From a virus: a stretch of 48,461 bases of DNA. The notes under the pieces were generated by a model. The model was not told where the DNA came from, ran no database searches, and worked only from the letters and a program-made list of their open reading frames with translations. Location of the stretch: the IMG/VR virus record IMGVR_UViG_3300029922_000102, positions 1-48,461 of that record. One strand, written 5' to 3'. Below, one piece after another: positions 1-48,461 of this stretch. The position numbers and the translations under genes are program-made. The stretch's first letter is position 1; each line of letters begins with the position of its first letter.

Positions 1-171
1 CACTTTGAACGTGGTTATGTTCCAAAAACCGGTATTGGGCGGGGATGCGACCCAATTCGTACCGGCTACGATCAAACAATACATTTCAGCGGGTGAAACG
101 GCCGTTCCGAGCTTTGGGCAAATTTCAGCTTAACTTATCCCCTATTCCGTTGGTTTAAAGGTCGTGGGACG
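1..171. repeat. Terminal direct repeat, left copy
   Basis: These 171 bases recur at the right end (48291-48461) with a single difference, A at 127 versus G at 48417. The difference is synonymous in the patatin gene (TCA versus TCG, both Ser). This is the normal sign of a complete circular or terminally redundant phage genome. Whether it is a physical terminal repeat or an assembly overlap of a circularly permuted genome cannot be decided here. Confidence 0.95.
2..133 (+). CDS. Patatin-like protein, partial C-terminal 43 residues (redundant copy)
   Basis: The reading frame is already open at the left edge and encodes the last 43 residues of the patatin-like gene found whole at 47488-48423. 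It is not a second gene. It exists because the contig ends overlap. The stop codon at 131-133 is followed by the terminator at 160-197, so on the closed genome the patatin gene is the last gene of the late operon. Confidence 0.95.
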   Translation, partial: TLNVVMFQKPVLGGDATQFVPATIKQYISAGETAVPSFGQISA

Positions 172-197
172 TGATACACCCCACGGCCTTTTTTTAT
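160..197 (+). terminator. Rho-independent terminator after the late operon
   Basis: The arm GGTCGTGGG (160-168) pairs with CCCACGGCC (180-188) through nine pairs including one U-G, with an 11-base loop, followed directly by seven Ts. It lies 26 bases after the patatin stop and before promoter P1, so it separates late from early transcription. Confidence 0.85.
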
Positions 198-209
198 TTA
201 CTTTGACGC

Positions 210-239
210 TTGACAACTAATACCGTGATACCGTAATAT
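210..239 (+). promoter_or_regulatory. Promoter P1 (early) with operator-like box
   Basis: TTGACA at 210-215 and TAATAT at 234-239 are separated by 18 bases. The spacer contains ATACCGTGATACC (220-232), an identical 13-mer to that in promoter P3 at 18938-18950 and related to the palindrome at 7634-7655. The box reads as two tandem copies of ATACCGT at an 8-base step. Its position between -35 and -10 suggests a repressor site shared by several promoters. The promoter is seen directly; the operator role is inferred. Confidence 0.75.
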
Positions 240-424
240 CAATCTCGTTGAAGGGGTTGGGCTTGGTTATCGGCCAACCGGCGGGGCTTAGACCGCCTGA
301 ATCAAAACTTCCCATTCGTGTGGGGATTCGGCAAAAGGTTTGGTTCTTTTAAATGATGCGGGACGCTACGGCAAAGACGCACTCTACCCAACGCCTTCAA
401 CAAAATTTTGTATCGGGGTATCAA
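240..424 (+). promoter_or_regulatory. Structured leader downstream of P1, no clear gene
   Basis: The predicted transcript start is near 246. Two short hairpins are visible: GGTTGG (255-260) with CCAACC (274-279), and GGCGG (280-284) with CCGCC (293-297). A 34-codon frame beginning with TTG at 248 and ending at 352 is open, but it has no ribosome binding site and resembles nothing I recognise. ATG codons at 353 and 356 are in frame with the next gene but also lack a ribosome binding site. Confidence 0.4.
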
Positions 425-616
425 ATGAAAAGACATTGGTTTTATTGGCTCGGTTTCGTGGTTTGTTACTTTCCGGTGGACAAATTTCTCTCTAGGGGTT
501 TCGCGTATTTCCAAAACATGGATAGTGAAATTGAAGGAAAGATTTATTTGGACGACGTGGAAACACCGGCTTTTATTCGCAAAACCTTTGGAGTTAAATT
601 ATCAAACGTCAAATAA
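425..616 (+). CDS. Small hypothetical membrane-associated protein
   Basis: This is a 63-residue product starting MKRHWFYWLGFVV, with an aromatic hydrophobic segment at residues 4-17 and a polar, acidic C-terminal half. I chose the ATG at 425 because CGGGG lies 8-12 bases upstream, as in the other early genes. An in-frame ATG at 353 would add 24 residues but has no ribosome binding site. It is the first gene after promoter P1. No family is recognised. Confidence 0.5.
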   Translation: MKRHWFYWLGFVVCYFPVDKFLSRGFAYFQNMDSEIEGKIYLDDVETPAFIRKTFGVKLSNVK

Positions 617-699
617 ACAAAGGCGAATTGGCGTTTGGATTGTTTTTGGCTGGGTTGTTTGTGTGGGGTTGTTGGTTGGATGGTTGGATAAAATTTTAA
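598..699 (+). CDS. Possible 33-residue single-span membrane peptide
   Basis: After the gene at 425-616, this frame encodes a basic N-terminus and a hydrophobic segment (KGELAFGLFLAGLFVWG) ending in ...WIKF at a TAA. The stop sits in a 26-base block (691-716) repeated exactly at 20621-20646, where it is likewise the TAA ending the methyltransferase gene (...VKF), which favours this frame. No ATG exists. Initiation would need ATT or ATC after GGAG at 590-593. The overlapping +1 frame (525-710, GTG start) also encodes a hydrophobic span and is the alternative. Confidence 0.25.
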   Translation: MIKRQINKGELAFGLFLAGLFVWGCWLDGWIKF

Positions 700-712
700 A
701 TCGGGGGTAGTT

Positions 713-1384
713 ATGAGTAAGACAGTTGAAACACCGTTGGCGGTTGTGGGCGTGGATTTGAAAAAGTCGTTAAGCGTCATTGACCAAATTAAGAAAAAGG
801 TAGGACATTTGGCCATTTCGATGGCGGCCAATTTGGTTAAAACCAAAGAGGATTACGACGCGGCAATTGTGTTGGGAAAAGAAGGCAACGACGCAATCAA
901 GGACATTAAGAATGCCGCCGAAAAAGAAACGCGGGAAGCCGACGCCTTTGTTAAAAAGGTCAAGGCGAACGCCAAGGCGGTTATTACTTCGATTGAAGAA
1001 CCGCAAGACGGTTTACGCGATCGGTGCGCCGTTTACTTGGCCAAGGAAAACGAGAAGCGGGCCAAGGAATTGGCGAAAGTGGCCGAACAAAAAAACAAGG
1101 TTGAAGAACAGGCGTTAACGGCACCAACTACCGAAAGCCAAGAAAAGCTTTTGGCGAAAGCCGACAAGTTGGACGACAAGATTGAGGCGATCGAAACCAA
1201 CGTTCCAACTTCCATGGTTATGGAACGCCGGTTTAAGATTACTGACGAAAGCCTTGTTCCGCGTCAATACTTGGTAATTGACGAAAAGGCATTGCGGACG
1301 GCTGGGGGCGGTGTGAAAGAACCTATCCGTACCGACATTCCAGGTGTGGAGTATTACGACGCCCCGAAAGTGGCGTTCCGTTGA
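713..1384 (+). CDS. Coiled-coil early protein upstream of ERF
   Basis: The product has 223 residues. Residues about 40-170 are rich in Lys, Glu and Ala with heptad-like spacing, predicting a long coiled coil. The last 60 residues are mixed and probably globular (…IPGVEYYDAPKVAFR). Proteins of this layout commonly sit directly upstream of phage single-strand annealing genes, and here the stop overlaps the ERF start (TTGA, 1381-1384), indicating translational coupling. A role in recombination or in protecting DNA ends is inferred from position only. The ribosome binding site is GGGGG in AAATCGGGGGTAGTTATGA. Confidence 0.75.
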   Translation: MSKTVETPLAVVGVDLKKSLSVIDQIKKKVGHLAISMAANLVKTKEDYDAAIVLGKEGNDAIKDIKNAAEKETREADAFVKKVKANAKAVITSIEEPQDGLRDRCAVYLAKENEKRAKELAKVAEQKNKVEEQALTAPTTESQEKLLAKADKLDDKIEAIETNVPTSMVMERRFKITDESLVPRQYLVIDEKALRTAGGGVKEPIRTDIPGVEYYDAPKVAFR

Positions 1385-2184
1385 AATATTCCGAATCGGT
1401 TAAAAAATTAGCCCCTGCACTTTTAGCGGTGCAGGGGAAAATTAGGAACATGAAAAAAGAGGCGATTAACGAAGAGTTAAACACCATGTACGTTGACTTG
1501 CCAACGGTACTAAAGTTTGTCCGTCCAATCCTACAATCCGAAGACATAGTTTTAATTCAGGGAACCGAGAAGGTGGGCGACGAAGACGGAATTGTTACCC
1601 GCCTAATGCACAAAAGCGGGGAATATGTAGAATCTCTTACGTCAACCAAAATGGTGGACGTGAACAACTCGTTTGAAGAGTTGCAATTGGATAAAACGAA
1701 TTACCTTCAAAAGTACGGTGGCCAGATTACTTATATGCGCCGGTACGCAATCTTTACCCTATTGGGGATAGGGACCGAAGACAACGACGGGAACGAGCCA
1801 AAGAACGTCACACAAGCGGACATGGCCGAAGAGTTTAGGGAAAAAGCGGTAAAGGCTTCAAAGAAGGGGACGATCAAGCCGGAAAAGACAATCACGTTGG
1901 CACAAAGGATTGAAGAATTGCCTAAGGATTTGAAAGAGATTTTGGAAAGGGTGGGGGCTAAAACGGCGGTTCAAAAGTTAACAATTATGCGGGTGGCCAA
2001 GTGGGACATTCGGACGGCCACAAAGGAATGTTTAAGGCGTTTGAGGGTGGCGAAGCCGTCGGGTCCGCGCGGGCCCCACAAAGGATTGGAAACAATGACG
2101 GCGGCCGAAGGTGCGAAGTTGGACAAGATAGCGGATAAGCATAGAAAAATAATTCAAAGAAAAGGAACAAAAGCCAATGGCTAA
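1381..2184 (+). CDS. erf: ERF-family single-strand DNA annealing protein
   Basis: The 267-residue product matches the ERF superfamily pattern. It starts with LAPALLAVQGKIRNMKKEAI, then a YVDLPTVLKFVRPIL segment (residues ~38-52) and the conserved GGQITYMRRYAIFTLLGIGTE block (~112-133) followed by DNDG. ERF proteins anneal complementary single strands during phage recombination and genome circularisation. The start is TTG at 1381, overlapping the previous stop. The first ATG (1450) would remove conserved residues. The C-terminal third is basic and linker-like (residues ~150-267). This is the only recognisable DNA-metabolism enzyme of the early region, so replication probably relies on the host. 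Confidence 0.85.
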   Translation: MKYSESVKKLAPALLAVQGKIRNMKKEAINEELNTMYVDLPTVLKFVRPILQSEDIVLIQGTEKVGDEDGIVTRLMHKSGEYVESLTSTKMVDVNNSFEELQLDKTNYLQKYGGQITYMRRYAIFTLLGIGTEDNDGNEPKNVTQADMAEEFREKAVKASKKGTIKPEKTITLAQRIEELPKDLKEILERVGAKTAVQKLTIMRVAKWDIRTATKECLRRLRVAKPSGPRGPHKGLETMTAAEGAKLDKIADKHRKIIQRKGTKANG

Positions 2185-2413
2185 AAATAAGACGCCGGAA
2201 AAGAAAGAAGCGGAAATTTCAACGGTAAGTATTCGATTGGACAAGGAAACATACCGGTCAGTTAACCGCAAGCTTTTTGAGTTGAACGACCGGTTCGCAC
2301 AAAACAAACAAGGCAATCTTTCTTATGCCAATTTGTGCCGGATTTCAAACGAAATCTGGTTGCGAGACAAGGCGTTTCAAGCCGAAGTTGAAAAGCGGTT
2401 TTTGGCACAATGA
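2177..2413 (+). CDS. Small ribbon-helix-helix-like protein
   Basis: This is a 78-residue basic protein overlapping the erf stop by 8 bases. Residues 15-35 (STVSIRLDKETYRSVNRKL) look like the strand plus first helix of a ribbon-helix-helix fold (alternating residues VSIRLD, then a helix). The second helix could be residues ~48-65. If so, it is a candidate DNA-binding regulator. Ribbon-helix-helix repressors often bind tandem 8-base sites like the ATACCGTG boxes in promoters P1 and P3. The fold is a visual judgement and the function is inferred. Confidence 0.5.
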   Translation: MAKNKTPEKKEAEISTVSIRLDKETYRSVNRKLFELNDRFAQNKQGNLSYANLCRISNEIWLRDKAFQAEVEKRFLAQ

Positions 2414-2643
2414 AGGGAACGGAACGAAAACAAGAGAGCGTGACGCTTCAAAATTATACGGCCATGAAACGGGTTGTAAAAATGCTGGGGCGATCGTTGA
2501 ATTGTGAGGTTAAGAATTGTCCTGGGTGTGGTAAGGAACGCGACGAACGCCTAGGACCGTGCCGAATGTGCCGCGCCGCAAGAAATGTTTTGATGCAAGC
2601 AAGGATAATTTTAAAAGGGATTCACGGGGTTAAGGAAGTTTAA
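2410..2643 (+). CDS. Small zinc-ribbon protein
   Basis: The 77-residue product overlaps the previous gene by ATGA. It carries two cysteine pairs, CPGCG near residue 38 and CRMC near residue 51, within a basic context, typical of a structural zinc ribbon. No enzyme motif is visible. It belongs to the unusually large set of CxxC proteins of this genome. Function is unknown; nucleic-acid or protein binding is plausible. Confidence 0.6.
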   Translation: MKGTERKQESVTLQNYTAMKRVVKMLGRSLNCEVKNCPGCGKERDERLGPCRMCRAARNVLMQARIILKGIHGVKEV

Positions 2644-2663
2644 ATTTTGATTCGGGGGAAGTT

Positions 2664-2819
2664 ATGAACGGCATATTTAAGTGGTTCTTAATGTCTTATT
2701 CAATTGGAGTGATGGTTTATGGTTCAATTGAAAGCCAAAAATCTTATATGTGGGGTTGCACGGCGACCCTATTTTGTTTTTACTTGGCCGATTTGGTAAT
2801 TAATGGACGTGAACAATGA
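2664..2819 (+). CDS. Small two-span membrane protein
   Basis: This is a 51-residue product (MNGIFKWFLMSYSIG...). Two hydrophobic segments, residues ~5-20 and ~30-46, are separated by a short polar loop containing SQKS. The start is supported by CGGGGG five bases upstream in the same TTCGGGGGAAGTT context used by other early genes. A ten-codon frame (2816-2848) overlaps its end and may couple translation to the next gene. No family is recognised. Confidence 0.55.
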   Translation: MNGIFKWFLMSYSIGVMVYGSIESQKSYMWGCTATLFCFYLADLVINGREQ

Positions 2820-2844
2820 GCGCCGAAGACAGGGAGGCTGAAAA

Positions 2845-3189
2845 ATGAAAATGCACGAATTAAAAACAATAGACCCGTTCTTTGAACAGTTGGGACCGGA
2901 CAAGAAGAATTTGGAAATCCGATACAACGACCGAAAGATTGAGAGGGGCGACATTTTAATTTTGGCCCATTGGCTAGGGTCCGCGGCGGAATGGTCCGGT
3001 AAGGCGGTCTTGGCTAAAGTTATTTACCGATTGCCATTGATAACCGTACCCAATTTAGTTATTCCTAACCCGCTTGGAATGGTGACCGAGGCAAGATATT
3101 GGGAAGCGTTCGGGTTAAAGTTTTACGAAGACGGCAAGCAAATGAAGCGCACCGAGGCCCACAAGTACGCCCATAAGTTGGTTTCGTGA
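2845..3189 (+). CDS. DUF3850/ASCH-domain protein
   Basis: The 114-residue product shows the DUF3850 pattern: HELKTIDPFFEQL at the start, then NLEIRYNDRKIERGDILIL (residues ~22-40), then a beta-strand rich region. This ASCH-like, PUA-related fold is thought to bind RNA or modified nucleotides. Length agrees with the family. The start has GGGAGG nine bases upstream. It sits in a small-gene early operon, overlapping the next GTG start by four bases. Substrate is unknown. Confidence 0.7.
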   Translation: MKMHELKTIDPFFEQLGPDKKNLEIRYNDRKIERGDILILAHWLGSAAEWSGKAVLAKVIYRLPLITVPNLVIPNPLGMVTEARYWEAFGLKFYEDGKQMKRTEAHKYAHKLVS

Positions 3190-3305
3190 GGGGTTGGGAA
3201 ATAGATTGTCCGCGGCACGGGTTGGCCAAAATGATTATGGTAATTGACCAACTTTGGTGTACGTTTTGTTGGCATGAAAAGCCGTTTAATGCGGGAAAGG
3301 AATGA
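3186..3305 (+). CDS. Tiny Cys/His protein
   Basis: This 39-residue product starts at a GTG overlapping the previous stop (GTGA). It has CPRH at residues 8-11 and CTFCWH at 25-30, a compact four-ligand zinc knuckle. It fills exactly the space between two genes. No known family. Confidence 0.45.
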   Translation: MRGWEIDCPRHGLAKMIMVIDQLWCTFCWHEKPFNAGKE

Positions 3306-3307
3306 AG

Positions 3308-3409
3308 ATGGCATACAGTGACGAAAAGCAGTCCAATGTAGGAACTGAAATGATACCGCATAAAGATAGTTGTCGCTGTGATGAATGTGAAAAGGAAATT
3401 TGTTTATGA
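3308..3409 (+). CDS. Tiny Cys-rich protein
   Basis: This is a 33-residue frame starting MAYSDEKQSNVG, with four cysteines in CRCDEC...C near its C-terminus. The start has AGGAATGAAG just upstream, and the stop overlaps the next start (ATGA). It lies at the left border of the cassette region and could be a real peptide or a remnant. Confidence 0.35.
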   Translation: MAYSDEKQSNVGTEMIPHKDSCRCDECEKEICL

Positions 3410-3621
3410 GGATTTTAAGAGTAATTGTAGATACAAGAACTCACGGAAACGGAACGCCAGAAAGCCCGTTTTATATATCGACAGAATACACATCTCTTGA
3501 TGGTTTACTTAAAAAAGATTCCGAACGGGGAGAACCTCTGTTTTTTGAAGATCACAGTGCTGTTGGCTTTCTTTCTTTGGGTGGTAAAAAATATGTGATG
3601 GTAACGCCAGATATTCAGTAG
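3406..3621 (+). CDS. Hypothetical protein, first of the cassette region
   Basis: This is a 71-residue product (MRILRVIVDTRTHGNG...). It appears to be a small all-beta protein without cysteines, membrane segments or known motifs. I chose the ATG at 3406, overlapping the preceding stop. An upstream TTG at 3400 is in frame. From here to about 6.9 kb the sequence is visibly more AT-rich and uses TAG stops more often than the flanks, suggesting separate acquisition. Confidence 0.5.
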   Translation: MRILRVIVDTRTHGNGTPESPFYISTEYTSLDGLLKKDSERGEPLFFEDHSAVGFLSLGGKKYVMVTPDIQ

Positions 3622-3644
3622 TTAATTGAGTGGAGGTGAGAGGG

Positions 3645-3731
3645 ATGGCGAAAAAGCAACACTTTTGTTTAGGAGAGTATAAAAATGCAGAACGAGATCA
3701 TCTTAACTCAATGCAAACGAACCGAACCTAA
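3645..3731 (+). CDS. Possible 28-residue leader peptide
   Basis: An ATG with a very strong ribosome binding site (GGAGGTGAGAGGG) opens a 28-codon frame that overlaps the start of the Mom-like gene at 3685 in another frame. It may couple translation to that gene or be the remains of a cassette. No similarity is recognised. Confidence 0.25.
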   Translation: MAKKQHFCLGEYKNAERDHLNSMQTNRT

Positions 3732-4254
3732 ATTATTGGACCGTATGTCTGTTCATTACAGTCAACCAAAGGGATTCGTCGGTAGAAATATTTGTTATGA
3801 AGTTACTTTTGAAGGTAACTATTATGGAAATGTGGTTGCCGGGTCAGCTACGAGGTTTTTAAAGGGCAGGAATGAATATTTGGGAATAACAATTAAAATG
3901 TTAAACAACGTGGTCAATAACATATTTTTCAATGTTTGCAAAGTTGATGGGAAATACCCGATGAGAAATTTCACCACTGCTGTTATTGAAAAATTCGTGA
4001 AAGTGGTAAAGATAGATTGGGAAAATAAATATGGCGATAAGGTAGTTGGATTTGAAACTCTAATAGAAAAGCCGAGAACAGGAGAATTGTACAAAAGAGC
4101 GGGATGGAAAGAAGTTGGAGAAACCATTGGTTATACCTGTAAACGAGTTGCAGGCAAAGGAACAGATTCGTGGTCAGGTAAGCGTGTTTGGAAGACTGAT
4201 AAAGAATCGCTAAGGCCAAAAATTATTCTTTGCTTTAAGTTTGACGCCGTATAA
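3685..4254 (+). CDS. Mom-like DNA-modification protein (GNAT fold)
   Basis: The 189-residue product has the hallmarks I associate with phage Mom-family proteins: VHYSQPKGFVGRNICY (residues ~23-38), GSATRFLKGRNEYLG (~53-67), a NNVVNN-type segment, and the C-terminal block TGELYKRAGWKEVGETIGYT (~132-151) followed by CKR and GTDSW. Mu Mom modifies adenine in phage DNA (methylcarbamoylation) and blocks host restriction. The YKRAGW element is a GNAT-like acyl-group binding feature. Assignment is from recalled family patterns. A different GNAT-fold transferase is possible. It is AT-richer than the flanks and preceded by AGGAGAG. Confidence 0.6.
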   Translation: MQNEIILTQCKRTEPKLLDRMSVHYSQPKGFVGRNICYEVTFEGNYYGNVVAGSATRFLKGRNEYLGITIKMLNNVVNNIFFNVCKVDGKYPMRNFTTAVIEKFVKVVKIDWENKYGDKVVGFETLIEKPRTGELYKRAGWKEVGETIGYTCKRVAGKGTDSWSGKRVWKTDKESLRPKIILCFKFDAV

Positions 4255-4284
4255 CACTCATTAACCAGGACGAGAGGGAGCGAG

Positions 4285-4356
4285 ATGAAAACAGGAAGTT
4301 GTTGGAGGTATTTGATCGAGCTACCCGCCAGAGCGTGGTACTCAAATAAACGTTAG
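4285..4356 (+). CDS. Possible 23-residue peptide in a cassette slot
   Basis: The frame MKTGSCWRYLIELPARAWY... follows a strong GAGGGAG ribosome site and a conserved linker. It sits in a position equivalent to other cassette genes, but it is very short and may be a truncated remnant. Confidence 0.25.
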   Translation: MKTGSCWRYLIELPARAWYSNKR

Positions 4357-4368
4357 GAGAGGTGAAGG

Positions 4369-4572
4369 ATGGGAAACAAAGGCAAAGGTGGAGTAGGTAT
4401 GTTTTACAATAAAAAGCACCGCTCATGGTCAGTAACCGTGGGTGGAGTTTCACAAATAGTCGGTCTGTCTTCGCAAGCCAGCGCAGAAATGATGATGAAA
4501 CAAATGGCCTCGAATCTTAATCGAAGAAATCAGCTAGAAAAGGCTGGCAAGTTGGGACGAATAGACGAATAG
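4369..4572 (+). CDS. Hypothetical cassette protein
   Basis: This is a 67-residue basic protein. It begins with a Gly/Lys-rich stretch (MGNKGKGGVGMFYNKKHRSW), then a short beta-like segment and a helical, Met- and Gln-rich C-terminal half. The start has AGGAGAGGTGAAGG upstream. It ends with TAG at the head of a conserved linker. No family is recognised. Membership of the cassette array is the only context. Confidence 0.45.
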   Translation: MGNKGKGGVGMFYNKKHRSWSVTVGGVSQIVGLSSQASAEMMMKQMASNLNRRNQLEKAGKLGRIDE

Positions 4573-4596
4573 CCGTAAATAAAGCAAGTGGAGGGG
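4570..4596 (+). repeat. Cassette linker, copy 1 of an exact 27-base repeat
   Basis: This linker starts with the stop TAG and GCCGTAAATAAAG and ends with the purine-rich ribosome binding site GGAGGGG. It is identical base for base to 5841-5867. Related linkers starting (TA)GCCGTATA occur at 4247, 4815 and 6053. Confidence 0.85.
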
Positions 4597-4818
4597 ATGA
4601 TGGCATCGGAATTGAAGCCTTTTAGTTTTGAGATGGTAGCTGGTAAAAAGTGTTTGATGTACGGTTCGGTTCAACTTCGATACTTTGATGATTATGTTCC
4701 TGATGTCTTAATAAATGACATTGTTTATAGGATGAACGATGCTTATTTAATGGGCATGAATAAAGTTTTAGACGGAATTAAAAAACTGGTTATCGAGGAC
4801 ATAAACAGGTCGGAGTAG
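4597..4818 (+). CDS. Hypothetical cassette protein
   Basis: This is a 73-residue product starting MMASELKPFSFEM, with a predicted beta region and then a C-terminal amphipathic helix (…VLDGIKKLVIEDINRSE). No cysteines, membrane spans or recognised motifs. The start codon lies immediately after the repeated linker, whose GGAGGGG is the ribosome binding site. It ends with TAG in front of the next linker. Confidence 0.45.
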   Translation: MMASELKPFSFEMVAGKKCLMYGSVQLRYFDDYVPDVLINDIVYRMNDAYLMGMNKVLDGIKKLVIEDINRSE

Positions 4819-4848
4819 CCGTATATCAGGCACGATAGGGAGGGTGTG

Positions 4849-5202
4849 ATGAGTGAACCGAAAGAAGTGATTACGGAGGAGACGGTGAAATTGCGAGTCG
4901 AATACTATCGTGGATTTTCGGATTTAGCACCCGAAGGATGGGCGGTAATGGAAGGGCCTGTTAGACGTGCTTTCTTTTACGACACCAGAGTACAAGCCGA
5001 AATTGTCATGCGGGATATTCAGCTTAACGATCTTAAAATTAAGTCGGAAGCCAACGCCAAGAAAGCTGAAATAGCAGTTAAAGCCTTGGAGTTAATTGAT
5101 AACCGCTACGATGAATTGAGTTATATCGAAATGGGCGAATTACAAATAATTGCTCAAACAGCTTTAAAAGAATTGTCCGAACTGATGAAGGAGAAGCCAT
5201 GA
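4849..5202 (+). CDS. Hypothetical cassette protein, paralogue A
   Basis: This is a 117-residue product. Residues 1-73 (MSEPKEVITEETVKLRVEYY... to ...SEANAKKA) are nearly identical to residues 39-111 of the protein at 6089-6559, with one Arg/Lys difference. The last nine residues, LSELMKEKP, are also shared. The middle differs. The N-terminal part is probably a small alpha/beta domain, the remainder helical. The start ATG follows GGGAGGGTGTG; the stop overlaps the next gene (ATGA). Unknown function. Confidence 0.5.
   Translation: MSEPKEVITEETVKLRVEYYRGFSDLAPEGWAVMEGPVRRAFFYDTRVQAEIVMRDIQLNDLKIKSEANAKKAEIAVKALELIDNRYDELSYIEMGELQIIAQTALKELSELMKEKP
4850..5067 (+). repeat. 218-bp duplicated segment, copy 1
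   Basis: Matches 6204-6421 at 217 of 218 positions (the one difference is G4988 versus A6342). The short block around TCCGAACTGATGAAGGAGAA at the 3' end of both genes is also shared. The near identity implies a recent duplication or ongoing gene conversion. Confidence 0.95.
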
Positions 5203-5579
5203 GTGAAGAAGTAAAAGAGGGGCCGTTTGACATAACCAAAATGGGTGATGTAGTTATGGGGGAAAGTGTAGTTGGGGCTAAACGTAATATTGATTGTGAT
5301 TGGTGGGATACCAGAGAACCAGAAGTCAAGTGGACTCAAATTCTGTTAAAAGATTTAGAAAAACCAATTCAAAAAATAATCCTAGAGAATGCAAAGCGAG
5401 ACGTTGAAATTTCAGAGCTACGGGATAAGCTGACAGAGGCTATGAAGTTGTTGAGTGATATGCCGGTGTTAGAAGATGGGGAGTGTAGAAATTGCTATAG
5501 TCATTGGAATGGAATTCAACGTGAAGTTTTGTACTGTGATTGGCACAAGCAGTACGAAGCCTTAAAGAGTACTGTTTAA
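5199..5579 (+). CDS. Hypothetical coiled-coil and zinc-knuckle protein
   Basis: The 126-residue product has an acidic N-terminus, a central predicted coiled coil (residues ~50-90, containing SELRDKLTEAMKLL) and a C-terminal cysteine/histidine cluster (CRNCYSHW and CDWH). A 27-base DNA stretch coding for ELRDKL.EA (5415-5441) recurs at 6646-6672 in the gene at 6556-6885, so the two genes share a segment. Overlaps the preceding stop by ATGA. Confidence 0.5.
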   Translation: MSEEVKEGPFDITKMGDVVMGESVVGAKRNIDCDWWDTREPEVKWTQILLKDLEKPIQKIILENAKRDVEISELRDKLTEAMKLLSDMPVLEDGECRNCYSHWNGIQREVLYCDWHKQYEALKSTV

Positions 5580-5614
5580 ATCAATTTAACAAGGACGAAA
5601 GGGAGAGGTGAAGG

Positions 5615-5794
5615 ATGGCTATGGCTCAATGTGGACGTTGTGATCGTAAAAAAGATGAAATCGAAGGAAATAACCGCATGATTTTTTGTGATAAAAAAAT
5701 GTTTTTGGGTAATGGAAAATGGTATTGCGAGAAATGCTGGAATGAGACCGAAAAATTTTTTCATCGTGATTTTGTTTTTAGAGACAGAGATTAA
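5615..5794 (+). CDS. Small zinc-finger cassette protein
   Basis: The 59-residue product MAMAQCGRCDRKKDEIEGNN... contains CGRC near residue 6 and CEKC near residue 38, forming a likely treble-clef or ribbon zinc site, then an aromatic, charged C-terminus. Strong ribosome site GGGAGAGGTGAAGG. Downstream to 5840 only a linker-like spacer is seen. No specific family. Confidence 0.5.
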   Translation: MAMAQCGRCDRKKDEIEGNNRMIFCDKKMFLGNGKWYCEKCWNETEKFFHRDFVFRDRD

Positions 5795-5840
5795 GCAAAA
5801 AGAAAAGAACTGCCCTTGGAACGGTAAAACGATATTTCCG

Positions 5841-5867
5841 TAGCCGTAAATAAAGCAAGTGGAGGGG
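5841..5867 (+). repeat. Cassette linker, copy 2 of an exact 27-base repeat
   Basis: Identical to 4570-4596. Here the TAG is not the stop of a visible gene, since the gene at 5615 ends at 5794. The linker therefore seems to have moved or been left behind independently of its original coding neighbour. Confidence 0.85.
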
Positions 5868-5873
5868 TGAAGG

Positions 5874-6056
5874 ATGAGCAACAGACCTTTTAAAAATAAG
5901 AATACGCACATCGTTTGTGGCGCTTGCGGAACGGCCTTATTGGCAGGTGATTGGTATGAACACAACGAAACGTGTCCCGCATTAGACGAACTCGAAGAAG
6001 GTGATGAGCCGGAATATACTAAAGGCGTTGAAGAAGAGCTTTTAGAGAATTTGTAG
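5874..6056 (+). CDS. Small zinc-finger cassette protein
   Basis: The 60-residue product has CGAC (residues 15-18) and HNETC (residues 30-34), a plausible CCHC zinc site, followed by a strongly acidic C-terminal tail rich in Glu and Asp. It follows the repeated linker and a GGAGGGGTGAAGG ribosome site, and ends in TAG at the next linker. Function unknown. Confidence 0.45.
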   Translation: MSNRPFKNKNTHIVCGACGTALLAGDWYEHNETCPALDELEEGDEPEYTKGVEEELLENL

Positions 6057-6088
6057 CCGTATAAACAGTAAATGAGGGGGAGGGTGTG

Positions 6089-6559
6089 ATGAGTGAACCG
6101 AAATGTAAATGTGGGCACGTTGAGAGCCAGCATACAGCGGAACGTAACAGAGCTATAAACAACCGTATTTGCCACAATTGCCAATGTAACGAGTTTGACG
6201 CCGTGAGTGAACCGAAAGAAGTGATTACGGAGGAGACGGTGAAATTGCGAGTCGAATACTATCGTGGATTTTCGGATTTAGCACCCGAAGGATGGGCGGT
6301 AATGGAAGGGCCTGTTAGACGTGCTTTCTTTTACGACACCAAAGTACAAGCCGAAATTGTCATGCGGGATATTCAGCTTAACGATCTTAAAATTAAGTCG
6401 GAAGCCAACGCCAAGAAAGCTAAGGCGTGGGATGAGTTGGAGAAGTGGATAAAAAGAGCCCCAGCTGAACCAATAATGAAGGGCATGACAAGTATGTATG
6501 GTGTGGCTATGGATGCCGTTTTAGAACACATGTCCGAACTGATGAAGGAGAAGCTATGA
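6089..6559 (+). CDS. Chimeric cassette protein: zinc finger fused to paralogue-A domain
   Basis: The 156-residue product starts MSEPKCKCGHVESQH, with a second cluster CHNCQC near residue 30, then repeats SEPKEVITEE... and is the near-identical copy of the protein at 4849. The junction (…NEFDAV then SEPK…) uses the same 12 bases (GTTTGACGCCGT) that form the end of the Mom-like gene and start of its linker at 4241-4252. This suggests a fusion formed by recombination at a linker. The segment before LMKEKL differs from paralogue A. Confidence 0.55.
   Translation: MSEPKCKCGHVESQHTAERNRAINNRICHNCQCNEFDAVSEPKEVITEETVKLRVEYYRGFSDLAPEGWAVMEGPVRRAFFYDTKVQAEIVMRDIQLNDLKIKSEANAKKAKAWDELEKWIKRAPAEPIMKGMTSMYGVAMDAVLEHMSELMKEKL
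6204..6421 (+). repeat. 218-bp duplicated segment, copy 2
   Basis: Second copy of 4850-5067, one mismatch. Here it is in frame behind a zinc-finger segment instead of at the start of the gene. Confidence 0.95.
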
Positions 6560-6885
6560 GTAATAACAAGTTTGATGGCCCATATAAACATTGTTGCATT
6601 TCGGCATTAAATACGGCCTTCCACTCACGAGACGCCGAAGTAGATGAGCTACGGGATAAGCTGAAAGAGGCTGAAAGTAAAGAACGTCTACTTAAGGCCG
6701 ATCTATTAAACGTCACCGCCGACAGGGACAATCTTAAATTTATGATGGACAAGTTAAGGACCGAGCTAGACAGTGAGAAGGCGAAGTGGGAGGAGTTGAG
6801 GACAACCAGTTTCGCTAACAGGCCAGATGTTTTGAAAAAGATGGAAGAGATAGAAAGGGGCCAGGTTAAGCCGAATGGCGATTGA
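6556..6885 (+). CDS. Hypothetical coiled-coil protein
   Basis: The 109-residue product is predominantly charged helix. Residues ~30-85 have leucine heptads (ELRDKLKEAESKERLLKADL...), indicating a long coiled coil. There is a CC pair at residues 13-14. It shares the ELRDKL segment with the gene at 5199. It starts within the stop of the previous gene (ATGA) and overlaps the next gene by 11 bases. It is the right border of the AT-rich cassette region. Confidence 0.5.
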   Translation: MSNNKFDGPYKHCCISALNTAFHSRDAEVDELRDKLKEAESKERLLKADLLNVTADRDNLKFMMDKLRTELDSEKAKWEELRTTSFANRPDVLKKMEEIERGQVKPNGD

Positions 6886-7375
6886 ATTAAGGTTGGGGAA
6901 AAGCACTAAGACGGGCGTTGGGTGCCGAAAAGACAAGAACGCCAAGCCTTACGAAATGAAGCGATCGGGAAAGATGCGCCGGATTGGAAAGACGAAGCGC
7001 GGGCGCGAACAACGGATTTTCGAAAACTATATGCGGCCATTAATTTTGCAAGAAGTGGCCGAAGCAACCGGCGTGGACATTGAAGTTTTGGAAGGTTACC
7101 ATATCGACCACATTAACGGCCGCGACGCCCCAGGATTTGAACCGCTGGGGGCCATGTTTTCGCCATTGAACCTTCAAGCCTTACTGCCAGAAGTTCACGT
7201 CTTTAAGACGAATGCTAAAACGGCCGAAGGTCAAAGGTTCGATTATCGGGACACCGCAACACAAGAACGCATGGTTGCTTTGACGGCGCGGTTATCGTTA
7301 AAGTTGGGCAAAGCTTTTACGTTGAAGGAATTGAGGGTTGCGATTCAGTCAGAAATTTATTACAAGGAAAATTAA
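6875..7375 (+). CDS. HNH-type nuclease-like protein
   Basis: The 166-residue product has a very basic N-terminal 50 residues, then YHIDHINGRDAPGFEP (residues ~73-88), NLQAL (~97) and H..KT (~105). This is the order of the HNH metal-binding motif: His-x-Asp-His, Asn, then His. A small phage endonuclease or recombination nuclease is likely. The final His region lacks the usual zinc-binding cysteines, so the active-site match is partial. It returns to the GC-richer codon use of the genome. Confidence 0.5.
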   Translation: MAIELRLGKSTKTGVGCRKDKNAKPYEMKRSGKMRRIGKTKRGREQRIFENYMRPLILQEVAEATGVDIEVLEGYHIDHINGRDAPGFEPLGAMFSPLNLQALLPEVHVFKTNAKTAEGQRFDYRDTATQERMVALTARLSLKLGKAFTLKELRVAIQSEIYYKEN

Positions 7376-7377
7376 GA

Positions 7378-7608
7378 ATGCCAATACCTATGCACAAATG
7401 CCATGCCAATTCTTGCCAAAAACAAACGCCGGAAAAAATGTTTATGTGCAATACCCATTGGGCCATGGTCCCGTCGGTGCTTCAAAAAGCTATTTGGGCG
7501 ACTTATAGAAGTGGCCAGGAAAAGGACAAAAACCCGTCGGAAGCGTATTTAAAGAACGCTAAAGAAGCGATCGCCGCGGTTCACGAAAAGGAATACGAGA
7601 AGCGTTAA
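7378..7608 (+). CDS. Small CHW-type zinc protein
   Basis: The 76-residue product has CHANSCQ (residues 8-13), a conserved-looking MFMCNTHWAMVP block and a YRSGQ...PSEAY helix. This layout (C..H..C, then C..HW..VP, then an IW..YR.GQ motif) is widespread among phage hypothetical proteins near recombination genes. Zinc binding is likely; the role is unknown. The protein at 9842 carries a related CYRHWLCLP block. Confidence 0.6.
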   Translation: MPIPMHKCHANSCQKQTPEKMFMCNTHWAMVPSVLQKAIWATYRSGQEKDKNPSEAYLKNAKEAIAAVHEKEYEKR

Positions 7609-7623
7609 TTTAACAAAGGATGG

Positions 7624-7658
7624 TTGACGGTGTTACGGTGTTATGATACCGTAATGTT
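7624..7658 (+). promoter_or_regulatory. Promoter P2 with palindromic operator
   Basis: The palindrome TTACGGT-N8-ACCGTAA occupies 7633-7654. Inside it, TGTTATGAT (7639-7647) is an extended -10 element. Its predicted start lies within a few bases of the ATG at 7659, so the transcript would be nearly leaderless. No ribosome site precedes that ATG. TTGACG at 7624 is too close (12) to this -10 and too far (22) from TAATGT at 7652. The sequence TGATACCGTAAT is shared with P1. Confidence 0.55.
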
Positions 7659-7910
7659 ATGAAAACTTTAGAAGTTAGACCAATTATGGTGGACTTGAAA
7701 GACCAAGTTGAAATTTGCCAACACCGGTGGCCGGTGGAAGGCTCGGAATGCCCATTCTGCATGAAAGAAGCTTTACCCGTTGAAAAAACGGGTCCAAGAT
7801 TTGTGGATTTACCGGCGTGTATGTGCAACGGCCCATTTGAGATTAAAAAAGGCCAAGCGTTGGTGTTGTGTGGCGTTTGTAGTGGTATACGGCCGTTCAA
7901 GGCTGAATAA
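7659..7910 (+). CDS. Hypothetical double zinc-knuckle protein
   Basis: The 83-residue product begins MKTLEVRPIMVDLKDQVEIC. Cysteines occur as CPFC (~32-35), ACMC (~54-57) and CGVC (~72-75), enough for two zinc sites. The start codon has no ribosome binding site and immediately follows the extended -10 of promoter P2, so it is probably translated from a leaderless mRNA. It would be the first gene of an operon running to about 12.3 kb. Function unknown. Confidence 0.55.
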   Translation: MKTLEVRPIMVDLKDQVEICQHRWPVEGSECPFCMKEALPVEKTGPRFVDLPACMCNGPFEIKKGQALVLCGVCSGIRPFKAE

Positions 7911-7962
7911 GACGGTGTAAGGCGTTGTTGGGCAGTAAATAATTTTTTATCGGGCGTTAAAT

Positions 7963-8670
7963 ATGAATGACGGGTTTAAAGATTCTTTCAATTTACCTAA
8001 TACCTTTACGCCGGTTATTAAAGTTATGTACCGGTGCGCCAAGGGCCACGAAGAGTTACAAGAGCCGGACGCCGACCATATTTGTGGGGCTTGCAACTAC
8101 GCCTTTAAAATGGAACCGGTTGAAAAGTTTACGCCGTTACCTACGAAACAAAAAAGAAAGAAATCGCTTAAAGAAGCGGTTTTATTATCGGCAATATCTA
8201 AACCAATTTTAACGCCGAACAAGTTGACAGAACGGGCAACCGAAGGCGAAACGATTAAAGCGTTAGTGGCGCTTTCCAAAAAGACTTATACGGTTGAACA
8301 TTTCGACCATGGTGTAATGATTCGGTCATTGTTCGAAGACCCCGAACACAAAATAGAGTTGTTTTTACCCGAGGAAGACACTTGGCGTTGGTTGGGGAAT
8401 TGGGATGGCGAAACAGGTTTGTTTTTTATGAAACGGTGGCAAAGGCACTTACATAGGACCATGAACGCTTGGGGAGTATCGGACTATGTGATTAAGTTTT
8501 TGGAACCGAGGGGATTAAAGACGTTGGTTATGTTCGTGGAAGACACGAAAGAAGTTTTTGAAACGACGTTGGACAATTTGAAAGACGGGGGCCAATGGCG
8601 TTGGTGGAAGGATGGCGGGTTTGATAAGCAATGTTTCTTGACGATTTCGAAGTGGAAGAAAAAACACTAG
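7963..8670 (+). CDS. Hypothetical protein with N-terminal zinc ribbon
   Basis: The 235-residue product has an N-terminal ribbon (YRCAKGHEELQ near residue 23 and CGACNY near 41), a basic linker (TKQKRKKSLKEA), and a C-terminal domain rich in Trp and Phe (e.g. WRWLGNWDGETGLFF) that looks like a compact alpha/beta fold. No enzyme motif is recognised. The start ATG at 7963 has CGGGCG upstream. The Trp-rich half could bind nucleotides or protein, but this is guesswork. Confidence 0.5.
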   Translation: MNDGFKDSFNLPNTFTPVIKVMYRCAKGHEELQEPDADHICGACNYAFKMEPVEKFTPLPTKQKRKKSLKEAVLLSAISKPILTPNKLTERATEGETIKALVALSKKTYTVEHFDHGVMIRSLFEDPEHKIELFLPEEDTWRWLGNWDGETGLFFMKRWQRHLHRTMNAWGVSDYVIKFLEPRGLKTLVMFVEDTKEVFETTLDNLKDGGQWRWWKDGGFDKQCFLTISKWKKKH

Positions 8671-8680
8671 GGGGAATGGC

Positions 8681-8992
8681 ATGAATTTTAAAGCATTTAT
8701 AGCGGCGTTTTTGGCGGCGGGTGGAACGGAAACGGAAGCAAGACGGATTAAAAGCAAGAAACCATTGGGTGTTAGGTTCGATTACACACCATCGAAGGTT
8801 AAGGGCGGAAAGTTTGGGGGATGGCCTGGGGACGCCAAGCGCCGTGGACGGGTTAAATACCGTGCAAAATTAAAATTGCGTAAAGCGGTTTGGGCTGAGG
8901 CTAGGAAAAAAAATAGAGTTAGGTATAACGCGATAAAAGCAAGGAAGTTTTTGCAACCAATTGTCGATGAAGTAATAAAAAGGGGTTATTGA
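8681..8992 (+). CDS. Basic hypothetical protein
   Basis: The 103-residue product is strongly basic (many Lys and Arg between residues 20 and 90) with a helical, hydrophobic start (MNFKAFIAAFLAAGG). The ribosome site GGGGGAATGGC precedes it. The charge suggests nucleic-acid binding. No known family. Its stop overlaps the next start by one base (TGATG). Confidence 0.45.
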   Translation: MNFKAFIAAFLAAGGTETEARRIKSKKPLGVRFDYTPSKVKGGKFGGWPGDAKRRGRVKYRAKLKLRKAVWAEARKKNRVRYNAIKARKFLQPIVDEVIKRGY

Positions 8993-9135
8993 TGAAAGTG
9001 AACATTGGCCAAAACCTAAACTTAGACGTAATGCGGTTAGTTGAAACCCGTTTATTGGTGGAAGCGTCAAGCGGGGGCGGTAAGTCCATGACGTTGCGGG
9101 AAATCTTGGAAAAGACATTTGGCCAGAAGATTTAA
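8992..9135 (+). pseudogene. Truncated HerA-like P-loop ATPase fragment
   Basis: This is a 47-residue product containing LVETRLLVEASSGGGKSMTL, a clear Walker A (SGGGKS) in the context typical of the N-terminus of HerA/DUF853 ATPases, followed by LREILEKTFGQKI and a stop. The family normally continues for hundreds of residues with Walker B and arginine finger motifs. None follow in any frame before the next gene at 9163. It is either the remnant of a deleted ATPase or a retained P-loop peptide. Confidence 0.6.
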
Positions 9136-9162
9136 GGATTCAAGAGTTTCCAAAGGTGATTA

Positions 9163-9399
9163 ATGCTTAAAAAAGGAATGACTGGACCACTTGCGCTTTG
9201 GTGCGATACTTCGAAGCCGTGGCCAGTTAAATATAGGCCGGTTGAATACATACCGCCGATTAACGAAGCGTTAATTAAAAAGCTTTACGATCAAGTGAAA
9301 GACGAAAAGACGCCGAAGTTAACGGGGCTGAAGGCGCAACAAAGAGTCGAACGTTACGAAATGAAAAAGGGATTAATTGCAATAGAAGGGGAAACCTAG
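9163..9399 (+). CDS. Hypothetical protein
   Basis: The 78-residue product (MLKKGMTGPLALWCDTSKPW...) has a Pro/Tyr-rich N-terminal third and a charged helical C-terminus (QQRVERYEMKKGL). The start has AAAGGTG nine bases upstream. No recognised motif. It is the last gene before the GC-rich element at 9440-9583. Confidence 0.4.
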   Translation: MLKKGMTGPLALWCDTSKPWPVKYRPVEYIPPINEALIKKLYDQVKDEKTPKLTGLKAQQRVERYEMKKGLIAIEGET

Positions 9400-9439
9400 T
9401 TTAAAAAGCAATTGACGATCTGACGCCAGATAAAGCACT

Positions 9440-9583
9440 ATAAGGGGTCACGATTCGACGGACACCGGCGGCCAACCGGCCCGTCAAGAGCGCCGCAAGG
9501 CCGCCCTTTCCCCGTGATACTCGGAACGCGGGGGGCGACCCCCGCGCAAAGGGTTTTGGCTAGTACCCCGTTGCCGCGGGCAT
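9440..9583 (+). ncRNA. Candidate structured non-coding RNA, GC-rich
   Basis: No gene occupies 9400-9605. This stretch is far more GC-rich than its surroundings. Hairpin 1: GGCGGCC (9467-9473) with GGCCGCC (9499-9505), enclosing CGGC/GCCG. Hairpin 2: CGCGGGGG (9527-9534) with CCCCCGCG (9539-9546), closed by the GNRA tetraloop GCGA. A weaker GGGT/ACCC hairpin follows at 9551-9568. TATAAG at 9439-9444 with TTGACG at 9412 (spacing 21) is a poor promoter. GATTCGACGG at 9452-9461 recalls the 5' end of tmRNA, but no T-arm, acceptor partner or tag frame is present. Confidence 0.55.
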
Positions 9584-9605
9584 TTTGATTGGGAAAGGTT
9601 CAAAG

Positions 9606-9845
9606 ATGAAACCAACGTCTATTTTTTTCTTACCACGCTTCAAAATTGCGCTTAATGGCCGGTTGAAAAAGCAATTTAAGGGCGCACCGGATTACCGGAA
9701 AACCGAAGTACAAACCAAAATTCAAGCGATTGCCTTAACGGTCTTGCAAGACTTTGGCATTAAAGACTACAACGTATTAGTTGGAGTCAAGGCCAAGGCC
9801 GGTGGTAAAGGTGAAATCGGCTTTACTTTCATTAAAACCAAATGA
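9606..9845 (+). CDS. Hypothetical protein
   Basis: This is a 79-residue basic product (MKPTSIFFLPRFKIALNGRL...), probably a small alpha/beta protein. I chose the ATG at 9606 because GGGAAAGG lies eight bases upstream; an upstream in-frame start at 9585 lacks one and would enter the structured element. The stop overlaps the next start (ATGA). No family is recognised. Confidence 0.45.
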   Translation: MKPTSIFFLPRFKIALNGRLKKQFKGAPDYRKTEVQTKIQAIALTVLQDFGIKDYNVLVGVKAKAGGKGEIGFTFIKTK

Positions 9846-10231
9846 ACGAAAAACAGTTAAGGGCTAACCTTTTACAAAATGTTTGTCAAATTGGGAAGTG
9901 CGGAAAAACACTTAACCAATACGAAATATTTTGTTACCGGCATTGGTTGTGTTTGCCGACGTGGGCACGTTACCGGTATAAACTCCAACTTCGGCGAATG
10001 GGTTTAGATAGGACTTTGGACCGAACCGAAGCTTGGAAAAAAACAGTTCAAGCGGTGGGGATTCAAGAAGCGGGTAATTTGCTGGGGCAACACCGCGACT
10101 TGATAGAAACGTTGAAATCTTTAATCGAAGTTCATTTGGGCGACGAATGCGCCGAAAAAGTGAGGTTATCAAAATGGGGAAAGAACGACCAGTTCAACGA
10201 ATCGTACAATCTGGACCGGACTTGGCTTTAG
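9842..10231 (+). CDS. CHW-type zinc protein
   Basis: The 129-residue product has CQIGKCGKTL near residue 15 and CYRHWLCLPTWARYRYKL (~31-48), the same arrangement as the small protein at 7378, then a helical C-terminal region. This family is common in phage accessory regions. Zinc binding is likely; function is unknown. The end overlaps the next gene by 58 bases. Confidence 0.5.
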   Translation: MNEKQLRANLLQNVCQIGKCGKTLNQYEIFCYRHWLCLPTWARYRYKLQLRRMGLDRTLDRTEAWKKTVQAVGIQEAGNLLGQHRDLIETLKSLIEVHLGDECAEKVRLSKWGKNDQFNESYNLDRTWL

Positions 10232-10401
10232 AGATTAAAGACGCCGAACCGCTTTGTGCGTGGTGTAAGTGTCCCAAAAGTGACCCGTGCCACGAATGGT
10301 TAGAACGGGGCGAAGACGAAAGGGCCGACGCACCGCCGTTGTGCGACTTTCAAGACCCGAGCCGAACAATTGGAACGAAGCGAATTTACTTAGAAGGATA
10401 A
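10174..10401 (+). CDS. Small Cys-rich protein
   Basis: The 75-residue product carries LCAWCKCPKSDPCHEW near residue 27 and a later C, so it is a probable zinc-binding protein with an acidic loop (ERGEDERAD). The ATG at 10174 has GAGG nine bases upstream. An alternative ATG at 10147 is less well placed. Substantial overlap with the previous gene in another frame. Unknown function. Confidence 0.45.
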   Translation: MGKERPVQRIVQSGPDLALEIKDAEPLCAWCKCPKSDPCHEWLERGEDERADAPPLCDFQDPSRTIGTKRIYLEG

Positions 10402-10404
10402 ACG

Positions 10405-10725
10405 ATGGCGTACCCGAGAAAAACACAATTCAAAGACGGCGTTTGGCTTTATTGGTGCAATAAGGGAAAGCACTTTTGCGAAGCGGAAAAGTTTTTTGCC
10501 AACAACACAAAGGCTTCAAAGCTTTCGTCCACCTGTAAAAAGTGCATGGCGCGGTTAGTGAAGACGAAGTATTGGGCTTGCCAAAACAGGAAGGAAACGA
10601 AATACCACAAACGGCGTCAATTGGTAATGGGCAAGATGAAAAAGATAGAGTGGGTTTTAGAGTCGGGGGAGGTTGTGACCAAGAAAATTGAGCTTATCGA
10701 ACAGATAGTTAAGGGGGCGGCATAA
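10405..10725 (+). CDS. Zinc-finger, basic hypothetical protein
   Basis: The 106-residue product shows WCNKGKHFCEAEKFF (residues ~17-31) and CKKC (~44-47), a pattern of small phage zinc proteins with the phrase KH.C...FF.N. A basic middle (KYHKRRQLVMGKMKK) follows. Probably nucleic-acid binding. Its stop overlaps the next start by one base (TAATG). Confidence 0.5.
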   Translation: MAYPRKTQFKDGVWLYWCNKGKHFCEAEKFFANNTKASKLSSTCKKCMARLVKTKYWACQNRKETKYHKRRQLVMGKMKKIEWVLESGEVVTKKIELIEQIVKGAA

Positions 10726-10925
10726 TGGCGAACATTGGGGGAAGGGTTACTAAGCAAGAAGAGTTAAAGGCTTGTCCGTTTTGCGGTGAAAAAGAGGAAA
10801 TAAGGATTGCGAAGGCTGGGGACTTGTTCTTTGGGCAATGCCAGAAGTGCCATGGGTCAAGTGGACCGCGGCTAAACCAAGTTGGTGCGGCAAATGATTG
10901 GAATAAGCGACCAAGCCATGATTAG
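10725..10925 (+). CDS. Lar-like restriction alleviation protein
   Basis: The 66-residue product has the small-Lar pattern: LKACPFCGEKEE (residues ~14-25), then QCQKCHGSSGP (~38-48), then a WN.R element near the C-terminus (DWNKRPS). Lar of the Rac prophage modulates type I restriction, but most small phage relatives are uncharacterised zinc ribbons. Together with the Mom-like gene and the cytosine methyltransferase, it would make three potential anti-restriction genes. Confidence 0.6.
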   Translation: MANIGGRVTKQEELKACPFCGEKEEIRIAKAGDLFFGQCQKCHGSSGPRLNQVGAANDWNKRPSHD

Positions 10926-11193
10926 TTTTAACCCAAAAAAGGTGCAGTTATTTATTAACAAAATACCCATTCAGGGTTATCAAAAGTTTAGGGCGCATTT
11001 TGGAATTGCACCGCCAAAGTCGGTTTGGGAAGTTTTGGAAGGAACGGGGACGACTAACGATAACCAAATTGTGCCAGTCTTCGTGCTTTGGGATGGGGCG
11101 CGGAAAGAACACCACCCGTTGGAAGGCTACGACATTTTCAAGAAAAAGAGCGCACAAAAGCTTTGCGACAAAATGAATAAGGGGAAGAAATGA
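10918..11193 (+). CDS. Hypothetical protein
   Basis: The 91-residue product (MISFNPKKVQLFINKIPIQG...) is a mixed alpha/beta protein without recognised motifs. I chose the ATG at 10918, which overlaps the stop of the previous gene. An upstream in-frame start at 10882 would lie deep inside that gene. The start resembles phage tail-tube-related N-termini (I.F.P....F..N...I.GY), but the length and place argue against that role. Confidence 0.4.
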   Translation: MISFNPKKVQLFINKIPIQGYQKFRAHFGIAPPKSVWEVLEGTGTTNDNQIVPVFVLWDGARKEHHPLEGYDIFKKKSAQKLCDKMNKGKK

Positions 11194-11468
11194 AAGCATT
11201 TTTAAAAGCAATCGCCGAATGGTGGAAGACGCCGGATTGGATTCACGAAAGCAAAGGTGGACATAACGACCCGCCTAAAACGCCACGACCGGCGCCCCCG
11301 AAGGGCATGAACCCAAACGGGAATTGTAAAGATTGCGGTTGTGCGCTTGTGAACCCGTCGGAATTAAAGCTTTGCGGTTATTGCGGAATGATTCGGTTAA
11401 CAAAGGCCATGGCGGCCGGTGGCTACAAAGAAAAGCCGAAAAAGAAAAAGAAGAGGGGGAAACGATGA
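11190..11468 (+). CDS. Zinc-ribbon protein with basic tail
   Basis: The 92-residue product has an amphipathic N-terminus (MKAFLKAIAEWW), a proline-rich linker, two cysteine pairs (CKDCG near 47, CGYCG near 62) and a lysine/arginine tail (PKKKKKRGKR). It looks like a small nucleic-acid-binding ribbon. Overlaps the neighbours by ATGA on both sides. Confidence 0.5.
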   Translation: MKAFLKAIAEWWKTPDWIHESKGGHNDPPKTPRPAPPKGMNPNGNCKDCGCALVNPSELKLCGYCGMIRLTKAMAAGGYKEKPKKKKKRGKR

Positions 11469-11737
11469 AACCCATTTGGTTTCCAGAACAAAACACAATC
11501 ATGGGCCGCGACCAACTGGAATATAAAGCGTTGCCAGCGTTTCGCGGGAAGCTACCGCATGAAAGAATGCCAGGAAACGCCGACGAAGTAATTGCGTGTT
11601 ACCAATTAAGCGACGCCGAAATTGAAGTAATTAAAGAATCGAAAGTAATTTGGGTGCGCCAAATGACGGGGAATGGACCGCTTCAACCGCAATTGGTGCA
11701 AGTGGAAAAACCTTATTTCGGGCCGGTGACGAAATGA
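11465..11737 (+). CDS. Hypothetical protein
   Basis: The 90-residue product (MKPIWFPEQNTIMGRDQLEY...) follows a pattern I have seen in phage hypothetical proteins of this size: a Pro/Gln start, PAFRG, then a helical AEIEVIKESKVIWV segment. No catalytic motif. The start overlaps the previous stop by ATGA; a longer frame from 11333 is a shadow of the zinc-ribbon gene. Confidence 0.5.
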   Translation: MKPIWFPEQNTIMGRDQLEYKALPAFRGKLPHERMPGNADEVIACYQLSDAEIEVIKESKVIWVRQMTGNGPLQPQLVQVEKPYFGPVTK

Positions 11738-11955
11738 AAAAGCCACAAAGATTCGTGATTGACGAAAGCAAGTTTAATGGCCGTGAACGCAAGATTTTGC
11801 GCCATTTAGCCGAAGCATGGAGTTTATTTGTGGAATTACCGAAGCAACACCCGCAAGACACCGAGGAATTTGTGCACGCCATTCATTCGGCCCAAAGGAC
11901 AATCGCTATTCGCGGAGTGAGAAAGCCGATAAGGGCGTTTGGGAAAAAGTTGTAA
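11734..11955 (+). CDS. Hypothetical helical protein
   Basis: The 73-residue product (MKKPQRFVIDESKFNGRER...) appears mostly helical with no cysteines. The segment ERKILRHLAEAWSLFVEL and the later HAIHSAQRTIAIR are conserved-looking helices. Starts in the previous stop (ATGA). Unknown function. Confidence 0.45.
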   Translation: MKKPQRFVIDESKFNGRERKILRHLAEAWSLFVELPKQHPQDTEEFVHAIHSAQRTIAIRGVRKPIRAFGKKL

Positions 11956-11978
11956 TTAAATTTTAGGGAGGTAGCACA

Positions 11979-12278
11979 ATGGCATTACGTTACAAAATCA
12001 AGGTCGAAACCGAGTGGAAGCCGGACCCGAAACAAACTGAAATCAAGGACACCGAACAGAAACCAAAAAGACAAGTTCGGGAAGTAGCGGGGTGCGAAAC
12101 TTTGCACGGCGCCATTGGCCACGTTCAAGACGTATTGGTTCATCAATACGAAAAGGGCTCAATTATCTTTGTTTTTGCCAAAGACAAGGGCGTAGAAAAC
12201 GAGCTTTACCGAGAAAACGCCAATGGCATTCTATGGACCAAGAAGGAAGAGTTGCAACACAGGCTTTCAAAGAAATAA
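11979..12278 (+). CDS. Hypothetical protein, last before the terminase operon
   Basis: The 99-residue product is highly charged in its first third (KVETEWKPDPKQTEIKDTEQ) and then alpha/beta. It has one of the strongest ribosome sites in the genome (GGGAGGTAGCACA), suggesting high expression. No recognised family. The following spacer (12279-12379) contains TAAAAT at 12341 without a well spaced -35. Confidence 0.45.
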   Translation: MALRYKIKVETEWKPDPKQTEIKDTEQKPKRQVREVAGCETLHGAIGHVQDVLVHQYEKGSIIFVFAKDKGVENELYRENANGILWTKKEELQHRLSKK

Positions 12279-12379
12279 CGTCAAATTTTTCGCAAGCGGT
12301 GGAAGGCTATGAATTTGAGCCTTACCCCGCGCAAAGAGCCTAAAATGTGTTAACGATACTTTTTCAAGGGAAAACGAAC

Positions 12380-12988
12380 ATGGCGAAGGAACAACACGAC
12401 GATTGGCCTTGGATAGACCTAGAAGCTGAATTTCTAACGTCACCCATTAAGAAATACCCCAGCGTAATTGACTTCCTGACCGCGAAGGGAATATCTAAGA
12501 ATACGGGCTACCGGCACACGATTGGATGGCAAGACAAAAGAAATGTAATTTTACAGAACGCCACCAAGAAAGCGATTGTCCGTTACGAAAACACCGTGGC
12601 CCGAATCATTGCAAAACAAGGGAATATCGTAGACACGATTATTGACGCCGCTTTCATGGAGTTAATTAAAACGGATTCGAAAGGTAAGCCTTTATTGCCA
12701 CTAAGGTTCAAAGGTAGCAAAGGTAAGGAAATCAGCCCCGCCGTGGTTCAACGGCTTTTAATGCAATCCATGAGTATTCAACAACGGTTGGCGGCCGTGG
12801 AAGGGTCAAGTGCCGACCGAGTGGCCGACCAAGCGCCGTTTAAGATTGTTTCGGACGGTATGGGCGGCGAAGTTGAAGTGGTAACCGGCGTTTCCGAAAA
12901 GTTGAAGAAAATCAGAAACAACCCGAAATTATTAAAACAGGCGGAAAGCTTGCTTGATGCTATGGGCAAGAGTAATGGGCAAGAGTAA
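12380..12988 (+). CDS. terS: Terminase small subunit (probable)
   Basis: The 202-residue product precedes the large terminase with only an HNH gene and a small frame between. Residues ~20-60 (FLTSPIKKYPSVIDFLTAKG...) fit the N-terminal helix-turn-helix that recognises packaging DNA. The middle (residues ~60-160) is helical, as in oligomerising small terminases. I chose the ATG at 12380 with AAGGG upstream over the GTG at 12347. The 3' end contains a tandem 12-base duplication (two copies of ATGGGCAAGAGT). Assignment rests on position plus fold impression. Confidence 0.6.
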   Translation: MAKEQHDDWPWIDLEAEFLTSPIKKYPSVIDFLTAKGISKNTGYRHTIGWQDKRNVILQNATKKAIVRYENTVARIIAKQGNIVDTIIDAAFMELIKTDSKGKPLLPLRFKGSKGKEISPAVVQRLLMQSMSIQQRLAAVEGSSADRVADQAPFKIVSDGMGGEVEVVTGVSEKLKKIRNNPKLLKQAESLLDAMGKSNGQE

Positions 12989-13407
12989 TGGGCGAAACAT
13001 GGCGGTCGGTGCCGGATTTTAATTACGAAGTATCGGACCTGGGAAACGTTCGCCATCTAAAACGGCCAACGAAAATGATTAAACCTTTTATCGGCCGTGG
13101 AAATTCGAGAAATTATTTAATTGTTACGCTTTGGGCCGCCGGAAAAAGAAAGAGATTTATTTTAGGACGATTGGTTTTAACGGCATTTGATGGACCGAAG
13201 CCGTCTAATATTTTTGCCTGTCATTGCAACGACGACACCATGGACAACCGATATTCAAACTTAGTTTGGGCCGATCAATCCACCAACGAAAAGCATAAAA
13301 CTTATAAACCTTGTGAATGCAAAGATGAATTGGCCATGCACCATGCCATTCATGGTTATTGTGTGCGGCCTGGTTGTCATTGCCAAGGGTATAAGGCGGC
13401 CAGTTAA
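12988..13407 (+). CDS. NUMOD4/HNH homing endonuclease
   Basis: The 139-residue product starts with a NUMOD4-type segment (WRSVPDFNYEVSDLGNVR, residues ~5-22), and the HNH core follows: ACHCNDDTMDNRYSNLVWA (~78-96), with the His-Cys-Asn-Asp and Asn-Leu pairs typical of HNH_3. An extra C-terminal cysteine/histidine cluster (CECKD, MHH, CVRPGCHC) probably binds zinc. Free-standing homing endonucleases next to terminase genes are common. They cut intron- or gene-free relatives and spread. Start overlaps the terS stop. Confidence 0.8.
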   Translation: MGETWRSVPDFNYEVSDLGNVRHLKRPTKMIKPFIGRGNSRNYLIVTLWAAGKRKRFILGRLVLTAFDGPKPSNIFACHCNDDTMDNRYSNLVWADQSTNEKHKTYKPCECKDELAMHHAIHGYCVRPGCHCQGYKAAS

Positions 13408-13544
13408 TGCCAGAAACCGACCTTCACAAATGGAACCGATTAATGGAGTTCAAAGCTCGGTCAGAGTTTTGGAAAGATTCGGTTGTGGATAAGTGCCTGT
13501 ATTGCGTTCACTTAGGCGGTGCGCTTTATCCAACCAAAGGATAA
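13407..13544 (+). CDS. Small hypothetical protein before terL
   Basis: The 45-residue product (MPETDLHKWNRLMEFKARSE...) contains CLYC near residue 31. It starts in the stop of the HNH gene (TAATG) and ends 58 bases before terL. It could be a short terminase-associated protein or the broken remainder of a longer gene displaced by the homing endonuclease. Confidence 0.4.
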   Translation: MPETDLHKWNRLMEFKARSEFWKDSVVDKCLYCVHLGGALYPTKG

Positions 13545-13587
13545 ACGAACAAGACATTTGCAATAAGTACCGAGAAGAAAAAGGGCG

Positions 13588-13596
13588 TGTTACAAT
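13588..13596 (+). promoter_or_regulatory. Extended -10 promoter for a leaderless terL transcript
   Basis: TGTTACAAT is an extended -10 element ending seven bases before the terL ATG (13603). No ribosome binding site lies between it and the ATG. The predicted transcript therefore starts at the initiation codon. No -35 is seen at 17 bases, which is acceptable for extended -10 promoters. Confidence 0.5.
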
Positions 13597-13602
13597 CCTT
13601 GA

Positions 13603-15033
13603 ATGAACGACAAGGAATTGGCCGAATTGCCGGTTGAAGACTTTTGGCGATTATTTCCCGACACTTACGGCGTAAACATCACAAACAACCAATGGATTGC
13701 GTACCGGCATTTAAAATTTGCTTTGCGTCGAATTGCTTATGGCCTAATGCGTCCAGGTGGCGGCTACAACGCCATTTTAAATATGCCAGCGTCATACGGT
13801 AAATCGCTTTCGTGTTCCGTAATCCTTCCAACTTGGTATTTAGACACGTTCCCAGGAAAGCAAGTTATCCTAACCGGCTATTCCGGTGACCATGTTAAAG
13901 TTTTCGCCCGTCAAACCCGCGACATGATTAAAGACAATCCAAAAGTGAACGTGAAGTTAAAACACACGACGGCCAAGGCGATTGATTTTGAAACGTCAAC
14001 CGGCGGGTCGTATTGGGCCCAAGGTATGCTTGACGGCCAATTGACCGGTCACCATTTCGATTTGGGAATTGTGGACGACCCTATCAAGACCTGGGACGAA
14101 GCGATTAACGAGAATTTTAGAGAACGTATTAAAAAATGGTATCACTCTGTATTTTACAAACGCCGCAAGCCTGGGGCGTCCATGCTCTTGGTTCAAACCC
14201 GTTGGCACGAAGACGACCTAACCGGTTTCTTGATGGACAAAGAGCCGAAGGATTGGGATTTAATAAGTTTGCCAGCGATTGCCGAAGCGGGCGACATGAT
14301 GGGCCGCGCCAAAGGTGACGTGCTTTGTCCCGAGCTTTACCCTAAAGAACACGTTTACCAAGTCAAGGCCAAGACGCCGCCGATCATTTGGGACGCCATG
14401 GACCAACAACGCCCAAGCGCCTTGGCCGGTAACGTAATCAAGCGCGAATGGTGGCAGTTCTGGAAAGAGAAAGATTTACCGCTTCATTGGGACGAAATCA
14501 TTAGTTGCGCCGACCTTAACTTTTTCAAAGACAAGAAATTAAAGAATGACCGAACGGCTTATTTGGTCCTGGGGCGCCGCGGGTCCAAGATATTTGTCCT
14601 TCACGCTTACCGAGAAATACTTGATTTCGACGTTCAAGTGACCGAGTTCCACAACCTAGTCAAACGATACCCGCAAATAGGGGCCAAGTTGGTTGAAGAC
14701 AAAGCGAATGGCCACGCCTTGGAAACGACGCTTAAAAACACCATCCCAGGTATTTTATTGGTGCCACCCAACGGCGGTAAGTTGGCCAGGGTGTTGGGGG
14801 TGTTAAGTTTTTGGAAAGCCAAGAACATTTATGTGCCAGACGACGACGTAAAATACCCGTGGGTAAAGGATTTCATTAACGAACACGCCAACTTCCCAAG
14901 CGGTCGTTATGACGACCAAGTAGACGCAATGAGTTTGGGGCTTGTATACTTCCAAGAACAGATACAAGGCGGGTTGGAGTTTTACACCAACAAGAACGTC
15001 AATAAAAATTTAAAACGATTAGTTGAGGGGTAA
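13603..15033 (+). CDS. terL: Terminase large subunit
   Basis: The 476-residue product has an N-terminal ATPase with an unusual Walker A, MPASYGKS (residues 61-68), a Walker B LGIVDD (154-159) and the ...TRWHEDDLTG coupling motif (~204-213). The C-terminal RNase-H-like nuclease has CADLNFF (~306-312), VEDKANG (~364-370) and YDDQVDAMSLG (~447-457) as acidic metal-binding positions. It pumps and cuts phage DNA into the procapsid. Length is normal for the family. Initiation appears leaderless. Followed two bases later by the portal gene. Confidence 0.92.
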   Translation: MNDKELAELPVEDFWRLFPDTYGVNITNNQWIAYRHLKFALRRIAYGLMRPGGGYNAILNMPASYGKSLSCSVILPTWYLDTFPGKQVILTGYSGDHVKVFARQTRDMIKDNPKVNVKLKHTTAKAIDFETSTGGSYWAQGMLDGQLTGHHFDLGIVDDPIKTWDEAINENFRERIKKWYHSVFYKRRKPGASMLLVQTRWHEDDLTGFLMDKEPKDWDLISLPAIAEAGDMMGRAKGDVLCPELYPKEHVYQVKAKTPPIIWDAMDQQRPSALAGNVIKREWWQFWKEKDLPLHWDEIISCADLNFFKDKKLKNDRTAYLVLGRRGSKIFVLHAYREILDFDVQVTEFHNLVKRYPQIGAKLVEDKANGHALETTLKNTIPGILLVPPNGGKLARVLGVLSFWKAKNIYVPDDDVKYPWVKDFINEHANFPSGRYDDQVDAMSLGLVYFQEQIQGGLEFYTNKNVNKNLKRLVEG

Positions 15034-15035
15034 CG

Positions 15036-16859
15036 ATGGCCACAAACAGAAAGTCAGCCCGCGCACGAAAGACAACCGAACAACCGATTCGCCGACAACC
15101 AACGATTGACCATACCGATTCGGCCGCCCTAGCAAAACGCCTAAACATTCAAATGGACGACAAAGGCAAGAACCCGTTTAACAAAAAGATGCTTACGAAC
15201 ATTTTGGATAGCTTCGGGCAATTACAAAACGACCGTTGGCAAAACAATGAAACCGGCCTGGGTATAGGTGGACGGGACAAACGCCAAGCGGGACGCATGG
15301 GTTACACCACGCCGTTTAGAGAAATTGAAGTTGAAGAGATTTTGGCGGGTGACCCGATCGCACGGCGCTTAGTGGAATTGCCGGTTAAGGACGCATTGCG
15401 TAAAGGGTTTGTGATTAACACCAAGAACATGGAAGCCAAGAAAGCCATTATCTTGGACATGAAACGATTGCAAGTAATCCACCAAATGAAAATGGCCGGA
15501 TTCTATGCCCGCACCTATGGCGGCGCCGGTTGCTTAATGTCGGTAGACGACGGCCAACCATTGGCCACACCACTGGACCTTTCAAAGATTCGCCGGTTCA
15601 ACGGGCTTATTCCTTTGACGCGCTGGGAGTTGTGGACAAACTTCACCGACTTAGAGCGGAACATTAACAACCCGAATTTTAATTACCCAGCTTATTACCG
15701 CCTTCAACCACGCCGTGGTCTTCCTTTCGAAATGGAAAACGTAACGGCGCCGGACCCTAACAGCGGACAAGTTGAAAACATTGGTGGTTTGAAATACACG
15801 TTGGGGTACAACACCGCAATTCACGCCAGCCGTATTATTCGGTTTGATGGTAAATGGTTGCCGGTCCGTAAACGAGCTTCAAACATTTATTGGGATGATT
15901 CTATTTTCACAAGTCTATGGGTTGCCCTTCGTGACTTCTCGGAATCCCACGGGTACTTATCTACTATCGTTGCGGACTATTCCGTTGCGGTAATGAAAAT
16001 CCAAGCGTTAGCCCAATTGCTTTCCGGCGATAGTAACGACGGCCGCGTTGAAGCCATGATGGAAACGATGGCACTTTTTAGAAATCTAATGGGCGCCGTG
16101 GTGTGCGGACCAACCGACACCTTTGAATACCAAGACCGAAGCTTAGCGGGCATGGGCGACGTTATCGACCGAATCGACAAATACTTTCAAGCTTGCGTGG
16201 ACGTGCCAGGGACAAAGTTATTCAATATGTCGCCGTCGGGCATGAATGCCACGGGTGGTTACGAAGACCGCCAATGGAACACCGAAGTAGAATGGCACCA
16301 AACGGATTATTGGGACCCGAAGTTTGACCGGCTATTTGAAGTTATGCAAAGCGCGAAGTTTGGGCCGACCAAGGGCGTAATCATTCCAGACTTAACCCGT
16401 GAATGGTTACCGCTAGAACAACAAGACCCGAAGGAAGAGGCGTTAACTCGTTACACGATCGCCCAAACCGACCAACTTTATAACGACATGAGCGGGGGAA
16501 CGATTGCCGAAGAAATCCTAACCCAACGATGGGGTGGCGATCGGTACAACAAAAACTTAAAGCTTGAAAACGTAAACGTCAAAGAACCCGAGCCGGAACC
16601 AGCCCCAGGCGCCGCGGGTCAAAAGGCAACGGACGAAGTTCTTAAAATGGTGGCCATGACCGACGCTAAAGACTTTGGTTTAAAGGTGGCCACGCCCGAG
16701 AATATCAAAGCCGAAATGGACGCCATGGACGGGACAAGATTCGAAGAGCTTTTACCGGCCAAGTATCTTGATGCGATACCGACGGGCTGGGAAGCGGTTG
16801 AAATTAAAAACTCTTTAAAGTGGTGGATGCGCGCCCGTGGTTATTCGGCTAAAGCTTAA
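15036..16859 (+). CDS. Portal protein (DUF1073-like)
   Basis: The 607-residue product shows features of DUF1073-type portals: REIEVEEILAGDPIARRLVE (residues ~90-109), RTYGGAGCLMSVDDG (~163-177), and NMSPSGMNATGGYEDRQW (~400-417), the conserved turn before the stem. The portal is the dodecameric ring through which DNA is packaged and to which the neck attaches. The C-terminal ~100 residues are acidic and Pro-rich and then helical. It lies immediately after terL with ribosome site GAGGGG. Confidence 0.9.
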   Translation: MATNRKSARARKTTEQPIRRQPTIDHTDSAALAKRLNIQMDDKGKNPFNKKMLTNILDSFGQLQNDRWQNNETGLGIGGRDKRQAGRMGYTTPFREIEVEEILAGDPIARRLVELPVKDALRKGFVINTKNMEAKKAIILDMKRLQVIHQMKMAGFYARTYGGAGCLMSVDDGQPLATPLDLSKIRRFNGLIPLTRWELWTNFTDLERNINNPNFNYPAYYRLQPRRGLPFEMENVTAPDPNSGQVENIGGLKYTLGYNTAIHASRIIRFDGKWLPVRKRASNIYWDDSIFTSLWVALRDFSESHGYLSTIVADYSVAVMKIQALAQLLSGDSNDGRVEAMMETMALFRNLMGAVVCGPTDTFEYQDRSLAGMGDVIDRIDKYFQACVDVPGTKLFNMSPSGMNATGGYEDRQWNTEVEWHQTDYWDPKFDRLFEVMQSAKFGPTKGVIIPDLTREWLPLEQQDPKEEALTRYTIAQTDQLYNDMSGGTIAEEILTQRWGGDRYNKNLKLENVNVKEPEPEPAPGAAGQKATDEVLKMVAMTDAKDFGLKVATPENIKAEMDAMDGTRFEELLPAKYLDAIPTGWEAVEIKNSLKWWMRARGYSAKA

Positions 16860-17012
16860 ATGCCTATCTTTTATCCACGCCTATGGTCGAAGGGTAATTT
16901 TTGGTGCAGTTGGACACAATGGAAAAACAGAGGGCAACTTTTCAAAGGATGGTTAAAGGTTGCGTCAAAACTTTGGTTGGTAATGTTCATTCGATGGATA
17001 TTGAAAAGGTAA
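16860..17012 (+). CDS. Trp-rich cationic 50-residue protein
   Basis: The frame starts in the portal stop (TAAATG) and ends three bases before the MuF ATG, filling the gap exactly. The product MPIFYPRLWSKGNFWCSWTQ... has eight tryptophans and many Lys/Arg, with a hydrophobic C-terminal stretch (KLWLVMFIRWILKR). It could be a membrane-active or scaffold peptide, or only a translational bridge. No family is recognised. Confidence 0.4.
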   Translation: MPIFYPRLWSKGNFWCSWTQWKNRGQLFKGWLKVASKLWLVMFIRWILKR

Positions 17013-17015
17013 AGA

Positions 17016-18866
17016 ATGCCTGACGTAACACTACTTGCCCAATACCACCGCACCCGAGATTTACACAAACAAGCGGGTAAGCGCCTAGGTCCAATCCCAA
17101 AAGCACGGCGCCCAAAGTACCCGTGGCCAATCGAACACGCTTACGAACAAGCCTTATTGAAAATCGTAAACAAGATGGAAGCGGCCGCCCGTCCAATCAT
17201 TGAGAAATACTTACCAATCATTTTCAAAGAAGCGGAAAGAGTTAAGGGCGATCAAACCGACGAATGGACAGACGACCTAACCGCAATGGAAGACCTTTTG
17301 AGGACGGCTTACGGACAATTGTTAGACGAAGACGAATTGGAAGACCTTGTTGAAAACTACGCCAGCCTAACGAGTAAATTTAATTCAACGGACTTGGCGC
17401 GGGTGTTATCGGTTATCGGCGGAACGAACCTAGCCGAAGAGCTTTGGCACGAACCTTACGTTCGAAGCTTTATTAAACAAAACGTCAGCCTTATAAAATC
17501 AATCGGCACACAAAACCACGACCAAATAGTTGACATAATCCACCGAGGCATTCGAGGCGGGAAGACCCATGGCACCGTGGCCGAAGAAATATTTGGCCGC
17601 TTTGACGTGTCGAAATCAAAAGCCCGATTAATTGCGCGGGACCAAATAGCAAAACTTAATAGCGACCTTTCCAAGCAACGTTTGAGCGACGCCGGAATCA
17701 AGAAATACTATTGGGACACCGCACACGACGAACGGGTGCGTGGAAGGCCAGATGGTCTTTACCCTAAAGCACGTCCGAGCCATTGGGCACAACAAGGCAA
17801 GATTTACGATTTAGACGGTCCTGGGGCACCGAATCTTGGGCACCCTGGCCAGCCAATCCAATGTTTCATCGGGTCAACGAATATCGAATCGTTTGGAAAC
17901 GCAAAAAAACTTTTCAGGCGTTGGTATAGCGGTAATTTGACCACAATCATTACGGCAAAGGGTAAAACGCTCACGGTGACACCTAACCATCCAGTATTGA
18001 CCGTTCGTGGATGGATTAGCGCAAAGGCTTTGAAGGTGGGGGATAAACTTATTGAAGCACCCAAGCAAGACGGCGGGCGTAGTGGCGTGAACAAAAACAA
18101 CCCCATGCCCGCATTTGAGAAGATATTTAATCTTTGCGAGATTGTGTTTGTCGCGGTGGGGCGCATGGGATTTACACGTCAGTTCCACGGCGACGGAACC
18201 AACCATAATGTCGATGTTATAACGCCCAATAGACTTTTGTTGAATGGGATTAAAACCAAGCGTTTTCAATTTCTCAAACGTTTCCTTTTCCCCAGCGCCG
18301 ATAAAGAAAGCGGATTTCATTTTTTGGCGGCTTTGGCTTGCGGTTTCCAAGACGGATTCTTTTCGCTTCTTGCCTTTTGTGGCGGCGTGGCAAGCGTTGG
18401 TAAGAGTCTTTGTTTCGGCCTTGGTCATGCGACCCATTCGTATGTAATTGGCTTCGGAACCGCCCCGAAAATCGGTAACACCAAGGCGCTTCAAGTTTCC
18501 ATAAATGGCCGTGCGGTCAACTCTAAAAAGCTTGGACAACGAAAGAACACTAGCCCCAGACAAGTAAAGACTTTTAACTTTGCTGGGAAGGTTTATTCGA
18601 TTAACGGATGGCTTATGTCGACCTTGCTTGGTATCGACGCCAAGGGGTCTAAGTTTTTTGCTCAAATTATCGGGACTGACGCCGAGGCGTTGCCCGATTT
18701 CTGTAAGAGTCAATCCGATTTTGTGCAAACGGATAGCCTCGTTCAAAAGCGCACCGGTAAGTTTAAAGTTCATGTTTATAACCTCGAAAACGAAAATGGT
18801 TGGTATTGCGCCAACGGGCTTATATTACACAATTGCCGTTGCGTTATGGTGCCTAAATTTGATTAA
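17016..18866 (+). CDS. MuF-type minor head protein interrupted by an intein
   Basis: The precursor has 616 residues. Residues 1-282 and 607-616 form the host protein (292 residues after splicing). The MuF-type part includes SKARLIARDQIAKLNSDLSK (~209-228), a YYWDTAHDERVRG segment and, after splicing, the joined C-terminus GQPIQ-CRCVMVP, the cysteine motif that normally ends these proteins. MuF proteins sit on the portal inside the head and help head assembly and DNA ejection. The intein replaces the join exactly at the first Cys of CRC, a conserved site, so MuF function depends on splicing. Confidence 0.9.
   Translation: MPDVTLLAQYHRTRDLHKQAGKRLGPIPKARRPKYPWPIEHAYEQALLKIVNKMEAAARPIIEKYLPIIFKEAERVKGDQTDEWTDDLTAMEDLLRTAYGQLLDEDELEDLVENYASLTSKFNSTDLARVLSVIGGTNLAEELWHEPYVRSFIKQNVSLIKSIGTQNHDQIVDIIHRGIRGGKTHGTVAEEIFGRFDVSKSKARLIARDQIAKLNSDLSKQRLSDAGIKKYYWDTAHDERVRGRPDGLYPKARPSHWAQQGKIYDLDGPGAPNLGHPGQPIQCFIGSTNIESFGNAKKLFRRWYSGNLTTIITAKGKTLTVTPNHPVLTVRGWISAKALKVGDKLIEAPKQDGGRSGVNKNNPMPAFEKIFNLCEIVFVAVGRMGFTRQFHGDGTNHNVDVITPNRLLLNGIKTKRFQFLKRFLFPSADKESGFHFLAALACGFQDGFFSLLAFCGGVASVGKSLCFGLGHATHSYVIGFGTAPKIGNTKALQVSINGRAVNSKKLGQRKNTSPRQVKTFNFAGKVYSINGWLMSTLLGIDAKGSKFFAQIIGTDAEALPDFCKSQSDFVQTDSLVQKRTGKFKVHVYNLENENGWYCANGLILHNCRCVMVPKFD
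17862..18833 (+). mobile_element. Intein (324 residues) in the MuF gene
   Basis: The intein begins with Cys (CFIGSTNI, block A), has block B with TPNHPVLTVRGW (catalytic Thr-x-x-His), block F (KVHVYNLENENGWYCANG) and ends LILHN followed by Cys+1, which meets all chemical requirements for splicing. The roughly 240 residues between blocks B and F do not contain a LAGLIDADG or HNH endonuclease in this frame. That space is occupied by an endonuclease gene on the opposite strand. Confidence 0.9.
17874..18773 (-). CDS. Antisense homing endonuclease nested in the intein
   Basis: The 299-residue product has a helix-turn-helix at ~19-48 (LTLTEIGQRLGVSPDNLSKK), a second at ~65-100 (LSLSKLFRVDRTAIYGNLKR), a basic linker and a Vsr/DUF559-like nuclease core at ~164-232 with FEKLKTLGFNPIQQ, then GRYNIDIMVGSVAVELTCK carrying Asp188, Glu197 and Lys201. 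The ATG at 18773 has GAGG eight bases upstream on the minus strand. The stop lies 12 bases inside the 5' end of the intein. The ORF is codon-aligned antisense to the intein frame. The C-terminal ~65 residues overlap the block A/B coding region. A homing function is inferred from fold and place. Confidence 0.8.
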   Translation of the reverse strand: MNFKLTGALLNEAIRLHKIGLTLTEIGQRLGVSPDNLSKKLRPLGVDTKQGRHKPSVNRINLPSKVKSLYLSGASVLSLSKLFRVDRTAIYGNLKRLGVTDFRGGSEANYIRMGRMTKAETKTLTNACHAATKGKKRKESVLETASQSRQKMKSAFFIGAGEKETFEKLKTLGFNPIQQKSIGRYNIDIMVGSVAVELTCKSHAPHRDKHNLAKIKYLLKCGHGVVFVHATTPAVLLGCFNKFIPHLQSLCANPSTNGQYWMVRCHRERFTLCRNDCGQITAIPTPEKFFCVSKRFDIR

Positions 18867-18928
18867 ATGGTGCCCGTTTTCGACCGTTTTGACGTAGCCG
18901 CTTAACCAAAGATTTATTGCCTACCCTA

Positions 18929-18957
18929 TTGACAACGATACCGTGATACCATAATAT
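18929..18957 (+). promoter_or_regulatory. Promoter P3 with operator-like box
   Basis: TTGACA (18929-18934), a 17-base spacer and TAATAT (18952-18957) make the best sigma-70-like promoter of the genome. The spacer contains ATACCGTGATACC (18938-18950), identical to that in P1. It drives the small gene at 18993 and the methyltransferase, so these are probably co-regulated with the P1 early operon. Confidence 0.8.
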
Positions 18958-18992
18958 AAGTGAGTAGTTAAATTGATGTTCGAGGGTTACTT

Positions 18993-19223
18993 ATGGAAAA
19001 GTCAGTTATTGAAATGGTTAAGTCGGTTGGTTTTGGAATGCACATTGTTTACCGCTTGTTTGCCAATGGTAAATTAACTTCACAAACAATTGATATTCGG
19101 GAATCGGTATTTCGGCCCGAAGTTGAAGTTAACCGCTCTTGGAAGGGTACGCCTTCAGCTTTCGTGAAGTTCCATACAAAATACAATTTTGAATTGTGCT
19201 ACCAAGACAAGGTGACGGCTTAA
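18993..19223 (+). CDS. Hypothetical protein in the methyltransferase operon
   Basis: The 76-residue product (MEKSVIEMVKSVGFGMHIVY...) looks like a small alpha/beta protein: an N-terminal helix, then strands. No cysteine pairs or membrane spans. The leader after P3 is about 30 bases with GAGGG before the ATG. The stop overlaps the methyltransferase start (TAATG). Possibly an accessory or regulator of the methyltransferase. Confidence 0.5.
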   Translation: MEKSVIEMVKSVGFGMHIVYRLFANGKLTSQTIDIRESVFRPEVEVNRSWKGTPSAFVKFHTKYNFELCYQDKVTA

Positions 19224-20629
19224 TGCGTTACGGCTCGGTGTGTTCTGGAATTGAAGCTTGCACGGTGGCATGGCATGGCATGGCATGGGAACCACAATGG
19301 TTTTCTGAAATAGAAAAGTTTCCAAATGCCGTTCTACAACACCATTACCCAAACGTTTTAAATTTAGGCGATATGACAAAGTTACACGAAAGGAAAGAAT
19401 TTAATGAAAGACCAATTGACCTTCTTGTCGGAGGCACCCCTTGCCAATCCTTTAGCGTCGCAGGACTTAGAAAAGGATTGGACGACCCGCGTGGTAACTT
19501 GGCCCTCCACTTTCTTAAATTGGTTGAGACAAAACAGCCCCGTTGGGTGGTTTGGGAAAATGTTCCTGGGGTCTTATCAAGCCGGACAACTGACGACCGA
19601 GGAATCGAACACTACGACTTTGACAGTTTTACCGCAGGGCTTGGGCAACTCGGGTACGGTGTGGCGTGGCGAATCCTTGACGCTCAATACTTTGGAGTTC
19701 CCCAGCGCCGCCGTCGTGTGTTCGTTGTCGGATATCTTGGAGACTGGCGACCTGCCACGGCGGTACTTTTTGAGCGCCAAAGCCTGTCAGGGGATAATCC
19801 GCCGAGCCGAAAAACGAGGCAAGAGGTTACCGGTTCAACTGGAAACGGCACTTCAAACAGTTGCGAACAATCCAATAACGGAAAAAGCGATTCGGGAAAG
19901 AAATCTAAAAGAACAACTTACCAGCCCGAAGTTAGCCCTGCCATAAAAGCAAGGGACGCAAAAGGTGTTAGTTCTGACGGTGACGGTGACGGTGACGGTG
20001 CGCCTTTAATAGTTTTAGACGACCAAGGGGGAAGTCAAATGACAGTAGACCAAAGTGGAAGCGTTGGCACAATGCGCGAGAACCAGCACCAGCACCAGCA
20101 CCAGCCAATAGTATTTCAACAACGGTCTGCGGACGGCCACGCACGGGTATCTGCGGACGGCCACGCACGGGTATCTGCGGACGGCAATGTTCCAACTCTT
20201 GACCGAATGGCCGGAGGCCAAAGGGAGCCTTGTGTAGTTCTTCCAGCACTTGTTTCAAACGGTGATGCACATAGTGGTTTTAGAGACGAAAAAGGATTAG
20301 TGGCTTTTAAAGCAGGACAGGGCGCTGGCGCTGGCTCTTTAGGTTTATCGGAAAATGTCACGCCTACGCTGGGTAGCGGTAATGTTTTGAATGGAATCCC
20401 GAGCTTACAATCCGGAATGATGGTACGCCGTCTTACGCCACGCGAATGTGAGCGCCTTCAAGGTTTTCCCGATGATTACACTTTAATACCGTATGGGAAG
20501 AAACCAGCAAGTGACGGACCACGCTATAAGGCGTTGGGAAATAGCATGGCGGTGCCGGTAATGAAGTGGATTGGGAAACGGATTGAGTTAGTGGAAGAGA
20601 TTTTAAAGTCGAAGGCAGTTAAATTTTAA
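19223..20629 (+). CDS. DNA (cytosine-5) methyltransferase
   Basis: The 468-residue product has all key motifs: VCSGIEA (I), TPCQSFS with catalytic Cys74 (IV), WENVPG at 111-116 (VI), QRRRR at 161-165 (VIII), RLTPRECERLQGFPDDY (IX, ~403-419) and GNSMAVPV (X, ~439-446). It transfers methyl from SAM to cytosine C5, probably protecting phage DNA. No cognate restriction enzyme is adjacent. The variable recognition region (180-400) is packed with tandem DNA repeats, and codons 15-21 lie in a (TGGCA)4 tract. I start at the ATG at 19223, in the preceding stop. Confidence 0.9.
   Translation: MRYGSVCSGIEACTVAWHGMAWEPQWFSEIEKFPNAVLQHHYPNVLNLGDMTKLHERKEFNERPIDLLVGGTPCQSFSVAGLRKGLDDPRGNLALHFLKLVETKQPRWVVWENVPGVLSSRTTDDRGIEHYDFDSFTAGLGQLGYGVAWRILDAQYFGVPQRRRRVFVVGYLGDWRPATAVLFERQSLSGDNPPSRKTRQEVTGSTGNGTSNSCEQSNNGKSDSGKKSKRTTYQPEVSPAIKARDAKGVSSDGDGDGDGAPLIVLDDQGGSQMTVDQSGSVGTMRENQHQHQHQPIVFQQRSADGHARVSADGHARVSADGNVPTLDRMAGGQREPCVVLPALVSNGDAHSGFRDEKGLVAFKAGQGAGAGSLGLSENVTPTLGSGNVLNGIPSLQSGMMVRRLTPRECERLQGFPDDYTLIPYGKKPASDGPRYKALGNSMAVPVMKWIGKRIELVEEILKSKAVKF
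19266..19285 (+). repeat. (TGGCA)4 pentanucleotide tract
   Basis: Four perfect copies of TGGCA followed by an imperfect one (TGGGA) lie in codons 15-21 of the methyltransferase. The unit length is not a multiple of three, so gain or loss of one unit frameshifts the gene just after motif I. The present number is in frame. Confidence 0.9.
19975..20190 (+). repeat. In-frame tandem repeats in the methyltransferase recognition region
   Basis: (TGACGG)4 at 19975-19998, (ACCAGC)4 at 20082-20105, and a 24-base unit starting TCTGCGGACGGCC at 20126-20149 and 20150-20173 with a half copy after. All unit sizes are multiples of three. They encode Asp-Gly, His-Gln and ADGHARVS repeats. Confidence 0.9.
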
Positions 20630-20642
20630 ATCGGGGGTAGTT

Positions 20643-20966
20643 ATGAAAAAGTTAAGTTTAGTAGTGGCGATAATGTTCTTGATGATCGCGGGACAAGTAA
20701 AAGCGGACACGATGGTTTTGGACCACGGAGTAGCCTTTCCAGAATGCCCGCGTTTGCCACAAATGGCCGACGAAGACATTGACCGGCCACAACCGGTTAA
20801 CACAGGCTTTTCGGATATGCACTACGCCGTCGCCTATAGTTCGGGAATTGTGGGAGTGGCTTTAGTCGCCGGTTCGTTTTTAGCTGGCAAGAATTACAGC
20901 CAACCGCTTGCGTTTATTGGTGGCGGATTGCTGGGAACGTCGGCTTGTTTAGGATTTGGGTTTTAA
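20643..20966 (+). CDS. Exported membrane protein
   Basis: The 107-residue product has a Sec signal peptide (MKKLSLVVAIMFLMIAGQVKA, cleavage before DTM) and two hydrophobic segments near the C-terminus (residues ~61-80 and ~88-107) rich in Gly and Ala. The ATG sits in a 26-base block identical to that before the gene at 713 (AAATCGGGGGTAGTTATGA). Function is unknown; small periplasmic proteins of this type may act in superinfection exclusion or envelope modification. Confidence 0.55.
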   Translation: MKKLSLVVAIMFLMIAGQVKADTMVLDHGVAFPECPRLPQMADEDIDRPQPVNTGFSDMHYAVAYSSGIVGVALVAGSFLAGKNYSQPLAFIGGGLLGTSACLGFGF

Positions 20967-21169
20967 TGGAAATCGTAGCAATTCAACAATTGATGGCCGA
21001 CCATGGCGTGGAACAATGCGCCAATGGTTCGGCCAATCCGGTAACCGGCGAAGTGAAAGTGGCTTACCGTCCGTTTCCAAATAACCTTTACGAAGCGGAA
21101 ATAAACCGCAACGTGGCGTCGATGTTCAAACCTGTTTTTGAAGAGTTAACCGAAGGGTGGAAGCCATGA
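20966..21169 (+). CDS. Hypothetical protein
   Basis: The 67-residue product (MEIVAIQQLMADHGVEQCAN...) starts in the stop of the previous gene. It has a helical start, a Gly/Asn loop and a C-terminal helix (FEELTEGWKP). No recognised motif. Its stop overlaps the YopX-like gene start by ATGA. Confidence 0.45.
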   Translation: MEIVAIQQLMADHGVEQCANGSANPVTGEVKVAYRPFPNNLYEAEINRNVASMFKPVFEELTEGWKP

Positions 21170-21522
21170 AGAGAGTAATTAAGTTTAGGGCGTGGGATTT
21201 AACACTAAAACAAATGTTCGAACCGGATTGGTTAACCGCCGACGGCACCGTTTACGATTCGGAAAGCTACGACCAACCAGGACAGCACCCGCCTTGTGAA
21301 TTGATGCAATTCACCGGCCTATTGGACTTCTACGGAAAAGAGATTTACGAAGGGGATTTTATCAATTGCGGGTGCGGAAACTTCAAGGTTGAATTTTCTA
21401 ATGCCGACGGGTGGCTTGTGGACATTGCGGGACAGGAAAGTTACACCGTTGACGATTATGTCCGGTTTGGTTGTGAGGTGACCGGCAACGTATTTGAAAA
21501 CCCCGAGTTGGTGAAACCATGA
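21166..21522 (+). CDS. YopX-family protein
   Basis: The 118-residue product matches the YopX pattern: IKFRAWDLTLKQMF at the start, LMQFTGLLDFYGKEIYEGDF (~47-66) in the centre and CEVTGNVFENPEL at the end. Family length is right. YopX proteins are common small phage proteins with a beta-barrel-like fold and no known biochemical role. I prefer the ATG at 21166 over the GTG at 21157. Confidence 0.85.
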   Translation: MKRVIKFRAWDLTLKQMFEPDWLTADGTVYDSESYDQPGQHPPCELMQFTGLLDFYGKEIYEGDFINCGCGNFKVEFSNADGWLVDIAGQESYTVDDYVRFGCEVTGNVFENPELVKP

Positions 21523-21710
21523 ACGAACCGACAGCAAAAAGCAAAATCAGAGAAGTTTTTGAATCAATCAAACCGTTTGTAATCCCAGGACTTCCAGGCA
21601 CTTGGGTTTTGAGAGAGGTTAAGGGGTTTGAAGGTAAACACTATGACGATAACGGAAATTTGGTGTCGGAAACCATTTCGGTTAAGTTTCCAGATAAAAC
21701 GGAGTTTTAA
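21519..21710 (+). CDS. Hypothetical protein
   Basis: The 63-residue product (MNEPTAKSKIREVFESIKPF...) starts in the previous stop (ATGA). It has a short helix, a Pro-Gly-rich turn (VIPGLPGTW) and beta strands. No family is recognised. Confidence 0.4.
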   Translation: MNEPTAKSKIREVFESIKPFVIPGLPGTWVLREVKGFEGKHYDDNGNLVSETISVKFPDKTEF

Positions 21711-21713
21711 AGC

Positions 21714-22118
21714 GTGAACGACTTAATCTTATTTCTAACTTTGTTTTTAGGGTTCTTGGGCTGGGGGATTTGGGAAGTAAAAAAGCCGAAGCGAATGGAA
21801 TTAGATGGACCGATTCGGCGTTACCGAGTGCGGGACGTTTTGGGTTTTAAAGGCTATTTGCAAGAAAAGCATTTTGAAAAAGTTTATTTCTTAAAGTTGG
21901 ATTGGGTGCAATGGCAAGAGGCGTTGAAGTTAAAGGCTAAAGTATTAAAGGCCGCCCGTTGGGCCAAACTATACGGCGGGGCCGCAATTGTTTTGGATAA
22001 CGATTGGCGCGAAGAGTTTTTGAAAGATATTAAGATGTTTAAACCTAGAATTGACCACGACGCCGCCGACGCATTTAGTTGGGCGCTTTTGGGTTTAAAC
22101 AATGCGAGGCGCAAATGA
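21714..22118 (+). CDS. Membrane-anchored hypothetical protein
   Basis: The 134-residue product starts with GTG. An N-terminal membrane span (residues 3-21, LILFLTLFLGFLGWGIW) is followed by a basic, soluble domain with helices KLKAKVLKAARWAKLYGG and a His/Asp-rich end (IDHDAADAFSWALLG). The soluble domain would face the cytoplasm if the positive-inside rule holds. The neighbour at 22115 also has an N-terminal span, suggesting a pair acting at the membrane. Confidence 0.45.
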   Translation: MNDLILFLTLFLGFLGWGIWEVKKPKRMELDGPIRRYRVRDVLGFKGYLQEKHFEKVYFLKLDWVQWQEALKLKAKVLKAARWAKLYGGAAIVLDNDWREEFLKDIKMFKPRIDHDAADAFSWALLGLNNARRK

Positions 22119-22387
22119 TTTTATTTATCATCTTATTTGGTGGCTTCTTAGCTTGGGGTTATTGGGAAACGTTGGAAATTGAAGGCGTCAAGAATATGTC
22201 GTGGATTCATCAAACGCGCCTATGGGCCGAAGATGCTAAGATTCACCCTGAAAATTATTTGACCACTAAACAGGTGGTTGCACTTTTTGAAACGCCAATT
22301 CATTGGAGTTGGTCAATTCAAGAAATTAAGCCATTGCCATTCGATGAATTGGAAAGACTTAATGCGTTGGAAGTGAAACCTTACTAA
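22115..22387 (+). CDS. Membrane-anchored hypothetical protein
   Basis: The 90-residue product starts at the ATG overlapping the previous stop. An N-terminal span (MILFIILFGGFLAWGYW) is followed by a soluble part with a KQVVALFETP helix. The N-terminal span and following GYWE/GIWE sequence resemble the preceding protein (FLGWGIWEVK versus FLAWGYWETL), so the two share a similar membrane anchor. Function unknown. Confidence 0.45.
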   Translation: MILFIILFGGFLAWGYWETLEIEGVKNMSWIHQTRLWAEDAKIHPENYLTTKQVVALFETPIHWSWSIQEIKPLPFDELERLNALEVKPY

Positions 22388-22390
22388 ACC

Positions 22391-22431
22391 TTGACGTAAC
22401 CCCCGTCCATGGGTGTAAACTTCACCCATGG
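22391..22431 (+). promoter_or_regulatory. Promoter and start-codon hairpin of the head operon
   Basis: TTGACG (22391-22396), 17 bases, then TGTAAA (22414-22419). The next ATG is at 22428, so the transcript would be nearly leaderless. Overlapping this is a perfect 9-base inverted repeat, CCATGGGTG (22407-22415) and CACCCATGG (22423-22431), whose right arm contains the start codon. There is no ribosome binding site. The repeat could be a protein-binding site or hide the start codon in read-through mRNA. Confidence 0.55.
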
Positions 22432-23804
22432 CAAAACGCGACGTATTACAATTCGACCTTATCCAAATTGACAATTCCAAGATTGAGTACACCCCGCAAG
22501 GGTTTATGAAAATACCGGCTAACTTTACCGGCGTTGGCGTCTATCCTTACCGCGACGCAAACAACCCAAGAAAGACGGTTCAACGTCTTCGGTCCGAAGT
22601 TGAAGTGTTCAAACCCGAATCAATGAAAACTTTAATGGACGCCCCTTACACCAAACGGCACCCGCCGGAAATGGTGACGCCGGACAATGTAGCCCTTTAC
22701 CGCAAAGGCCATGTATCGGGCGAAGTGCGAAAAGTCGGTTCAAAATTACTTGGCGGTTTCGTAATCATCGAAGATAAAGACGCCCAAGAAGATATTAAAA
22801 ACGGCATAAAACAATTATCTTGCGGGTACATGGCGACGATTGACGACGAGGGCGGGGAATGGAAAGACAACGAAACCGGACAGGTCCACCACTACGACGA
22901 CCAACAAGTGGACATAACTTACAACCACGTCGCGGGTGTGCCCCAAGGTCGCCAGGGCCCCGACAAAACATTATTGCTTGACAGGAAAGAATTTTACTTT
23001 CAAGATGGTCTTGAATTTGACGAACCGCCTACGGGCGAATCCAGGGGGGACGCAATGAAATACCAAGTTAAGTTGTTGGACGGAACGACCGTTGAAATGG
23101 AAATGGACGCCGCCACCCACGAAAAATTGACCAAGGAAATTGGAAAGCTTCACGAAGACAGCAAAGAACACGCGAACAAATTGCGCGACGCCAAAACAAT
23201 GTGCGACGACCTACAAACCAAGATGGATTCGGAAAAAGAAGAGAAAGAAAAAATGAAGGGCCAGAAGGACGCCGCCGAACGCGAATTGGAAACCCTGAAA
23301 AAGAAGCACCTGGACGCCGCCGACCCCAAGACGATTTCAAAATTAGCCGCGGCCCGTCAAATGAAAATGGCCGTCTTGTCTCAATTCTTGGATAGCAAGG
23401 ACGAATTGGCCAAGCTCGAAGACACCACCGATTTGGATTTGATGAAAATGGTTATCTTGGCCGACGCCAAGATTTCCGAACAGCCGATTGAATTGAAAGA
23501 CGCCAAGCCCGAGTACGTCCAAGGCTTGTACGATGCGATCGAACGGCGCGAAAAAGCGGCGGTGCTTGAAGGAATCCAGTTAGGCAACTTCTTGGTGGAC
23601 AACCGCGAAAACGGGAAGTCGTCAGAAGAAAAAGGCCCGCTGGACCCAAGCAACCGTAAAGGTGGAAGTGCGGCGCACGTTGACGAAGAAATGACGCCGA
23701 CCGAAACCGACAAGAAAAACGCCAAGGACAAAAAAGAAAAAGATTACAAAGACAAACAGGAAATGCGCCACAAGGATTACAAACCGGCGGTTTCTAAGAA
23801 ATAA
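22428..23804 (+). CDS. Prohead protease and scaffold fusion (DUF2213-like)
   Basis: The 458-residue product's residues ~10-190 match DUF2213 prohead proteases: EYTPQGFMKIPANFTGVGVY near the start, KRHPPEMVTPDN (~75-86) with the likely catalytic His, and YNHVAGVPQGRQG (~165-177). Residues ~235-300 are a long coiled coil, and the C-terminal end is very charged. The layout of protease plus internal scaffold is standard for HK97-type heads: it organises the procapsid and then digests itself. It starts the head operon from an apparently leaderless promoter. Confidence 0.8.
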   Translation: MAKRDVLQFDLIQIDNSKIEYTPQGFMKIPANFTGVGVYPYRDANNPRKTVQRLRSEVEVFKPESMKTLMDAPYTKRHPPEMVTPDNVALYRKGHVSGEVRKVGSKLLGGFVIIEDKDAQEDIKNGIKQLSCGYMATIDDEGGEWKDNETGQVHHYDDQQVDITYNHVAGVPQGRQGPDKTLLLDRKEFYFQDGLEFDEPPTGESRGDAMKYQVKLLDGTTVEMEMDAATHEKLTKEIGKLHEDSKEHANKLRDAKTMCDDLQTKMDSEKEEKEKMKGQKDAAERELETLKKKHLDAADPKTISKLAAARQMKMAVLSQFLDSKDELAKLEDTTDLDLMKMVILADAKISEQPIELKDAKPEYVQGLYDAIERREKAAVLEGIQLGNFLVDNRENGKSSEEKGPLDPSNRKGGSAAHVDEEMTPTETDKKNAKDKKEKDYKDKQEMRHKDYKPAVSKK

Positions 23805-23844
23805 AGATTGTTCGCATAGCCTTGGCGACTAACTAAGGCGACCG

Positions 23845-23900
23845 TTTGGCCACGGGGTAGGAAAAGGGAACGGGTAAAAAGTCCAAAGGGATTTTTTATA
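23845..23900 (+). promoter_or_regulatory. Conserved late-gene leader, copy A
   Basis: The sequence TTTGGCCAC, then GGGGTAGGAAAAGGGAACGG and AAAGGGATTTTTTATA runs up to the start codon. Similar leaders precede the genes at 29271 (copy B) and 33560 (copy C), and a shorter related one precedes 25818. AAAGGG is the ribosome binding site, followed by a T-rich spacer. Confidence 0.65.
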
Positions 23901-24854
23901 ATGGGCCTAGCCAATCAAACACAAACCACGCCGCCGTTTGCACCCCAAACGAAATATTCCCAAGCTTTAACCAAGGGTCGTCCTGGCCAAACCACTAACG
24001 ACAATGACGAATTTCGACAAGTATTAACTGGACTTTCAAACGTAAACATTCCTTACGGTTGTTTCGTGGCTTTTGACCCGACCCAAACCATACCGCAAAC
24101 CGCAACCGCACAAGACATTAACCAACTTATTCCGGTAAAGATTCCGGCCGCCGCTTCTGACATTACCGGTTTGGCCGCTTTGGGAATTGCTCTTCAAACT
24201 TTAGAAAAAGAATCAAGCCAAGATTCTTTAAACCCGTACTATCCACCGACTAGCGCAATTCCGGTTATGCAAAACGGCCAATGCTATGTAGCCGTTGAAA
24301 AACAAGTTACGGCGAAGCAATACACCGCTTATGTCCGTTACGCGACAAGCGCCGCGGCCAATGAAGTTCAAAACCTTCAATTCCAAGCGCCTTATGGAAC
24401 GCAGGTAAGTGGTTGCACGGGCCAAATAACTTTGGGATTCAACAACCAATTTACGCCCCCGATTACATTAACCGGCGTGTTGGCGACTGACGCAACCGCG
24501 ATTCAAAACGCTTTGGGTGCGCTTGCTGGAATTGGTGCGCCGAACGTAACGGCCGTTTCGGATGGTGCGGGCGGGTTCAATATCACTTTCCAAACCGCAT
24601 TGGGCAACGCCCCGCAAAGCTTTATTCAAGTTCTTTATCAAAACGTGGTTTATAACGGCAACCCAGCGCAACCGATCGTAACCCAAACAACGCAAGGCAC
24701 CGCAGGTTATCCAGCGGGTAGCATTTCGCCTTCGACCGATTCGGGAAAAAACGCTTTAATTCCGACGGCTTCTTTGGTGGAGTTGTCCGCTTCGCAGTTT
24801 AACCCTTTCACGCTTCAATGGATTTCATCGTTGCGGCTGAATTTAATTAAGTAA
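23901..24854 (+). CDS. Capsid cement/decoration protein 1
   Basis: The 317-residue product resembles phage structural cement proteins: an N-terminal arm, then VNIPYGCFVAFD and ITGLAALGIALQTLEK, a VEKQVTAKQYTAYVRYA strand pair and a C-terminal beta region (VELSASQFNPFTLQW). An extra ~80-residue domain is inserted at ~165-245 (QITLGFNNQ... to ...NITFQTALGNAP). The same kind of insert is in the next gene, at 28084 and in the tail fibre. The gene lies directly before its paralogue and the major capsid gene. Confidence 0.65.
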   Translation: MGLANQTQTTPPFAPQTKYSQALTKGRPGQTTNDNDEFRQVLTGLSNVNIPYGCFVAFDPTQTIPQTATAQDINQLIPVKIPAAASDITGLAALGIALQTLEKESSQDSLNPYYPPTSAIPVMQNGQCYVAVEKQVTAKQYTAYVRYATSAAANEVQNLQFQAPYGTQVSGCTGQITLGFNNQFTPPITLTGVLATDATAIQNALGALAGIGAPNVTAVSDGAGGFNITFQTALGNAPQSFIQVLYQNVVYNGNPAQPIVTQTTQGTAGYPAGSISPSTDSGKNALIPTASLVELSASQFNPFTLQWISSLRLNLIK

Positions 24855-24868
24855 AAGGAGTCGTACAA

Positions 24869-25753
24869 ATGGCACAATTAAGTTATTCCAGAAGCCCGAG
24901 GGTTGGACGTTCGGGACAAATTGCGGACCCGCGGCCCCGCACCGTTTTATCAAGAGTTTGTAAAGCGGCCGTTCCGTTCGGCTTCTTTGTTGTTAATGAC
25001 ACGACCATTCCTGCTTCGGGAGTTATCCCAGGCGTGGCCGCCGGTGGAAATCCAACGGCTGACGGTTGCAAACTTCCTGGGGCGTCCAGTGACATTACCG
25101 GTACAATCGGATTGGGTGTAGCTCTTGAAACACTTTCGATTGAAAGCGTACCCCGCGTTTCGTATGAAAACTTAGTTCAATCGTTAATGAGTCAAAACGT
25201 GCCGGTGTCGGGCGTCATTCAATTGAATTTTGCCGGTCAGCAAACCACCAACATCAATTGGAACGACAATGCCGCCACGATTCAAACCAAGATTGCCGCC
25301 TTGTCCAATGTGGGCACCGGCAACGTAACGGTGGTTGGCTCTTTTAATGCCGGTCCCGTGATTGTGACTTTCCAAGGCGTCTTGGCTGGTCAAGCCGTTT
25401 CCCTTATGACAGCCCCGCAAGCCAATAACACAATGCTTGACACCAACGGTTATGCCGTGGTCCCTGGCATTTGGGAAGTTGTGCCTTATGCCGATTTGCC
25501 AGTTTATCCGGCTGGACACGAAATTAACGTTTTGGAAAAAGGCGCCGTTTGGGTTTACACCGAAACCGACGTTACCCCAACAAGCACCGTTTACGTTCGC
25601 TATGCCGCCGACTTAGTAAATTTCCCGTCTTCTGGACCTGGGGCGTTTAGCGGAATTACGGATTCGGGCTCGAATGCGGTTTTGTCGAATGCTCGTTGGA
25701 TGAGCAACGGCGTAGCCAATGGCGTGGCACTTTTGGAAATAGATTTAATCTAA
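24869..25753 (+). CDS. Capsid cement/decoration protein 2
   Basis: The 294-residue product is a paralogue of the preceding protein. It shares VPFGFFVVND, ITGTIGLGVALETLSIE and a late VYVRYAADLVNF. An inserted domain at ~115-180 (GVIQLNFAGQQTTNINWNDN then VTFQGVLAGQAV) is of the type found in four virion genes. The protein probably decorates the capsid surface or plugs its edges. The ribosome site is AAAGGAG. Confidence 0.65.
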   Translation: MAQLSYSRSPRVGRSGQIADPRPRTVLSRVCKAAVPFGFFVVNDTTIPASGVIPGVAAGGNPTADGCKLPGASSDITGTIGLGVALETLSIESVPRVSYENLVQSLMSQNVPVSGVIQLNFAGQQTTNINWNDNAATIQTKIAALSNVGTGNVTVVGSFNAGPVIVTFQGVLAGQAVSLMTAPQANNTMLDTNGYAVVPGIWEVVPYADLPVYPAGHEINVLEKGAVWVYTETDVTPTSTVYVRYAADLVNFPSSGPGAFSGITDSGSNAVLSNARWMSNGVANGVALLEIDLI

Positions 25754-25817
25754 GCGGGAAAGAGTAGTTAAGCAGTAATTTTTTAAACCCCTCGGGGTAG
25801 AAAAGGGAGTAGACGCA

Positions 25818-26870
25818 ATGGGAATTTACAAAGATTATTACAAAAAGGGTGCGCCGGTTACATCTTTTTGGGACGAAGCCGAAAGGGTCGTTAAAACCAA
25901 TAAAAAGATGAACCAAAAAACAAACCCATTGCGGACCAACTACATGGACGCGAACGAGTCCATCTTTTTCTTGCTCGAATTACAGCACATCGAAGCCGAA
26001 GTGGTGGAAATCGAATACCAGGAATTAAAGAACCGCGACATTATTCCTATTTCGATGGAAGCGGACCCAGCCGATGAAACCATTGCTTATTACCAAATGG
26101 ACCATGTGGGTAATGCGAAAATCGTGATTGATTACGCCAACGACTTCCCCGACGTGACCTTGCTTGGTGAGAAGTACATTACCAACGTGCGGTCAATCGG
26201 TGAAAGCTACAAGTATTCCATTCAGGAAATCAGGGCGGCCGCTAAAGTTAACCGTCCCTTGACTACCATGAAAGCGGACGCGGCCAAACACGCTTCGCGC
26301 ATTTTGGAAAATAACATTGCTTGGTTCGGCGATATTGTCCACGGTCTAACCGGATTCTTGACCAATCCGGCCACGCCGGTTTTGTCGTTGCCTGCCGTGG
26401 GTAACGTTTCGCCTTACACCGCGACGGTGGCTTGGGCCGGTAAAACACCCGCCCAGGTTTTGAACGACCTTAACTTGATGGCCAACACCATTGGGTACAA
26501 CACCTTGGGCGTTGAAGGCTCGGACGGGGGCTTGATGCTTTTGTTGCCCCGCGATTCATTCGACTATATCAATTCCACGCCGCGGTCGGATTTCAGCGAC
26601 GACACTATTTTGTCTTACTTTATGAAAAACAACCCCTATATCAAAGAAGTCGATTGGCTCTTTGAGTTGACCGGTGCCGGTCCTGGGGGTGCGCGCTTGG
26701 GCTTTTGTTTCGAACGCAAGAAATCCATTGTTGAACAGCACATTCCGCAAGACTTCGAAATGTTCCCGCCCCAAGAGCGCGGTATGACCTTCGTTGTTCC
26801 TTGCCACCACCGTTATGGTGGGGTTGTGTGGAAAAAGCCTTTGGCGGCCGTTTCTTTTTCAGGCTTCTAA
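25818..26870 (+). CDS. Major capsid protein (DUF2184-like, HK97 fold)
   Basis: The 350-residue product has the pattern of DUF2184 capsid proteins: FFLLELQHIEAEVVEIEYQE (residues ~50-69), then a DHVGNAKIVIDYANDFPDV strand region (~94-112), SIGESYKYSIQEIRAAAKV (the long spine helix), and AKHASRILENNIAWFGD followed by GLTGFLTNP. Absence of an N-terminal scaffold domain agrees with the separate DUF2213 protease. A transcription terminator follows at 26897, as expected for the most highly expressed gene. The leader is related to copies A-C. Confidence 0.85.
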   Translation: MGIYKDYYKKGAPVTSFWDEAERVVKTNKKMNQKTNPLRTNYMDANESIFFLLELQHIEAEVVEIEYQELKNRDIIPISMEADPADETIAYYQMDHVGNAKIVIDYANDFPDVTLLGEKYITNVRSIGESYKYSIQEIRAAAKVNRPLTTMKADAAKHASRILENNIAWFGDIVHGLTGFLTNPATPVLSLPAVGNVSPYTATVAWAGKTPAQVLNDLNLMANTIGYNTLGVEGSDGGLMLLLPRDSFDYINSTPRSDFSDDTILSYFMKNNPYIKEVDWLFELTGAGPGGARLGFCFERKKSIVEQHIPQDFEMFPPQERGMTFVVPCHHRYGGVVWKKPLAAVSFSGF

Positions 26871-26896
26871 GAGCGGGGGAAATCAGTTATAACAAG

Positions 26897-26930
26897 AGCG
26901 CAAGGGTTACGGCCTTTGCGCTTTTTAATT
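26897..26930 (+). terminator. Terminator after the major capsid gene
   Basis: The arm AGCGCAAGG (26897-26905) pairs with CCTTTGCGCT (26913-26922, one bulged T), followed by a short T run. It probably gives partial termination, lowering expression of downstream genes relative to capsid. Confidence 0.8.
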
Positions 26931-26949
26931 TCAGTTTATGGGGGAAACC

Positions 26950-27360
26950 ATGGCCGACCAAACAAACGACGCACCGAAGCCGAAGACAGCCGCCGAAAAC
27001 ATCTTAAACAAGATTGCGGATTTAGTACCCGCGGCCAGGGCGCACCTCGGAAATGACTTTAAAAAGATTCACGACGAAATAACAAAGCTCTTGCCGGTGG
27101 GTGCGGCCGCTTTGGGCGATTTGCAAAACGATTTAACCACGACCAAAGGGTTGTTGGACAAGGCGAAAGCCGCTTACGATGAATTGGTCGAACAAACCAC
27201 AGCCGAAGTTAAAGCACTCGAAGAGCAAGTGGCGGATTTAAAAGAAAAATTAAAAACCGCACAAATTTTGACCACAACGACCGCAACTCCGCCAGTAGAC
27301 CCGCCGGTTGAAGACGCACCGGTAGAAAGTGGCGCACCGGCCGAACCGCCGCAAGGCTAA
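26950..27360 (+). CDS. Coiled-coil structural or accessory protein
   Basis: The 136-residue product is helical from ~10-100 with heptads (TKGLLDKAKAAYDELVEQTT and VKALEEQVADLKEKLKTA) and ends in a Pro/Ala/Glu-rich tail. It could be a small head accessory or scaffold-like protein. The start ATG has GGGGGAAACC upstream; an in-frame ATG at 26938 overlaps that site. No family is recognised. Confidence 0.5.
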   Translation: MADQTNDAPKPKTAAENILNKIADLVPAARAHLGNDFKKIHDEITKLLPVGAAALGDLQNDLTTTKGLLDKAKAAYDELVEQTTAEVKALEEQVADLKEKLKTAQILTTTTATPPVDPPVEDAPVESGAPAEPPQG

Positions 27361-27372
27361 GTTATTGTTGTT

Positions 27373-27387
27373 CCTGGTTAAACCAGG
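27373..27387 (+). other. Small inverted repeat between genes
   Basis: CCTGGTT and AACCAGG are separated by one base, giving a short hairpin followed by TTATTAATTTT. It may be a weak terminator or an mRNA processing or stability element between the genes at 26950 and 27412. Confidence 0.4.
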
Positions 27388-27411
27388 TTATTAATTTTGG
27401 GAGGTTGGCCA

Positions 27412-28065
27412 ATGATTTTAGTTAACACCACGAAGCGGATTAACATTATTGCGACGCAAACTTACGAAGACCAAGACTTGGCGGAACGTCCCGCCGGTAA
27501 TGGAATGCCGGACGGAATGTTTAAAATCATCCCTTCGGTAAACGAAATTTCGGTGGAAGACTTCAAAAAGATTTGTTCACACCCGAATTTCAACCGCGCA
27601 TTTTCAAAAGGGCAGTTTTTTTTAGTCGGGAAAACCGAGATTGTAGCCAAAATGCCAATGGTGAATGCCAAGGTAAAAGTCCAACAATTGAAAAAGCAAA
27701 GGGCCGCGGGCGAAATCAAGGGTTACACCTATTCCCCTGGACCGGAAAAGACCATAGACGTAAAGACGATTACGACGGTATTTGAAAAGGCGTTGGCGAC
27801 GTTCCCCAAGAATCTTAACGAGCTTAAAGATTTATTGGCCTATGACGAAGCCGATTCTATGAAAATTGCCGAAAACACCATGTACTTAAACCACTTGAAC
27901 CGATGGTTAAAGGTCGAAAAGACTTATCAGAAAAACAACGAAGACGACGCCAAAGATTCGCGGGACGGCGTGGTTGAAATGATTGAAGCCATGATTTTAA
28001 AAGTCAAGGCTTTCGACGCCAAGGTAGCCAAAGCCCGTGGCGAAGAAGAAGCGGTTGAAGCTTAA
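27412..28065 (+). CDS. Hypothetical head-region protein
   Basis: The 217-residue product has a beta-rich N-terminus (MILVNTTKRINIIATQ), a VSVEDF-like helix region, then a long helical C-terminal half (KTITTVFEKALATFPKNLNE onward) and acidic tail. Position between capsid and head-tail connector genes suggests a virion or assembly role. Ribosome site GGGAGG. No specific family. Confidence 0.5.
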   Translation: MILVNTTKRINIIATQTYEDQDLAERPAGNGMPDGMFKIIPSVNEISVEDFKKICSHPNFNRAFSKGQFFLVGKTEIVAKMPMVNAKVKVQQLKKQRAAGEIKGYTYSPGPEKTIDVKTITTVFEKALATFPKNLNELKDLLAYDEADSMKIAENTMYLNHLNRWLKVEKTYQKNNEDDAKDSRDGVVEMIEAMILKVKAFDAKVAKARGEEEAVEA

Positions 28066-28083
28066 AGAGAAGGCGGGTAATTC

Positions 28084-28902
28084 GTGACGAATCCATTTAC
28101 TAATTGCCCGCCGTTACCTTCTATAACACAAGTTCAAACAATTGCGATCGGTGCCACCAACTCACAAGTGCCGACGACCGGCCAATTAGTTTTAGCGGTC
28201 GGGGGCGTCACGTTGGGCCCGCTTAACGCCGTTTCGCTTTTATACGACCTTCAAAATGCTTTAAGCGCCGCTTTCCCCGGGTCGGTTGTTATGGGCTCGG
28301 TGGTGAATGCGACGCCCCCAGCGCCAGGGCTTTTAACCGTTTATTTCGTGCCGGACCCAACCGTTGCAATTACACAAGTAACGAACACTTTAATGGACGC
28401 CAGCAGTAATCCAATAAACGTTTCCTTTGGGGGAAACCCTGGGGTGCTTTATCCGAATTACACTTGGTTAACGACGAGGTGGCCGGAATTTTTATTGCCT
28501 GGCTCGCCGACGCCACAACAATTACAGATTGCCGAATTACAATTATTGGGATTGAAAACGGACGCGTGGGCGTACATTCAACCAAAAAATTGGGATGCGT
28601 GGCGCCAAATACCTGGGGGCAATACGCCGTTTGTCCAAGGCACGTTTTTAATGATTGCCCACCTAAAAAAGTTGGGTAAAGACCCCGTGGGCTTTGTGAC
28701 TTCCCAGCAAGCAAACAAGTTGCGGGAAGAATATAGCGACGACAAGTTTATGGCGGGCACCGTCTATGGCCAGCAATTCATTAGACTTAGAGATTCGATT
28801 GTCGTTACAATGAGGTTTATCGGTGCGGGTGGGCGCGGACATGATTTAGGTTGGCAACAAGGCGGATTTGAGGGACCGGCGAGAAATTGGCCGCGGGAAT
28901 AA
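28084..28902 (+). CDS. Head-tail connector-like protein (DUF4054-like)
   Basis: The 272-residue product begins with GTG. Residues ~1-115 carry an inserted decoration-type domain (TGQLVLAVGGVTLGPLN... LLTVYFV). The second half, from LTTRWPEFLLP (~133) through an AELQLLGLKTDAWAYI helix to the LMIAHLKKLGK element (~202), follows the layout of DUF4054 head-tail connectors, which sit under the portal. The connector assignment fits the gene order but is only moderately certain. Confidence 0.55.
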   Translation: MTNPFTNCPPLPSITQVQTIAIGATNSQVPTTGQLVLAVGGVTLGPLNAVSLLYDLQNALSAAFPGSVVMGSVVNATPPAPGLLTVYFVPDPTVAITQVTNTLMDASSNPINVSFGGNPGVLYPNYTWLTTRWPEFLLPGSPTPQQLQIAELQLLGLKTDAWAYIQPKNWDAWRQIPGGNTPFVQGTFLMIAHLKKLGKDPVGFVTSQQANKLREEYSDDKFMAGTVYGQQFIRLRDSIVVTMRFIGAGGRGHDLGWQQGGFEGPARNWPRE

Positions 28903-28913
28903 GGGGGGATTTA

Positions 28914-29201
28914 ATGAAAAAGTTACTTTTGATTTTATCATTTTTCGCGGGTTGTTCGCCAATCATGGCCCAATACTCAATTCCGAACCAAAAGACGATC
29001 AAAACGGAAATGTCGTTTGTTAAAAGAAATTACCAAGCGGTAATTAAAAGCAAAAAAAATTTGGGCTTGGTGTCGGTGAAAATTTGGATTGAAGACCAAG
29101 AGCAAATATTACTAGTTGAATATGAGGGGCAAGAGATTACGCAAGCCCAATTCAAGACATTAGACGACTATTTAGTTAAAATGAATGATTCACTAAAGTA
29201 A
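28914..29201 (+). CDS. Small exported protein
   Basis: The 95-residue product starts MKKLLLILSFFAGCSPIMAQ. The signal can be read as type I (cleavage after IMA, before Gln) or as a lipoprotein signal with FAGC as lipobox. The mature ~75 residues are a small alpha/beta domain (VSVKIWIEDQEQILLVEYEG). It immediately precedes the Thr-Pro repeat genes, whose signal peptides also end in A-Q. I chose the ATG at 28914 with GGGGGG upstream. Confidence 0.55.
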   Translation: MKKLLLILSFFAGCSPIMAQYSIPNQKTIKTEMSFVKRNYQAVIKSKKNLGLVSVKIWIEDQEQILLVEYEGQEITQAQFKTLDDYLVKMNDSLK

Positions 29202-29217
29202 ACGAGACAAAAAACCA

Positions 29218-29270
29218 TTTGGCCATGGGGATAAAAAAGGGAACGGGTAAAAAATCCTAGAGGGTTTTTT
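29218..29270 (+). promoter_or_regulatory. Conserved late-gene leader, copy B
   Basis: Shares TTTGGCCA, AAAAAGGGAACGGGTAAAAA, TCC and AGGG plus six Ts with copy A at 23845-23900. The start codon follows the T run directly. Confidence 0.65.
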
Positions 29271-30656
29271 ATGACGAAAAGAATAATTTTAGCAGGACTT
29301 TTAATCCTAATGGCCGCGCCAGTTATGGCGCAATTCTTACCACCCAACGGGCCAAACCAAAACCAAAATTCGGTTAACGCGATAATCTCAAACCCGCCAA
29401 CGAACACTTACACGCCTACGCCGATGTTAACTTGGACGCCGACTTACACCCCAACGTCAACGTTTACGCCTACGTCAACCTATTCGCCCACGCCGACGTA
29501 TACCAAAACGCCGACGTACACCCCTACCGGTTCGCCGACATATACTTGGACGAACACTTACACGCCAACCAATACACCGACTTACACCAACACGCCAACG
29601 CGAACCCCGACCGGTTCGGCCACGCCGTCTTACACTTCAACGCCTTCTTATACCAACACATTAACGTACACCCCGACCGGTTCGCCAACGCCGACGTACA
29701 CGTTTACGGCCACTTATACTTTTACCGCAAGCTATACCCCGACTTCGACTTATACCAGAGTGAACAGCACGGCAACGTACACGCCGACTTCGACCTATAC
29801 GTTTACTTCAACGTACACGCCGACGGCCACATTGCCCGCTGGGACGAATACGCCGACACCTTTAAACACTTCAACACCAACGGCAACTTATACGGGAACG
29901 AACACTTACACGCCGACAAGCACCTACACGCCAACGGGCACGAATACCGCAAGCTATACGCCTACGCCTTCGTATACGCCGACGGCAACTTACACGCCCA
30001 CGGGTTCTTTTACGCCGACGTACACAAATACCGCGAGCTATACCCCAACTTTGACTTATACGCCCACGGGTTCGCCGACAGCCACACCGACGTTTACCAA
30101 CACATACACAAATACGCCCACAGCCACGAATACAGGAACATCAACGCCGACGGGTTCATGGACACCGACTTATACGGCCACGCCGGTATTCACTTGGACA
30201 CCAACGTTTACACCAACGCCAATTTACACTTCAACGGCGACATACACGCCAACGGCGACTTATTCGCCAACGGCGACGTATACGCCTACACCTGGGGCGC
30301 CAACCAATTTGCAAAATGTCAGCGTCAAAGGTGGAATTTATAGCGCGGTGCCTTTGGTTCATGCCACGGGAATGGCCGTTACTATTGGAGCGGATTCAAA
30401 CGGTGACTTGTTTAAATATTGGTTCGGTCAAATTGTGGGAACCGGTGGGACGGGGGGCGTAACGGCTTCGCTTTATCCAATTGCGTACCCATTTGGTCCG
30501 GTGTCGCCAACGGCTTGCGGTGCGGTGACGGCCGCGGGTAATACCACGTCCGTTGTCTTCGTTTCAACGCCTATTCCGGCATGGGGTATGGCAATTTCGA
30601 TTTCTGGCAACGGTGCCGCCACGACCGAGACCGCCGAAGGTGGGGGACAAAACTAA
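29271..30656 (+). CDS. Secreted Thr-Pro repeat protein 1
   Basis: The 461-residue product has a Sec signal peptide (residues 1-20, ending APVMA before Gln), a short linker, about 295 residues of Thr/Pro/Tyr/Ser repeats (units such as [11 protein letters not shown] and TYTNTPT) to ~340, and a ~120-residue C-terminal globular domain ([20 protein letters not shown]...). The repeats should form an extended, possibly glycosylated stalk. A Sec signal in a tail-module gene is unusual, since tailed virions assemble in the cytoplasm. It may therefore be displayed on the infected cell, or be a host-derived fibre. Leader copy B precedes it. Confidence 0.75.
29400..30295 (+). repeat. Thr-Pro coding repeat tract
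   Basis: Degenerate repeats of ACGCCGACNTACACN type, mostly 12-18 bases and always multiples of three. Because the unit lacks stops in other frames, a spurious 303-codon frame (29432-30343) is open across it. A stretch at about 29578-29621 is shared with the tract at 31188-31229 of the next gene. Confidence 0.9.
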
Positions 30657-31903
30657 TGAAACACGTTCTTATTGCGATAGCTTTATTTTTATGGGCTTCA
30701 AATTGCGGAGCCCAATCTGTTTTGTCACAATTGACCAATACGAACGCTTCGCACGAATTACCCGTTCCGGCTTGGGTTGTTCCGAATTATGCAGGACTTA
30801 TTCAATCGACGCCGTGGCCGGGGGATTTGGGATATGAAACTGATAATGGGCAATTTTTCAAATACAACGCCGCCGTCAGCCAATGGCAACAATTTAATTA
30901 TATTCCGGCTTATACCGCTACTTTTACGCCTTCGCCGACGAACACCTATACCGCGACGGCCACCTACACCGCAACGCCGGTTTTAACGTCAACGCCGACT
31001 TACACTTCGACATTTACTTACACTTACACCCCGACATACACCCCGACCGGTTCAAATACGCCGACAAATACAAGCACAAATACTTACACGAACACGCCGA
31101 CATATACGGCAACTAACACAAGTTCACCGACGCCAGCCGCGGGAACGCCAACTTGGACACCCACAAACACTTTAAGCCCGACACCGACTTACACCAACAC
31201 GCCAACGCGAACCCCGACCGGTTCGGCAACACCAACGTACACTTCGACTTCAACTTACACCAATACGCCTATGTATACGTCCACACCGACATACACGAAC
31301 ACACCGACATTTACGTTCACGAATACGGCAACAGCCACTTGGACGGTAACGCCGATTTTCACTCAAAAACCGTCGCAAGGTAACGATGTAAATGCCGTGG
31401 GTTATTACGTTGGATTAAATCAAAGCGGGGCGATTACATGGGCCAGCGGCCAAGCTTATTTTAATTTAGCAAGCCATGGGTTTGCGGTGGGAGATTGGGT
31501 GGCGATCGCTGGGGCTACCCCGACGGCTTATAACATCGTTGCTCAAATTTCGTCCGTCCCTAACGCCAATTATTTCACCTATGCGGTGCCAGGAAACCCA
31601 ACCACACCAAGCACCGGAACGGCGCAAGTTTTGTTTTGGTGGAGTGGCGGCCGGTCTTCGGGGCTTGGAAAAATAAGTTCGATTTCTAGGGGTGGAAATG
31701 GAAGCTATACGGCGAATTTCTACGACCCACAAGCGAATGTTTATTATCCAATTGACGGAACGGGTTATAGCGGGTCAACCGGTTTAACTTTGGTGCCGAT
31801 TTCTACCAACACAAGTTCGGTGCAATTTAATTTTTACACCATTGGAAACGTGGCCACGGACCCTTCGACCTATATGTATTTGCATTTGGGTGGGATTCAA
31901 TAA
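30656..31903 (+). CDS. Secreted Thr-Pro repeat protein 2
   Basis: The 415-residue product starts at the ATG overlapping the previous stop (TAATG). Signal peptide 1-19 ends NCGA before Gln. Residues ~46-80 resemble a small phage tail domain ([19 protein letters not shown]...WQQF). Residues ~86-236 are Thr-Pro repeats. The last ~175 residues form a beta-rich domain ([20 protein letters not shown]...). Mixing of a tail-like domain with a secretion signal is the notable point. A longer frame from 30581 is excluded because it would bury the signal peptide. Confidence 0.75.
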
Positions 31904-32386
31904 GTGAGTCTAAAGGTTACCGACGAATGGACCGCGTTTGGTAAGGCTTTCAAAAAAGAAATGGTAATCATGCAAGGGAAACCCTACGTCAAGGTGGGGT
32001 TTCCAGCCGGTGATGCCTTCGAAAAAGAAGAGGGCAACGGCATAACCGTTGGGATGGTGGCCATATTCGCGGAATTTGGCACTTGGTCCGAGCCTGAACG
32101 GTCTTTTCTACGCGCCACATTTGACGAAAAGCAAAGAGAAATTAAAGAGTTTATCGCCCAACTAATGTATAAGATTTCGGGCTTGGAAATAACAACGGAA
32201 CAAGCCTTGAACCAATTGGGGGCCTTCGGTGTTAAACTCGTTGTACAAAAAATTGATTCTCAAATTCCGCCGCCTAACGCGCCGTCAACGATCGCCCGCA
32301 AGGGGTCTTCGACGCCATTAATAGACAGCGGCCAAATGCGACAAACGCTTTTATCACAGGGCTGGAAGGTAAACATACCGAAATGA
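31904..32386 (+). CDS. HK97 gp10-like neck / tail completion protein
   Basis: The 160-residue product starts with GTG. The pattern VKVGFPAG, VGMVAIFAEFGTWSEPERSFL (~53-73) and the late TIARKGSSTPLIDSGQMRQT (~129-148) matches gp10-like neck proteins, where the strand EFGT...P.R.F and the LIDSGQ..Q/N element are conserved. It helps join head and tail. The stop overlaps the next start by ATGA. Confidence 0.75.
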   Translation: MSLKVTDEWTAFGKAFKKEMVIMQGKPYVKVGFPAGDAFEKEEGNGITVGMVAIFAEFGTWSEPERSFLRATFDEKQREIKEFIAQLMYKISGLEITTEQALNQLGAFGVKLVVQKIDSQIPPPNAPSTIARKGSSTPLIDSGQMRQTLLSQGWKVNIPK

Positions 32387-32829
32387 CATTTCAAAACAGA
32401 ATTTTAAACCGATTCGGGAACCGTGACGCGTGGAATGGAAACCCCGTGGGCGTCGTTTGTCAGCGTCAAACGCCACCGGCTGGGGGAATTTCGTTAGATT
32501 CGTTGGGCAATCCGATTGGCGCGGTTTACACCACGTTTACGGCGCAAATTTCAATTCAAGAATACAAGGGGCGGGACCGCGATTGGTTGCCGCAAGGTTA
32601 CCGAGAAAGTGAAATTGTTTCGATTTGTTCCGACGTTCTATTGGTTTGTCAGGACGTACCAAGCCAAGTTCTTGGCGACATTATCCCTTGGACCGACCCG
32701 AGCGGGGTTACAAGGACTTATTTAGTGATTCATAGGGCGACGGCCGACGGCGCTTTTCAAATGGACATTAACTATTGGGAAGGCTATGGGGCTTTAATTC
32801 CGTTGGGTTCACAACCAGGACAACCCTAA
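32383..32829 (+). CDS. Hypothetical neck-region protein
   Basis: The 148-residue all-beta product (NRDAWNGNPVGVVCQRQTPP..., SICSDVLLVCQDV). Position between the gp10-like and the neck-terminator-like genes suggests a minor neck or head-tail joining protein. No specific family is recognised. Confidence 0.5.
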   Translation: MTFQNRILNRFGNRDAWNGNPVGVVCQRQTPPAGGISLDSLGNPIGAVYTTFTAQISIQEYKGRDRDWLPQGYRESEIVSICSDVLLVCQDVPSQVLGDIIPWTDPSGVTRTYLVIHRATADGAFQMDINYWEGYGALIPLGSQPGQP

Positions 32830-33479
32830 TGACAATTAATTTTCAAGCCGTAATCGACAACAACGCCATAAAGAATGTGTTGGCGCAATTCATCCAAGCC
32901 GTGGTTCAACAAGCGGGTCAAGCGAATGCGCCAAATTCGGGTGGGCCATATTCGTGGATTAAAGATTTTTCGTTGGCCGTGACGCCTAAAAAACCATACG
33001 TCGGAATTAAAGTAACGGGCCCAAGACGCATTGGAAGTTATGACGAAGTGAGGGTTCAACCGTTATTAACCAACGAAGGCGTTGTGGTGGTGGACAACGA
33101 AGGGCGGCCGGTATTTGGTTCTTGGAGTCTTCAAGGCGAACGGGAATACATGGTTTCGCTTACTTGCGTTTCGGACGACGAGGCGGGGCCGAATCTGGCC
33201 ACTACTTTAATGGCGGCGCTTCAATCCGAGTTTTACTTATTGACCTTGGAAGCGGGGGGGCTTTATTCGGTTAGGAACATTAACCCCATAATGGACGCCA
33301 CCCAGCAAATGCCAAATGGGGTTTTGTATGAAAGAAGAGCGGTTTTAGATTTTGGATTGGCGGCGGTTTCTTCGATTCTTTATTGTTCTGACGTAATCCA
33401 AACGGTGGCCGGCCAAATAACGGTTACGACCCAAGGCGGGGTCAAGCTACAAATACCATTGACACCCATCGACGTTTAA
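32829..33479 (+). CDS. Neck terminator-like protein
   Basis: The 216-residue product starts in the previous stop (TAATG). It has an N-terminal helix (VLAQFIQAVVQQAGQ), then a beta-rich body with PYVGIKVTGPRRIGSYDEVR and REYMVSLTCVSDDEAGPNLA, and YERRAVLDFGLAAVSS. The arrangement of strand, A..A..L helix and ...eRr.ldf... strand is typical of phage neck terminator proteins that cap the tail tube. Predicted by pattern and place. Confidence 0.55.
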   Translation: MTINFQAVIDNNAIKNVLAQFIQAVVQQAGQANAPNSGGPYSWIKDFSLAVTPKKPYVGIKVTGPRRIGSYDEVRVQPLLTNEGVVVVDNEGRPVFGSWSLQGEREYMVSLTCVSDDEAGPNLATTLMAALQSEFYLLTLEAGGLYSVRNINPIMDATQQMPNGVLYERRAVLDFGLAAVSSILYCSDVIQTVAGQITVTTQGGVKLQIPLTPIDV

Positions 33480-33505
33480 ACGAAAATTAAAGCCTAGTCG
33501 GACGG

Positions 33506-33559
33506 TTTGGCCACCGAGAAGTTTTAGGGAAATGGTAGACCTTCTTAGAGGGGTTTTTG
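33506..33559 (+). promoter_or_regulatory. Conserved late-gene leader, copy C
   Basis: TTTGGCCACCGAGAAGTTTT, then AGGGAAATGG and AGAGGGGTTTTTG lead to the sheath ATG at 33560. Less conserved than copies A and B, but with the same order of blocks. Confidence 0.55.
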
Positions 33560-34948
33560 ATGCAACTTTCCGACCTAGTAAGCATTTCTCTTTCGATTAC
33601 CAACCCCCCAAATTTACAAACAGGATTCGCAACCGGTCTTATTACCGGATTTTCTAACCGCCTTGGCTCGGGTATTCCCGTGGCCATTCTTTCGGGTATC
33701 ACTTCGGCCGCAAATGGTTTAAGTCAATTGGCTGGTCTTGGTTATTTAACAACCGACCCCGAATATTTGGCCGCCACTTCTTATTTGAGTGCTTTACCGA
33801 CACCAACAAGCATGGCCGTTGGAAAACGTAATGCCAAGGTTGCCCAAGTCGCGACGATAACAGTTAACACCGCGACCAACGCGCACGTTTACACCGCTTC
33901 ACTTTATGGCCAAACGGCCACTTATACGGCAACCGTTCCTTCTGACACCACCACCACAATTGCCGCGGCTTTGGTTACGGCCTTGGAAGCTTTAACGGCC
34001 CCGATTTATCAAACCACTACGATTGCCAATACGGGTGCGGTTATTACAATTACAGCGGTAACGGCCGGAATCGACATTGCCGTTTCGACAAGCGATTCTT
34101 TGATGACGGCGGCGATCGGCACCCCAGCCGTCGGTTATTTGTCCGACATGAAAACGATTATGCAATACAACTTGGGACCGACAAACGGAAACAACTTTGT
34201 ATTGTTTTCAAGCACCGGCGAAACCGACGTGGACATTTACGTTGCCAATACAATTGCAACGGTTTATTCGAAATTTCATATTGCCAAGAGTTCCGAATCT
34301 GGTTGTCTCAATGGAACAGATACGCTTTATAACGCCATTGGCGCCTTGGGAAGCCCGACCGGTACCATGATGAATTATTTTGGCGCTTCAAATGGAATTG
34401 CCACTTATGCTGACGCCGGACTAATGGGCGGATTTGTAACCCAAAACCCAGGCAGTTATTCAGCGAATTTAAAAACAATCCCAGGAACCACGCCCGACGG
34501 AAGTTTAACCGAAGTCCAAATTGCCGCCTTGAAAGCGGCCAATATTAATTTCTACACAACCGTTGGCACACAACCTTTCTTTATCAATGGACGGGCGGCC
34601 GATGGAAACGGCGTGGACATTTATTACGGCCTTTACGCTTTCCAATTACAGGTTCAAACCCAGGTGGTTACGGCCATGGCCGCTTTGCCGAAATTCCCAT
34701 TCACCGATCAAGGCATTACAATTATTGTGGACGCTATCAATCAGATAGCCGCTTTGTTTTCGGGCCCGTCTTACAACTTCTTTTCGCCTGACCCCGTTAC
34801 CGGTTTGCCTTACCAGATTTTTGCACCAACCGCCGCTTCTTTTAGCGCGCTTCAACGTCAAACCGGCGCTTTAACCGGAATTAAATTTAACGGCCGTTTA
34901 GCTGGGGACGTTTTAAGCGTCTCCATAACCGGTCAAGTCCACTACTAA
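33560..34948 (+). CDS. Tail sheath protein (DUF3383-like)
   Basis: The 462-residue product begins with LSDLVSISLSITNPPN, the usual start of DUF3383 sheath proteins, and ends with a conserved-looking beta domain (GIKFNGRLAGDVLSVSITGQ). An inserted Thr/Ala-rich domain (~90-175) decorates the surface, as in many sheaths. The sheath is the contractile outer layer of the tail, which establishes a myovirus morphology. It starts a tail operon with leader copy C; the tube gene follows 10 bases later. Confidence 0.8.
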   Translation: MQLSDLVSISLSITNPPNLQTGFATGLITGFSNRLGSGIPVAILSGITSAANGLSQLAGLGYLTTDPEYLAATSYLSALPTPTSMAVGKRNAKVAQVATITVNTATNAHVYTASLYGQTATYTATVPSDTTTTIAAALVTALEALTAPIYQTTTIANTGAVITITAVTAGIDIAVSTSDSLMTAAIGTPAVGYLSDMKTIMQYNLGPTNGNNFVLFSSTGETDVDIYVANTIATVYSKFHIAKSSESGCLNGTDTLYNAIGALGSPTGTMMNYFGASNGIATYADAGLMGGFVTQNPGSYSANLKTIPGTTPDGSLTEVQIAALKAANINFYTTVGTQPFFINGRAADGNGVDIYYGLYAFQLQVQTQVVTAMAALPKFPFTDQGITIIVDAINQIAALFSGPSYNFFSPDPVTGLPYQIFAPTAASFSALQRQTGALTGIKFNGRLAGDVLSVSITGQVHY

Positions 34949-34958
34949 GGGGTCGGGA

Positions 34959-35378
34959 ATGTTCACATACAGATTTAGCGCGGTTAGTGCGACGGTTGGC
35001 GGACTTCCTGTTACCGGTTATGCTGAAGGGGTGGCGGTTGAAGTTGAAAGCGACAAAGACCTATTCACCAAACAAATTGGCGCCGATGGCCAAACGACCC
35101 GTTCCCAGCAAACGAACATAACCGGAAAAATCACGTTTCATTTAATGCAAACTTCGGCGTCAAATGATTACTTTTCGACATTGGCTTTATTAGACCGTTC
35201 GGTGGCGGGTGGTGCGCGCCCAATTACTTTGCGCGACGCTTCGGGACGTTCTGTTACAATGACGGCCATTGGCTGGGTAATGAAAATGCCAAAACAAGAT
35301 TTCCAGGTGGATTCGAAAGAACGCACTTGGGTATTTGATTGTGCTGACTTGATTGTGCAGTTCTTAGGCGGGAATTAA
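34959..35378 (+). CDS. Tail tube protein (DUF3277-like)
   Basis: The 139-residue product fits DUF3277: YRFSAVSATVGGLPVTGYAE at the start, VEVESDKDLFTKQIGADGQTT in the middle, ITFHLMQTSASNDYF and RPITLRDASG, with a WVFDCADLIVQFLGGN end. It polymerises into the inner tube inside the sheath. Gene order sheath, tube, chaperone, tape measure is canonical. Confidence 0.85.
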   Translation: MFTYRFSAVSATVGGLPVTGYAEGVAVEVESDKDLFTKQIGADGQTTRSQQTNITGKITFHLMQTSASNDYFSTLALLDRSVAGGARPITLRDASGRSVTMTAIGWVMKMPKQDFQVDSKERTWVFDCADLIVQFLGGN

Positions 35379-35398
35379 TCTAATGGGGGACATTGGCC

Positions 35399-35899
35399 AT
35401 GAAATCCGAGAAAGTTGTAATTTTTGGTAGCAAGAAATTCCAAGTTGTTTCAATCCCGCCGACTTTAGCTTTAAAGTATTATTTCACACTTCAAAAATAC
35501 GTTTTGGGACCTACCGGCGAAGTTTTGGGCCAACTCTTAACGACCGTTGAACCTGACAAAAACCCGACAAAAGAGATAAACAAAGATGCGGTAATTGCCA
35601 AACTATTGGCGTCTATCGGCGAACAAATAGACTTGGGAAGCGTTTTGGGTAAGCTTGCCGCGACCATTGACCCCGACATTTTGACAGAGCTTTTTAAGGG
35701 GTTAATTACGAATGGGGTTTTAAAGATTGACGAAAAGGGGCAACCCGTAACGTTCATTTTTGAGGAAGAATTTATTGGCGATATTACAACCTTATTCGGG
35801 TTAGTTAGTGAGGTTGTGAGCCATAACTACCCAAATTTTTTCGCCATGTTATTAGGACTACTAAACATAACCAAACCGGCTTCGACCCTGGCCCACTAG
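35399..35899 (+). CDS. Tail assembly chaperone, zero-frame product
   Basis: The 166-residue product sits between tube and tape measure as expected for a tail assembly chaperone. Residues ~10-145 are helical (ALKYYFTLQKYVLG..., then SVLGKLAATIDPDILTELFK). The ATG at 35399 has GGGGGA upstream. A slippery heptamer at 35836-35842 allows a -1 frameshift into the overlapping frame ending at 36072, which would give a 224-residue long form. This short/long pair is a standard feature of phage tail chaperones. Confidence 0.7.
   Translation: MKSEKVVIFGSKKFQVVSIPPTLALKYYFTLQKYVLGPTGEVLGQLLTTVEPDKNPTKEINKDAVIAKLLASIGEQIDLGSVLGKLAATIDPDILTELFKGLITNGVLKIDEKGQPVTFIFEEEFIGDITTLFGLVSEVVSHNYPNFFAMLLGLLNITKPASTLAH
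35836..35842 (+). promoter_or_regulatory. Slippery heptamer TTTTTTC for -1 frameshifting
   Basis: T TTT TTC lies in the correct register of the chaperone gene (codons AAT TTT TTC) and is a textbook X XXY YYZ site. After slipping, the -1 frame stays open from CGC at 35842 to TGA at 36070-36072. Confidence 0.6.
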
Positions 35900-36072
35900 C
35901 ATTTGAAGGGATGATTTGGCGACCTATCCTTGAAGGCGTGGCCACCCTTAACGAAATCGAAAAATATTGGAGTTTGGAAGACGTGTTTTTGGCGAACCAA
36001 GCTTTGGACGTAAAAGCCGAGGCGATTGAATACCACCAAGCGGTTGCGGCGGAAAAGGCAAAGAACAAATGA
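35842..36072 (+). CDS. Tail assembly chaperone, -1 frame extension
   Basis: The -1 frame encodes 76 further residues, including FEGMIWRPILEGVATLNEIE and WSLEDVFLANQALDVKAEAI. The motif of W-S-L-E-D-V followed by N-x-A-L-D is typical of the second half of phage chaperone pairs. The part from the ATG at 35911 could also be made separately (53 residues), and that start has GAAGGG immediately upstream. Its stop overlaps the tape measure start (ATGA). Confidence 0.65.
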   Translation, partial: RHVIRTTKHNQTGFDPGPLAFEGMIWRPILEGVATLNEIEKYWSLEDVFLANQALDVKAEAIEYHQAVAAEKAKNK

Positions 36073-37442
36073 TTGCAAGAGAGTTAGCCGTTATCTTTGG
36101 ACTTGAAACGAAGAAAGAAGACTTCGACAAGGTTAACCAAAACATCGAAGGCATTAAAGACGCCGCCCACCGGTTTTTGGAAGTGTACGTTGGTGAAAAG
36201 ATTTTGCACGGGCTCATTGATAGTTTTAGAGAATTTGGGGAAACGTCCCGCGAAATTATGGACGCCCAATTATTCGGATTAAATACCACCCAATACCAGG
36301 TTTTGCAACAAGGCGCCCAAATGTTCGGGGTCCAACGCCAGCGGTTCGACATGGGCATTGCCTTGATGCAACGGAACGCCTACGAAGCAAGCCGCGGTAA
36401 CAAAGAAGCGGCTATGTCCTTTGCCCAATTGGGCGTAAACGTAATGGACAACAACGGGAAATTAAAGAATACAAAAGACCTTCTTTATCAAATTGCCGAT
36501 GGAATGAAGCGGTTTAAAGACGACCCAGCCACCCGCGTTGCCATGGGCGAAAAACTTTTTGGGATGCGTGACATTGAATTTCAAAACCTTCTTTTGAAGG
36601 GGTCCGAGGGAATGCAAGCTTTGGAAAGGGACGCAAAAAGTTTAGGATTTGTTATGGGCGAAGCCGCCGTTGCCGCGGGCAAGCGATTTAACGAACAAAT
36701 GATTCGTGTCCAATTCATTATCGACGGTTTAAGAAACAAGCTTATGTCGGCGTTGGCGCCTGTAATTAATGAGTTGGTGGACAAGATTATTGCGTGGGTC
36801 AAGGCCAATCAAAAGTTATTGGACCAAAAAATTAAAGAGTTTGCCCAAGGACTTATCGACGTGGTAGTGACGTTGGCGGGGATTTTAAAAAACATTTCGG
36901 TTGTTCTTTTGGGATTGGCGGGTATTGTGGGGGGCGTTTCGGCCGCTTTAAAGATATTGATTTATACGTTCCTGGCCATGAAAGCTTTGGACATTGGCGT
37001 TGGAATTTTCAAATTCGTTGAAGGCTTTATAGAATTGGCAAAGGTTATAAAGGCCGCGGCCATTGCCATGGGAATATTCGACGGCACTTTGGCGCTTAGT
37101 CCGATCGGCGCATTTATCGCCGCTTTGACGGCTTTGTATTTTGCGTTGAAATACATTTATGATTTGATTTGGGGAAGTAAAGCCAATTCGGTGGACATTA
37201 ACGCAATTAACCAAGGCAATGCCGGTGTTAGTGGGTATATTGCGGGCCAGGGAAGCCGGTTGGTTAGCAATTCATCGTCTAAGCAAAGCTCGGTTGTTTT
37301 AAGCCCGAGATACGAAATAAACGTTAAAGGTGGCGACGACGCCAAGCAAATTGGAAAAAACATCAAAGAGGCCATGGAAGACCATACGAATAGTTTAATT
37401 AAAGACTTGGATAGAAAAACGTCGTATTTGCAAAACTACTAA
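36069..37442 (+). CDS. Tape measure protein
   Basis: The 457-residue product is mostly helical, with an N-terminal coiled region, a central TMP-like domain (FRMG-type segments such as VAMGEKLFGMRDIEFQNLLL), and hydrophobic segments at ~275-300 and ~325-370 that could insert in the host membrane during ejection. At roughly 1.5 angstrom per residue, this length predicts a short tail of about 70 nm. Follows the chaperone and precedes baseplate genes, as is standard. Confidence 0.85.
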   Translation: MIARELAVIFGLETKKEDFDKVNQNIEGIKDAAHRFLEVYVGEKILHGLIDSFREFGETSREIMDAQLFGLNTTQYQVLQQGAQMFGVQRQRFDMGIALMQRNAYEASRGNKEAAMSFAQLGVNVMDNNGKLKNTKDLLYQIADGMKRFKDDPATRVAMGEKLFGMRDIEFQNLLLKGSEGMQALERDAKSLGFVMGEAAVAAGKRFNEQMIRVQFIIDGLRNKLMSALAPVINELVDKIIAWVKANQKLLDQKIKEFAQGLIDVVVTLAGILKNISVVLLGLAGIVGGVSAALKILIYTFLAMKALDIGVGIFKFVEGFIELAKVIKAAAIAMGIFDGTLALSPIGAFIAALTALYFALKYIYDLIWGSKANSVDINAINQGNAGVSGYIAGQGSRLVSNSSSKQSSVVLSPRYEINVKGGDDAKQIGKNIKEAMEDHTNSLIKDLDRKTSYLQNY

Positions 37443-37451
37443 GGGGTAACC

Positions 37452-38195
37452 GTGGCCGCTTTAACATTGCTTCAACGAAAAAACTTAACCCTTGGAATTG
37501 TGGACCCTGCCAACTCGGTTTATAACTCTTCGTCCAATAACGTTGGAAATTTCAACACGACAACCCAAACTTCCCAATCGTCAAGCTCGGTTTTTGATGC
37601 TTCGGAACCGGTGGCCTTGGTGTTTGACGTAATCCCAACCGAAGAAAACGCACTTGAAAACGTGGGAACGACCAACCCGATTGAAACCGGCGGGTTTGTG
37701 TCGGATATGATTCGAACCATGCCGGAAAAAGCGACGTTCACGGCGGTTATTTCCCAAGCTACTTTGGCAAATATTTTGGGGTTGCCCGTGGGTGCGATTT
37801 TGGGATTGGCAAGCGATCGGGTAACCGATGCGTACAATTACATTCACGACAATATCATGGTGGCCAAGGCTATTTTTGATTTCGTAAGCGGGTTAAAGGT
37901 TTACCAAACCTATTACATGAGTTCGTTTAAGGTGAACCGCGACCCCGAAACGGCCATGTGTTTAAGTTGTACTTTTACGATTACGCAATTAAATATTGTC
38001 GGCGCCACGTTGGTTAATGGATTGGCGCCACAACCGGTTAGTGCGCCGTCGTCGGCCGTGCCACAAGAAGACTTGGGACAAACGGCGACCGAACAAGCCA
38101 CCAACTTTCAACAAGCGGACATTAACGGAATTACGAATGTTTATAGCGGTGCCATAACCCAAACGGGTAATTCTTTCGGGGGAAGCATTCAATAA
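37452..38195 (+). CDS. Dit-like distal tail protein
   Basis: The 247-residue product starts with GTG. Its core, from VALVFDVIPTEENALENVG (~55-73) through ETGGFVSDMIRTMPEKATF (~77-95) to the FVSGLKVYQTYYMSSFKV strand pair, matches the Dit-like tail domain of baseplate proteins with a P-E-x-G/S-D pattern. The C-terminal ~60 residues are Gln/Ser-rich and flexible. It links the tube end to the hub. Confidence 0.65.
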   Translation: MAALTLLQRKNLTLGIVDPANSVYNSSSNNVGNFNTTTQTSQSSSSVFDASEPVALVFDVIPTEENALENVGTTNPIETGGFVSDMIRTMPEKATFTAVISQATLANILGLPVGAILGLASDRVTDAYNYIHDNIMVAKAIFDFVSGLKVYQTYYMSSFKVNRDPETAMCLSCTFTITQLNIVGATLVNGLAPQPVSAPSSAVPQEDLGQTATEQATNFQQADINGITNVYSGAITQTGNSFGGSIQ

Positions 38196-38407
38196 TGGCA
38201 ATTAAAAAACAGGCCGTCAAAAGATGTTTCTTTTGCAATGAGGGGTTATTGATAGAAGAAATACCGTTTTTGGCCAGGATTTTGGGAACGTCTAAAAGAA
38301 TATGCGACGCTTGCCTAGAAGACCTTGAACATGGGAAAAAACGGGTAGAATGGAAGCCACCGAACGATTTGAAAGAAGCGATATGGCCGCCCAACTTATC
38401 CCAGTAA
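38195..38407 (+). CDS. Small zinc protein within the baseplate operon
   Basis: The 70-residue product has CFFC (11-14) and CDAC (~37-40), a likely zinc ribbon with a basic N-terminus. It starts in the previous stop (TAATG) and overlaps the next gene by 25 bases. A cytoplasmic regulatory-looking zinc protein amid baseplate genes is unusual. It could be an assembly chaperone. Confidence 0.5.
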   Translation: MAIKKQAVKRCFFCNEGLLIEEIPFLARILGTSKRICDACLEDLEHGKKRVEWKPPNDLKEAIWPPNLSQ

Positions 38408-38730
38408 CCAACGCTTTAACCAACTACAAGTTAAAAGTCAGTTTGGACGGAATCAATTTAATATTGGTTTTCAGTTATAACGATCGAACCCAAATTTGGG
38501 ATATGTGCGTACAAGATTCGGGCGGGAATCCATTGGTGGACGGTATTGCCATGGTGACGAAGTACCCGTTGAATTACCGTTTCAATGCCGGTCAAGTGGC
38601 GGGTATGCCCCCAGGTATTTTCTTGTTGGTGGACCAAAGCGGAAAAGATAGGACGCCGGACATTACGAATTTTGGGCAAGGCGTAAGCCTGTTTTATGTG
38701 CCGGTTGCGGACATACAGGCGGCCACCTAA
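38383..38730 (+). CDS. Baseplate plug-like protein
   Basis: The 115-residue all-beta product, from MAAQLIPVTNALTNYKLKV through LDGINLILVFSYNDRTQIWD to VDGIAMVTKYPLNYRF. The Y-N-x-R-x-x-x-W-D strand pattern is common in small baseplate plug proteins of myoviruses of this gene order. Start chosen at 38383; the longer frame from 38350 lacks a ribosome site. Confidence 0.55.
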   Translation: MAAQLIPVTNALTNYKLKVSLDGINLILVFSYNDRTQIWDMCVQDSGGNPLVDGIAMVTKYPLNYRFNAGQVAGMPPGIFLLVDQSGKDRTPDITNFGQGVSLFYVPVADIQAAT

Positions 38731-39593
38731 TGCCGCCGTTTTTTCTAAGAAACGCTTACATAACAATTTACCCAGCCAACCAAACAAAAGGCATTCAAGT
38801 TGGCGGCGACCCGTTAAACCCTAACCGGATTCATTTTGACGTTGAAAAATGGTCAAACTCGGGCGAAGGCAGCACTTGCAAGATTGACGTTTACAATTTA
38901 AGTCCGTCCCAAATCGCGAACTTGCGGGTGCAAAGCACGGTCGTAACTTTGAACGCGGGTTATGGCGCGAATCCACCGGCGTTGGCCAAGGGAACCGTTT
39001 ATGTGGCCCCAATGAGGTTGTCGGGGTCGGACCAAGTAATTACCTTGGACATGATAGAAGGGGGCTTGGCGCTTGATACAACGACGGTAAGCATTAACCT
39101 TGGGCCAAATTCAACCAACCAACAAGCCATGGCAATTATATTGGCGCAACTTTATAACGCCGGATTGGTCAAGGGGAACGTCTTACCACTTCCCCAACAA
39201 ACCTTTAACAACGGACTTCACTTTTCGGGAATGGCGAAAACGATATTGGCGCGTCTTTGCCATACGCAAAACTATACCTTTTCAATTTCAAGTGGAATTA
39301 TTGACGTTGTGCCGCGGAATTTCACGGCCGGAAACCCTGTTTTCCTTTTGTCGCCTGGGTCGGGTTTAATTGATATTCCGACACCTAACATTGAAAGCGA
39401 CGGCGGGTTTACGATGTTTGAATTTAAAAGCCTTTTAAACCCGCTTTTGACGGTGAATGGAATAGTTAAAGTCCAATCGAAGTATGTTAATAATGGGTTC
39501 TATAAAATCTTCAGCGCCAAGCATTCCGGCGATACATTGGAAGGCGCGGACTACTACACGAAAATTCAAGCTTACAACGTGCAAGGTAAATAA
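38730..39593 (+). CDS. Baseplate hub protein
   Basis: The 287-residue product (NRIHFDVEKWSNSGEGSTCK, then DVYNLSPSQIANL, VTLNAGYG and a late FEFKSLLNPLLTVNG) has the split beta-barrel layout of the gp44/gpD type hub, including the conserved I-x-V-Y-N-L turn and the SLL-P...G.I.V barrel strand. The hub holds the spike and connects to the tube. Start overlaps the previous stop. Confidence 0.7.
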   Translation: MPPFFLRNAYITIYPANQTKGIQVGGDPLNPNRIHFDVEKWSNSGEGSTCKIDVYNLSPSQIANLRVQSTVVTLNAGYGANPPALAKGTVYVAPMRLSGSDQVITLDMIEGGLALDTTTVSINLGPNSTNQQAMAIILAQLYNAGLVKGNVLPLPQQTFNNGLHFSGMAKTILARLCHTQNYTFSISSGIIDVVPRNFTAGNPVFLLSPGSGLIDIPTPNIESDGGFTMFEFKSLLNPLLTVNGIVKVQSKYVNNGFYKIFSAKHSGDTLEGADYYTKIQAYNVQGK

Positions 39594-40274
39594 ATGGGAA
39601 ACGACATAGGCGATTTTGACGAATTTTTAAGGAAGGCCGGACGAACGGATTTGTCCACCGCCTTAAAGAAGGCGTGGAAAGGTTTTATGGTGGGAACCCA
39701 TACGATCGTTCCGGCCCAAGTAGTTTCTTATGACGTGTCAACAAGGCGGGCGTCGGTTCAACCGGTCTTGAAACAAAAGTTCGTATTCAATCCAGCGGCC
39801 ACACCAATTCCACCGCTTGCCGCGGTGCCGATGGTCCAATGGATGGGAATTAAAGGGGCTTGTTTGTTTTTGCCGGACAACTTGATTGTAGCCGGTCTTG
39901 AATGTCTTTTGTTGGTGGCCGAAAGGTCTATTGATTTGTGGTACAAAAGCGGTGGAGTAATCGACCCAGCCGACGAAAGAATGTTTGATTTGACGGATTC
40001 TATCGCCTTTCTTGGGCCTTGTTCACAACCAAACGTTCCGGTCAGGAATGGGGCGACTACGAGTTTGGAATTGCAATATGGGACGGCTTACATTGAAATA
40101 ACTAACGCCCAAAAGTTCGTTGTTCAAAACGGGAATGCGTCTTTGAAACAAATAGAATTAGACACGGTTTCAATGGTGGCCAATGCCTTATGCGCGGGAA
40201 GTGGAAGCCCATTATCCTTTACGTCCCCAACCCCTTCGTCGGTAAATGCTGAAATAGCCAATCTCTTCAAGTAA
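39594..40274 (+). CDS. Tail spike / membrane-piercing protein (Gp138-like)
   Basis: The 226-residue product's residues ~35-130 form an OB-like domain: HTIVPAQVVSYDVSTRRASV, then PVLKQKF, IPPLAAVPMVQWM and LPDNLIVAGLECLLLVAERS. This matches the N-terminal domain of Gp138-type puncturing proteins. The C-terminal part (~160-226) would be the trimeric tip. Directly follows the hub gene (TAAATG). Confidence 0.7.
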   Translation: MGNDIGDFDEFLRKAGRTDLSTALKKAWKGFMVGTHTIVPAQVVSYDVSTRRASVQPVLKQKFVFNPAATPIPPLAAVPMVQWMGIKGACLFLPDNLIVAGLECLLLVAERSIDLWYKSGGVIDPADERMFDLTDSIAFLGPCSQPNVPVRNGATTSLELQYGTAYIEITNAQKFVVQNGNASLKQIELDTVSMVANALCAGSGSPLSFTSPTPSSVNAEIANLFK

Positions 40275-40284
40275 GATAAAGTCC

Positions 40285-40704
40285 ATGGATTGGCTCACAT
40301 ACCCCAACACAATGCCCAGCGGTGGGACGCTTTATTTGTCGAATAACGTTGTCTTAGCGGTGCCACCTGGGTACGCCGAAGACTTGGTTTACATTAACAA
40401 CCAACCTTACCCGATAGACGGCGCCGACCAAGTTTTGCAACAAATAAGGAAAAACTTAAAGACGTTCCAAGGCGAATGGTTTTTGGACGCAACGTTTGGG
40501 ACACCATGGACCCAACAAATTTTAATCAAAAATCCGGTTGGTGCGGACGCGGCAATTAAAGCCGTGATTGCGGGAACGGACGGCGTTTTAGCGTTAACGG
40601 CTTTTAGCTATTCTTTTAATTCGGTAACGGGCATGGCCACCGTTTCTTTTAGTGTTCAAAGTCAATTCGGCCCGTTATCGGGCGTTGCGGAGGTATTAGG
40701 GTGA
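40285..40704 (+). CDS. Baseplate wedge protein (gp25/W-like)
   Basis: The 139-residue product shows VLQQIRKNLKTFQGEWFLD (~51-69) and the ending strand FSYSFNSVTGMATVSFSV, as in gp25-like/DUF2634 wedge proteins, where a conserved GEW.. motif follows the Q-x-I helix. The wedge links the baseplate to the first sheath ring and starts contraction. Stop overlaps the next GTG start. Confidence 0.75.
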   Translation: MDWLTYPNTMPSGGTLYLSNNVVLAVPPGYAEDLVYINNQPYPIDGADQVLQQIRKNLKTFQGEWFLDATFGTPWTQQILIKNPVGADAAIKAVIAGTDGVLALTAFSYSFNSVTGMATVSFSVQSQFGPLSGVAEVLG

Positions 40705-41939
40705 GCATTAATTTAATTCAGGGGCCAGGATATTGTTATTTTATTGGAAGCGACGGGGTTACCCAATATGGGTTAACTCAAAACGGATATGTGCCGGTCC
40801 CATTGACGGAATGGTTGACCCAACTTCAAACCGCTTATCAATCCACGTTTGGACCAAATATTAATTTACAAGCCAACGCGCCGGACGGCCAAAGAATTGC
40901 GATTGAAGCGGAAATGCTAACCGTTATTTCTGAATTGGATAAAGCCGGTTACGACGCCCGCTTTCCAGATACGGCCACCGGCCAAAGCTTGGCCAATGTT
41001 TGTTCAATTACGGGTTTCAGTCCGTTACCGCCGACGGCTTCAAACATAACTTTGCCGGTCAACGGAACGCCAGGAACGGTGATACCGGATAGCTTCCAAG
41101 CTTATGTTCAAGGCGTCCCAACGTCAGTTTTCCAAATTTTGCCAGGGCAGTTTTATACGGTTGGCGCGGGCGGAACAATTAACGTCGAAATGGTGGCCAC
41201 GGTGACGGGTCCAATCCTGGCCCCAGCCGGTACAGCAATGACCATTTCAACGCCGGTCGCGGGCATTACTTCACTTTCGAATGTGACGGTTAGCAATACA
41301 GGGTCGAACCTTGAAACCGAAGTTCAAATAAGACAACGGCGCCTTGTGACATTAAGTTTGTCGGGGCCGAATGTTTTACAGATTGAAACGGCTTTATTGG
41401 AATTGGCGGGCGTAACCAATGTGGGCGGTTCGGAAAACCAAACCGATTTTACGAACGCAAGCGGGTTACCGCCGCATTCAATGGCGTTTTTGGTTTCGGG
41501 AACGGCCACGTCGCAAGCAATCGCCACGGTAATAAATAGTTACCGGTCGGCGGGCATTAATACTTACGGCAATATTTCGGTAGTTATTGTGGACAGTCAG
41601 GGGACGCCGCATACGGTTTATTATTCGACGCCAAGCCAAATTGAAACATATTTTGGAATTACAGTAACGCCAGCAACAAACCCGTTGGATGGTATTTTTC
41701 CGACGAATGGGGCCGCGGCGATTCAACAAGCGGTACTTACTTACATTGGAAACCAAATGGTAGGTCAAGACGTGGTGTTAAACCAATTGTCACAATACAT
41801 TTGTTCGCAAGTATCGGGAATTGTGGGGATTGCGATTACGGCGGGACTTGCCCCGTCGCCGGTTGGGACCGCAAACCTTTCAATGCTTTACAACCAATTG
41901 GCGGTTACGGCCGCGGGCAATATTTCGGTAACCACATAA
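40701..41939 (+). CDS. Baseplate J-like wedge protein
   Basis: The 412-residue product starts with GTG. LTEWLTQLQTAYQSTFGPNI near the start and FPDTATGQSLANVCSITG (~93-110), then the NTGSNLETEVQIRQRRLVTL block (~205-224), are the characteristic baseplate J elements (Gx.E.d..lR.R). It forms the outer wedge ring that carries the fibres. Overlaps the wedge gene by four bases. Confidence 0.88.
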   Translation: MSINLIQGPGYCYFIGSDGVTQYGLTQNGYVPVPLTEWLTQLQTAYQSTFGPNINLQANAPDGQRIAIEAEMLTVISELDKAGYDARFPDTATGQSLANVCSITGFSPLPPTASNITLPVNGTPGTVIPDSFQAYVQGVPTSVFQILPGQFYTVGAGGTINVEMVATVTGPILAPAGTAMTISTPVAGITSLSNVTVSNTGSNLETEVQIRQRRLVTLSLSGPNVLQIETALLELAGVTNVGGSENQTDFTNASGLPPHSMAFLVSGTATSQAIATVINSYRSAGINTYGNISVVIVDSQGTPHTVYYSTPSQIETYFGITVTPATNPLDGIFPTNGAAAIQQAVLTYIGNQMVGQDVVLNQLSQYICSQVSGIVGIAITAGLAPSPVGTANLSMLYNQLAVTAAGNISVTT

Positions 41940-42728
41940 ATGGCGCTTAATAAATACAATATTACGCCGGTTACCAATTACGGATTGAACGCCATAAAAA
42001 GCGTGAATGGTCCATTGGTAAACGGAATAAAAGTAAACCGGCTTATGAATATGTACCAAGAGGGCGCGCCGGTCCTAGTAAACAACGAAGGCCAATGGGT
42101 AACGGATAACGAATATGGGCCGGTCTTCACGGGAAAGCCTGGGTACTTAGCGGGACAAATTGCAATTTTCGCAAGGATGATTCAGGCGTTAGAGATAATC
42201 AAATACGCCTGTTATACCCAATGCGATTTACAAACGGCCACGGCCTACACACTTCAAAGGTGGGGTGCGCTTTTAAACGTACCACCGCAAGGATTGACAG
42301 ACGCCCAATACCGCACGGTTTTATTTGCAACGATTATTGAATACAGTTCAAAGGGTGGAATTGAAACCCTAATTCAGATTTTAAAAACATTGACCGGCGC
42401 CACGTCGGTTTTGTTGCAAGAGCTTTTCCCAGCCAAATTCCAAATAACAGCCATTAACGCAAACCCTGAAATTTCGTTTACCTTTATTTCAAACGCCATT
42501 CAAAACGCGAAAGCGGGCGGGGTGGGCTATTCCATAGGAATAACGGACTTTAACCCATTCGTCTTTCAAGGCGACAACTCGGGGACGGGCTTTGGTGGGT
42601 TGACCAATCTAACGCCGCTATTGAACGAAAGTGGTGACATAATTTATGATGAATACGGTTACCCCTACTTGGTTTATGTGGCGGGGTATGCCAGTTTATT
42701 GGGCGGCGATTTTGCGGGCGTACTTTAA
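41940..42728 (+). CDS. Baseplate/tail protein (DUF2612-like)
   Basis: The 262-residue product's LQRWGALLNVPPQGLTDAQY (~101-120) and YSSKGGIETLIQILKTLTGA (~131-150), followed by AKAGGVGYSIGI, match DUF2612, the functional equivalent of gpI-type wedge proteins next to baseplate J. The C-terminal PLLNESGDIIYDEYGYPYLV part may bind fibres. Starts at the previous stop (TAAATG). Confidence 0.7.
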   Translation: MALNKYNITPVTNYGLNAIKSVNGPLVNGIKVNRLMNMYQEGAPVLVNNEGQWVTDNEYGPVFTGKPGYLAGQIAIFARMIQALEIIKYACYTQCDLQTATAYTLQRWGALLNVPPQGLTDAQYRTVLFATIIEYSSKGGIETLIQILKTLTGATSVLLQELFPAKFQITAINANPEISFTFISNAIQNAKAGGVGYSIGITDFNPFVFQGDNSGTGFGGLTNLTPLLNESGDIIYDEYGYPYLVYVAGYASLLGGDFAGVL

Positions 42729-42737
42729 GGGGTATAA

Positions 42738-44009
42738 GTGAAAAGAATAATTTTAAGCCTTATTGCTTTTTTGATGTTTGCGACCGCCGAAGCCCAATGG
42801 TTGGTTGCGCCACAACCTTTTTACACTAATTCAAGCCATACGGTTTTATACATGGGTACTGTTCCGCCTGGGTCGATTACGCCAACGGCCACTTTTTCGC
42901 CGACAATTTCGCCAACTTTCACTTCCACTTTTACGGCCACCAACACGCCAACGAACACCCAGACACCGACCAATTCGCCCACCGCCACGCCGACATTTAC
43001 GCCATTCGGCGGGGGTACTCCGGTTGTTGGGCAGGCTGGTGCTTCGTTTAATGGACCGGTTTCGGTTGCTGGTGCGGTTAATTCGGCCAGTGTTTCAACC
43101 GGCGCGTTGACCATAACCTCGGCACAATACAACGGCAGTAATGGAATTACAGGCCTTAGTCATGTGGGGGATGTAATCGTAGCTGGTGGTGATGCGGGTT
43201 CGCCTACGCCAACGTTCACCGGCTCTGCTACGCCAACAAATACGGTAACCAATACACCAACACCGACATGGACACCACAAGCCACGCCAATAAATACGTT
43301 TACACCGTTGCCAACTTATGTTTTTGCCGGTGGTAATGCCCCGCAAACCCAATTGGGTTCGGGCCAAGTAGTGGGAGGGCCAACATTCACGCCGACAGCC
43401 ACGTTTACACCGGGAAGTGGAGGCGGTTCGGGAGATGGACCCAATGTAATTTTGATAGGTTCGGTTCCGGGGGTAAATGAAAAGACACCTCAAGCGACGG
43501 TCGTGGTGACAGCTGGGGTTGGGTATGTTTCAAACTATGTAGTGTCGGCTAATTACAACCCTAGAGTAACTCCATCCGACTATATAGTTATGTCTGGAAC
43601 ACCGACAGTTGTGGCTCAAAGTTTCTCTTATATCCCCTATCCTGTTTCAACAGTAACAGATGCAAATGATTTTCAGTTTTTATGCCCTGCTGTAACGCCC
43701 GGATTTGTCAATTCAGTTTCTATAGTGGGATATATAAATAATCTAGCTTCGGTGGGGGTCAGTTACGTCAGCACTTTTAAATCGGCCCCTGCTGCTTTAA
43801 GTGTAACTATTGGATGGGTAAATGCTCAGAGTCCGTATTATGGAATTGAAGGGGGTGCAGTCTCAATGGGAACCGGCGTTGTGTCAACTGCCCTATCCTT
43901 AAATGCCACAACCACAACCCTGACAGCTACTTTTGCTTCCCCTATCGCCGCATCAGCCACAGGAACATTCGGTTCATTTTATGAATTGTTTTGTACAGGG
44001 ATGCACTAA
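42738..44009 (+). CDS. Secreted Thr-Pro repeat protein 3
   Basis: The 423-residue product starts with GTG. Signal peptide 1-19 (ATAEA before Gln). Thr-Pro repeats at ~47-95 and ~150-225, separated by a beta segment (QAGASFNGPVSVAGAVNSAS...) of a kind seen in fibre shafts. The final ~190 residues form a distinct beta-rich domain whose coding sequence, from about 43.5 kb, has a more AT-rich codon use than the rest, suggesting acquisition. It lies between the wedge and the tail fibre gene, where receptor-binding proteins are encoded. Confidence 0.7.
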   Translation: MKRIILSLIAFLMFATAEAQWLVAPQPFYTNSSHTVLYMGTVPPGSITPTATFSPTISPTFTSTFTATNTPTNTQTPTNSPTATPTFTPFGGGTPVVGQAGASFNGPVSVAGAVNSASVSTGALTITSAQYNGSNGITGLSHVGDVIVAGGDAGSPTPTFTGSATPTNTVTNTPTPTWTPQATPINTFTPLPTYVFAGGNAPQTQLGSGQVVGGPTFTPTATFTPGSGGGSGDGPNVILIGSVPGVNEKTPQATVVVTAGVGYVSNYVVSANYNPRVTPSDYIVMSGTPTVVAQSFSYIPYPVSTVTDANDFQFLCPAVTPGFVNSVSIVGYINNLASVGVSYVSTFKSAPAALSVTIGWVNAQSPYYGIEGGAVSMGTGVVSTALSLNATTTTLTATFASPIAASATGTFGSFYELFCTGMH

Positions 44010-44046
44010 TGCTCAACTTCACTTTATTAGTTAAAGGGGTTTAAAA

Positions 44047-45681
44047 ATGCCGCCAACCGTACCGTCAGCTTTTCCAGATTGGGCACTTGCGCCACCGGTT
44101 CAAGGGTCGTTGAACGAACAACAAACGATTACCATTACGGGCGTTCCAGTTTCGGGACAATTCGTTTTAAGCGTAGGTCAAGTTAATACCGCCACAATTC
44201 TTTGGAATGACTCTAACGCCACGATCGCCAGTAAAATTAATGCGGCCTATGCCGCGGGAACGGCAACGATTGTTTCGGGTACGATCGCGGGCGGTTCGTT
44301 GGTGGTGGACTTCGGCGCCTTGTCTCAAACCAATTTCATACCGGTTATGGTGCCTTCGGCAAACACAATGCTTACGTCGGGGGGTGCCGCGGTTATTATC
44401 CAAGCCAACGTAACGCAATCGTCGCAATTACCGGCAACGGTGCCGGTGGATTCGGGACACACAAACAACGGTTGGCAGTTTTTAGAGAAACCGGCATTTA
44501 ATTTATTTAATCAATGGATGGGCACGGTTGGGCTTTGGGTTCAATACTTTTGGGCAAATACGGTTACGGGTATTCCGGCTTGGAATAGCGCTATTACTTA
44601 TGCCTTAAATAACTTCGTTTCTTACAACGGCCAAATTTATGTTTCTTTGACAAATTCAAATTTGAATAACACGCCTTCTGCTTTATCTACTAACTGGCAA
44701 TTAGTAAACGGCAATTCGGTAAAAGGCGAAAACCTTTTTATTAACGGGTCAATGTTGGTGGCACAGGCTGGAACGTCAGGCACTGTCACGGCTTCAACAC
44801 CCACCTACACTCTTGACGGCTTCATAGTTAATTCAGTAGGCGCTAACACGGCTTGGTCACAAACCTTAGTGAATAACCAAAACGTTTTGAAATTAGTGCC
44901 AGCTGGAACACTGACAGACCTTTACGTTAAACAGCGCATTGAGTCAATTCAAATGCAGTCTATCGGCTACACCAACATAACTATTCAGGCTCAAATAACC
45001 AATAACACTGGGTCAACGATTACTCCGACTTTGGCGCTGAACGTAGCGACCTCTACAGATTCCACATACACAACCGTGGCTTTGGCAGCGACTAATCTAC
45101 AACCTATTGCAAACGGCGCTACGACTATTGTGGCCTATACGTTCGCAGTTACAAATGCTCACGCCTACCAAAACGGAATGGAAGTGGTCTTTGATTTTGG
45201 TTCCTCGGTTGGTTCTGGTACTAACATTGAGATAACTAACGTGGATTGTTCGGCTACGCCTTATGTGAATGCAGGGTTAAATGGAAATCCTCCAACATTT
45301 AAGGCTCGACAGATTGAAACAGAATTACTTAGTTGTCAAAGGTACTTCAGTTACCCTATTGGTGGAAACGTTAATGGCTTTGCGGGAGTAGTCGGAAACA
45401 TGACGACCAGTACCAGTGCAATTTTTTCTATCAATTTTCCTGTAACAATGCGGATTAGCCCGACTATGACTTGGACTTCACCTGCAAATTTTACCCTAGT
45501 TGCTTGGGGGCCTTCAAGTGATGGAACAGAAGCAGTAAACGCATTCAATAATCTAGGAATCTCTCCATCTAGTTATTTCTTCTCCGCTTCGGTTCTTTCT
45601 GCTTTAACTGCTAGTTTGCCGGCGAATTTACAGTCTAGCGGTGCAGGCACAGCATCATTATCTGCTAACGCAAGACTTTAA
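44047..45681 (+). CDS. Tail fibre / receptor-binding protein
   Basis: The 544-residue modular product. N-terminal baseplate attachment (DWALAPPVQGSLNEQQTITI), an inserted decoration-type domain (~36-100), a carbohydrate-binding-like module (IPAWNSAITYALNNFVSYNG ... YVSLTNSN, ~178-220), and a C-terminal receptor-binding domain with ENLFINGSMLVAQAGTSGT (~229-247), TYTLDGFIV and a late CQRYF. Such ...NG...Q...Y..D.W plus CQRY domains are standard phage tip domains. From ~44.7 kb the sequence becomes more AT-rich, marking an exchanged receptor domain. Confidence 0.8.
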   Translation: MPPTVPSAFPDWALAPPVQGSLNEQQTITITGVPVSGQFVLSVGQVNTATILWNDSNATIASKINAAYAAGTATIVSGTIAGGSLVVDFGALSQTNFIPVMVPSANTMLTSGGAAVIIQANVTQSSQLPATVPVDSGHTNNGWQFLEKPAFNLFNQWMGTVGLWVQYFWANTVTGIPAWNSAITYALNNFVSYNGQIYVSLTNSNLNNTPSALSTNWQLVNGNSVKGENLFINGSMLVAQAGTSGTVTASTPTYTLDGFIVNSVGANTAWSQTLVNNQNVLKLVPAGTLTDLYVKQRIESIQMQSIGYTNITIQAQITNNTGSTITPTLALNVATSTDSTYTTVALAATNLQPIANGATTIVAYTFAVTNAHAYQNGMEVVFDFGSSVGSGTNIEITNVDCSATPYVNAGLNGNPPTFKARQIETELLSCQRYFSYPIGGNVNGFAGVVGNMTTSTSAIFSINFPVTMRISPTMTWTSPANFTLVAWGPSSDGTEAVNAFNNLGISPSSYFFSASVLSALTASLPANLQSSGAGTASLSANARL

Positions 45682-45796
45682 GGAACTAAAATGCCACAAA
45701 GAATCTATCAATGGGGAACTTACGCAAGCTTTATTTGGAACTAATACTAGCGCAAGACTTAATTTTTCGGCTGAATTATAAAAAGAAAGGCTTGTC
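45682..45796 (+). pseudogene. Possible remnant of an exchanged fibre C-terminus
   Basis: The 115-base spacer contains an open stretch 45701-45781 encoding ESINGELTQALFGTNTSARL and then NFSAEL, out of frame with the fibre gene. Its TAGCGCAAGACTT (45748-45760) nearly repeats TAACGCAAGACTT (45666-45678) from the end of the fibre gene. This could be a leftover C-terminus after domain exchange. A 17-codon frame (45691-45744, MPQRIYQWGTYASFIWN) is also open, with AAGGAAC upstream. Confidence 0.35.
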
Positions 45797-46138
45797 ATGG
45801 ACCCGACGCATTTAATGGATTTAGGGTGGTCGATTGTTCGTGGCGCCACCGAAGTATTGGCGGGACTGACGACCGCATTGGGGGCAATGTGGGCTTTTGG
45901 AAGTAAGATTTATGGACTTCTTGAAAGACATTTTGTTGTTCGTTCCGAGTACGATTTAAGGCAAGAGGCTATTGACGGCGTTCATGGTCGCATAGCCTTC
46001 TCGCTTGAAAACGGAACAAAGGTAATGGACAAGTTGGTTGATCGGCTTGATGGAAATAATTTAGTTTTAAACGATCATGCCCAAAGAATTTCAGGATTAG
46101 AAGGGGTCAATCAAGAAAGACGGTCACAACGTGGTTGA
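45797..46138 (+). CDS. Holin-like membrane protein
   Basis: The 113-residue product has a hydrophobic segment at ~13-35 (SIVRGATEVLAGLTTALGAMW) and a long charged, probably coiled C-terminal region. Its place immediately before the endolysin, overlapping it by eight bases, and small size suggest a holin or a spanin-like partner. Only one clear span is visible, so the class is uncertain. Confidence 0.5.
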   Translation: MDPTHLMDLGWSIVRGATEVLAGLTTALGAMWAFGSKIYGLLERHFVVRSEYDLRQEAIDGVHGRIAFSLENGTKVMDKLVDRLDGNNLVLNDHAQRISGLEGVNQERRSQRG

Positions 46139-46649
46139 TTATTTTCCGCAAGTATTCAACCGATCAATGGGCAAAGAAGGCGAACAACTCGAAAATAACG
46201 TTGGCGACCCAGGAAAAGAAACGTTTTGGGGTATCTCTCGGGTCTATCAACCAACGTGGCCAGGATGGGCGATTATCGACGCAAACGGCCCAAACGACAC
46301 CCGATTACCCGCAATGGTTCAAGACTTCTACCGAACCAACTTTTGGAACAAAAACCTATTAAACCAATTAACTTCGGCGGAATTGGCCGCCCAACTCTTC
46401 GACGCCTTTATTAACCTTGGGTCCGAATCGGTAATTATCTGGTTTGAAGACTTATTGGGCACCGAACAAGACGGGGTTATTGGACCCGACGACGTGGCCA
46501 CGGCTAATGCCTTAACCGACGTTCTTTGTTTCGTTTATCAGTTCTTGGCTTACCGCAAAGGCTATTACCGTGGCTTGGCGGTTTTCAGCGTGAACGATAA
46601 AACCGATCTTCGCGGACTTTTAAACCGTTGCACATTGGCAAACTTTTAA
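46131..46649 (+). CDS. Endolysin, GH108-like N-acetylmuramidase
   Basis: The 172-residue product starts with GTG. GKEGEQLENNVGDPGKETFW then GIS (residues ~14-36) matches the GH108 catalytic region, where Glu in the E-G motif is the acid, and D-P-G-x-x-T/x-x-G-I follows. The C-terminal half, including EQDGVIGPDDVATANAL, corresponds to the family's peptidoglycan-binding domain 3. It hydrolyses cell-wall glycan at lysis. It lacks a signal peptide, so it needs the holin. Confidence 0.8.
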   Translation: MVDYFPQVFNRSMGKEGEQLENNVGDPGKETFWGISRVYQPTWPGWAIIDANGPNDTRLPAMVQDFYRTNFWNKNLLNQLTSAELAAQLFDAFINLGSESVIIWFEDLLGTEQDGVIGPDDVATANALTDVLCFVYQFLAYRKGYYRGLAVFSVNDKTDLRGLLNRCTLANF

Positions 46650-46657
46650 ATTAATAT
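46628..46657 (+). promoter_or_regulatory. Putative promoter for the RNA-like element
   Basis: TTGCAC at 46628-46633, then 18 bases, then TAATAT at 46652-46657, the same spacing and -10 as P1. The predicted start lies near 46664, at the base of the first predicted stem. Confidence 0.4.
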
Positions 46658-46660
46658 AAA

Positions 46661-46822
46661 GCCCTGTTACCGGACCGCCAGGGACGGACAGTTGTGGGGC
46701 TTCATATCTTCAAAAAGCGAGTCAGCAAGCGAAACACCGGTATTCGTGCCCCTTTAAAATCTAACTTACGAATGCCACTCGAGCGGTATCGAACAGTACC
46801 GTAAATGGGATTTCCCGAAAAT
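46661..46822 (+). ncRNA. Candidate structured non-coding RNA in the lysis region
   Basis: The 233-base gap between endolysin and the next gene has no open frame but several helices. AAGCCC (46659-46664) with GGGCTT (46697-46702), enclosing TGT/ACA and CCG/CGG. GGTATTCGT (46739-46747) with ACGAATGCC (46768-46776), nine pairs with one U-G. CGGTA with TACCG at 46785-46802. The succession of separate stems after a plausible promoter suggests a small RNA, or an untranslated control region of the downstream genes. Confidence 0.5.
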
Positions 46823-46835
46823 TGTTGACGTGTTC

Positions 46836-46863
46836 TTGGCGCCTCTCAATGACGGGGCATAAT
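46836..46863 (+). promoter_or_regulatory. Weak promoter before the lysis-region gene
   Basis: TTGGCG at 46836-46841, spacer 16, CATAAT at 46858-46863. The downstream ATG at 46883 has GGGGGAAATC as ribosome site. A nearby TTGACG (46825) is too far (27 bases) from the same -10. Confidence 0.35.
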
Positions 46864-46882
46864 TTTATTTCAGGGGGAAATC

Positions 46883-47491
46883 ATGGCCGAACAAGTACCA
46901 GAACAAAATCAAGGGGCACCAACGGGACAACCCGCGGCCGCACCGATCGCACAACCGGCGCCACAAAAAGGAGGCGGCTTTTTTTCGTTTCAATGGGCCG
47001 CGGACGCCTTCAACGGCGTTGTAGGTTTTGGAAGCGGTGTTGTTGAGTCGGTCAATTCTTTCTTAGTGGCCAATCCGATAATTAAAAACACATTAGATGG
47101 CGTCCTACAAGCCGGTCTTTATGCCGGTGGCGCATACCTGGGAACCGTCTTGGCGCCTGGGGCGGCCGTGGCGTTCACGATCGCGGGCATTACCGGTGCA
47201 ATTGGTTCGGGTGTGAAGGCGTATGGCCAACACCAATTGGACAACGCGCACATAACAAATATTACAAGCTTGTTTCAACAAGGCGGTTACAACCAACAAG
47301 TGAACCAAGCACTTACGAATTTAATTTTACCGATTCTAAAAGCTAACCCGTCCATTGCCGCGGGCATTGCGTCTTCTGGTATGCCACCGGCGGCCATGGC
47401 AACACCGGCCCCAGCACCTACACCGGCGCCGGTGGCCGTTGTGCCAACCGTTCAAGTTCAAACCGCAACCGATGCGGGGGTGAAACCATGA
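46883..47491 (+). CDS. Membrane-active hypothetical protein with Pro/Ala arms
   Basis: The 202-residue product has a Pro/Ala/Gln-rich N-terminus (~1-30), a hydrophobic Gly-rich core (~45-112, including GLYAGGAYLGTVLAPGAAVA and FTIAGITGAIGSGV) and a Pro/Ala-rich C-terminal tail (~168-190). The core could form one or two membrane helices or a glycine-zipper assembly. It is translationally coupled to the patatin gene (ATGA), so the two may act together at the membrane in lysis or virion entry. Confidence 0.5.
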   Translation: MAEQVPEQNQGAPTGQPAAAPIAQPAPQKGGGFFSFQWAADAFNGVVGFGSGVVESVNSFLVANPIIKNTLDGVLQAGLYAGGAYLGTVLAPGAAVAFTIAGITGAIGSGVKAYGQHQLDNAHITNITSLFQQGGYNQQVNQALTNLILPILKANPSIAAGIASSGMPPAAMATPAPAPTPAPVAVVPTVQVQTATDAGVKP

Positions 47492-48423
47492 AACGAGTTC
47501 TTGCCCTTGGGGGAGGCGGTAGTTTTGGGGCGTTTATCGTCGGGGTTTTGCTTCAACTTCTGAAAAACGGCGCAATAGCGGTTAAGGATTTCTTTAGCCA
47601 AATAGTTGGAACGTCAACCGGCAATCTTTGTGGAGTAGGTTTAGCCTTCCAAGGGATTCAAGGGTTGGTTACGATTTGGACCGAAATCACGGGAACGAAT
47701 TGCATTTACGTTTCCAAAGATGGCGGACCAATCCCATTCAACGAAATTTTTGACATGGCGTTTGGTTCGTGGGACGGCGCATTAAACGACACGCCGTTGT
47801 TTAAACTAATTCAAAAAATCGTAGTGGGTAAACCGTCCATCCCTGTTACGTCTTGTTTTGTGGATTACGAAGACGGCCAAACCTATTTCGTTACGGCGTT
47901 ACCGGATGGAACGTTTGAATTGGAACAATGGCCGATTGCCGGAAACCCTACAATTATGACGGCGGGGCCAGATTGGTTGCCGGAATATCAAAAATGCGTC
48001 TTGGCTTCGGCGTCAACACCTGGGGGCGTGGATTCGGTGACACTTACTTTACCGAACGGCCAAGTGCTTAAAGGCGCTTTTGATGGTGGCGTAAAAGACA
48101 TGGTGCCAAACGATTACGCTTTAAGTTTGTTGGCTGGGGAAGGGGAAATAATTTCTATTTCCTTGACGGACCCGCCCACCCAATACAATGGCGAACGCAA
48201 CGGCATTGGTACACTTATGCGCTCTATTGTCCTTTTAACATACGGTCAATGGGTACAAAGCCAAGAAGACCTTAAAAGGGCAAAAACAGGCACTTTGAAC
48301 GTGGTTATGTTCCAAAAACCGGTATTGGGCGGGGATGCGACCCAATTCGTACCGGCTACGATCAAACAATACATTTCAGCGGGTGAAACGGCCGTTCCGA
48401 GCTTTGGGCAAATTTCGGCTTAA
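47488..48423 (+). CDS. Patatin-like phospholipase
   Basis: The 311-residue product has LALGGGGSFGAF (residues 5-16) as oxyanion-hole loop, GTSTG (41-45) as nucleophile elbow with Ser43, and AFDGG (196-200) carrying catalytic Asp198, plus the supporting LASAS segment before it. These are all the elements of the patatin Ser-Asp dyad acyl hydrolases that release fatty acids from phospholipids. No signal peptide. As the last gene of the lysis region, it may damage the inner membrane from inside or travel with the virion. Confidence 0.85.
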   Translation: MKRVLALGGGGSFGAFIVGVLLQLLKNGAIAVKDFFSQIVGTSTGNLCGVGLAFQGIQGLVTIWTEITGTNCIYVSKDGGPIPFNEIFDMAFGSWDGALNDTPLFKLIQKIVVGKPSIPVTSCFVDYEDGQTYFVTALPDGTFELEQWPIAGNPTIMTAGPDWLPEYQKCVLASASTPGGVDSVTLTLPNGQVLKGAFDGGVKDMVPNDYALSLLAGEGEIISISLTDPPTQYNGERNGIGTLMRSIVLLTYGQWVQSQEDLKRAKTGTLNVVMFQKPVLGGDATQFVPATIKQYISAGETAVPSFGQISA

Positions 48424-48461
48424 CTTATCCCCTATTCCGTTGGTTTAAAGGTCGTGGGACG
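48291..48461. repeat. Terminal direct repeat, right copy
   Basis: Matches 1-171 with one mismatch (48417 G versus 127 A). Contains the 3' end of the patatin gene and the beginning of the terminator that is complete at the left end. Confidence 0.95.

Follow-up and report, generated by a model that had tools for sequence, protein, structure and literature searches.

A putative homing endonuclease gene nested antisense within an intein of a phage MuF gene

The window, by which we mean the whole 48,461-nucleotide stretch of viral DNA analysed here (IMG/VR record IMGVR_UViG_3300029922_000102), carries a MuF-type head morphogenesis gene that is interrupted by an intein, and the opposite strand of this intein holds a second gene. 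We consider it very likely that the second gene encodes a homing endonuclease of the EDxHD/Vsr-like type with two helix-turn-helix (HTH) units, nested antisense in a working intein and driving the mobility of that intein; cleavage, splicing and expression from the minus strand are inferred. Computation shows that both reading frames are real, with opposite constraints that can be mapped, that the minus-strand protein has a nuclease fold, and that the element has an exact insertion site, an empty allele and a sporadic distribution. The coordinates of all features are collected in Table 1.

The intein, its empty allele and the antisense frame

The host gene matches Phage_Mu_F in Pfam (E 1.1e-8) and head proteins in PHROG. 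Within it, the window's host protein scores above the Pfam cut-off for Intein_splicing (E 2e-9) and shows the features of a class 1 intein, namely an N-terminal Cys, a block B of the form TxxH, a terminal His-Asn, a +1 Cys and a Hint domain. Both ends of the intein are modelled by AlphaFold2 at a pLDDT of about 86–98, and their Foldseek matches are solved inteins. Most of residues 124–245, in the centre of the plus-strand product, fall below pLDDT 50, and a domain search found no in-frame nuclease domain in the intein polypeptide. By its sequence the intein should excise from the MuF precursor and restore ...PIQ-CRC..., although splicing activity itself is inferred.

An IMG/VR contig, L001, has flanks 96–99.6% identical to the window and the same MuF gene without the intein. 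At the insertion point it reads ...HPGQPIQ directly followed by CRCVMVP, and the boundaries are therefore fixed independently of the motif reading. Upstream of the insertion, the window and L001 differ at distances of 9 and 24 nt and show no further mismatch out to 273 nt; on the downstream side, L001 has a single copy of ATGGTGCC where the window has two, with 21 additional bases between them. These mismatches and the duplicated ATGGTGCC probably represent a co-converted flank and its repair, but the sites are few. As separate observations on this pair, the MuF ORF of L001 (positions 2–400) carries an N-terminal segment (ESITVYRGMNN...SASPNEKTASQF) unrelated to that of the window, so the N-terminal module varies among near-identical phages; judged by eye, the segment is possibly an ADP-ribosyltransferase-like domain. 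The downstream DNA methyltransferase ORF of the window (19196–20629) also has a low-complexity repeated insert (DGHARVSADGHARVSADG), unlike L001 at the corresponding place.

Table 1. Features of the host gene, the intein and the antisense gene in the window
Feature	Position	Strand	Basis or remark
MuF-type head morphogenesis gene (host)	17016..18866	+	single continuous 616-codon ORF
N-extein	17016-17861	+	part of MuF host ORF
C-extein	18834-18866	+	part of MuF host ORF
Intein, 324 aa	17862..18833	+	Intein_splicing E 2e-9; empty allele L001; AlphaFold2 and Foldseek
Intein C1	17862-17864	+	read in sequence
Block B, TPNH	17979-17990	+	read in sequence
Block F, HVYNLE	18771-18788	+	read in sequence
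Intein terminal His-Asn	18828-18833	+	followed by +1 Cys
Antisense gene, 299 aa, putative homing endonuclease	17874..18773	-	antisense relatives, free-standing homologue, selection, fold
Shine-Dalgarno GAGG of antisense gene	18782..18785	-	8 nt upstream of ATG; reverse complement of block F (AAC) CTC
First HTH unit, residues 7-44	18642..18755	-	model helices 7-18, 23-30, 34-44; HTH_23 E 0.0012; 2lvs profile match
Second HTH unit, residues 65-96	18486..18581	-	model helices 65-71, 76-83, 87-96; HTH families in many relatives
Nuclease domain, about residues 155-252	18018..18311	-	3r3p and 3hrl profile/fold matches; column conservation
E162	18288-18290	-	nuclease domain residue
D188	18210-18212	-	nuclease domain residue
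E197	18183-18185	-	nuclease domain residue
Plus-frame motif FHGD, codon-for-codon opposite nuclease motif VAVE	18183..18194	+	conservation in relatives
Probable co-conversion/repair footprint, two ATGGTGCC copies 21 nt apart	18846..18874	+	alignment with L001

The antisense ORF comprises 299 codons and, with its stop, covers 900 of the 972 bases of the intein (93%). It is the longest minus-strand ORF of the window, the runner-up reaching 202 aa, and the remaining long ORFs in the ORF list run on the plus strand. Its codons lie exactly opposite the plus codons, in antiparallel register, so that minus-strand stops correspond to TTA, CTA and TCA on the plus strand. None of the 44 opposing Leu and Ser codons (25 Leu and 19 Ser) is one of these three, for which we calculate a probability of about 5e-7 given the codon usage of the window.

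The start signals of the antisense gene are read off the back of block F. On the opposite strand, the His codon CAT of block F reads as the ATG of this gene, and the Asn-Leu codons AAC CTC of HVYNL read as its Shine-Dalgarno sequence, (G)GAGGTT. The block F Leu is encoded by CTC in 61 of 87 motif-matched loci, as compared with 532 of 2491 extein Leu codons; the former figure is rough, as some of the 87 motif matches are off target. Based on these sequences, we infer that block F probably has a dual use, in protein splicing on the plus strand and in translation initiation on the minus strand. A minus-strand promoter was sought in the window and not found.

Much of this arrangement had been claimed in an initial annotation made from the sequence alone, and most of it held. 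The placement of the intein in the C-terminal cysteine motif of MuF proved exact to the base by motifs, Pfam and L001, and the 299-codon minus-strand ORF with its GAGG site, as well as the absence of an in-frame endonuclease from the intein centre, were likewise upheld. The statement that all other genes are on the plus strand agrees with the ORF list, which was not checked gene by gene. Independent expression of the nuclease, also claimed, is supported only at the level of translation signals, by the conserved Shine-Dalgarno sequence and start.

Conservation, selection and fold of the antisense gene

A tblastn search of phage records with the minus-strand protein matched 106 records, and barring a few weak partial matches (E near 1) and an Acinetobacter case, these matches lie inside head genes on the opposite strand. 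A single-protein search of IMG/VR gave zero matches. The full-diversity alignment of the family was too divergent to serve as a query; sub-alignments worked, and with them the set was enlarged by two IMG/VR scans and one genome scan. Classification of the resulting 133 loci or windows placed 128 genes antisense between the N- and C-terminal splicing regions, with four contigs cut through the intein and one gene free-standing. The window is represented twice among the 128; without the duplicate there are 127 complete inteins, 92 of which are non-redundant at 80%. The antisense register is identical in 127/127, the matched part of the minus frame is free of stops in every locus of this first survey, and the host ORF is continuous in the window and in 125 of the 127 relatives.

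Opposite the antisense gene, TTA, CTA and TCA account for 0 of 4054 Leu/Ser codons (0/2135 Leu, 0/1919 Ser); in the exteins they account for 859 of 5451 (554/3166 Leu, 305/2285 Ser). These counts are partly conditioned, as the stretches were found as open ORFs. In a second search seeded with the intein, 78 of 78 complete inteins carry the antisense nuclease, four of them as matches in several pieces; because this search was ranked by full-length similarity and took the best 80 of at least 548 loci, inteins without the gene may have been missed. The four loci in pieces (L174, L182, L185 and L208) suggest frameshifts or decay, and might be late stages of a homing cycle.

The strongest single evidence that the minus ORF is a real gene is a free-standing homologue. 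In Acinetobacter phage IME285, an intact MuF gene without an intein is followed closely by a convergently oriented gene for a 297-aa relative. The three frames opposite this homologue hold 12, 10 and 24 stops, and nothing is therefore encoded behind it; the 12 in-register stops mean that the freed gene uses the Leu/Ser codons that embedded copies avoid. A search by tblastn with the IME285 gene recovered intein antisense ORFs, with E-values of 9e-34 and 1e-27. It is fully covered in 3 of 82 related Acinetobacter phage records and is absent from others, such as AB_NC1. Comparison of IME285 with AB_NC1 gives a MuF identity of 98% that falls to about 52% over the final 180 nt, beside the nuclease gene, which would fit a diverged, resistant target carried along with that gene. 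As an observation in its own right, the free-standing nuclease convergent with MuF in three Acinetobacter phages (L009, positions 455–1345, and L134) and missing from their relatives is an arrangement that looks like the intronless homing of a stand-alone endonuclease.

Since codon faces codon, a single substitution has a defined effect, synonymous or replacement, in either frame, and we scored these effects over 15 disjoint pairs. In the exteins the constraint is on the plus strand (omega+ 0.13, omega- 0.94), and in the intein centre it is on the minus strand (omega- 0.16, omega+ 0.39), where substitutions fall mostly at plus codon position 1, which is minus position 3. The splicing ends of the intein are constrained on both strands. 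In the last 20 intein codons, upstream of the antisense start, plus-synonymous changes are tolerated and plus-replacement changes are scarce (SN 0.062, NS 0.007), and a finer selection map shows the constrained strand switching at the expected borders. The omegas are approximate, with transition weighting fixed at 3 and multiple hits uncorrected, but the contrast is large and consistent across pairs. Thus the minus ORF is a real gene and selection in the intein centre acts on the minus frame, its expression being inferred. Both strands may still be constrained at one place in the centre, where F108 and H109 of the intein lie opposite E197 and V196 of the nuclease: FHGD is nearly invariant in 47 inteins and the opposing VAVE is invariant or nearly so in 56 nucleases, and it is conceivable that FHGD matters to the intein too.

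AlphaFold2 models the minus-strand protein at a mean pLDDT of 91.7; as the plus-frame centre stays below 50, a confidently folded domain in this region comes from the minus strand alone. Searched alone against Pfam, NCBIfam and the PDB, the window's protein gave just weak HTH matches and a sub-threshold MTES_1575 match, and it was a 56-member profile that resolved its identity, matching I-Bth0305I (3r3p, E 6.6e-6), the DUF559-like 3hrl (1.1e-5) and the two-HTH protein 2lvs (7.9e-8). Among the 56 members, MTES_1575 is found in 35, HTH_7 in 31 and DUF559 in 14. Foldseek placed 3r3p and 3hrl among its top four matches, with target-normalised TM scores of 0.67 and 0.74 and a probability of 1.0; its E-values are modest, 0.012–0.035 (3r3p 0.012). 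Profile and predicted fold thus show that the minus-strand protein has a PD-(D/E)xK-superfamily catalytic core of the I-Bth0305I/Vsr/DUF559 type; that it cleaves DNA is inferred.

The initial annotation had read two HTH segments and a Vsr/DUF559-like core in this protein, and profile, AlphaFold2 and Foldseek bear this out. Its proposed catalytic trio of Asp188, Glu197 and Lys201 held only in part. Asp188 and Glu197 show no variation among 56 relatives, whereas Lys201 is not conserved (1/56); the remaining acidic position that is nearly invariant is occupied by Glu162 (54/56). In 39/56 relatives, column 204 holds a His. The window's protein has none there but has H203 and H206 nearby, and in its clade the His of most relatives is displaced or absent; this clade is also without the W-H pair found in most relatives. 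That annotation had further held that its reading would fall if the protein lacked a nuclease-fold match and the minus frame were interrupted in homologous inteins; the outcome was the opposite on both counts. The check for purifying selection on antisense codons that it proposed also came out in favour of the minus frame in the intein centre.

Distribution, proposed homing and rival readings

The element is spread across several kinds of host protein. Of 86 N-exteins, 56 match Phage_Mu_F, nine Phage_min_cap2, seven VG15 and one dCMP deaminase, and insertion is nearly always directly before a Cys, mostly of a CRC-type motif. The deaminase case (Virus Rctr197k; L018, positions 616–1968) has the antisense arrangement in a dCMP/cytidine deaminase gene with a zinc Cys motif, annotated as a head morphogenesis protein; here the element has entered an unrelated host gene. 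Presence is patchy in Guernseyvirinae, where the N-extein DNA occurs in about 171 records and the intein in 70. Phage K1ind2 has an empty intein site, which has been reported already together with the intein of the Snoke/LSPA1 capsid morphogenesis gene (PMC6776784). Another phage, Escherichia phage vB-Eco-KMB36 (OR525703), is annotated with a 'minor head protein with inserted intein'; its extein match (H193) ends at query base 658 of 728, perhaps indicating a different insertion site or another element.

We propose that the plus strand encodes a Hint-type splicing domain whose middle is a tolerated, largely unfolded linker, and that the minus strand encodes a separate, site-specific nuclease with two HTH DNA-binding units and an EDxHD/Vsr/DUF559-like catalytic domain, translated from a Shine-Dalgarno sequence and start codon on the reverse of block F. 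On co-infection, the nuclease would meet an intein-free MuF allele and cut the conserved DNA of its cysteine motif, and repair from the intein-bearing copy would insert intein and nuclease together, along with some co-converted flank. Cleavage, the choice of target, splicing and the mode of minus-strand transcription are all inferred, with no biochemistry behind them.

The most basic objection is that the minus frame is a shadow ORF, open by chance or codon bias, with conservation that mirrors the plus frame and no product. In-register codons do project similarity on one strand partly onto the other, and the missing promoter would fit. The stand-alone homologue, however, has no plus frame behind it, and together with the selection map it refutes this reading; omega- is 0.16 in the intein centre as against 0.94 in the exteins, the confident nuclease fold is on the minus strand and the disorder on the plus, and a frame open by chance has a probability of about 5e-7 in the window alone. 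We regard the shadow ORF as all but excluded. A real antisense nuclease could instead serve a role other than homing, for example against the DNA of competitors or the host, or as a DNA-binding regulator of the head operon. Its HTH units could bind regulatory DNA, and phage endonucleases can also act in competition between phages. Against such a role stand the residence in an intein at a conserved site, the exact empty allele and patchy distribution, the free-standing copy adjoining the same target gene with its diverged target end, and the kinship to I-Bth0305I. A non-homing role in place of homing is thus very improbable, although the two are not mutually exclusive.

It is also possible, but unlikely, that the gene is a former homing endonuclease that is inactive or unexpressed in the window's phage, the element being fixed and decaying. 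Once fixed, homing endonucleases often degenerate; the window's clade lacks the W-H pair of most relatives; and the four loci with matches in pieces suggest frameshifts elsewhere. The window's ORF, however, is intact, with E162, D188, E197 and its start signals, and an empty allele in so close a relative implies recent movement. Other readings were rejected outright: a group I intron, as the host frame is open throughout and bounded by protein-splicing residues (no Rfam search lies behind this rejection); a split or fractured gene, as the host gene is one continuous ORF with protein-splicing boundaries; and minus-strand conservation as a mere mirror of the plus frame, by codon avoidance, selection tests and open-frame probability.

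The nested homing endonuclease therefore remains our preferred reading, and a bolder version of it is likely as well. In this version, the window's intein belongs to a widespread and hitherto unrecognised group of mobile inteins that have their homing endonuclease as a separate gene on the antisense strand, block F doubling as the ribosome-binding site and start of that gene and the two products evolving on the two strands of shared codons; the group may stem from the capture of a free-standing, MuF-targeting endonuclease like that of IME285.

Significance and relation to known systems

These findings indicate that an intein need not carry an endonuclease in its own polypeptide, since splicing and endonuclease are here physically unlinked though they share the same DNA. 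Intein surveys that read only the host frame would label such inteins as endonuclease-less, and mobility would therefore be under-counted. As a natural example of antiparallel overlapping genes the element is also unusually clean, since its codons face each other in register and selection can be followed along it from one strand to the other; and with one free-standing and many embedded relatives available, the origin of overlapping genes becomes testable. Finally, a family of nucleases is exposed whose common target in phages is the MuF cysteine motif.

In the PMC literature searched, mostly below full text, we came across no account of an intein with an antisense endonuclease. A 2025 preprint on actinobacteriophage inteins with non-canonical architecture (10.1101/2025.01.02.630785) has a title that suggests possible overlap with the Gordonia members of our set, and such overlap is not excluded. 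The intein of Escherichia phage Snoke and Salmonella phage LSPA1 (PMC6776784) belongs to the antisense group (L011, L016); the intein alone was reported and the antisense gene went unmentioned.

Canonical large inteins (PI-PfuI, TliVMA) share the splicing fold and motifs and the placement of the endonuclease between blocks B and F, and in-frame nested endonuclease domains at a conserved intein site have been described (PMC6801210). Whereas the endonuclease of PI-PfuI and TliVMA is in frame, that of the window is a separate gene on the opposite strand, outside the intein polypeptide, and not of the LAGLIDADG family. Fractured genes, in which an intein is reportedly split and a free-standing Vsr/EDxHD-like endonuclease gene sits between its two parts (Dassa et al., 2009), likewise tie a Vsr-like family to phage inteins, but the window's intein is continuous and, rather than being parted by the nuclease gene, is overlapped by it in antisense. 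I-Bth0305I, an EDxHD enzyme of a phage group I intron, is similar in its catalytic domain (3r3p), its extended DNA-binding region and its phage homing context (PMC3943268); it resides in an RNA intron, not antisense in an intein, and at least from the window's clade it differs in the architecture of the HTH array and in the catalytic His. The nearest precedent that we found is an HNH endonuclease in a phage methylase (PMC11855218), which is also hidden in overlap with the host frame of an inserted element, but lies on the same strand in another frame, belongs to the HNH family and is without intein splicing domains, whereas the nuclease gene described here runs antisense through the intein itself.
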